A DNA stretch of 31,613 nt from a virus. Below are positions 1-31,613 of this stretch, piece by piece (within the stretch, counting starts at the first letter, position 1; every line of letters starts with the position of its first letter). The notes under the pieces are model-generated. The model was not told the origin of the DNA. It made no database searches and worked only from the letters and a program-made list of their open reading frames with translations. The translations under genes were made by a program, and so were the position numbers. The stretch spans positions 1 to 31,613 of the IMG/VR virus record IMGVR_UViG_3300029448_000221, one strand, 5' to 3'.

Positions 1-438
1 GGTGGAAATGTACCCGGTGGCGGTGGGATAGATTACGGAGGTTCACAACAACCAATACCATTAATCCCGGGAAGTGGCAGTGGAGTGCCTGCTATAAAAG
101 AGCCAAACCCTATAGCACCACCCCAACAGCTAATACGACCACCGATACAAAGACCAAAACCACCACTAAAACCTATATCAATAGGCGGCGTAGGCGGAGG
201 CAGAGGAATTATTGGCAAAAACCCAATTGTCAGCTCAGGTATAGGCGGTATTGGTGCTAGACCAGACTTACCAAAACCACCACAAAGACCGTTTTTTAGC
301 AAAATAATTGACAGAAAACCCATGAGTGTTGGCGGCGTAGGCGGTATTTCAGGCAGAAGAAGTATGCGTCCTATGATGAGAGCAGGCGGAGGAGCAATCA
401 GTCAAGCTATAGCAGACTTGCAAAACAGACTTAGATAA
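1..438 (+). CDS. Gly/Pro-rich tail-associated protein, C-terminal part (5' truncated)
   Basis: The frame is open from the first base of the window to a TAA at 436-438, so this is the C-terminal 145 residues of a longer protein. A GTG at 85 is in frame, but nothing marks it as a real start and the same Gly/Pro-rich composition continues upstream of it. The sequence is low complexity: glycine runs (IGGVGGG, GIGGIGA), proline-rich stretches (KPPLKP, PKPPQRP) and a basic segment near the end. I recognise no domain. Its stop overlaps the start of the next fibre-like gene by one base (TAATG), so it probably belongs to the tail-fibre operon. A structural or fibre-linker role is inference from location and composition. 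Confidence 0.6.
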   Translation, partial: GGNVPGGGGIDYGGSQQPIPLIPGSGSGVPAIKEPNPIAPPQQLIRPPIQRPKPPLKPISIGGVGGGRGIIGKNPIVSSGIGGIGARPDLPKPPQRPFFSKIIDRKPMSVGGVGGISGRRSMRPMMRAGGGAISQAIADLQNRLR

Positions 439-1142
439 TGACTGAATACCTAAACGGTTGGGGTCGAGGCACATGGGGTCAGCTAGAATACGGCGAAGGC
501 TCAATACCACTTTCTATTACAGCTCCTGCTGCAGGTTCAGTCGGAACACCGGTTGTAGCAGTAAATGCACAAGCTATAGCCTCAGTAGGTGGCGTAACTG
601 CATCTTTAGGTGCTGTTAGTGTAACCATACAAGCTGAAGCCAATGTTACACCTTCAGGTCAATTAGCCGCAGCAAACTTAGGCACACCAACCACACAAAC
701 CGTAAACAATATATCAGTTTCAGGGTTAGCAGCGACTTCTGCTCTTGGAACCATAACCTTGTCTACGGTTAATAATATATCCGTAACAGGATTTGAAAGC
801 ACCTCAGCACTTGGCTCAATTTCGCTTGTTACCAACAATAACATCAGCGTTTCCGGATTTGCAGCCACCACAGCAGTAGGTACACCAACCTTTATATTGG
901 TTAATAGCGTCCATGTTGACGGTCAATCTGCTACAGCTTCTGTTGGAGGCGTAACCACTGATGCAGAAGCTAGTGTTGTTCTAGCACTAGACGGTGCAAC
1001 AGGTGCGGTAGGAGTAGTGGCTATTTGGGGTATTATTGATGACTCGCAAACACCAAATTACAGCACAATTGACAGTTCGCAGGTACCAAATTATAGTACA
1101 ATAACAGATACACAAGACCCTAATTGGGAAGAAGTCGCTTAA
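438..1142 (+). CDS. Tail-fibre-like repeat protein
   Basis: A 234-residue protein built of imperfect beta-type repeats. Between about residues 70 and 185 there are roughly 23-residue units of the form NNISVxGxxATSALGTI, repeated about four times with drift. The C-terminus carries three short copies of a QxPNYSTI-like motif ending in DPNWEEVA. The protein is rich in Ser, Thr, Val and Ala, with no signal peptide or membrane segment. It starts at the ATG overlapping the previous stop and ends 12 bases before the large fibre gene. A related stretch (ATTSLGTVSV...DISVNIT) ends the product at 30751-31080, so the two probably share a fold. A virion fibre or appendage role is inferred from composition and position. 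Confidence 0.65.
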   Translation: MTEYLNGWGRGTWGQLEYGEGSIPLSITAPAAGSVGTPVVAVNAQAIASVGGVTASLGAVSVTIQAEANVTPSGQLAAANLGTPTTQTVNNISVSGLAATSALGTITLSTVNNISVTGFESTSALGSISLVTNNNISVSGFAATTAVGTPTFILVNSVHVDGQSATASVGGVTTDAEASVVLALDGATGAVGVVAIWGIIDDSQTPNYSTIDSSQVPNYSTITDTQDPNWEEVA

Positions 1143-1154
1143 TGGAGTAGATAA

Positions 1155-4100
1155 ATGGCAACTTATGTAAACGATTTAAGATTAAAAGAAATAGCAACCG
1201 GTGATGAGGCAGGTACTTGGGGTACAAGTACGAACACCAACTTAGAGCTTATCGCAGAAGCTTTTAGTTATGGCACTGAAGCCATTACCACCAATGCTGA
1301 CACTCACACAACCACCATAGCCGATGGCTCAACTGACCCGGGCAGGTCTTTATACCTCAAATACACAGGTACTTTAGACTCAGCTTGTACTATTACTTTA
1401 GGACCAAACACTGTTTCTAAAATGTGGTTCATTGAAAACGCAACCACAGGCTCACAAAATATTATTATTTCTCAAGGCAGTGGTGCAAATGTCACCATAC
1501 CGCCCGGTGATGTAAAAGTAGTTTATTCAGACGGAGCAGGAAGCGGAGCAGCAGTCGTTGACGCTTTTGCTAGTCTAAGCGTAGTAGATTTAAAAGTACA
1601 AGACGATTTAACCGTAACAGATGATGCCTCTGTTGGAGGAGATTTAACTGTTACAGGTAGTATTGCAGGAACTTTATCTACAGCAGCTCAAACAAACATA
1701 ACAAGCGTAGGTGCTTTAGACGGAGGTTCAATTACATCTGGATTTGGCAGTATTGATGTTGGTTCTTCTGCAATCACTACAACTGGTACCGTTACTGGTA
1801 ACACTTTAGCAGGAACTTTATCTACAGCAGCTCAAACAAACATAACTAGCGTAGGAACTCTTACAGGTTTAACTGTAAATGGTAACGTCTCAATAGATGG
1901 TGGAACAATTAAACTTGATGGTAACTATCCAACTGGTACAAACAACGTAGCTTTAGGTAATACAGCTTTAGATAGTATTGAAAGCGGTGGTTTTAGTAAT
2001 GTTGCTATAGGTAATTCTGCTCTTACAGCAAATACTACAGGTACTGATAACACAGGACTGGGACATATTTCATTATTAGGTAATACAACAGGTACAAAAA
2101 ACACAGGTTTAGGTAGAGGCACTTTAGCATCTAACACCACAGCTTCTGATAATACTGCTGTTGGTTATAATTCTATGAGTCAAAACACTACAGGTACTCA
2201 AAACGTAGCAGTTGGTGCATTAGCTTTAGATGCAGCAACTACAGCGAATAATAATACTGCTGTTGGCTATGCATCTTTAACAGGTGCAACTACTGGTGCA
2301 AACAATACTGCTGTTGGTATGAACTCAATGGTAGCTAACACAACTGGTGGCTCTAATGTTGCTATAGGTGGTAGTGCATTAACAGCAAATACCACAGCTA
2401 GTAACAATACAGCAGTCGGAAATGATGCTTTAGCAGCAAACACTACAGGTCATTCAAACGTAGCATTAGGTGCATTAGCTTTAGACGCTAATACTACAGC
2501 TAATGAAAATACAGGAATAGGCTATGCTAATTTAAGTGCTAATACTACAGGAACAAGAAATACTTCTGTGGGTTTTCAATGTGGTTTAGTTAATACTACA
2601 GGTAATGATAATGTTGTAGTTGGTCATAATTCTTTATCTTCAAATACTACAGGTTCTCAAAATACATCTATAGGTAGAGGTTCTTTAAATGGTAATACTA
2701 CAGCAAACAACAATACAGCAGTGGGTTACTACGCTTTATTAGCAAACACTACAGGTGCATCAAATACAGCAGTTGGTGCAGGTGCATTAGATGCAAATAC
2801 CACCGCAGCAGAAAATACTGCTGTTGGTACTGACTCTATGGGAGCAAATACTACAGGTGCTTCTAATGTTGCTTTTGGTACTGATACTTTAAAATCTAAT
2901 ACTACTGGTGCTTCTAATACTGCCTTAGGTGCTTACTCTTTAGATGCTAACACTACAGCATCTAATAACACCGCAGTTGGTCTTCATGCTTTAGGAGCAA
3001 ACACTACAGGTTCAAGAAACGTAGCTCTCGGAACAAATGCTTTAGATGCTAATACTGTTGGCACAAAAAATATTGCTATTGGTGTGGATGCTCTTGGAGC
3101 AAATGTTGACGGTAGTAGAAGTGTTGCTGTTGGAGACTCTGCATTAGCAAACCAAGACCCAGCTAGTGCTGTTGAAATGTATAATACAGCTATAGGTCAT
3201 GGTTCATTAGCAGCAAACACCACAGGTACTCCAAACACAGCTTTAGGTGCTTTAGCACTTGATGCTAATACAACAGCTTCTCATAACACAGCTATAGGTT
3301 ACGAAGCTCTATCAGGTAATGAAACTACAAACTTTAATACAGCATTAGGTTCACAAGCAGCAAAAGTAGCTCAAACAGATTCTTTAGTAGCAATAGGTGC
3401 ACAAGCTCTTGTCGCCAATACAACTGGTGGTGGAAATACTGCTGTTGGTAGAGATTGCATGGGCAGTAACACCACAGCATCAAATAACACCGCAGTTGGT
3501 AAATCAGCTTTATATGCAAACACTACAGGTACATATAACGTATCATTAGGTAGTAGTGCATTAGCTGCAAACACTACAGCAAATAACAATGCAGCATTTG
3601 GTTTTTATGCTTTAAAAGATAATACAACTGGAGCTGGTAATACTGCTATTGGCTCAGATGCTTTACAATCTAACACTACAGCTTCAAACAATACAGCAGT
3701 TGGTTATTTGGCTTTACTATCAAACACTACAGGTTCAAGAAATGTAGCATTAGGTTTTGAAGCAGGTACAGCAAATACACTTGGATTTGACAGCACGTTT
3801 ATAGGATATAGAGCAGGATATAGCAATACAACAGCTTCAGGAAATGACAGTAGGAATACTGCTGTAGGTTCTAGTTCATTAGCATCCAATACAACAGCAG
3901 CGAATAATACAGCAGTTGGTTATGCTTCCTTAAACGCAAACACTACAGGCAACAACAACACCGCTGTTGGAAGCTCATCTTTAGTAGCTAATACCACAGG
4001 TGTTCAAAACGTAGCTGTTGGTTCTTTAGCTTTAGATTCTAATACAACTGCGAGTTTTAACACTGCTGTTGGCTATTTGTCTTTGTCAGCCATAACAACA

Positions 4101-4652
4101 GCTTCTAATTGCACTGCTATAGGTTACGGTGCTGGAGATACTATTGTTGATGGAAGCAGTAATATAATCATAGGTTTTCAAGCCGATGTAAGTTCTAGTG
4201 GCAATAGTGAATTAGTAATTGGAGTCAGTGTGGTTGGTAAAGGTGATGGTACAGGCTTTATAGACCCTCCTGGCAGTGGCAACTTATTTCAAGGTAATAA
4301 CTCTACAACTTTTGCACAAACTTCTGATATAAGAATTAAAAAGAATATAGTTAATAATAATATTGGATTAGAAAAAATTAATCAGATTCAAGTTAGAAAC
4401 TTTGAATATAAAACCGAAGATGAAATTACAGAGTTACCCTCTCATGCAGCTATTAAAAAAGAAGGTTTACAACTAGGAGTAATTGCACAAGAGGTAGAAG
4501 ATATTTTACCAGATATTGTAAATACAGAAGATACTGGCTGTAAAACTGTAAATCCAGACAATATAACTTGGTACTTGGTAAACGCAGTAAAAGAACTTTC
4601 TACTCAAGTAGATGAATTAAAAGCCGAAATACAAACTTTAAAAGGAGAATAA
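1155..4652 (+). CDS. Giant tail fibre with YadA-like head repeats and C-terminal S74 chaperone domain
   Basis: A 1165-residue protein with three parts. Residues 1-260 form an N-terminal region (starting MATYVNDLRLKEIATGDEAG) of a kind I associate with marine phage fibres. Residues about 265-1022 hold about 44 copies of a 17-residue repeat, consensus TAVGxxALxANTTGxxN, resembling the left-handed beta-roll head of trimeric autotransporter adhesins. The last ~110 residues are a peptidase S74 intramolecular chaperone: TSDIRIKKNI with candidate catalytic Ser1057, then GVIAQEVEDILPDIV and a terminal coiled coil. In known S74 proteins this domain trimerises the fibre and then cleaves itself off, releasing the repeat shaft. 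The product is probably the host-recognition fibre. The RBS is weak but the start is supported by the N-terminal match. Confidence 0.9.
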   Translation: MATYVNDLRLKEIATGDEAGTWGTSTNTNLELIAEAFSYGTEAITTNADTHTTTIADGSTDPGRSLYLKYTGTLDSACTITLGPNTVSKMWFIENATTGSQNIIISQGSGANVTIPPGDVKVVYSDGAGSGAAVVDAFASLSVVDLKVQDDLTVTDDASVGGDLTVTGSIAGTLSTAAQTNITSVGALDGGSITSGFGSIDVGSSAITTTGTVTGNTLAGTLSTAAQTNITSVGTLTGLTVNGNVSIDGGTIKLDGNYPTGTNNVALGNTALDSIESGGFSNVAIGNSALTANTTGTDNTGLGHISLLGNTTGTKNTGLGRGTLASNTTASDNTAVGYNSMSQNTTGTQNVAVGALALDAATTANNNTAVGYASLTGATTGANNTAVGMNSMVANTTGGSNVAIGGSALTANTTASNNTAVGNDALAANTTGHSNVALGALALDANTTANENTGIGYANLSANTTGTRNTSVGFQCGLVNTTGNDNVVVGHNSLSSNTTGSQNTSIGRGSLNGNTTANNNTAVGYYALLANTTGASNTAVGAGALDANTTAAENTAVGTDSMGANTTGASNVAFGTDTLKSNTTGASNTALGAYSLDANTTASNNTAVGLHALGANTTGSRNVALGTNALDANTVGTKNIAIGVDALGANVDGSRSVAVGDSALANQDPASAVEMYNTAIGHGSLAANTTGTPNTALGALALDANTTASHNTAIGYEALSGNETTNFNTALGSQAAKVAQTDSLVAIGAQALVANTTGGGNTAVGRDCMGSNTTASNNTAVGKSALYANTTGTYNVSLGSSALAANTTANNNAAFGFYALKDNTTGAGNTAIGSDALQSNTTASNNTAVGYLALLSNTTGSRNVALGFEAGTANTLGFDSTFIGYRAGYSNTTASGNDSRNTAVGSSSLASNTTAANNTAVGYASLNANTTGNNNTAVGSSSLVANTTGVQNVAVGSLALDSNTTASFNTAVGYLSLSAITTASNCTAIGYGAGDTIVDGSSNIIIGFQADVSSSGNSELVIGVSVVGKGDGTGFIDPPGSGNLFQGNNSTTFAQTSDIRIKKNIVNNNIGLEKINQIQVRNFEYKTEDEITELPSHAAIKKEGLQLGVIAQEVEDILPDIVNTEDTGCKTVNPDNITWYLVNAVKELSTQVDELKAEIQTLKGE
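1947..4224 (+). repeat. 51-bp coding tandem repeats (about 44 units of 17 codons)
   Basis: The fibre gene contains about 44 consecutive 17-codon units. The Gly in (V/I/L/F)G and the Leu/Ala of xxALxAN are the best kept positions, and NTT is present in most units. A few units are longer: one with an inserted NQDPASAVEMY near 3150-3180 and one ending ASGNDSRN near 3840. Neighbouring units differ at many synonymous positions, so the array is old and kept by selection on protein rather than a recent expansion. A spaced 47-bp near-perfect duplication lies just upstream, at 1665-1711 and 1809-1855. Confidence 0.9.
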
Positions 4653-4653
4653 T

Positions 4654-4926
4654 ATGGCACAAACAGTAAGCGAAGTCTTAACAGCAGCAACAGATAGCGT
4701 AACTTTAATTAACGGAGTAAACGCTGGAACTTGGGATGTTACAGGAATGGAGCAATCAGAAATCAACGATATGGTACAAAGAAACGTAGACCACTTGGAA
4801 ATCGTTTTAGCGTATGCACCTGTTGATTCAGATGATGATACTCCAGATGTAGCTGGTAGTTCAGATGATAAAACATCTTATACAACAGCTATTACAACTG
4901 GTAAAGCATACATCGCAGCTAATTAA
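4654..4926 (+). CDS. Small acidic fibre-associated protein, unknown function
   Basis: A 90-residue acidic protein with no membrane segment, starting one base after the fibre stop with RBS AAAGGAG in the end of that gene. It contains a central WDVTGMEQSEINDMVQRNVDHLEI segment region (predicted helical) followed by an Asp-rich stretch (DSDDDTPD). I recognise it only as the sort of small conserved gene that follows fibre genes in marine phages. A role as fibre chaperone or tail accessory is possible; no function is assigned. Confidence 0.6.
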   Translation: MAQTVSEVLTAATDSVTLINGVNAGTWDVTGMEQSEINDMVQRNVDHLEIVLAYAPVDSDDDTPDVAGSSDDKTSYTTAITTGKAYIAAN

Positions 4927-4953
4927 TAAATAAATATCTAAGAGGAGATAACA

Positions 4954-5199
4954 ATGGAAGAGAATGTAATAACCCTTGCTGACGGCACAGAAATGAAGGA
5001 ATCTGAGCTTTCACAAGAACAAAAAGTAATTATTAGTCATATCAGAAGCTTAAAAGATAAAGTCGCAAAGCTAGAGTTTGAGGTAAATCAACTTGTACCT
5101 AGCCTTCGTTTTTATGAAAACGCTTTTGTTGAATCCACCAAGCAGAAAGCAGAAGAAGTTTTGGAAGAAAAATCAGAAACCAAAGGGGGTAAAAAATGA
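4954..5199 (+). CDS. Small coiled-coil protein, unknown function
   Basis: An 81-residue charged protein with a strong RBS (GAGGAG) upstream of the ATG. The N-terminus (VITLADGTEMKESELSQEQK) looks like a short beta hairpin leading into a helix. Residues about 25-65 have heptad-like spacing typical of a coiled coil (LKDKVAKLEFEVNQL), and the tail is Glu/Lys rich. Similar short coiled-coil proteins occur in cyanophages and other marine phages without known function. Its stop overlaps the next small ORF (ATGA). Confidence 0.6.
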   Translation: MEENVITLADGTEMKESELSQEQKVIISHIRSLKDKVAKLEFEVNQLVPSLRFYENAFVESTKQKAEEVLEEKSETKGGKK

Positions 5200-5357
5200 T
5201 TTGGATTAACGTATTTACATGGGTATGTACAATTATAGCTATAGCATCTTTAGTTGCAGCTATAACACCAACTCCACAAGGAGACAAATGGCTTGCAAAA
5301 CTCTATAAAATTATAGATTGGGCCGCACTTAATATTGGCAAAGCTAAAGATAAATAA
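5196..5357 (+). CDS. 53-residue membrane peptide
   Basis: A short ORF, ATG at 5196 and TAA at 5355-5357, preceded by AAAGGGGG and overlapping the previous stop by four bases. The predicted peptide begins MIWINVFTWVCTIIAIAS and has one hydrophobic segment over residues 5-24, followed by a short soluble tail (GDKWLAKLYKIIDWAALN). The 1-nt TAATG overlap with the nuclease gene downstream supports it being translated. A holin-like or membrane-anchoring role is possible, but the sequence does not decide. Confidence 0.55.
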   Translation: MIWINVFTWVCTIIAIASLVAAITPTPQGDKWLAKLYKIIDWAALNIGKAKDK

Positions 5358-5776
5358 TGTATGAATACAGGTGTAATATTACGAGAGTTGTAGACGGCGA
5401 CACAGTAGACGCAGAAATTGACTGCGGCTTCGACATCATCTTTAAGTCTCGTATACGCTTGTATGGCATAGACACACCTGAGTCCCGGACCCGGGACTTA
5501 GACGAAAAAGCTAGAGGCAAACTAGCATCCCAATTCATAAAAGACAAAATAGCAGAAGCTAAGCTAGTAAAAGTTAAAACTAAATTAGACAAAAAAGGCA
5601 AATTCGGCAGAGTATTAGGTTCTATCATAGCTGACGATGTTGACCTAAACGAACAAATGGTTAAAAATTATTTAGCAGTAGCTTATTTTGGGCAAAGCAA
5701 GGATGACATAGAAGCAGAACACCTTGTGAATAGAGATAAGTTGATAGAATTAGGAAAATTTATACCTGAGGAGTAA
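5357..5776 (+). CDS. Staphylococcal-nuclease-like (SNase/thermonuclease) endonuclease
   Basis: A 139-residue protein with the SNase fold motifs in order: VVDGDTVDAEID (residues 11-22), RLYGIDTPE (34-42), KFGRVLG (82-88) and DLNEQMVKNYLAVAY near the C-terminus. The catalytic residues of the family, Arg-Glu-Arg, are present as R34, E42 and R85, and acidic calcium ligands are plausible at D22 and D39. There is no signal peptide, so it would act in the cytoplasm of the infected cell unless exported another way. Possible roles are degradation of host nucleic acid or attack on competing DNA; the sequence does not choose between them. It sits among fibre and small membrane genes, not with replication genes. 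Confidence 0.88.
   Translation: MYEYRCNITRVVDGDTVDAEIDCGFDIIFKSRIRLYGIDTPESRTRDLDEKARGKLASQFIKDKIAEAKLVKVKTKLDKKGKFGRVLGSIIADDVDLNEQMVKNYLAVAYFGQSKDDIEAEHLVNRDKLIELGKFIPEE
5481..5498. repeat. GC-rich perfect inverted repeat inside the nuclease gene
   Basis: AGTCCCGG, a 2-base spacer AC, then CCGGGACT. This is an 8-bp perfect inverted repeat, strikingly GC-rich against its AT-rich surroundings. It lies in the codons just after the catalytic RLYGIDTPE motif. No T-tract follows, so it is not an intrinsic terminator. It may be a protein site, an mRNA structure or chance. Confidence 0.6.
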
Positions 5777-5779
5777 ATT

Positions 5780-6169
5780 ATGGACAACATGGGTAGCGGA
5801 CGTTTTGGCGGCGACATGGACAGAAATGAAGTCGAGATGGACCTTAATAAGTTTATGGCCATGATACAAGAAATAGGTGAGCTTAAAGACAAAATCAGAG
5901 AACTAGAGGATGTGAAAAACGTAAATCCTCATCAAAAATGGATTCATTTAGCACAAGCTGTAGATGCATGGAGAATATTTCCAAGAGCATTTTTGACTGT
6001 GTATATTATATTACTATACACAACTGTAATGTGGTTTATGGATTTAGAAGCACCAAACTTTGAACAATCAGGTCTAATATCTGTGGTAGTTGGAGCTGGA
6101 GCTGCATGGTTCGGATTATATGCAGGAACATCAGGAGCATCAAAAAGCTTTAAAGGCGAAGATAAGTAA
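5780..6169 (+). CDS. Small membrane protein with coiled coil, holin-like
   Basis: A 129-residue protein with strong RBS (GAGGAG). Residues 1-50 are charged and helical (DLNKFMAMIQEIGELKDKIRELEDV). Two hydrophobic segments follow, about residues 73-90 (FLTVYIILLYTTVMWF) and 98-117 (LISVVVGAGAAWFGLY), then a short basic tail. Two membrane passes with a charged soluble domain fit a holin or holin-associated protein, and similar proteins are common in marine phages. I cannot exclude a general membrane or structural role. One-base overlap with the next gene suggests an operon. Confidence 0.6.
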   Translation: MDNMGSGRFGGDMDRNEVEMDLNKFMAMIQEIGELKDKIRELEDVKNVNPHQKWIHLAQAVDAWRIFPRAFLTVYIILLYTTVMWFMDLEAPNFEQSGLISVVVGAGAAWFGLYAGTSGASKSFKGEDK

Positions 6170-6462
6170 TGGAAATATTTGACCTTATTGAAAAGGTCGG
6201 ATTACCTATAGCAGGTGGTTTGGTTATGGGTTATTTTATATTTTTAATTATGAAGCAGCTTATGGACAACTTGGTTGACGATATAAAAACCATACAAGGC
6301 ATAACAAAAATGCTTATCACGAGAGCTGCAATAATAAACAATGACATGATACGAATGGACACTAGCGTTTCTAGTGCTTTAGGTATCAGACCAAGCTTAG
6401 ACAGAATTGCTAGAGCAGAAAATTTTGTTGAAGACGGAAAAATAGACGCTAGAAGAGATTAA
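6169..6462 (+). CDS. Small single-pass membrane protein (paralogue A)
   Basis: A 97-residue protein starting at the TAATG overlap with the previous gene. It has an N-terminal hydrophobic segment at about residues 12-31 (GLPIAGGLVMGYFIFLIM), then a helical region with NNDMIRMDTSVSSALGIRP and a charged tail. The next gene encodes a product of similar size and layout beginning MEIIDLVEQFG against MEIFDLIEKVG here, with a matching DMIR motif, so the two look like tandem paralogues. BhlA/UviB-type holin-like proteins have this architecture, but I cannot place it in that family with confidence. Confidence 0.6.
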   Translation: MEIFDLIEKVGLPIAGGLVMGYFIFLIMKQLMDNLVDDIKTIQGITKMLITRAAIINNDMIRMDTSVSSALGIRPSLDRIARAENFVEDGKIDARRD

Positions 6463-6749
6463 TGGAGATTATTGATTTAGTAGAGCAGTTTGGCTTCACT
6501 ACTATCATGGTTGTTGGGCTTGGTTATTTTGTTTATTTTGTATGGCAAACAATATCGAATGTTATTGACCCAGCTGTTTCAGAAATGAAAAGCACAATCA
6601 TACGCTTGACCGACCAACTTAGACTGCTTGACCAAGATATGATACGCTTACAACAGAAAGTAAATACTGTTTTAGAATTACAAGAAAAAGAGGTCATAAA
6701 TGAAAAAGAAAATGACAAAAAAAGAACGCGAACAAGAAGAACTAAGTAA
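6462..6749 (+). CDS. Small single-pass membrane protein (paralogue B)
   Basis: A 95-residue protein with N-terminal hydrophobic segment at about residues 12-30 (TTIMVVGLGYFVYFVW), a coiled-coil region with LLDQDMIRLQQKV, and a very basic C-terminus (KKRTRTRRTK). It starts at a one-base overlap with paralogue A and resembles it along its length. Its last 50 bases overlap the start of the csgF-like gene in another frame. Function unknown; holin-like or membrane-scaffold roles are possible. Confidence 0.6.
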   Translation: MEIIDLVEQFGFTTIMVVGLGYFVYFVWQTISNVIDPAVSEMKSTIIRLTDQLRLLDQDMIRLQQKVNTVLELQEKEVINEKENDKKRTRTRRTK

Positions 6750-7212
6750 ACAGAGAATAGCTTGGGCAGCAATGCTCGTAGGCATATTTTTTATCATAGT
6801 AATTTTTGTGCAAGGCATAAAAGCAGACCAAATAGTTCATAAGTTCAAAAACCCAAGTTTTAGTGGCATTAATACATCCTCACATTATTTGACGATTGAA
6901 AATCAAGAGTTTAATCGCAAGATGAGTATTAAAGAAGAAATTAAAGCCATACAAGAACAATTAGAAAGAGACAAGGAAAACACCACTCTTGCAAGATTTA
7001 TAAGAAATTTAGAGTCAAGAATTTATGCACAATTATCACGACAGCTTGTAGAAAATTTGTTTGGAGAAACTCCTAGTACATCAGGTGTCTTGTCGTTAGA
7101 AGGAAACACTATAGAATACAGTATTGAAAACGATATTATAACTTTGAAGATTACTGATGCTGATGGAAATATTACCGAGATACAGTTGCCTATTGGCGAT
7201 TTTGCTTTCTAG
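6700..7212 (+). CDS. csgF: CsgF-like curli assembly protein
   Basis: A 170-residue protein with a signal-peptide/anchor segment at residues about 20-42 (charged n-region, then AWAAMLVGIFFIIVIFVQ, with KA|DQ as possible cleavage site). The mature start, QIVHKFKNPSFSG, lines up with the mature N-terminus of E. coli CsgF (FQFRNPNFGG), the segment known to plug into the CsgG barrel and form its second constriction. Downstream, RNLESRIYAQLSRQLVENLFGE matches the CsgF helix with FTQAIQSQIL, and ITLKITDADGNITEIQLP matches its C-terminal strands. In bacteria CsgF anchors the nucleator and fibre at the CsgG pore on the cell surface. The n-region is unusually long and charged. Start supported by GAGGTC upstream. 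The csgG-like gene follows, overlapping by 56 bases. Confidence 0.85.
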   Translation: MKKKMTKKEREQEELSKQRIAWAAMLVGIFFIIVIFVQGIKADQIVHKFKNPSFSGINTSSHYLTIENQEFNRKMSIKEEIKAIQEQLERDKENTTLARFIRNLESRIYAQLSRQLVENLFGETPSTSGVLSLEGNTIEYSIENDIITLKITDADGNITEIQLPIGDFAF

Positions 7213-7978
7213 TTGTAGTTCATTATCTGTAAATGACGCAATCGTAAAAAACAAAACATTACCTAATGTTTTAGAAATACAATCAGAAGAATTATTACAA
7301 GTACCACAACCAAAAGCACCAATTGTGGTTGCTGTTTATCCTAACAGTTTTACAGACCAAACAGGACAACGTAAAAGTAACAGTGAATTTGCTTTATTTT
7401 CTACAGCACTAACCCAAGCACCAAGTCATTTGCTAATTAGAAGCCTAAAACATACCGCTAATGGTAAGTTTTTTAGAGTTGCCGAAAGAGTTGGTTTGGA
7501 CAATTTAACAAAAGAAAGGCAGCTAATACGTTCAGCCAGAGAACAAAACGAAAAGTCTGATGGACCCAAACCAATAATGCCATTACTTTTTGCAGGTGTT
7601 TTGATGGAAGGTGCTGTTATTGGTTTTGACACAAATATTAAAAGCGGTGGTAGAGGTGCTAGATATTTAGGCATAGGAACAAGCACTCAATACAGAGTAG
7701 ACAATATAACAGTAGCACTAAGGATGATTTCTATAGCTACAGGAGAAGTTTTGATAGATGTTTTAGTAAGTAAACAGTTGTATAGCTATGGACGGTCACA
7801 AGACGTTTTTAGGTTTATAGAATCAGGAACAGAGTTAGTAGAAATAGAAACAGGTGATGCTGAAAACGAGCCTGCAACCCTAGCATTACAAAAGGCTATT
7901 GAGGAAGCTGTTTTGCAAATCGTTAAAATAGGGTATGATAAAAATTTCTGGGAGGTTAAAGATGAAAAAACTAATTAG
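7157..7978 (+). CDS. csgG: CsgG-like curli secretion lipoprotein (outer-membrane pore)
   Basis: A 273-residue protein, close to E. coli CsgG (277). It has a lipoprotein signal ending LLSSC, lipidated Cys at residue 20. Family motifs are clear: VVAVYPNSFTDQTGQ (57-71), GLDNLTKERQLIR (113-125), GAVIGFDTNIKSGGRGARY (152-170) leading to LGIG, ATGEVL (194-199) and NEPATLALQKAIEEAV (237-252). CsgG forms a nonameric ungated outer-membrane channel through which curli subunits leave the cell. In the constriction loop Phe56 of E. coli is kept (F81 in FSTA) but, by my alignment, Asn55 is Leu and Tyr51 is not Tyr. ATG at 7157 or 7163 are both possible; no strong RBS, so coupling to csgF translation is likely. 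Overlaps csgF by 56 bases and the curlin-like gene by 17. Confidence 0.93.
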   Translation: MLMEILPRYSCLLAILLSSCSSLSVNDAIVKNKTLPNVLEIQSEELLQVPQPKAPIVVAVYPNSFTDQTGQRKSNSEFALFSTALTQAPSHLLIRSLKHTANGKFFRVAERVGLDNLTKERQLIRSAREQNEKSDGPKPIMPLLFAGVLMEGAVIGFDTNIKSGGRGARYLGIGTSTQYRVDNITVALRMISIATGEVLIDVLVSKQLYSYGRSQDVFRFIESGTELVEIETGDAENEPATLALQKAIEEAVLQIVKIGYDKNFWEVKDEKTN

Positions 7979-8669
7979 TTTGTTGTTACTAACCCCAACG
8001 GTAATTTTTGCAGCTGACAACGAAATATATGTTGACCAATCAGGTGCTACAGCAAATATAGATTTAGAACAACTTGGTTCAGGTAATATTATTGGCGGTC
8101 TGTTAAGTTCAGCAGGCAGCATGAATCCATTAGATTTAGATGGCATTACTATGACTTTAGATATAAACCAAATAGGTGACACTAATAAATTTTTAGGTGA
8201 TATTCTTGGAGATTCTGTAACAGGTTTTTTTGAGTTTGATGGTGATTCTAATACTTTTACTATACAAGGCGACCCAACAAACACTTATGGAATTGATAAT
8301 TCTAACTACAACGTGGACGTAACAGGTAGTACAAATACCTTTACATTAGACCATGGAACTACAGCACTAGCTGCAACATTAGATTTAGATTGGGTAATTA
8401 ATGGTGATGGCAACACATTTGATTTTGATATTAACTATGATGGTGCTACAAACTATGTAGATGTTGACGGTGATAGCAATACAGTTAATTTTACAGGTTC
8501 TGGTTATGCAGGTGGATATTTCTATTTAGACCAAACTGGCAATTCAAGGACTTTTAACATTACACAATCGAGTACATTAGATAATGACTGGCTTAAGATT
8601 ATATCTAACGGTAATAGTGGTACTGTTTGCGTCATTCAAAACGACCAAGGTACAAGCACTAGCTGCTGA
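7962..8669 (+). CDS. Secreted curlin-like repeat protein, putative substrate of the CsgG pore
   Basis: A 235-residue protein starting at 7962, chosen for the strong RBS GGGAGG and the signal peptide MKKLISLLLLTPTVIFA|AD. An upstream in-frame ATG at 7935 would spoil the signal. The mature part is beta-rich and Asn/Asp/Gly/Thr-rich. Curlin-type QxGxxN occurs at residues 37-42 and 70-75, and the shorter GxxN core recurs at 94-97, 122-125, 148-151, 161-164 and 170-173. Canonical CsgA/CsgB repeats keep Gln at both strand ends; here most are Asp, Val, Ile or Tyr, so this is a divergent curlin-like protein, not textbook CsgA. Two Cys (223, 235) near the C-terminus could form a disulfide. Position right after csgG makes it the obvious export substrate. 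Its last 86 bases overlap the next gene. Confidence 0.7.
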   Translation: MKKLISLLLLTPTVIFAADNEIYVDQSGATANIDLEQLGSGNIIGGLLSSAGSMNPLDLDGITMTLDINQIGDTNKFLGDILGDSVTGFFEFDGDSNTFTIQGDPTNTYGIDNSNYNVDVTGSTNTFTLDHGTTALAATLDLDWVINGDGNTFDFDINYDGATNYVDVDGDSNTVNFTGSGYAGGYFYLDQTGNSRTFNITQSSTLDNDWLKIISNGNSGTVCVIQNDQGTSTSC

Positions 8670-9696
8670 TATTGGAGACATATCTGAGTTAAACGGTTTT
8701 GCTCAAATAGTAAGAGACAAACCTTACGAAGCTAATTTAAAATTTGCTATTCGCAGCAATGATGAGGCTATTACTACTAATGGTAGAATGGCTATTACCT
8801 TCCTTGATGACTCTACTGTAAAACTTACCGAACATTCACAATTATTAATTGATGAATATATATATGACCCTGACCCATCTAAATCAAAGATGGCACTTAC
8901 TTTTGGATTAGGTACAGCAAGATTTATTACAGGTAATTTAAATCGCATAGATAAACAAAATATAAAACTTAGCACTCCTACTGCAAACATAGCTATAAGA
9001 GGCACAGACTTTACAGCCACAGTAGATGAGCTTGGACGCAGTCTTATAATCTTGTTACCTGATGCCTTAGGCTTATCTAGTGGTGAGATAGAAGTTGTTA
9101 CAGCCACAGGTAGTGTTTTGTTAAATAAGCCGTATCAAGCTACAACAGTAAATGTGTTTGAAAACCCACCGAGCAAACCTGTAATTTTAGATTTGTCATT
9201 AGATATTATTGACAATATGCTAATAGTTTCACCACCAAAAGAAGATATCCAAGCTGAAGAAGAAACAGCAAGCACTAAAACAGTTAATTTGTTAGATTTC
9301 AACGATTTAGATATTGATTACCTTAACGAAGATTTTTTAGAGGATAGTGATTTAGAATTTACAGAACTAGACATAAACTATCTTGACGTAAATTTTTTAG
9401 AAGATTTGTTGGACGTGCTTGATACATTAGCTGTAGAAGAGGAAGAAGACCAACTTGGATTGGCTACTCGTGTAAACATATCTGGAACTCTTATAGGCCA
9501 AGATACCAATACACAAATAACCACAATAGTGACAGGACAAACCATAAGCCTACGCAGACAAGTAAGCGAATCGGCTAGGGTTGATTTAAATGCAAGTGAT
9601 GGGTATACCGTAATTTTAATTCAAGACGGAGTTTCTAATATAATCAAAATAAACGGTGGTGGAGATAGTGTTATTAAAATCACACAAAGTAATTAA
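8584..9696 (+). CDS. Secreted FecR-domain protein with acidic repeats and curlin-like tail
   Basis: A 370-residue protein. Residues 1-27 form a signal peptide (LYLTVIVVLFASF core, ALA|AD site), encoded wholly within the overlap with the curlin-like gene. Residues about 36-150 are a FecR domain: RSNDEAITTNGRMAITFLDD, then GTARFITGNL and TPTANIAIRGTDF, the family's best-conserved block. Then an Asp/Glu-rich region with two 20-residue-spaced copies, LDIDYLNEDFLED (242-254) and LDINYLDVNFLED (262-274). The C-terminal 75 residues are beta-rich and include QDGVSN (347-352), which fits the curlin QxGxxN motif. FecR domains occur in periplasmic signalling proteins and in secreted proteins, often near CHASE2 cyclases; here such a cyclase lies two genes on. 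A sensor partner or surface role is inferred. Confidence 0.8.
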   Translation: MTGLRLYLTVIVVLFASFKTTKVQALAADIGDISELNGFAQIVRDKPYEANLKFAIRSNDEAITTNGRMAITFLDDSTVKLTEHSQLLIDEYIYDPDPSKSKMALTFGLGTARFITGNLNRIDKQNIKLSTPTANIAIRGTDFTATVDELGRSLIILLPDALGLSSGEIEVVTATGSVLLNKPYQATTVNVFENPPSKPVILDLSLDIIDNMLIVSPPKEDIQAEEETASTKTVNLLDFNDLDIDYLNEDFLEDSDLEFTELDINYLDVNFLEDLLDVLDTLAVEEEEDQLGLATRVNISGTLIGQDTNTQITTIVTGQTISLRRQVSESARVDLNASDGYTVILIQDGVSNIIKINGGGDSVIKITQSN

Positions 9697-9737
9697 GTGT
9701 CAAAAAGTGTCGACTTCTATTCTATGATGAGTATAAT
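9695..9737 (+). promoter_or_regulatory. Possible promoter/operator before the methyltransferase
   Basis: The 58-base gap contains an exact TATAAT at 9732-9737, 17 bases before the ATG at 9755. Upstream there is a direct repeat AAGTGTC at 9695-9701 and 9705-9711, ten bases apart, about one helical turn. No good -35 hexamer lies at the right distance, so a promoter needing an activator, or chance in AT-rich DNA, are both possible. The following RBS is AAAGGAG. Confidence 0.3.
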
Positions 9738-9754
9738 AAGGTAAAGGAGTCGTT

Positions 9755-11377
9755 ATGAAAGTTTTAAGTTTATTTGATGGTATGAGTTGTGGTCGTATTG
9801 CATTAGACCGTTTGGGCATACCTGTAGAAAAGTATTATGCAAGTGAGATAGACAAGTATGCTATTCAAGTAAGCCAAGCAAATTATCCTGATATTATTCA
9901 GGTCGGTGATATTTGTGACTTAGACCCTAAAGACTACATGGATGTAGACCTTATGCTTGCAGGAAGTCCGTGTCAGGGATTTAGTTTTGCAGGAAAACAG
10001 CTTGCTTTTGATGACCCAAGGAGTGCCTTGTTTTTTGAGTTTATTCGGTTGCTCAAAGAAATAAAACCAAAGTATTTCTTGCTTGAAAACGTAAGAATGA
10101 AAAAAGAGTTTTTGCAAGTTATATCAGAACAAGTGTCTGACTGTTATCCTGAGATACCTTTTGGTATTGAACCTATTTTTATAAACAGCTCACTTCTTTC
10201 AGCCCAATCAAGACAAAGATATTATTGGACTAACATACCAAACGTACAACAACCTGAAGACAAAGGTATAGTTTTGCGAGACATACTAGAAACAGAAGTT
10301 GATGACAATTTAGATAAAATGACAAGCAAAGAGGGTAAAGCACATTGCTTGACTGTAAGTTATACAGGTGCTGTGCCATGGAACAGCATAGAAAAAAGGC
10401 AAAGGACTATGGTGCCTGTCAACAAACCAATTAAGGTTGGCATGAATGTAGAACAGGTAAAGGTAAGAAAACATCAAGTTCATATTGAAAGTCTTAAATG
10501 GCTTTTGCGAACCATGAAAGCCAATAGTGGCAAAACTAATAAACAAATAGCTGAAGAAACTAATATGCCTGTTACTAAGGTCGAGCATTGGTTTAGAAAC
10601 GACAGCAGTTTTGCTATACCAAGTGATGATATTTGGCTTAAGCTCAAAGAAGTTTTGGGTCTTAACACCGATATATTTGATGCACAGATTATGGAGTTTG
10701 AGTATCGTGACGGTGTGTATGAAAGCAAACAAAGAGTATATAGCGAAGAAGGTAAGTCACCTACGCTGACAGCATCAAATAAAGACCAATACATAGAAAC
10801 CAAGCCTAAACAAGTAGGTGTTGCAGTAGATATAAACGGACATGACATACTCAAACGAGTCTATAGTCCTGATGGCAAGTCGCCCACAGTAACAGCTTGC
10901 AGTGGTGGTAACAATGAGCCTAAGGTTGTGACAGGTGGTGCTTTTCGTGGCAGAGCTTATAATAAAGACGGCAAACGCATGGACAGAGACGGTAGTTCTG
11001 TAGCCAATAAAACCAAACAAATGCTTGAGCTTAGAAGAGATAACAAATCAAACGCTATTACTACAGTAGGTAAAGATAGTGTTGTTACGGTGCAGTCTTA
11101 CAACAGAAAAGACGGATTAGGTAAAGAATTAGATAAAGCACACACATTAAATGCATCTGATTGGCGAGGATTAAACAGAAATCAAAACCAAAATGCTGTA
11201 GTAACTAATGATGGTGGTGACTTACATTGGCGTAAACTAACGCCCTTAGAATGTGAACGACTACAGACAGTTCCAGATAATTACACTAATCATGTGTCCA
11301 ATACACAGAGATATAAAATGCTAGGCAATGGTTGGACGGTAGATGTTATATGCCATATATTTAAAAACATGGAATGA
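9755..11377 (+). CDS. Cytosine-C5 DNA methyltransferase with large inserted recognition region
   Basis: A 540-residue protein with C5-methyltransferase motifs: I LSLFDGMSCGRIAL (4-17), IV GSPCQGFSFAG with catalytic Cys73, VI LLENV with Glu111, VIII QSRQRYYW, and the C-terminal IX/X block LTPLECERLQTVPDNY and KMLGNGWTVDVI. Between VIII and IX lies about 280 residues, much longer than usual, containing an HTH-like segment (NKQIAEETNMPVTKVEHWF, about 261-279) and repeats of the form YSxxGKSPTxTA (two clear copies, near residues 330 and 370, then weaker ones). This insert probably holds target recognition. It would methylate phage DNA for protection against host restriction or to alter gene control; no restriction partner is seen. 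The stop overlaps the cyclase start by four bases (ATGA), so the two are co-translated. Confidence 0.93.
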   Translation: MKVLSLFDGMSCGRIALDRLGIPVEKYYASEIDKYAIQVSQANYPDIIQVGDICDLDPKDYMDVDLMLAGSPCQGFSFAGKQLAFDDPRSALFFEFIRLLKEIKPKYFLLENVRMKKEFLQVISEQVSDCYPEIPFGIEPIFINSSLLSAQSRQRYYWTNIPNVQQPEDKGIVLRDILETEVDDNLDKMTSKEGKAHCLTVSYTGAVPWNSIEKRQRTMVPVNKPIKVGMNVEQVKVRKHQVHIESLKWLLRTMKANSGKTNKQIAEETNMPVTKVEHWFRNDSSFAIPSDDIWLKLKEVLGLNTDIFDAQIMEFEYRDGVYESKQRVYSEEGKSPTLTASNKDQYIETKPKQVGVAVDINGHDILKRVYSPDGKSPTVTACSGGNNEPKVVTGGAFRGRAYNKDGKRMDRDGSSVANKTKQMLELRRDNKSNAITTVGKDSVVTVQSYNRKDGLGKELDKAHTLNASDWRGLNRNQNQNAVVTNDGGDLHWRKLTPLECERLQTVPDNYTNHVSNTQRYKMLGNGWTVDVICHIFKNME

Positions 11378-13140
11378 AGAAGTTAATAGCACCAATACTC
11401 ATAATACTAGCCCTACCGCTAGTGTTTCAGTCTGTACCTACAGAAATATTAAAACTTAAAACATTTGATGCTTTAGTCAAAGAACAAGAGCCAAGCGGTA
11501 ATTTTGTTATTTTAAACATATCAGAAGAAGACGTAAGAAAGCGTGGCGGTTTTCCCTTTCCAAGAAGAGATTTAGCACAAATACAAATAGACCTAATCAA
11601 CGAAGGTGCTTTAGGTATTGGGTGGGCGTTATCATTTTCAGAAGCTGATAGGTTTGGTGGTGATGATGCTTTCGCACAAACACTAGGTTTTTTGCCAAGC
11701 GTATTAGCAATGTTCGAGACACCTAACGGTCAATACCCAAAAACAGTTGGCACCGTAATAAAAGGCGATGAGGTTGGCGGCATACCAACAGCAGGCGTAG
11801 TTGAAAACATAGACGTGTTAAAACAACAAAGCTTTCAAGGTATTGCTACAGCACCTGTGGATGTAGATAATCTAGTGAGACGCATACCTTTGTTGATGAA
11901 AACACCTGACGGCTGGACACCTAGCTTTGGCACAGAAATACTAAAAGCACTTACAGGCACTAGGTCGTACATAATTACTACCAATGCAAACGGCATACAG
12001 GAAATTGCAGTAAGACATTTACCGCCTGTAAAAACAGATAACTTTGGTCGTAAATGGATTAGTTGGGTCAACACACCCACAACAACATTAGATGAAATGA
12101 ACGTAGCAGGTAAGTTTGTAATTATTGGTGTCACTGCTAACGGTGTAATGCCACAAGTAGCTACTCCTGTAGGATTGTTAGAGCCACATAAGATACAAGC
12201 AGCATTAGCAGAATCAATCCTGATACAGGACTCTCCTATGATACCTGAGTGGTCTATAGCTGCTGAAATGCTCATTTTTATCATATCAGTAAGCCTTATA
12301 TGGCTTGTAATTGCATATTTTGGTATAACCCTAGGAGTTGCACTAGCGTTAGTAATAATGCTTTCTACGGCTTTAGGTGGCTATTACGCAATACAAGCAG
12401 GTGTATTAATAGATGTAACTTGGTCTTTAGTATCACAATTTATCACCGGGTCTATAGGTTTTTACCTTAGATTTAGAGAACAATACAAATTAAGACTACA
12501 AATTAAAAAACAATTTGAGCATTACCTTGACCCAAGACAAGTGAAACAATTACAAAAAAATCCAGAGTTATTAAAGCTTGGCGGAGAGAAAAGAAGATGC
12601 ACTTTTTTGTTTACAGACTTGCGTGGCTTTACAGCATTAAGTGAGTCCGTAGAGCCTGAAAAAGTGACATACATTATGAATAGAGTTTTAACAGCTCAGG
12701 TTGAAGCAGTGCAAAAATACAACGGTTGCATTGACAAATTTATCGGTGACGCAGGCATGTACATCTGGAACGCACCTTTAGATGTAAAACATCACGAACA
12801 AATAGCTTACGAATGTGCATTAGAAATCATAGAAAATGTTAAAAAAGTAAGCGATGAATTAGTAGCAGAAGGATTGCCACCTGTAGCAATAGGCTTAGGA
12901 TTGAATACCGGTGATGCAATAGTTGGTAACATGGGCAGTAAAACACGGTTTGATTATTCTGCTATAGGCGATGCTGTAAATACAGCTGCAAGACTAGAAT
13001 CAGCCACAAAAGAAAGAAATGTAGATATTTTAATAGGCGAAGAAACAGAAAAGTTTTGTGGTTATAAATTAAAAGTGTTAGAATCTATCAGGGTTAAAGG
13101 AAAAGAAAAACCATTAAAAATTTATACAAAACATTTATAA
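11374..13140 (+). CDS. CHASE2-domain membrane sensor fused to class III adenylate cyclase
   Basis: A 588-residue protein. An N-terminal hydrophobic segment (5-20) leads to an extracytoplasmic CHASE2 domain (about 25-290) with GFPFPRRDLAQ, IGWALSFSEADRFGGDDAFA and FVIIGVTA. Three transmembrane segments follow (about 297-316, 318-337, 345-365), then a class III cyclase domain (about 405-588). Metal ligands D415 (FTDLRGFT) and D459 (IGDAG), ATP-specifying K455 (DKFIGD) and D527 (RFDYSAIGD), and the transition-state pair N536/R540 (VNTAAR) are all present. It should therefore be an active adenylate, rather than guanylate, cyclase, making cAMP in response to a periplasmic signal. CHASE2 ligands are unknown. 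Start is fixed by the ATGA overlap with the methyltransferase. Such receptors are ordinary in bacteria; I know of no common phage counterpart. Confidence 0.93.
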   Translation: MKKLIAPILIILALPLVFQSVPTEILKLKTFDALVKEQEPSGNFVILNISEEDVRKRGGFPFPRRDLAQIQIDLINEGALGIGWALSFSEADRFGGDDAFAQTLGFLPSVLAMFETPNGQYPKTVGTVIKGDEVGGIPTAGVVENIDVLKQQSFQGIATAPVDVDNLVRRIPLLMKTPDGWTPSFGTEILKALTGTRSYIITTNANGIQEIAVRHLPPVKTDNFGRKWISWVNTPTTTLDEMNVAGKFVIIGVTANGVMPQVATPVGLLEPHKIQAALAESILIQDSPMIPEWSIAAEMLIFIISVSLIWLVIAYFGITLGVALALVIMLSTALGGYYAIQAGVLIDVTWSLVSQFITGSIGFYLRFREQYKLRLQIKKQFEHYLDPRQVKQLQKNPELLKLGGEKRRCTFLFTDLRGFTALSESVEPEKVTYIMNRVLTAQVEAVQKYNGCIDKFIGDAGMYIWNAPLDVKHHEQIAYECALEIIENVKKVSDELVAEGLPPVAIGLGLNTGDAIVGNMGSKTRFDYSAIGDAVNTAARLESATKERNVDILIGEETEKFCGYKLKVLESIRVKGKEKPLKIYTKHL

Positions 13141-13145
13141 AATAT

Positions 13146-13328
13146 ATGGCAACAACAAAAGAAGCAATCAGCAAAATAGAAGCACACGAAAGAGAGTGTA
13201 CAATTAGATACGCTAACATCGAAAAAAGACTTGAAGACGGCTCAAAGCGTTTTGATAAACTAGAAACTATGATATGGGCTGTATATCCGTTTATCTTACT
13301 TTCTGTGGTTTTATCTAGGTTTGTGTAG
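13146..13328 (+). CDS. Holin-like small protein with C-terminal membrane segment
   Basis: A 60-residue protein with a charged helical N-terminal part (IEAHERECTIRYANIEKRLEDG) and a C-terminal hydrophobic segment (WAVYPFILLSVVLSRF). This tail-anchored coiled-coil layout resembles XhlA-type holin-associated proteins and single-pass holins. It stands directly before the spanin and lysozyme genes, which supports a lysis role. No strong RBS is visible; the gap to the cyclase stop is five bases. Confidence 0.6.
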   Translation: MATTKEAISKIEAHERECTIRYANIEKRLEDGSKRFDKLETMIWAVYPFILLSVVLSRFV

Positions 13329-13567
13329 TGGAAAAAACACTTGCATTGCTGAAACATGCAATCGAAGTAGTAAGCAATTATTTATTTCCCAAATATAAAA
13401 TTACAGTTTCATTTAATAAAGAATATGGCGACTCTGATGACAAAATTTACATATCAAAAAAGATTGTGACAAAAAAAGAAAAACATCTTAAATTTAAAGA
13501 TGAAGATGACAAAATTGTAGAATACAGAAGTGCATCTGGTCTTAATTACATTATCGAGGATGTCTAA
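13328..13567 (+). CDS. Small hypothetical protein in lysis region
   Basis: A 79-residue protein read from a GTG that overlaps the preceding TAG by one base (TAGTG). It has a helical N-terminus and a charged beta-rich body (KIYISKKIVTKKEKHL), no membrane segment and no motif I recognise. Its stop overlaps the i-spanin start region (TAATG), which supports translation in the lysis operon. Confidence 0.5.
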   Translation: MEKTLALLKHAIEVVSNYLFPKYKITVSFNKEYGDSDDKIYISKKIVTKKEKHLKFKDEDDKIVEYRSASGLNYIIEDV

Positions 13568-13962
13568 TGCAACAATTTTTATTGGCAATTATTCTTACTC
13601 TTTGTTTTACAAGTTACTACTTATATAACCAAAATAAAGTTCTTACAGCAAACAATCTTGCTTTAGAAAACGCAATTGCAACACAAGAAGAAACAATCAA
13701 ATCACTACAAAACGATTTTGAATTACAAACTACACAACTAAATGCATTATCTCTAAAAAGCCAAGCGGCACAAAGAGAGCTAAACAGGTATGTTACTTTT
13801 ATACAAAATTATGAATTGTCTGCAAAAATATTAGCAGACCCGGTTGAAATGGAAAGGAAAATTAATAATGGCACAAAACACATTATGGAAGACATCGAAA
13901 AGCTTAGCGTTGTTGTTGACAGTCTTGATGATGGCGAGCAGCTGCAGTCTGCTACCAACTAA
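13567..13962 (+). CDS. i-spanin (Rz-like inner-membrane lysis protein)
   Basis: A 131-residue type II membrane protein with an N-terminal hydrophobic segment (residues 3-20, FLLAIILTLCFTSYYLY) and a long periplasmic coiled coil (about 25-90). It ends with DPVEMERKINNGTKHIMEDIEKL, a pattern seen in Rz-type i-spanins. The o-spanin is encoded in another frame over its 3' end, the classic Rz/Rz1 arrangement. Together they fuse inner and outer membranes after the lysozyme has cut the cell wall. Start at the TAATG overlap. Confidence 0.78.
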   Translation: MQQFLLAIILTLCFTSYYLYNQNKVLTANNLALENAIATQEETIKSLQNDFELQTTQLNALSLKSQAAQRELNRYVTFIQNYELSAKILADPVEMERKINNGTKHIMEDIEKLSVVVDSLDDGEQLQSATN

Positions 13963-14254
13963 ACAGATAGAAGTCAGTGCTAAGCCAATTGAACGAAAGA
14001 TAGCACACCCTGTCATGCCAAGAGAAATAGACTTGCGTGAACCTATGTGGATTGTGGTTACACCATCTAATTACGAAGAACAGCTCGCTAGAATAGAAAA
14101 ACAAGAAGGAGAATTATTATTTTTAGCTATGACCATACCTGATTACGAGGTAATGGCATACAACATGCAAGAATTAAAGAGATATATAAATGAACTTAAA
14201 GAAGTTGTTGTGTACTACAAAACTATTACAACACCAAAACCTGAGGAGAAGTAA
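13868..14254 (+). CDS. o-spanin-like outer-membrane lipoprotein
   Basis: Start placed at the ATG at 13868 (RBS AAAGGAAA) rather than the upstream ATG at 13844, because it gives a clean signal peptide: KTSKSLALLLTVLMMASSC, with lipobox-type Cys at residue 26 (a weak box, Ala at -3). The mature part (KPIERKIAHPVMPREIDLREPMW, then EGELLFLAMTIPDYEVMAYN) resembles a conserved marine phage protein found with lysis genes. It overlaps the i-spanin 3' end by 95 bases in another frame and precedes the lysozyme. At 128 residues it is longer than typical Rz1. Confidence 0.7.
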   Translation: MAQNTLWKTSKSLALLLTVLMMASSCSLLPTKQIEVSAKPIERKIAHPVMPREIDLREPMWIVVTPSNYEEQLARIEKQEGELLFLAMTIPDYEVMAYNMQELKRYINELKEVVVYYKTITTPKPEEK

Positions 14255-14255
14255 A

Positions 14256-14732
14256 ATGCAAATATCACAAAATGGAATAAATTTGATTAAATATTTTGAG
14301 GGCTGTCCTACAGATGCAGACGGCAACGTAGTAAGTTATCGTTGTGCTGCTAATAAGCCTACAATAGGCTATGGCTCCCTAAAACTTATAGACGGCAGTC
14401 CTGTAGAAGATGGTATGAAGATAAGCAAACAAGATGCAGAAAACTTACTAGCACACGAATTACACGAGTATGAAGGTTATATTAATGACATGGTTGAGCC
14501 TGATTTAAAACAAAACGAATTTGATGCATTGGTATCATGGGTGTTTAATTTAGGGCCTTCAAACCTAGCTGCAAGCACTTTGTTAAAAAGGCTAAACATG
14601 AAAATGTGGAATGATATACCAAACCAAATAAAACGCTGGAACAAGGTCGGTGGCGTACCAAATGAAGGCTTGATGAAAAGAAGAAACGCGGAAGCCTTAT
14701 TGTTTGAAGGTAAAGAATGGGGTAAAGTCTAA
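14256..14732 (+). CDS. GH24 lysozyme (endolysin) with Cys at the catalytic Asp position
   Basis: A 158-residue protein. The ATG at 14256 follows GAGGAG and is preferred over the upstream start at 14190, which lies inside the spanin gene. It has the T4/lambdoid lysozyme pattern: IKYFEG with catalytic Glu15, PTIGYG (35-40), then a helical body with FDALVSWVFNLG and the C-terminal RRNAEALLFEG. The usual E-8-D-5-T triad is here E15, C30, T36: Cys replaces Asp at the position five residues before Thr, and a six-residue insertion separates Glu from it. T4 lysozyme remains active with Cys at this position, so activity is plausible. No signal or SAR segment is seen, so it needs a holin to reach the cell wall. 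Confidence 0.92.
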   Translation: MQISQNGINLIKYFEGCPTDADGNVVSYRCAANKPTIGYGSLKLIDGSPVEDGMKISKQDAENLLAHELHEYEGYINDMVEPDLKQNEFDALVSWVFNLGPSNLAASTLLKRLNMKMWNDIPNQIKRWNKVGGVPNEGLMKRRNAEALLFEGKEWGKV

Positions 14733-14770
14733 CTGACATGGTTGTTTGTGGATATTCACTTATCTCCTCT

Positions 14771-14824
14771 CTCTCCAGAGCAACGTGTCAGGAGAGTCAA
14801 GCGTCCTTTACATATTGGCTCTCC
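14771..14824. other. Non-coding gap with competing inverted repeats before terL
   Basis: The 97 bases between the lysozyme stop and the terL ATG carry CTCTCC at 14771-14776 and 14819-14824 and its complement GGAGAG at 14791-14796, so GGAGAG can pair with either copy; CTCTCCAGAG at 14771-14780 is itself a small hairpin. The frame of terL is open through this gap from a TTG at 14746, without similarity to terminases. The site could hold a packaging signal or translational control; nothing proves either. Confidence 0.35.
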
Positions 14825-14829
14825 ACCTA

Positions 14830-16314
14830 ATGCTTAACCTAGATAACATTAAATCATTTGACGCTTTATCAAGAGATGAGCAAGTAGAAGCACTTACTCT
14901 TATTGACAAATGGAAAAACCTAAACGCAAGAGACAGATGTAGGGATGATTTTTTAGAATTTGTAAAATTTCATTGGGAAGGCTTTATCATGGGCAGGCAT
15001 CACAAGATTCTTGCAGAAAAGCTAAACCGCATTGCACAAGGCAAGTGCAAGCGACTTATGGTTATGTTACCGCCTAGGCACTCAAAATCAGAATTTGCAT
15101 CAACCTACTTTCCTGCATGGATGATGGGTTTAAATCCCGGTTTAAAAATTATACAAGCAACTCACACAGCTGAACTAGCAGTTAGATTCGGTAGAAGAGT
15201 GCGTAATATTATTGATAGTGAAGAGTATCAGACTATTTTTCCTGACATTAACTTATCAGGCGATAACAAATCAGCAGGAAGATGGACTACAGACGATGGT
15301 GGAGAGGCTTTCTACTCAGGCGTTGGTGGTGCAATTACAGGTCGTGGTGCTGACTTATTAATTATTGACGACCCACATTCAGAGCAAGATGCTATGTCGC
15401 CTACTGCTATGGATGCTGCATGGGAGTGGTATACCTCTGGACCCAGACAAAGGCTACAGCCTGGAGGAACAATAGTCTTGGTTATGACAAGATGGAGTAC
15501 CAAAGACTTAGCAGGCAGATTGTTAAAAAGACAATCAGAAACACATGCTGACCAATGGGAAGTTGTTGAGTTTCCTGCAATTATGCCTGATTCCGAAGAA
15601 CCCTTATGGTCAGAGTTTTGGAAGAAAGAAGAACTGCTATCAGTAAAAGCTTCTTTGCCTGTAAGCAAATGGAACGCACAATGGATGCAGAATCCAACAG
15701 CTGAAAGTGGTTCTATTGTAAAAAGAGAATGGTGGAACACTTGGGAAAAAGAAGGCATACCAAACTGTCAATGTATTATACAAAGCTACGATACAGCTTT
15801 TAGTGCAAAAGAAACAGCTGACTATTCTGCTATTACTACATGGGGTATTTTTGACCCTGAAGACGGCAGCGAAAGTGCAATAATCTTATTAGATGCAAGC
15901 AGACACAGGGTAGATTTTCCTGAATTAAAACATATTGCATCTGAAGAATATAAATATTGGGAACCTGATATTGTGTTGATTGAAGCAAAAGCTAGTGGAA
16001 CACCGCTGACACAAGAATTAAGAAAGATTGGCATACCTGTACAAGCATACTCACCAAGCAGAGGACAAGACAAGGTTGCAAGAATGAACTCTATTGCACC
16101 TATGTTCGAAAGTGGTATGGTATATGCTACAGAAGATGCTTTTGCAGAGGAAGTTATAGAAGAGCTTGCTGCTTTTCCGTTTGGTGAAAATGACGACTTT
16201 TGCGATTCAACCACTATGGCTATGATGAGAATAAGACAAGGTGGCTTAATAGACCTAGACAGCGACTATCAAGATGATATGTCTGTAGATAGAAAGGCAT
16301 TAACATATTATTAA
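14830..16314 (+). CDS. terL: Terminase large subunit
   Basis: A 494-residue DNA packaging motor. The ATPase domain has Walker A PPRHSKS (81-87) and Walker B LLIIDDPHS (176-184). The C-terminal nuclease domain has SYDTAFSAKETADYSAIT (first acidic cluster), VLIEAKASG in the middle and NDDFCDSTTMAMM at the end. It cuts concatemeric DNA and drives it through the portal. The ATG at 14830 was chosen because MLNLDNIKSFDAL begins the recognisable region; it lacks a good RBS, and a TTG at 14746 is the alternative. No small terminase subunit is recognisable nearby. Portal follows after a short promoter-bearing gap. Confidence 0.95.
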   Translation: MLNLDNIKSFDALSRDEQVEALTLIDKWKNLNARDRCRDDFLEFVKFHWEGFIMGRHHKILAEKLNRIAQGKCKRLMVMLPPRHSKSEFASTYFPAWMMGLNPGLKIIQATHTAELAVRFGRRVRNIIDSEEYQTIFPDINLSGDNKSAGRWTTDDGGEAFYSGVGGAITGRGADLLIIDDPHSEQDAMSPTAMDAAWEWYTSGPRQRLQPGGTIVLVMTRWSTKDLAGRLLKRQSETHADQWEVVEFPAIMPDSEEPLWSEFWKKEELLSVKASLPVSKWNAQWMQNPTAESGSIVKREWWNTWEKEGIPNCQCIIQSYDTAFSAKETADYSAITTWGIFDPEDGSESAIILLDASRHRVDFPELKHIASEEYKYWEPDIVLIEAKASGTPLTQELRKIGIPVQAYSPSRGQDKVARMNSIAPMFESGMVYATEDAFAEEVIEELAAFPFGENDDFCDSTTMAMMRIRQGGLIDLDSDYQDDMSVDRKALTYY

Positions 16315-16329
16315 TTTTATGGATATAAT
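16300..16329 (+). promoter_or_regulatory. Sigma70-type promoter before the portal gene
   Basis: TTAACA at 16300-16305 (five of six matches to TTGACA), an 18-base spacer and an exact TATAAT at 16324-16329. The portal ATG is at 16335, only five bases after the -10 element, so transcription from here would begin at or about the A of the ATG. No RBS precedes this ATG, which fits a leaderless mRNA. This would start the late structural operon. Confidence 0.55.
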
Positions 16330-16334
16330 AAGAC

Positions 16335-18836
16335 ATGGTTACAGAAAGAAGACTCGGAACAGAAGATAATCCAGACATAATAGACCAAAGCAAGTCTGTA
16401 AACGTGCCTGCAGAAGAATTATCTATAAATGCACCTGAACAAACCTTTGAAGAATCAATGATTGATGCTATGGAAATAACCATAGGTGATGAAGAAATTT
16501 CTTTTGATGAGCCTGAAGAAGAAATACAAGCAGATATACCATTTGATGCAAACTTGGTTGAATATCTTGACGATTCTATTCTTGGCTCATTATCAAATAA
16601 ATTAATAAACTCAGTAGAAAACGACAAAGAATCAAGAAAAGAATGGGAAAAAACCTATACTGACGGATTAAAATATTTAGGTATGAGGTTTGACGAACAA
16701 AGAAGTCAGCCCTTTGAAGGCTCAAGTGGAGTCATACATCCAATACTTTCAGAAGCTGTAACACAGTTTCAAGCACAAGCATATAAAGAACTATTACCAG
16801 CACAAGGTCCAATTAAGACACAGGTTATAGGTCAAAGAGACATGAATAAAGAAATGCAAGCTGAAAGAGTTTGTGAGTTTATGAATTACTACATCATGAA
16901 CGAAATGCCTGAATATGACCCTGATTTAGACCAACTATTGTTCTATCTACCACTTTCAGGAAGTGCATTTAAGAAAGTTTATTATGATGCGGCCAAGAAC
17001 AGACCTGTATCTAAGTTTATACCTGCAGAAGATTTATTAGTGCCTTACAACGCAACCGACTTGTTATCAGCCGAAAGAGTGACTCATGTCGTTTCTATGA
17101 GCAATAACGAAGTAAGAAAAATGCAACTTTCTGGCTTTTATGCCGACATTGATTTAAATGATAGTGAACAAATCATTCGTGACAATATTGATAAAGAAAT
17201 AGACAAAATACAAGGCGTAGAGCCTGATTATAGCGATGACGAGCAAAGAAAACTATATGAAATACATACAGTAGAAGATATTGAAGGCTTTGAAGACGTT
17301 GATGAAATGGGTGAAACTACAGGTTTAAAATTACCGTATATCATTACTATAGACGACTCCACACAAGAAATTTTATCTATAAGAAGAAACTACAACCCTG
17401 AAGACCCATTAAGAAACAAAATTAATTATTTTGTGCAATATAAGTTTTTACCGGGACTAGGTTTTTATGGTCTTGGTTTATCACACATGATTGGTGGTTT
17501 GTCTAAAGCTTCAACATCAATTCTAAGACAGCTTATAGATGCAGGTACTTTAAGCAACCTACCAGCAGGATTTAAAGCAAGAGGTATCAGAATTAGAGAC
17601 GAAGCCTCACCATTACAACCCGGTGAGTTTAGAGACGTAGATGCCCCGGGTGGTGCATTAAGAGATTCTTTAATGCCTTTACCTTACAAAGAGCCAAGCA
17701 ATGTATTGTTTAGCTTACTTGGTTTATTAGTAGATTCAGGCAAAAGATTTGCAGCGATAGCTGATATGAATATTGGTGATGCTAATGCAGCTATGCCTGT
17801 AGGTACAACTGTAGCTTTATTAGAAAAAGGCACAAAGGTAATGAGTGCTATACATAAAAGATTACATTATGCACAAAAAAACGAATTTAAAATATTAGCA
17901 AGAATATTCCAAGAGTTTTTACCGCCTGTATATCCATACGAAACAGGTAGCGGTTCAAGGGAGGTAAAAGTACAAGACTTCGACCAAAGAATTGATGTAA
18001 TACCTGTCTCTGACCCAAACATATTCTCAATGAGCCAAAGAGTTATTATGGCTCAGGAACTGCTCACTATGGTGCAATCAGCACCAGAACTGCATGGCCC
18101 ACAAGGCATATACGAAGCCTATAGAAGAATGTATGCAGCTTTAGGCGTTGATAATATAGAAAGTTTACTTGTGCCACCTGCTGACACGACACCACAGCCA
18201 GTGGATGCAGGTATTGAGAATAGTGGATTATTACAAGGTATTCCACAACAAGCTTTTCCAGAACAAAACCATGAAGCACATGTAGAAGCACATAAAACAC
18301 TTTTTTTAACGCAAGCAGTAATAATGAACCCACAACTACAATCAGTAATTATTGCTCACGTTATGCAACACTTACAATTTATGGCCAATCAGATGGCTGA
18401 ACAACAGTTACCACCTGAAATGCAACAACAAATACAACAACAAATGCAACAGGCACAGCAACTTGACCCACAAGCACAAGCAGAATTGCAGAAACAAATA
18501 CAATCTATTATTGAAAGTTATAGCTCACCTATATTGGCACAATTGTCAGCTGAGTTCCTACAATCAGTACAACCACCGCAACAAGATGACCCACTTGTAG
18601 AAATAAGACAACAAGAACTTGGTTTGCGTGATAAAGAAATAGAAATGAAAAATCAACAGTTTATGGCTAAAGAAGAACAAGATGCCATGGAAAAAGGTGC
18701 TGAGTTACAATTACAACAACAAAAAGCTGACCAACAGGCTATGATTGGCAACGAGAAAAATGAAATTGCTAAACAAAGATTGCAACAACAGGCAGAGTTA
18801 AAATTAGTAGATTTACAAGCGAGGATGAATAAATGA
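16335..18836 (+). CDS. Portal protein (P22-like)
   Basis: An 833-residue protein. After an acidic, disordered N-terminus (about 1-75) comes the portal body, with SSGVIHPILSEAVTQFQAQAY and KELLPAQGPIKTQ, PEYDPDLDQLLFYLPLSGSAFKK, then GFYGLGLSHMIGGLSKAST. The C-terminal 150 residues are Gln-rich helix (QQQIQQQMQQAQQ), fitting the long barrel of P22-type portals. Twelve copies would form the DNA channel at one capsid vertex and bind terminase and neck proteins. Length is at the upper end for the family. It has no RBS but a promoter directly upstream, and its stop overlaps the next gene by four bases (ATGA). Confidence 0.92.
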   Translation: MVTERRLGTEDNPDIIDQSKSVNVPAEELSINAPEQTFEESMIDAMEITIGDEEISFDEPEEEIQADIPFDANLVEYLDDSILGSLSNKLINSVENDKESRKEWEKTYTDGLKYLGMRFDEQRSQPFEGSSGVIHPILSEAVTQFQAQAYKELLPAQGPIKTQVIGQRDMNKEMQAERVCEFMNYYIMNEMPEYDPDLDQLLFYLPLSGSAFKKVYYDAAKNRPVSKFIPAEDLLVPYNATDLLSAERVTHVVSMSNNEVRKMQLSGFYADIDLNDSEQIIRDNIDKEIDKIQGVEPDYSDDEQRKLYEIHTVEDIEGFEDVDEMGETTGLKLPYIITIDDSTQEILSIRRNYNPEDPLRNKINYFVQYKFLPGLGFYGLGLSHMIGGLSKASTSILRQLIDAGTLSNLPAGFKARGIRIRDEASPLQPGEFRDVDAPGGALRDSLMPLPYKEPSNVLFSLLGLLVDSGKRFAAIADMNIGDANAAMPVGTTVALLEKGTKVMSAIHKRLHYAQKNEFKILARIFQEFLPPVYPYETGSGSREVKVQDFDQRIDVIPVSDPNIFSMSQRVIMAQELLTMVQSAPELHGPQGIYEAYRRMYAALGVDNIESLLVPPADTTPQPVDAGIENSGLLQGIPQQAFPEQNHEAHVEAHKTLFLTQAVIMNPQLQSVIIAHVMQHLQFMANQMAEQQLPPEMQQQIQQQMQQAQQLDPQAQAELQKQIQSIIESYSSPILAQLSAEFLQSVQPPQQDDPLVEIRQQELGLRDKEIEMKNQQFMAKEEQDAMEKGAELQLQQQKADQQAMIGNEKNEIAKQRLQQQAELKLVDLQARMNK

Positions 18837-19111
18837 CAAGTTCAATTAACGAAAAAATAATAGAGCAGATTAAACAGAAAAAAGCTGAAGCCAAAGCGGC
18901 TGAAATGCAAGAAGAAGTAGTAGAGCCTAAAAGAGCTAGAGATGACAAGGGTCATTATGTAGCAGATGACTTATCTACGCCTGATATAAACGAAGCATGG
19001 GAAGGTGGTAAAGCACCTAAGAAAAAAGCAAAAAAAGCTGTTGCAAAGAAAAAAACAGCAGCAAAGAAAAAAACGGTTGCTAAGAAAAAAGCAGTCAAAA
19101 AATCTAAATAA
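18833..19111 (+). CDS. Small protein with histone-H1-like Lys/Ala tail
   Basis: A 92-residue protein starting at the ATGA overlap with the portal stop. The first 60 residues are mixed charge (EQIKQKKAEAKAAEMQEE, then DDKGHYVADDLSTPDINEAW). The last 30 are almost only Lys, Ala, Val and Thr in KKKTAAKKKT-type repeats, similar to linker-histone tails. It might bind DNA or the inner capsid; function unknown. Confidence 0.6.
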   Translation: MTSSINEKIIEQIKQKKAEAKAAEMQEEVVEPKRARDDKGHYVADDLSTPDINEAWEGGKAPKKKAKKAVAKKKTAAKKKTVAKKKAVKKSK

Positions 19112-19120
19112 GGAGCAAGT

Positions 19121-19285
19121 ATGAAAGCAAAAACTTCCATAAAAATTAAGGGTCAAGGAAGCATTGCCCTGTCACAACCAAAAAAGGTGAAAGTTGATAC
19201 AGCACACAAACCGGGTTATGGCAAAGGCGTAAGCAGAGGTAAAGGAGCTGCTTTGCGAGGCAACAAATTCAACGGCGTATTTTAA
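19121..19285 (+). CDS. 54-residue basic peptide
   Basis: A short ORF with good RBS (AAGGAG, nine bases before the ATG). The predicted product is rich in Lys and Gly (MKAKTSIKIKGQGSIALS at the start; GYGKGVSRGKGAALRGNKF near the end) and has no hydrophobic segment. I recall similar short Lys/Gly peptides between portal and capsid genes of marine phages, without known function. Its position in a tightly packed run of + strand genes supports it. Confidence 0.6.
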   Translation: MKAKTSIKIKGQGSIALSQPKKVKVDTAHKPGYGKGVSRGKGAALRGNKFNGVF

Positions 19286-19290
19286 ATTAA

Positions 19291-19488
19291 ATGGATAAGT
19301 ATGATTTAATTCATGCTCTCCGTAAAACTTTAAACGAAAGAGAGGAGCAAATTAAGGATATCTTGATGTCAGGTGGCATCAAAGATATGGAGAAATACCA
19401 ATTTTTAATGGGTGAAATATCTGCATTATCCTATATTCATGATAAGATAAAAGAACACTTACATGAAAAAGGAGATTTTGATGAGTAG
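19291..19488 (+). CDS. Small helical protein, unknown function
   Basis: A 65-residue charged, probably all-helical protein (DLIHALRKTLNEREEQIKD; SALSYIHDKIKEHL). No motif recognised. It begins five bases after the preceding stop with no clear RBS and overlaps the GroES-like gene start by eight bases, suggesting coupled translation. Confidence 0.55.
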   Translation: MDKYDLIHALRKTLNEREEQIKDILMSGGIKDMEKYQFLMGEISALSYIHDKIKEHLHEKGDFDE

Positions 19489-19924
19489 TGATGTAAAAAC
19501 TGAGGTTAATGAAGATACTATTAATCTTGATAAAGCTTTTGTTGAAGAGGACAACAGAGTTTTAGACCCCACCCTATTAGATAAAAGTATTCTTGAAAGG
19601 ATGCCTCAACCTACCGGGTGGCGACTTTTGGTATTACCTTATAAAGGTAAAGGCGTATCAGATGGCGGTATTCAATTGGTTAAGGAAACCATTGATAGAG
19701 AAACCCTAGCGACTGTTGTTGCTTATGTAGTAGCCATGGGTCCTGATTGTTATAAAGACACAAAAAGGTTTGTAAAGCCTTGGTGTGAAAAAGGACAGTG
19801 GATATTAATAGGCAGATATGCAGGCTCTAGGTTTAGGTTGGCTGATGAAAGCGAAGTCAGAATTATTAATGATGACGAAGTCATAGCCACTATTTTAGAC
19901 CCTGATGACATTGTTTCAGTATAA
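19481..19924 (+). CDS. GroES-like co-chaperonin
   Basis: A 147-residue protein from the ATG at 19481 (RBS AAGGAG; an in-frame ATG at 19463 is less likely). After a 40-residue acidic extension comes a Cpn10-type domain: PTGWRLLVLPYKG, GGIQLVKETIDRET resembling the mobile loop that binds GroEL, AYVVAMGPD, KGQWILIGRYAGSRF matching the GroES VLFGKYAGT strand, and NDDEVIATI matching the terminal strand. It is longer than GroES (about 97) because of the N-terminal extension and an insert around DCYKDTKRFVKPW. As with T4 gp31, it would help host GroEL fold the capsid protein. Its place between portal and scaffold/capsid supports that. Confidence 0.82.
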   Translation: MSSDVKTEVNEDTINLDKAFVEEDNRVLDPTLLDKSILERMPQPTGWRLLVLPYKGKGVSDGGIQLVKETIDRETLATVVAYVVAMGPDCYKDTKRFVKPWCEKGQWILIGRYAGSRFRLADESEVRIINDDEVIATILDPDDIVSV

Positions 19925-19935
19925 GGAGAACATAT

Positions 19936-20862
19936 ATGAACGAAATGAATAATGAAAATCAAGTCGAAGCAGAAGAAATAGTTGTAGATGTAGAAGATAC
20001 ACCTGTAGCTGAAGAGCCTGTTATTGAAACCGACTCAGGCGGTGACGATGAACTTGATAAATACACCAAAGGTGTATCAAAACGAATAAATAAACTTAAT
20101 GACAAAATACGACAAGCAGAACAAAGAGCTGCAGAGTATGAGTCTAAGTATACGCAGTTATCAAATGAATATAACACGGTTAAAAAAAGAGCTAGTGTTT
20201 TAGACAAAAGTTATACTGAAGAATATGAAAATCGTGTTAAGTCGCAAAGACAACAAGCAGAAGACTTGTATAGAAAAGCTAGAGAGACTAATGACCCTGA
20301 ATTAGAAGTCAAAAGCGTTGAGCTGCTTAATAAAGTTTCTTTAGAAGAAGAAAGAGTTAGATTGGCTAAAGTTCAGCTAGAAAACCAACAACAACAAACA
20401 TTCACAAATTCAGCACAAAGTGTACAAAATGTGCAACAAGAAGTGTATGATAAACCTAAGCCTGATTCTAAAGCAGTTGAATGGCAAAAAAGTAATGACT
20501 GGTTTCAAAAGGATAGAGTCAAAACATACACTGCTATGGGTATTCATGAGGACTTAATAAACGAAGGTTTTGACGGTCACGATGATGAATATTACGAAGA
20601 ATTAGACAAAAGACTTTTAAAGGTTTATCCTGATATAAGGAATAAACCTGAAGGCGTATCAAAAGATACCAACTCAACTGTGCAAAGAGTTGCTTCTGCT
20701 TCCTCTGGAAGCCGCCAAGGAACACAAGGGAAGAAAAGCGGTATTAAAATTAATTCTAACCACGCTTCCGTAAAGAGTAACTTAAAACCTTACGGAATGT
20801 CACAAGAAGAGTGGCTTAAAAGAGTCGGTAAAGAAATAGTTAAACTTGAAGGAGCTAAATAA
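19936..20862 (+). CDS. Putative capsid scaffolding protein
   Basis: A 308-residue, highly charged, helical protein located just before the capsid genes, the usual place for a scaffold. Residues 1-45 are acidic (EEIVVDVEDTPVAEEP), about 50-160 form coiled coil (RINKLNDKIRQAEQRAAEYE), then a Gln-rich linker. The C-terminal 60 residues are basic with a helix (GMSQEEWLKRVGKEIVKL), like the coat-binding tail of P22-type scaffolds. No protease motif is seen. Function rests on position and composition. RBS AAGGAG. Confidence 0.7.
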   Translation: MNEMNNENQVEAEEIVVDVEDTPVAEEPVIETDSGGDDELDKYTKGVSKRINKLNDKIRQAEQRAAEYESKYTQLSNEYNTVKKRASVLDKSYTEEYENRVKSQRQQAEDLYRKARETNDPELEVKSVELLNKVSLEEERVRLAKVQLENQQQQTFTNSAQSVQNVQQEVYDKPKPDSKAVEWQKSNDWFQKDRVKTYTAMGIHEDLINEGFDGHDDEYYEELDKRLLKVYPDIRNKPEGVSKDTNSTVQRVASASSGSRQGTQGKKSGIKINSNHASVKSNLKPYGMSQEEWLKRVGKEIVKLEGAK

Positions 20863-21338
20863 TGGACATAGATGCAATTGAAAATACAACACGCCAATCT
20901 CGTGATGAAGAGCAACACGATAAAAACGCTAGAAGAAAACCATGGCAACCAGCAAGGATGCTTGAAACTCCGCCTGCTCCAGAGGGATATCAATACCGAT
21001 GGATTAGGTCAGAGTATGTAGGTGTAGAAGATAGAAACAATGTTTCTGCTAGAATGAGAGAAGGATGGGAGTTTGTTAGACAAGACGAAATTCCTGATTT
21101 CCCTTTACCTACAATCGAGCATGGAAGACATGCAGGTGTCATTTCAGTAGGTGGTTTGATATTAGCAAAAATACCACAAGAAACTGTTGCTGAAAGAAAC
21201 GAGCATTACAAACAAAAGAATGTTCAACAGAACGAAGCACTAGACAATACTATGTTTAACGAAGTTCAAGGCAACAATAGATATGTGAAGTATGATTCTA
21301 ATAGAAAATCAAATGTATCATTTGGAAAAAAAAGGTAG
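20862..21338 (+). CDS. Conserved head-region protein, unknown function
   Basis: A 158-residue soluble protein starting at a one-base overlap with the scaffold gene. It has GYQYRWIRSEYVGVEDRNNV and MREGWEFVRQDEIPDFPLP, and a basic Asn-rich C-terminus. This pattern (wing of aromatic residues, then EGWEFV) occurs in a family I associate with scaffold-capsid intervals of marine phages. No enzyme motif visible. A head assembly role is inferred from position. Confidence 0.65.
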   Translation: MDIDAIENTTRQSRDEEQHDKNARRKPWQPARMLETPPAPEGYQYRWIRSEYVGVEDRNNVSARMREGWEFVRQDEIPDFPLPTIEHGRHAGVISVGGLILAKIPQETVAERNEHYKQKNVQQNEALDNTMFNEVQGNNRYVKYDSNRKSNVSFGKKR

Positions 21339-21346
21339 GATAAATT

Positions 21347-21931
21347 ATGGCGAATAAAGACGCTTCATTTGGTCTAAAGCCTGTAAGAATGATGGGTGGC
21401 TCACCCTATTCAGGCGGACAAAGCCGTTATAGAATAGCTGCAGACTACGGAACAAGTATTTTTCAAGGCGACCTAGTAATGCAAGTTACTGGTGGTACTG
21501 TTGAAATTCACGCAGATGGCGGTACAGTTCCTATAGTTGGCGTATTCAATGGCTGTATGTACACAGACCCAACAACATCAGAGCAAGTATTTAGTAATTA
21601 TTACCCTGCAAGCACTAATGCTTCAGACATAATTGCTTTTATACATGATGACCCTAATACGGTCTTCGAGATTCAGGCAGACGACACTTTCCCAGTGGCT
21701 GATTTGTTTGGTAATTTTGATATTGTCTACACAAACTCAGGTAGCACCTATACAGGTATTTCAGGAGCAGAATTAGACGTAACAACAGGTGCAACTTCAA
21801 CAAATTTGCCTCTGAAAGCTATTGACATTAGTCAAGACCCTGATAACTCAGACGTTGCTTCAGCAAATACTAATGTTTTAGTTGTTATTCAAAATCACAT
21901 AAGCGGCGTAAAAGGTGCCGGCTTAGCATAA
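21347..21931 (+). CDS. Putative head decoration or capsid-associated protein
   Basis: A 194-residue beta-rich protein directly before the capsid gene, with RBS TAGGA. It begins ANKDASFGLKPVRMMGGSPYSG, contains VPIVGVFNGCMYTD and a VFEIQADDTFPVADLFG segment, and has no membrane or signal sequence. Size, composition and neighbour fit a decoration or stabilising protein of the head. I do not know a characterised homologue. Confidence 0.65.
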   Translation: MANKDASFGLKPVRMMGGSPYSGGQSRYRIAADYGTSIFQGDLVMQVTGGTVEIHADGGTVPIVGVFNGCMYTDPTTSEQVFSNYYPASTNASDIIAFIHDDPNTVFEIQADDTFPVADLFGNFDIVYTNSGSTYTGISGAELDVTTGATSTNLPLKAIDISQDPDNSDVASANTNVLVVIQNHISGVKGAGLA

Positions 21932-21942
21932 GGAGTAATTAG

Positions 21943-22860
21943 ATGGCGATAAGTAGAGCGCAATTAGCGAAAGAACTCGAACCCGGTCTAAATGCACTTT
22001 TTGGACTTGAATATGACGAAAACAATGAAGAATACAAAGAACTATATTCTATAGAAGACTCAGATAGAGCTTTTGAAGAAGAAGTACTTGTAGTTGGATT
22101 TGGTGCAGCTCCTGTCAAGGAAGAAGGTGCAGGTGTTAGCTTTGATAACGCTTCAGAAGGATATACAGCAAGATATACACACGAAACTGTGGCACTTGCT
22201 TTCTCATTAACTGAAGAAGCTATTGAAGATAATCTCTATGACCAACTCGGTAGAAGATACACAAAAGCATTGGCACGTTCAATGCAACACACCAAAGAAG
22301 TAAAAGGTGCTAACGTATTAAACAATGCGTTTGATGCAAACTTTGCTATTGGTGACGGACAGCAATTAATTTCCACAGCACACCCATTAGCAGGTGGTGG
22401 AACAGCTAGAAATAGAGCTACAACAATGGCTGACCTAAATGAAACTTCATTAGAAGACAACATTATTGATATATCAACATTTGTTGACGACAGAAACCTA
22501 ACTATTGCAGTTAGACCTGACAAATTAATAATTCCACCACAATTATCATTTATTGCGGATAGATTATTAAATACACCGGGTAGAGTTGGAACAGCAGACA
22601 ATGATATCAACTCAATAAGAAATCAGTCTTCTATACCAAATGGTTATAGTGTTAACCACTATCTAAATGACCCAGATGCATATTTCATTATGACATCGGT
22701 TAATGCAGATGGAGAAGGTCTAAAAATGTTCAACAGAACAGGAATGGAAACTTCTATGGAACCTGAATTTTCAACAGGTAACATCAGGTATAGAGCTAGA
22801 GAAAGATACTCATTTGGTGTATCTAACTGGCGTGGAGTTTTTGGCTCACAAGGAGCTTAA
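21943..22860 (+). CDS. Major capsid protein
   Basis: A 305-residue protein with good RBS (AAGGAG). It starts ISRAQLAKELEPGLNALFGLEY and continues with ETVALAFSLTEEAIEDNLYDQ, LARSMQHTKEV and GDGQQLISTAHPLAGG, a pattern I recognise from HK97-fold capsid proteins of the Mu gpT-like group. The final part has RYRARERYSFGVSNWRGVFGS, typical of the C-terminal end. It is short for a head protein but within the family's range. A strong terminator follows within 15 bases of the stop, consistent with very high expression of this gene. Confidence 0.9.
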   Translation: MAISRAQLAKELEPGLNALFGLEYDENNEEYKELYSIEDSDRAFEEEVLVVGFGAAPVKEEGAGVSFDNASEGYTARYTHETVALAFSLTEEAIEDNLYDQLGRRYTKALARSMQHTKEVKGANVLNNAFDANFAIGDGQQLISTAHPLAGGGTARNRATTMADLNETSLEDNIIDISTFVDDRNLTIAVRPDKLIIPPQLSFIADRLLNTPGRVGTADNDINSIRNQSSIPNGYSVNHYLNDPDAYFIMTSVNADGEGLKMFNRTGMETSMEPEFSTGNIRYRARERYSFGVSNWRGVFGSQGA

Positions 22861-22871
22861 GGTTCTTCAAA

Positions 22872-22907
22872 CCAATAAAGGGAGCATTAGCTCCCTTTTT
22901 TTATTGG
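22872..22907 (+). terminator. Intrinsic terminator after the capsid gene
   Basis: GGGAGC (22880-22885), loop ATTA, GCTCCC (22890-22895), then seven T. Flanking AAA and TTT lengthen the stem, and outer CCAATAAA/TTTATTGG arms make the whole element a long inverted repeat that could work on both strands. This is the clearest transcription stop in the window. Confidence 0.9.
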
Positions 22908-22992
22908 ATAAACTGATATACAATCAAAAGACTAGGATTAATTAACTTGTTTTACCAACTGACCTAGCAGACAAGCCAAGATGGTAAGACTT

Positions 22993-23010
22993 ATTTCCTT
23001 AGGAGGAAAT
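22993..23010 (+). promoter_or_regulatory. Hairpin that contains the Shine-Dalgarno of the next gene
   Basis: ATTTCCT (22993-22999), loop TAGG, AGGAAAT (23004-23010): a 7-bp stem whose loop and 3' arm hold the RBS TAGGAGG of the gene starting at 23012. The fold would limit ribosome access. The rest of the 22908-23011 gap holds no gene or clear promoter that I can see. Confidence 0.45.
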
Positions 23011-23011
23011 T

Positions 23012-23521
23012 ATGGCAAAATCGACATTCTCAGGTCCAGTCAAGTCATTGGCAGGATTTATTACAGCAGGTGTCAATAGTAGTGTTAGCTTAACAGCAGA
23101 TACAACATTAACTGTTGATGCACATGCAGGAAAAATTTTATTATGTAACGATGCAGACGGTAAATTTACTTTACCTTCAATTGTTACAACAACACCAAGC
23201 GACCCAACAGACCCTAATCAGGCTAATAACATTGGTGCTTCTTTCTATTTCTATATAGAAACAGCAGCAACTGATTTAGATATTAAAACTGATGGTACTG
23301 ACAAGTTTAAAGGTGCGGTAATTGTAGCTATTAATGATAGTACAAAGAAAGCTTTTGTACCGGGTGCTTCTAACGATGTTATTACACTAAATGGTTCTAC
23401 AAAAGGTGGTATCGTTGGTAGTGTTGTTCAAGTAACAGCTATTGATGCAGCTACTTATCTTGTTCATGATTCGTTATTAATTGGTTCAGGAACAATAGTA
23501 ACACCATTTGCTGACGCATAA
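23012..23521 (+). CDS. Structural protein, beta-rich, unknown role
   Basis: A 169-residue Thr/Ala/Asp-rich protein with no signal or membrane segment. It starts AKSTFSGPVKSLAGFITAG and has predicted strands throughout (ASFYFYIETAATDLDIK). It follows the capsid terminator and precedes another protein of similar kind, so a head surface or fibre role is likely; no characterised homologue is known to me. Translation may be controlled by the hairpin over its RBS. Confidence 0.6.
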   Translation: MAKSTFSGPVKSLAGFITAGVNSSVSLTADTTLTVDAHAGKILLCNDADGKFTLPSIVTTTPSDPTDPNQANNIGASFYFYIETAATDLDIKTDGTDKFKGAVIVAINDSTKKAFVPGASNDVITLNGSTKGGIVGSVVQVTAIDAATYLVHDSLLIGSGTIVTPFADA

Positions 23522-23531
23522 GGAGTAAATC

Positions 23532-23933
23532 ATGGCAGACGCAGTAACCTCACAAACAATTCAGGATGGTAATAATACAGCTATCCTGAAGTTTACAAAC
23601 GTATCAGACGGCACAGGTGAAAGTGCTGTCAAAAAGGTTGATGTATCGGCTTTGGAACCAAATAGTAAAGGTGACGCATGCACCTCTGTCTCAGTAGCTC
23701 GTATTTATTGGGCTACTAGAGGCATGGGTGTAAATATAGAATTTGATGCGACATCGAATGTTTTATTAACTGGTTTACCTGCAGATAGTACAGGTGACGA
23801 ATATTATGACTTGTTTACAGGTATACCGAATAATGCAGGTAGTGGTGTAACAGGTGATATTGATTTCACAACTGTAGGACACTCAAGCGGTGATACTTAT
23901 TCAATTATATTGGTTTTGAATAAGAATTATTAA
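23532..23933 (+). CDS. Small structural protein, unknown role
   Basis: A 133-residue beta-rich protein with RBS AAGGAG. It contains NTAILKFTNVSDGTGES and RIYWATRGMGVNIEFDA, and a Gly/Thr/Ser-rich second half. No enzymatic motif. Neighbouring genes and composition suggest a virion component. Confidence 0.6.
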   Translation: MADAVTSQTIQDGNNTAILKFTNVSDGTGESAVKKVDVSALEPNSKGDACTSVSVARIYWATRGMGVNIEFDATSNVLLTGLPADSTGDEYYDLFTGIPNNAGSGVTGDIDFTTVGHSSGDTYSIILVLNKNY

Positions 23934-23936
23934 TGA

Positions 23937-24245
23937 ATGGCAGCTAAAAAAACTAGGAAAAAAGCCAAACCTATAAAAAGAACGACTGGCAAGGGCGGTA
24001 ATTATCGCCCTACCAAGTCTGGTGCCGGAATGACTCGTAAGGGTGTTAAGGCATATAGAAAGGCTAACCCCGGTTCAAAACTCAAAACAGCCGTTACAGG
24101 CAAAGTTAAAAAAGGTAGCAAGGCCGCAAAAAGACGTAAGTCTTATTGTGCAAGGTCGCTTGGGCAACTAAAGCGTAGCTCTGCTAAAACAAGAAATGAC
24201 CCCAATTCAAGAATTAGGCAAGCAAGAAAAAGGTGGAAGTGTTAA
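23937..24245 (+). CDS. Very basic small protein with Cys, unknown function
   Basis: A 102-residue protein rich in Lys, Arg and Gly, with KGVKAYRKANPGSKLKTAVTG and KGSKAAKRRKSYCARSLGQLK, ending NDPNSRIRQARKRWKC. I recognise this pattern from a conserved uncharacterised family in marine phages and giant viruses. The two Cys could bind metal or form a disulfide. The charge fits DNA binding inside the head. No RBS is visible; the ATG at 23937 lies within TAATGAATG. Confidence 0.65.
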   Translation: MAAKKTRKKAKPIKRTTGKGGNYRPTKSGAGMTRKGVKAYRKANPGSKLKTAVTGKVKKGSKAAKRRKSYCARSLGQLKRSSAKTRNDPNSRIRQARKRWKC

Positions 24246-24386
24246 ATGCCATTAGCTAAAGGTAAAAGTAAAAAAGCTATAAGCAAGAACATCGGTATAC
24301 TGAGAAAAGAAGGTAAGCCAAGAAACCAAGCTATTGCCATAGCTTTAAGCAAAGCAAAAAAAAGAAGAAAAAAGAAAACGAGGTAA
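24246..24386 (+). CDS. 46-residue very basic peptide
   Basis: A short ORF starting one base after the previous stop. It begins MPLAKGKSKKAISKNIGIL and continues KEGKPRNQAIAIALSKA before a run of Lys and Arg. The segment KPRNQAIAIAL is a helix pattern I recall in a small conserved family of phage proteins. It would be strongly cationic. Function unknown; possibly DNA-binding and packaged with neighbours. Confidence 0.65.
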   Translation: MPLAKGKSKKAISKNIGILRKEGKPRNQAIAIALSKAKKRRKKKTR

Positions 24387-24388
24387 TT

Positions 24389-24661
24389 ATGGCTAAATCA
24401 AAAACACCAGATAACGTAGCAAATCCGTCTTTATATAGCAGAGTGAAATCAGAGGCAAAGAAAAAGTTTGATGTATACCCATCAGCTTATGCAAACGCTT
24501 GGCTTGTAAAAACATATAAAAAAAGAGGCGGTAAATACAAAGGAGCTAAAAAGGTTGCAACAGGCGGTATTATTCATAAACGTGATGGTGGTTTTATAGC
24601 TAGAGGCTGTGGTGCTGTTATGGAGCCTAGAAGAAAAGTAACCAAAATGCGTGGCAGATAA
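24389..24661 (+). CDS. Basic small protein, conserved marine phage family
   Basis: A 90-residue protein. Residues 12-50 (SLYSRVKSEAKKKFDVYPSA then YANAWLVKTYKKRGGKY) match a conserved uncharacterised domain seen in marine phages and giant viruses. The C-terminal part HKRDGGFIARGCGAVMEPRR is a second recognisable block. Start at ATG following AGGTAAT. Overlaps the next gene by one base. Function unknown; location suggests a virion component. Confidence 0.65.
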   Translation: MAKSKTPDNVANPSLYSRVKSEAKKKFDVYPSAYANAWLVKTYKKRGGKYKGAKKVATGGIIHKRDGGFIARGCGAVMEPRRKVTKMRGR

Positions 24662-24915
24662 TGAAAGGTTTAACTAAGTGGTTTGCTGAAGATTGGGTTG
24701 ATATAGGCTCAAAGAAAAAAGGTGGCGGCCACGAAAAGTGCGGTAGAAAAAAAACTAAAGGTTCTAAAAGAAAATATCCTAAATGCGTACCAAAAAGCGT
24801 AGCAAATCGCATGACTAAATCACAAAAGCGTTCAGCTGTAACAAGAAAAAGAGCTAAAAAACAAGGTGTTGGCGGTAAACCAACTAATGTAAAAACCTTT
24901 ACAAAAAAGAAGTGA
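24661..24915 (+). CDS. Basic Cys-containing small protein, unknown function
   Basis: An 84-residue protein: GLTKWFAEDWVDIGSKKKGG, then EKCGRKKTKGSKRKYPKCVP and a basic helix KSVANRMTKSQKRSAV. The WFAEDWVDI block plus two Cys is a pattern I recall from giant viruses and marine phages. The Cys pair could bind a metal. Its TGA overlaps the GTG start of the next gene. DNA binding is suggested by charge only. Confidence 0.65.
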   Translation: MKGLTKWFAEDWVDIGSKKKGGGHEKCGRKKTKGSKRKYPKCVPKSVANRMTKSQKRSAVTRKRAKKQGVGGKPTNVKTFTKKK

Positions 24916-25406
24916 TAACACAAAAATTAGTAAAACAAGAGGTTCGTGATTGGTCAAAAGAAGTTTTAGAAACAGATGACCCTATATGCCCATACGCAAA
25001 AAAAACATGGGAATCAGATAGGGTTGATGTTGTGCTATCTAAGTGTAAATATTGGTCTGATTTTGTAGAAATAAGCCAAGGCTTTCCTATAGACAAAGAC
25101 GTGATTATATATTGTGACTTGAACATGGATATTGATGCACCCAACTTTGACAGCAGAATATCTTTGCTTAATAACTTCTTAAACCCTAAAAACTTATGGG
25201 TTATGGGTTTTCATCAAGACCATGAAGAAAAGACGGTGGTGCCACAAGAGGATTTTGAACCACATTTTGCAGATAGCTATAATATGGTTTTTATGCAAAA
25301 ATTAGATGAATTAAATAAAGCATCTGAAAGATTAGAAAAAATAGGTTATTATAAGAATTGGAATCGCGAAGATTACCAGAACATTTTAAATAGAAGGAGC
25401 AGATAA
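24912..25406 (+). CDS. Hypothetical acidic protein, possibly cytoplasmic
   Basis: A 164-residue protein beginning at a GTG in the overlap GTGA with the previous stop. It has CPYAKKTWESDRVDVVLSKC, KDVIIYCDLNMDIDAPNFD, LWVMGFHQDHEEKTVVP and a C-terminal helix. The mix of acidic residues, His and Cys (ICPYA, GFHQDHE) could support a metal site, but I know no family name. Different in character from the basic neighbours. Confidence 0.6.
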   Translation: MITQKLVKQEVRDWSKEVLETDDPICPYAKKTWESDRVDVVLSKCKYWSDFVEISQGFPIDKDVIIYCDLNMDIDAPNFDSRISLLNNFLNPKNLWVMGFHQDHEEKTVVPQEDFEPHFADSYNMVFMQKLDELNKASERLEKIGYYKNWNREDYQNILNRRSR

Positions 25407-25741
25407 TGGCTAAATTAAAAGGATTAAAAAAATTAGTAGGCAGTCTATCTAAAAAAGACAAAGCTGAAATAGCCAAATCCATGAGGGACAGCAGTGTTGT
25501 AAAAATGGCAGGTGGTGGCGATGCTACTATGAAGTCAGGTGTTGTCAAGCTTGGTATGGGCGGTATGCCAAAAGCAGGCGTTAAAAAATTTGGTAGAGGC
25601 GGTGGTGCTTCAGCCAAATCAGGAGTTATGAAAAAACGTATGGGTGGCGTAGCTAAATCAGGAGTTATGAAAAAACGTATGGGTGGCGTAGCTAAATCAG
25701 GAGTTAAAAAGCTTGGTAGAGGCGGTAAGCTTAAAAAGTAA
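25406..25741 (+). CDS. Basic Gly/Lys/Met repeat protein
   Basis: A 111-residue protein with RBS AAGGAG. A helical N-terminus (KGLKKLVGSLSKKDKAEIAK) leads into repeats of the form AKSGVMKKRMGG, including two near-identical 13-residue copies encoded by adjacent 39-bp repeats, and looser copies before and after (KSGVVKLGMGG, KAGVKKFGRGG). Low complexity and high positive charge suggest nucleic-acid or polyanion binding. Possibly a packaged head protein; function not known. Confidence 0.6.
   Translation: MAKLKGLKKLVGSLSKKDKAEIAKSMRDSSVVKMAGGGDATMKSGVVKLGMGGMPKAGVKKFGRGGGASAKSGVMKKRMGGVAKSGVMKKRMGGVAKSGVKKLGRGGKLKK
25613..25711 (+). repeat. 39-bp tandem repeats
   Basis: Units at 25613-25651 and 25652-25690 differ at one base (GCC against GCT at the third position); a partial third copy runs 25691-25711. 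The near identity means recent duplication or ongoing slippage, in contrast with the old, diverged array of the tail fibre. The unit is 13 codons, so copy number changes keep the frame. Confidence 0.85.
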
Positions 25742-25744
25742 ATT

Positions 25745-26440
25745 ATGGCAGTTTCAGGCTCAAAAGACTTTGAATTAGATGTAGCTGATTACATAGAAGA
25801 AGCATTTGAACGATGTGGCTTAGAGCTTAGAACGGCTTACGATTTAAGAACTGCAAGAAGAAGTCTCAATTTATTACTTGCTGAATGGGCAAACCGTGGT
25901 TTAAACCAATGGACCATACAAGAAAAAACTATTGCTATGGTAGAAGGCACAACATCTTATAACGTAGATTCTTCTGTTAGCACAGCAGCTATTGATGTGC
26001 TAGATGCTTTTGTTAGACAAACTGTAAACTCTGAAAACTCAGATATACAGATGACAAGGCTATCAAGAAGTGAATATTCTGCTATACCTAATAAATCTAC
26101 AAAAGGACAACCGCTACAATTTTTTGTAGATAAGCAAATATCACCAACAATCAGCGTGTACCCTACACCTGATGAAACAAACAAATACACAATACATTTA
26201 AACGTATTGACAAGAATGGATGACGTGGATGCAGCAACAAATACTTTGCAAATGCCGTTTAGGTTTTATCCTTGTTTGGCTGCAGGTCTTGCATACTACA
26301 TATCAATAAAGAAAAACCCTGAAAGAACAGGCTTACTAAAACAAATATACGAAGAAGAGTTCCAAAGAGCTTTAGATGCTGATGAAGATAGAGCATCGTT
26401 TAGAATTACGCCTGATATTTCAAATTACAATATTGCGTAA
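25745..26440 (+). CDS. Head-tail connector, P22 gp4-like
   Basis: A 231-residue soluble protein. The N-terminal helical region (VADYIEEAFERCGLELRTAY; RRSLNLLLAEWANRGLNQW) resembles the gp4-type adaptor that binds the P22 portal ring. Middle strands include ISPTISVYPTPDE, and the end has RFYPCLAAGLAYYISIKK with EEEFQRALDADEDRA. Placed in the connector region. Assignment by pattern and position, not by close match. Confidence 0.65.
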   Translation: MAVSGSKDFELDVADYIEEAFERCGLELRTAYDLRTARRSLNLLLAEWANRGLNQWTIQEKTIAMVEGTTSYNVDSSVSTAAIDVLDAFVRQTVNSENSDIQMTRLSRSEYSAIPNKSTKGQPLQFFVDKQISPTISVYPTPDETNKYTIHLNVLTRMDDVDAATNTLQMPFRFYPCLAAGLAYYISIKKNPERTGLLKQIYEEEFQRALDADEDRASFRITPDISNYNIA

Positions 26441-26757
26441 TGGCTTTTGCTTCTAACAAAAACGCTTATGGTATTTGCGATAGGTGTGGTTTTAGATACG
26501 GCTTAAAAGAACTCCGCAAAGAATGGAACGGTTTAAAAACCTGTCCAGAGTGCTATGAAATCAAACATCCACAGCTAGAGCCTGTTACTAATGTAGCAGA
26601 CCCACAAGCAGTAAGAGAGCCAAGACCTGATATAAGTGTTTCGCCAACAAGTTTCATTGTATATACTAATTATGACTTAGGTATTATAGGTACAAAGCTA
26701 ACAATACCTGATAGCATGACAAGTGCTTTGGGTACAGTTACAATAACAACATCATGA
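26440..26757 (+). CDS. Zinc-ribbon-type small tail/neck protein
   Basis: A 105-residue protein with CDRCG at residues 13-17 and CPEC at about 35-38, a four-Cys zinc-ribbon pattern, in CDRCGFRYGLKELRKEWNG and KTCPECYEIKHPQLEP. This N-terminal block is conserved in many phages. The C-terminal half is beta-rich and ends ALGTVTITTS, like the fibre-type repeats elsewhere in the window. One-base overlap with the previous gene and four-base overlap with the next suggest coupled translation. Confidence 0.7.
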   Translation: MAFASNKNAYGICDRCGFRYGLKELRKEWNGLKTCPECYEIKHPQLEPVTNVADPQAVREPRPDISVSPTSFIVYTNYDLGIIGTKLTIPDSMTSALGTVTITTS

Positions 26758-27401
26758 GTTTCACATTAGCTACATTAAAAACTGCGATACAAGACTACTT
26801 AGAAACAGATGAAACAACATTTGTTAACAATCTAAATACTTTTATTGAACAAGCAGAAGAAAGAATACTCAAAGCAGTACAAATACCTGACCAAAGAAAG
26901 AATGTATCAGGTAATGTCTCGCAAGATAACAGATTTTTGACAACACCAAACGATTTTTTGGCACCCTTTTCTTTGGCTGTCATAAGTTCTAATAACTATG
27001 ATTACTTAGATTTGAAACATAATTCTTTTATCAAAGAGTTTGTTTCTGATACAACAACTAGAGGCAAGCCAAGATATTACGCTATATTTGACCAAACAAC
27101 ATTTGAAATAGCTCCTGTTCCTGACGCAAACTATTCTATGGAGTTACATTATTTGGCTAAACCTGTATCTTTAACCGCAGGTGGTGACTCAGGTACAACA
27201 TATTTATCAACAGAAGCACCTGACACCCTGTTATACGGTTGTTTATTAGAAGGTGCAATATTTTTAAAACTAGACCCTGCAGATATTGGCTTATACGAAG
27301 CTAGATTTAAAGAAGGGTTATTACGACTTAAGAACCTAGGAGAAGGACGAGATACTAGGGATGAAATGAGGTATGATTCACTAAGAACAAACGTAACATA
27401 A
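26754..27401 (+). CDS. Tail adaptor / tubular-type protein
   Basis: A 215-residue protein. N-terminal helices (LATLKTAIQDYLETDETTF; LNTFIEQAEERILKAVQIP), strands with RYYAIFDQTTFEIAPVPDA, then DTLLYGCLLEGAIFLKLDP and YEARFKEGLLRLKNLGEGRD. The pattern is that of head-tail adaptor or tail tubular proteins of podovirus-like phages. It would connect the neck to the tail hub. Start in the ATGA overlap. Confidence 0.7.
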   Translation: MSFTLATLKTAIQDYLETDETTFVNNLNTFIEQAEERILKAVQIPDQRKNVSGNVSQDNRFLTTPNDFLAPFSLAVISSNNYDYLDLKHNSFIKEFVSDTTTRGKPRYYAIFDQTTFEIAPVPDANYSMELHYLAKPVSLTAGGDSGTTYLSTEAPDTLLYGCLLEGAIFLKLDPADIGLYEARFKEGLLRLKNLGEGRDTRDEMRYDSLRTNVT

Positions 27402-27423
27402 GTTTCAAATAGAGAGAGAGAAA

Positions 27424-28155
27424 ATGAAACCAATAAAAAAACTTAACGGTAAAACCGTTGCCATTGTTGGACTAGGTAAAAGCTGGTTTGACTATAATAT
27501 GGCTAAATCGCATAGCGTACATTTTGATGAGGTGTGGGCTATAAACGCGGTAGCTTCTGTAATATTTCACGACAGAGTATTTATGATGGACCCACCAAGC
27601 AGGTTCCTAGATACACAAGATGCAGGCGGACAAACCGATTGCATGAAAGAACTGCTTACAAATCATAACAAACCAATATATACCTGTGAGAACGATGCAA
27701 GATGTAAAAATCTTATTGAATATCCAATAGAAGAAATAGTAAAAGCAACCAACTGTCATTATCTAAACAATACTGTGGCTTATGCTGTAGCCTTTGCGTA
27801 TTGGAATGATGTATCAAATATAAAGCTATTTGGTATAGATTTTACATATAAAAACAATTTATATTTTGCAGAAGCAGGCAGGGCTTGTGTAGAGTTCTGG
27901 CTAGTAAAATGCATGGAAAAAGGCATACAGGTAGAAGTAGCATCAAGCAGTTCTTTGCTAGATACTAATATACCCGGACAACAAAGATTGTATGGCTACC
28001 ACAGGCTTGCAGACCCATACATACCTGTAGCAGGTAAAGATGGTATGGAAGTGAAGAAAATGAGTGAACTTAAAGTACAGAAAAAACAAATACTGCCACA
28101 AATGGCAGATAGGTATGATAGTCATTTACAACCACCGGAGCCTGAAAAATGGTAA
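27424..28155 (+). CDS. Rossmann-fold protein, MptE/DUF115-like
   Basis: A 243-residue protein with strong RBS (GAGAGAGA). It starts with a Rossmann-type strand-loop (TVAIVGLGKSWFDYN), then DEVWAINAVAS, DRVFMMDPPSRF, and IKLFGIDFTYKN followed by FAEAGRACVEFWL. This resembles the MptE-like/DUF115 family, related to pterin pyrophosphokinases and also found with flagellin glycosylation genes. Nucleotide or nucleotide-sugar binding is plausible; substrate unknown. An enzyme in the middle of tail genes may modify a virion protein or a surface glycan. Family assignment is tentative. Confidence 0.5.
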   Translation: MKPIKKLNGKTVAIVGLGKSWFDYNMAKSHSVHFDEVWAINAVASVIFHDRVFMMDPPSRFLDTQDAGGQTDCMKELLTNHNKPIYTCENDARCKNLIEYPIEEIVKATNCHYLNNTVAYAVAFAYWNDVSNIKLFGIDFTYKNNLYFAEAGRACVEFWLVKCMEKGIQVEVASSSSLLDTNIPGQQRLYGYHRLADPYIPVAGKDGMEVKKMSELKVQKKQILPQMADRYDSHLQPPEPEKW

Positions 28156-28448
28156 TAAAAATAACACCTGACGGAGTGCCTGAACTTGGCATGGTTGAAG
28201 TCGCTACTACTAAGTTTGGCGGTCATCCGCCTGAGTTTTGGGCAGAGCAATTAACGGATAAAATAGTAGGTGTATCAGACAATAACCCAGAACATGTAAA
28301 GGCACAGGCTAGAGCCTATAGAGATTTAATTTACGAAGTATGTTTGATATATATTAAAAATGCTATAAAATCTTATAAAGCTACCTTAATTCAGGATTTG
28401 TCTGCAGGAGGTAGTGAGGATTTAGCAAAAATAATAAAAGGTATTTAA
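28149..28448 (+). CDS. Small helical protein, unknown function
   Basis: A 99-residue protein overlapping the previous gene by seven bases. It has KFGGHPPEFWAEQLTDKIVG and VKAQARAYRDLIYEVCLIY with a helical second half. No enzyme motif. Similar small proteins precede tail genes in marine phages. Function unknown. Confidence 0.6.
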   Translation: MVIKITPDGVPELGMVEVATTKFGGHPPEFWAEQLTDKIVGVSDNNPEHVKAQARAYRDLIYEVCLIYIKNAIKSYKATLIQDLSAGGSEDLAKIIKGI

Positions 28449-28449
28449 T

Positions 28450-28878
28450 ATGGCAATAACATCTACTCTTACAACAAGCTTTAAAGTAGAGCTTTTGACA
28501 GGAACACACAACTTTACTAATTCTAGTGGAGACACCTTTAAGTTAGCTTTGTATACAAGTTCAGCTACCCTAGGTGCAACAACAACAGCTTTTACTACTA
28601 CAGGTCAAGCTAGTGGCACAAACTATACCTCAGGCGGTTCAAACCTTACGAATGTAACTCCGTCTGCTACAGGTACAACTGCTGTAACTGATTTTAGTGA
28701 CTTAACTTTTAGTACGGCTACAATTACAGCTAGGGGTTGTATGATTTACAACTCAAGTGATTCTAATAAATCTGTAGCAACAATTGACTTTGGTGGAGAT
28801 AAAACATCCACAGCAGGTGACTTTACAATAGTATTTCCAGCAAAAGCGGCGGCAACAGCTATAATAAGAATAGCTTAG
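28450..28878 (+). CDS. Beta-rich structural protein
   Basis: A 142-residue Thr/Ser/Gly-rich protein without signal or membrane segments. It has FKVELLTGTHNFTNSSGDTF, LALYTSSATLGATTTA and GCMIYNSSDSNKSVATIDFG, a pattern common in tail or fibre-associated proteins of marine phages. It starts in the overlap region after TTTAAT and precedes the large hub-like protein by ten bases. A virion role is inferred. Confidence 0.65.
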   Translation: MAITSTLTTSFKVELLTGTHNFTNSSGDTFKLALYTSSATLGATTTAFTTTGQASGTNYTSGGSNLTNVTPSATGTTAVTDFSDLTFSTATITARGCMIYNSSDSNKSVATIDFGGDKTSTAGDFTIVFPAKAAATAIIRIA

Positions 28879-28888
28879 AAGATGAAAC

Positions 28889-30751
28889 ATGCCGTTTGCA
28901 AAGTTTCAATTTAAAGCAGGAATAGATAGAGAGGGAACAAGCTACACCAATGCTGGAGGTTGGTTTGACGGTTCTCTTGTAAGATTTCGTAAAGGTTTTG
29001 TAGAAAAAATAGGTGGATGGACAAAGTTCATTACATCTACTTTTATTGGCACAGCTCGTAATTTATTTCCATGGATATCTTTAGAGGGAAACAAATATCT
29101 TTTTGTTGGCACTCATAAAAAAGCATACATAGTAGAAGGTAACGGTATCAATGATATTACGCCTATCAGAAAAAATACCACCAACAGCGTAACCTTTGCA
29201 GCGTCTGATGGCTCTGCAACGATAACAGCAACTGATTCGTCTCATGGTGCTGTAATAGGTGACTTTGTTACTTTTAGTTCAGCAGTATCGTTAGGTGGGA
29301 ATATAACAGCAGCGGTATTAAACCAAGAGTATGAGATTGTTTCGGTGCCGACTGCTAACACTTATACCTTTACAGCTACTGCTACTGCTAATAGTAGCGA
29401 TACAGGTAACGGCGGTAGTGCTACAGATGCAGCTTATCAACTTAATGTTGGTTTAGATTTCTTTGTACAATCAACAGGTTTTGGTTCTGGTAGTTGGGGT
29501 CAAGGTGCTTATGGTGCATCTACAAGCATTTCATTTACAAACCAATTAAGATTGTGGTCGTCTGACAACTTTGGTGAAGATTTAATATTACATCCTAGAG
29601 GCGGTGGTATATTTTATTGGGATGAATCAAACGGTACAAGCACTAGAGCTGTAAACATTACATCTTTGTCAGGTGCTAATTTAGCACCAACCGTAGGACT
29701 ACAAAGCATTGTCAGTGATATCGACAGACACGTTATTGTGCTAGGTGCTGACCCAATAGTGGGCGGTGCTAGGTCAGGCAGTTCTGACCCAATGCTTATT
29801 GCTTTTTCAGACCAAGAAACTATTACTGAATGGGAACCACAAACTACTAACACAGCAGGTTCTGTCAGATTATCAGCTGGTAGTGAAATACGAGGTGGTT
29901 TGAGGGCAAGACAGGAAATTCTTATTTGGACTGATACATCTATGTATAGCATGCAGTTTGTTGGGCCACCACTAACATTTGCAGTAAATTTAATTAACGA
30001 AGGCACAGGTATGATTGGACCTAATGCGGCTATCAACGCACCTAATGGCGTATTTTGGATGGGTGACGATGGTTTTTACTCCTATACAGGCTCAGTACAA
30101 AAACTGCCTTGCAGCGTTTTAAGCTATGTACAAGAAGATTTAGACCTAGGACAAGCCTTTAAGGTGTTTGCGGTATTAAACAAAGAATATAACGAAGTTT
30201 GGTGGTTTTACCCAGCTGAAAGCGATGGTACAGAAGAAATATCAAGGTATGTTATTTACAATTACTTAGAGGGCGTATGGTCTATCGGTCAATTAGTAAG
30301 AACTGCTTGGATTGACCAAAACGTGTTTGGCAAGCCATTAGCTACAGCAAACAATTACATATTTAACCAAGAAGACGGTGATGACGCTGACGGTTCTCCT
30401 ATGGATGGTGTCTTTATTGAAAGTTCAGACTTTGATTTGCAAGAAGGTAACAGCTTTACGTTTGTAAGAAGAATGATACCTGATGTTAAGTTTTACGGCA
30501 CCAATGTTCAATCCGGAGTGCCACAAATAAACATGTTGCTAAAAACTAGAAATGCACCAAGCGATTCGTTAACAACTAGAGCAACTACAGATATATCAAA
30601 TAACACAGACCAAGTACATGTAAGAGCAAGAGGTAGACAAGCTGTACTGAGATTACAAAGTGATGATGATGCTGCTGTTGATAACAGAACAGGTTATAAG
30701 TGGAGACTTGGATATACAAGGTTAGATATAAACCCTGACGGTAGAAGATAA
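28889..30751 (+). CDS. Large tail hub/nozzle-type protein
   Basis: A 620-residue protein. N-terminal block KFQFKAGIDREGTSYTN, GGWFDGSLVRFRKGFVEKIG. About residues 100-180 form an inserted Ig-like/beta domain (SDGSATITATDSSHGAVIGD). Later blocks include DRHVIVLGADPIVGG, LRARQEILIWTDTSMYSMQF, GVFWMGDDGFYSYTGSVQKL and YNEVWWFYPAESDG, suggesting a repeated-strand (beta-propeller-like) body. It is a conserved marine phage tail protein; the position after connector genes fits the P22 gp10 or T7 gp12 level of the tail. RBS GAAGATG is weak. Confidence 0.7.
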   Translation: MPFAKFQFKAGIDREGTSYTNAGGWFDGSLVRFRKGFVEKIGGWTKFITSTFIGTARNLFPWISLEGNKYLFVGTHKKAYIVEGNGINDITPIRKNTTNSVTFAASDGSATITATDSSHGAVIGDFVTFSSAVSLGGNITAAVLNQEYEIVSVPTANTYTFTATATANSSDTGNGGSATDAAYQLNVGLDFFVQSTGFGSGSWGQGAYGASTSISFTNQLRLWSSDNFGEDLILHPRGGGIFYWDESNGTSTRAVNITSLSGANLAPTVGLQSIVSDIDRHVIVLGADPIVGGARSGSSDPMLIAFSDQETITEWEPQTTNTAGSVRLSAGSEIRGGLRARQEILIWTDTSMYSMQFVGPPLTFAVNLINEGTGMIGPNAAINAPNGVFWMGDDGFYSYTGSVQKLPCSVLSYVQEDLDLGQAFKVFAVLNKEYNEVWWFYPAESDGTEEISRYVIYNYLEGVWSIGQLVRTAWIDQNVFGKPLATANNYIFNQEDGDDADGSPMDGVFIESSDFDLQEGNSFTFVRRMIPDVKFYGTNVQSGVPQINMLLKTRNAPSDSLTTRATTDISNNTDQVHVRARGRQAVLRLQSDDDAAVDNRTGYKWRLGYTRLDINPDGRR

Positions 30752-31080
30752 TGGCTAAGCTTTTACCAAGTAGGCTGCCTTTAGCAATGCAAGAGGTAAG
30801 CCCTGAGGTTTTTAATAGGCTTGTAAGGGTTTTAGAAATTAATTTAGGTCAGTTTGACCCAAATAGAACACCTAGGTTTAACGCTACAGAGGTAGCAGAA
30901 TTGAATTTTTTACAAGGTGATGTAATATGGAATACAACGCTGAACGTATTACAGGTATATAGTGGCAATAGTTGGATAGATTTAACAGAAAATCCAAATA
31001 CTGCAGGTTATGAAGCTACTACAAGCTTAGGCACTGTTTCAGTGATTACAGGTGGCGACATATCAGTTAACATAACATAG
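30751..31080 (+). CDS. Small tail/fibre-type protein
   Basis: A 109-residue protein starting at a one-base overlap with the hub gene. It has MQEVSPEVFNRLVRVLEINL, then DVIWNTTLNVLQVYSGNSW, which resembles a short fibre-attachment segment, and ends EATTSLGTVSVITGGDISVN, matching the repeats of the protein at 438-1142. It may be an adaptor for fibre binding. Function inferred from this shared motif. Confidence 0.6.
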   Translation: MAKLLPSRLPLAMQEVSPEVFNRLVRVLEINLGQFDPNRTPRFNATEVAELNFLQGDVIWNTTLNVLQVYSGNSWIDLTENPNTAGYEATTSLGTVSVITGGDISVNIT

Positions 31081-31088
31081 GAAGCAAA

Positions 31089-31448
31089 ATGGCAGATTTA
31101 AGAGAAAGAATAAATAATTTACTAAAAAATGTAGAGTCAAATCAAAGACCTATGCGTTTTCAAGAAGGCGGTATGGCTGAGATGCCACAAGAAAGCGGTA
31201 TGGCACAAATGTCACAACAAGAAGGTATGGCTGAAATACAAATGTCTAAAGAACAAGCCATGCAAGAAATATTTATGCCCTTGGTTGAGGCAGGATTTGA
31301 AGCAGAGGTTATGGCTATACTGAACAACCCACTTGATTCAGAGATATCAAGACAAGCTGTAGAGAGATTAATACAGGTATTAAGTCAAGAGCCTGACTTT
31401 GATATGGACGACTTTATGATGGCGGTTTCATTAGTAGCACCACAATAG
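31089..31448 (+). CDS. Met/Gln-rich small protein, unknown function
   Basis: A 119-residue acidic protein with RBS AGGAAG. A Met/Gln/Glu-rich segment with repeats (GGMAEMPQESGMAQMSQQEG) leads into a helical C-terminal half (SRQAVERLIQVLSQEPDFDM). The repeats are of about 10 residues. No family recognised. Confidence 0.55.
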   Translation: MADLRERINNLLKNVESNQRPMRFQEGGMAEMPQESGMAQMSQQEGMAEIQMSKEQAMQEIFMPLVEAGFEAEVMAILNNPLDSEISRQAVERLIQVLSQEPDFDMDDFMMAVSLVAPQ

Positions 31449-31452
31449 GCTT

Positions 31453-31613
31453 ATGTTGGCACAAACCAAGGCTGAATTAGAGTATGAGCTTAAAAATCTT
31501 TTACTTGGATTTGCTTCAGATTGGTTTGTAGAAAAAGAAACATTAGCTAAAACCAAAGAAACATTGCCTATATTAGGTGACTTTTATAATGAAAAGCTAG
31601 ATGCACTAGACAA
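31453..31613 (+). CDS. Partial gene, helical N-terminus (3' truncated)
   Basis: ATG at 31453, open to the end of the window (53 codons visible). The product begins MLAQTKAELEYELKNLLLGF and is charged and helical so far. It follows the previous gene with a four-base gap. It may be the start of a large virion protein, as expected after the hub gene, but too little is present to say. Confidence 0.5.
   Translation, partial: MLAQTKAELEYELKNLLLGFASDWFVEKETLAKTKETLPILGDFYNEKLDALD

Follow-up and report, generated by a model that had tools for sequence, protein, structure and literature searches.

A curli-type secretion module with an attached FecR-domain protein and CHASE2 cyclase in an HTVC023P-type podophage

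Curli genes in pelagiphages and the source of the window

Clusters of CsgF and CsgG genes in pelagimyophages were reported in 2020 (PMC7029224), and the curli genes of the methylophage Melnitz were reported in 2022 together with a lysis hypothesis (PMC9004378). In the same year, Wittmers et al. described the arrangement CsgF-CsgG-CsgA/B-FecR-(CsgA/B)-cyclase, which they reported worldwide from pelagimyophages and from nine HTVC023P-type podophages; viral curli proteins were present at all 65 GOV2.0 stations (PMC9599517). The blocking of rivals, aggregation, and opening of the outer membrane have already been published as proposed roles (PMC7029224, PMC9004378, PMC9599517). When Melnitz, a related phage, infected its host in culture, the cells were not observed to clump (PMC9004378).

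The stretch of viral DNA analysed here (31,613 nucleotides of the IMG/VR record IMGVR_UViG_3300029448_000221, hereafter the window) had correctly been taken for a phage contig. Its TerL is 55.6–59.3% identical to that of HTVC023P, HTVC027P, and 023Pt_psg01 over 88–95% of its length, the nearest relatives being 023Pt_psg01 and DSL-LC04 (59% each), HTVC023P (57%), and HTVC027P (56%). By this kinship, the window belongs to an HTVC023P-type podophage, of whose expected genome of ~60 kb it is a 31.6 kb fragment, and the host, on the same grounds, is probably SAR11. Since Wittmers et al. described the module in the same lineage, the window's set is not new. The initial annotation, which saw a complete-looking system, was thus right as to its content (pore, CsgF, substrate, and a signalling pair are all present), but this is not the first sighting (PMC9599517, 2022). 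What is new is a reinterpretation in which FecR and the cyclase form a fibre-coupled sensor pair in the periplasm; the invariance counts and the constraint on the curlin gene given below are likewise additions to the published descriptions.

The unit in the window runs in the order small membrane proteins, csgF, csgG, curlin, fecR, DNA C5-methyltransferase, CHASE2-cyclase, spanin, lysozyme, and terminase (Table 1). Promoter and terminator scans of the window gave signals no commoner than in shuffles.

Table 1. Features of the module and its surroundings in the window.
Feature	Position	Strand	Evidence and remarks
97-aa membrane/coiled-coil protein	6169..6462	+	phrog_18771; published as "histidine kinase"
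95-aa paralogue of the 97-aa membrane protein	6462..6749	+	phrog_18771 6e-24; overlaps csgF
CsgF homologue	6700..7212	+	PF10614 2.5e-17; longer N-terminus and inserted charged/helical stretch in alignment with bacterial CsgF
CsgG lipoprotein pore homologue	7157..7978	+	PF03783 1.3e-47; lipobox-like LLSSCSS
Curlin-like protein, putatively exported, predicted beta-solenoid	7962..8669 (ORF opens 7935); mature part about 8013-8666	+	GGGAGG before ATG 7962
FecR-domain protein, putatively exported	8584..9696	+	PF04773 in 36/36 family members
Curlin-like repeat, FecR C-terminus	9604..9687	+	Q-to-Q spacing 21 residues; profile match at C-terminus only
C5-cytosine DNA methyltransferase between fecR and cyclase	9755..11377	+	PF00145 2.5e-50
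CHASE2 + predicted class III adenylate cyclase, membrane sensor-enzyme	11374..13140	+	PF05226 2.7e-27, PF00211 6.4e-18
Lysis genes (spanin + lysozyme) directly downstream of module	13567..14732	+	context only
Rz-like spanin	13567-13962	+	phrog_739 1.8e-9; context only
Phage lysozyme	14190-14732	+	phrog_7 1.7e-50, PF00959 7.6e-36; context only

The exporter, its substrate, and the lysis genes

The initial annotation placed overlapping genes for CsgF, CsgG, and a curlin-like substrate here, and all three are found in that place on the plus strand. The first two lie far above the Pfam cut-offs, with CsgF scoring 63.7 bits against PF10614 (cut-off 25.8) and CsgG 162.3 bits against PF03783 (cut-off 20.8). 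A P-x-F-x-G stretch is conserved in phage CsgF when aligned with the bacterial protein; a phmmer search with phage CsgF found no match among solved structures, although Pfam PF10614 matches. The solved E. coli CsgG (PDB) aligns to the window CsgG over almost its full length (E 1e-46), and identity to the CsgG of the myophages HTVC008M and Melnitz is 40–43%. Another CsgG, with 39.5% identity to the query, comes from the 1499-base record OR851715 of Salmonella phage S.Kent 1-2-1, which is probably host DNA wrongly labelled as phage.

CsgE (PF10627) is absent from the window, as had been claimed, and equally from HTVC008M, Melnitz, 023Pt_psg01, and two curli-bearing roseobacter MAGs. Since these MAGs possess CsgG and curlin, the absence of CsgE is no defect of the phage set, and CsgE is not a defining part of the type VIII (curli) secretion system. 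It has been suggested that an open, CsgE-less pore serves the infected cell for the uptake of nutrients or siderophores (PMC7029224, PMC9599517), with which the missing CsgE agrees. The two roseobacter curli sets, however, indicate that an open uptake pore cannot be concluded from a missing CsgE, and CsgF, curlin, and FecR invariably accompany CsgG, so such a function appears highly improbable.

The likely start of the curlin gene is ATG 7962 (MKKLISLLLL...), with GGGAGG 6 bases upstream, and the encoded N-terminus is a signal-peptide-like leader. The earlier description of the product as a QxGxxN/GxxN repeat substrate stands in part. GxxN occurs 9 times versus 3.1 in shuffles (P 0.0012), and the extended motif GxxN-x-[FIVLY]-x-[FIVLY] 6 times versus 0.23 expected, a number reached in 0 of 5000 shuffles. 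The protein has homologues in the first curlin of each of two myophages, gp16 of HTVC008M (E 4e-16) and its Melnitz counterpart (E 2e-14); the Melnitz curlin passes the Pfam curlin cut-off. In the window protein itself, no Pfam family exceeds its cut-off, PF07012 reaching only 10.2 bits (cut-off 20.7), and just two strict QxGxxN motifs occur; amyloid formation is therefore uncertain. AlphaFold2, run on an alignment of 36 homologues, predicts a regular beta-solenoid (pLDDT 85.4, pTM 0.82), that is, a repetitive fold rather than a globular non-repeat one. Neither a missing CsgF match nor a globular third protein, the outcomes that would have spoken against the initial annotation, was thus obtained. 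Among predicted viral folds, the closest carry the name "Curlin associated" (TM 0.73–0.78), while a PDB fold search with the model returned generic beta-helices only, and the sequence profile gave only chance matches to solved curlin structures.

A single query with the window CsgG retrieved 352 relatives from IMG/VR, and an alignment query at least 570. Among 112 distinct CsgG loci examined, each gene being counted in the loci with room to show it, curlin is present in 99/99, CsgF in 95/95, FecR in 93/93, a small membrane protein before csgF in 85/85, and the cyclase in 71/71. The genes are under purifying selection, with median pairwise dN/dS values (Nei-Gojobori counts for pairs with dS 0.15–1.2, to be read as rough) of 0.086 for curlin, 0.107 for the membrane protein, 0.115 for FecR, 0.116 for CsgG, 0.152 for CsgF, 0.19 for the cyclase, and 0.234 for lysozyme. 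The curlin gene is the most strongly constrained in the module and is not decaying; its lowest dN/dS speaks against a relic.

The curlin-like protein is probably exported and displayed during infection, accompanied by FecR in the periplasm or at the surface, and with the CHASE2-cyclase as a sensor. The main rival to surface display holds that the CsgG-CsgF pore has been repurposed for lysis timing as a gated or pinholin-like pore of the outer membrane, with curlin as a plug or a secondary component. In the window, the module is followed immediately by the genes for spanin, lysozyme, and terminase, and lysozyme comes after it in 20 of the 34 loci with room. Timing of lysis was proposed for Melnitz (PMC9004378), partly from an absent substrate, yet Melnitz has curlin-repeat genes. 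In myophages, moreover, tail genes rather than lysis genes come after the module. CsgG works in the outer membrane and so cannot replace a holin, which belongs to the inner membrane. Finally, a pore-only role neither predicts nor explains that curlin is always present and the most constrained gene; we consider a lysis pore unlikely. Shortly 5′ of the spanin gene, the window (13146-13328) encodes a 60-aa protein with a C-terminal TM, XhlA-like by eye and a possible holin, for which Pfam gave no match.

The FecR-domain protein, the cyclase, and their bacterial relatives

The last 86 nt of the curlin gene also belong to fecR, and in 190 of 200 loci the two genes share 86 or 92 nt. The protein is composed of a secretory-type leader, the FecR domain directly after it, an acidic linker, and a beta-rich C-terminus; neither an anti-sigma family match nor a cytoplasmic anti-sigma N-terminus was found among 36 members. 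Phage FecR thus appears to be exported to the periplasm or the outer membrane. Within its last 30 residues, Y314, Q320, I337, I339, and Q341 (mature numbering) are invariant in 36 sequences, and the Q-Q spacing of 21–22 is that of the curlin repeat; the same holds for HTVC008M and Melnitz. The tail scores 15.7 and 19.4 against curlin profiles, versus at most 11.7 for 200 column shuffles and at most 7.6 for other FecR windows, except a neighbouring window that overlaps the tail (13.2/14.2). The HHalign probability is 3–8%, which is low because the stretch is short, so that the profile comparison supports a curlin-like C-terminus but does not prove it. The AlphaFold2 model of the protein is of too low confidence for use (pLDDT 59, pTM 0.39).

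The phrog_18771-type proteins encoded before csgF measure 92–117 aa across loci and have one N-terminal hydrophobic stretch (KD max 2.1 in the 97-aa protein) and a charged, coiled-coil-like tail. Judging by their position and copy number, these small genes are probably the published "histidine kinases", a label rejected here since Pfam found neither HisKA/HATPase nor any other kinase domain in them. A BhlA-type holin identity was also rejected, with no Pfam support.

The initial annotation's downstream signalling pair holds, being formed by FecR (PF04773) and the CHASE2-cyclase (PF05226, PF00211). The latter is predicted to be a class III adenylate cyclase with CHASE2 in which the catalytic lysine and the N/R motif are kept, K-x-x-GD occurring in 102/104 family members and (D/T)-...-VN-x-A-x-R in 98/104. 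In S. meliloti, CyaD1 without CHASE2 synthesizes cAMP constitutively (PMC5498481). A cNMP-binding domain is found in 5 of 78 genomes from the family of a Pelagibacter MAG (SAR11) and in none of 14 phage records; the receptor being mostly missing from both, the cAMP would have no known reader. Class III cyclases occur in 2 of the 78 genomes, both on contigs with a phage-type curli module.

Wittmers et al. read FecR, the "histidine kinase", and the cyclase as an iron- or cAMP-dependent circuit regulating the curli genes (PMC9599517), and PF04773 does name FecR. This published reading is difficult to reconcile with a FecR that has a secretory-type leader and no recognisable cytoplasmic anti-sigma part, with "kinases" of 92–117 aa lacking a kinase domain, and with a cNMP-binding regulator in 0/14 phage records, and we judge it improbable. 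As far as the sequences tell, neither "histidine kinase" nor iron-dependent FecR regulator is supported as a name for the module proteins, and two published gene names are thereby called into question.

The methyltransferase between fecR and the cyclase, which contains an HTH-like insert, occurs in 1 of 71 informative loci, namely the window itself, and is a passenger outside the conserved module. The fecR-cyclase gap is a hot spot for cargo: in myophages it is the site of the second curlin gene, and loci L024, L054, L057, and L063 have unrelated small ORFs there.

Among 53 CHASE2-bearing alphaproteobacterial genomes, 28 FecR-type matches are no more than 5 kb from a CHASE2 gene, whereas gene counts and genome sizes would predict 0.94. 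FecR and CHASE2 therefore appear to be a pre-existing alphaproteobacterial gene pair. The CsgG genes of those genomes are on other contigs or far away, unlinked to FecR-CHASE2. The curli loci of the two roseobacter MAGs have CsgG and curlin, with CsgF recognised in one; FecR is not found beside them, and CHASE2 is absent from these genomes, like CsgE. Because bacterial FecR-CHASE2 pairs and curli loci stand apart, the phage module seems to combine two modules of bacterial origin. FecR-CHASE2 pairs use outputs besides cyclases: in a SAR11-family genome of 1.2 Mb (locus L267, 2549-7419), the gene for a FecR-domain protein lies two genes after that for a CHASE2-SpoIIE phosphatase.

CsgG itself is found in 3 of the 78 SAR11-family genomes. 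All three places carry the phage-type module and are therefore most likely phage contigs binned into MAGs, and host curli in this family were rejected as a candidate. The module is seen on SAR11-family MAG contigs L155, L156, and L232 and in other MAGs (L150-L153), with terminase and lysozyme alongside it on L156. These contigs are probably phage contigs binned as bacterial, and they could mislead studies of the origin of phage curli.

A possible fibre-sensing module and its likeness to described systems

According to the surface-display reading, the phage would express a type VIII (curli) secretion module in the infected cell. The curlin-like beta-solenoid protein would pass through the CsgG pore, and CsgF would anchor it on the cell surface. 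The FecR-domain protein, exported to the periplasm or outer membrane, would most likely touch the fibre subunit or its assembly with its curlin-like tail, and CHASE2 of the membrane cyclase, facing the compartment of FecR, would turn the state of the fibre into cAMP. The benefit to the phage would most likely be an altered surface of the infected cell (exclusion of rival phages or aggregation). The Burkholderia operon described below (PMC5192318) and CyaD1 of S. meliloti (PMC5498481) serve as precedents for the sensor pair. Against display count the weak score of the window curlin, the lack of clumping with Melnitz (PMC9004378), the cAMP without a known reader, the poor FecR model, and the short likeness of the FecR tail to curlin.

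A bolder and more tentative proposal is that phages joined a curli exporter to a periplasmic FecR-CHASE2 sensor pair via a curlin-like tail grafted onto FecR, so that the infected SAR11 cell may sense its own fibre and answer with cAMP. If true, this would be a cAMP reply in a host family mostly without a recognisable receptor or class III enzyme. Since abundant ocean phages carry the module and it is missing from their hosts, the most numerous bacteria of the sea, infection could add a new surface structure. Viewing FecR and the cyclase as a fibre-linked sensor pair makes the question of what phage curli are for testable.

Of the systems described, the Burkholderia biofilm operon BiofilmReg (PMC5192318) resembles the phage module in that an exported FecR-domain protein is encoded beside a CHASE2 membrane sensor, in that case a kinase. 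The bacterial FecR-CHASE2 pairs sampled differ from the phage module by having no CsgG linkage, and the curlin-like tail is absent from all five FecR proteins examined that adjoin CHASE2 genes. With the csgBAC/csgDEFG curli genes of Escherichia coli, the window shares homologues of CsgG and CsgF and an exported repeat protein; it differs in lacking CsgE, in CsgD and CsgC being unrecognised, in degenerate repeats, and in the attached FecR and CHASE2-cyclase. The clusters of the pelagimyophage HTVC008M and the methylophage Melnitz (PMC7029224, PMC9004378) conserve the gene order, with FecR 36–42% and the cyclase 34–36% identical to those of the window, but after FecR and before the cyclase they have another curlin gene, a canonical one. 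In HTVC008M, this second curlin (gp18, 10435-11760) fuses a PA14 domain (2.7e-6) to four curlin repeats (5e-8) and has the appearance of an adhesin borne on a curli fibre. The closest system is the HTVC023P-type pelagiphage module (PMC9599517). The window departs from it by the DNA methyltransferase between FecR and the cyclase and by the missing second curlin gene, and agrees with it in lineage and in the order small membrane protein(s), CsgF, CsgG, CsgA/B-like protein, FecR, and cyclase.
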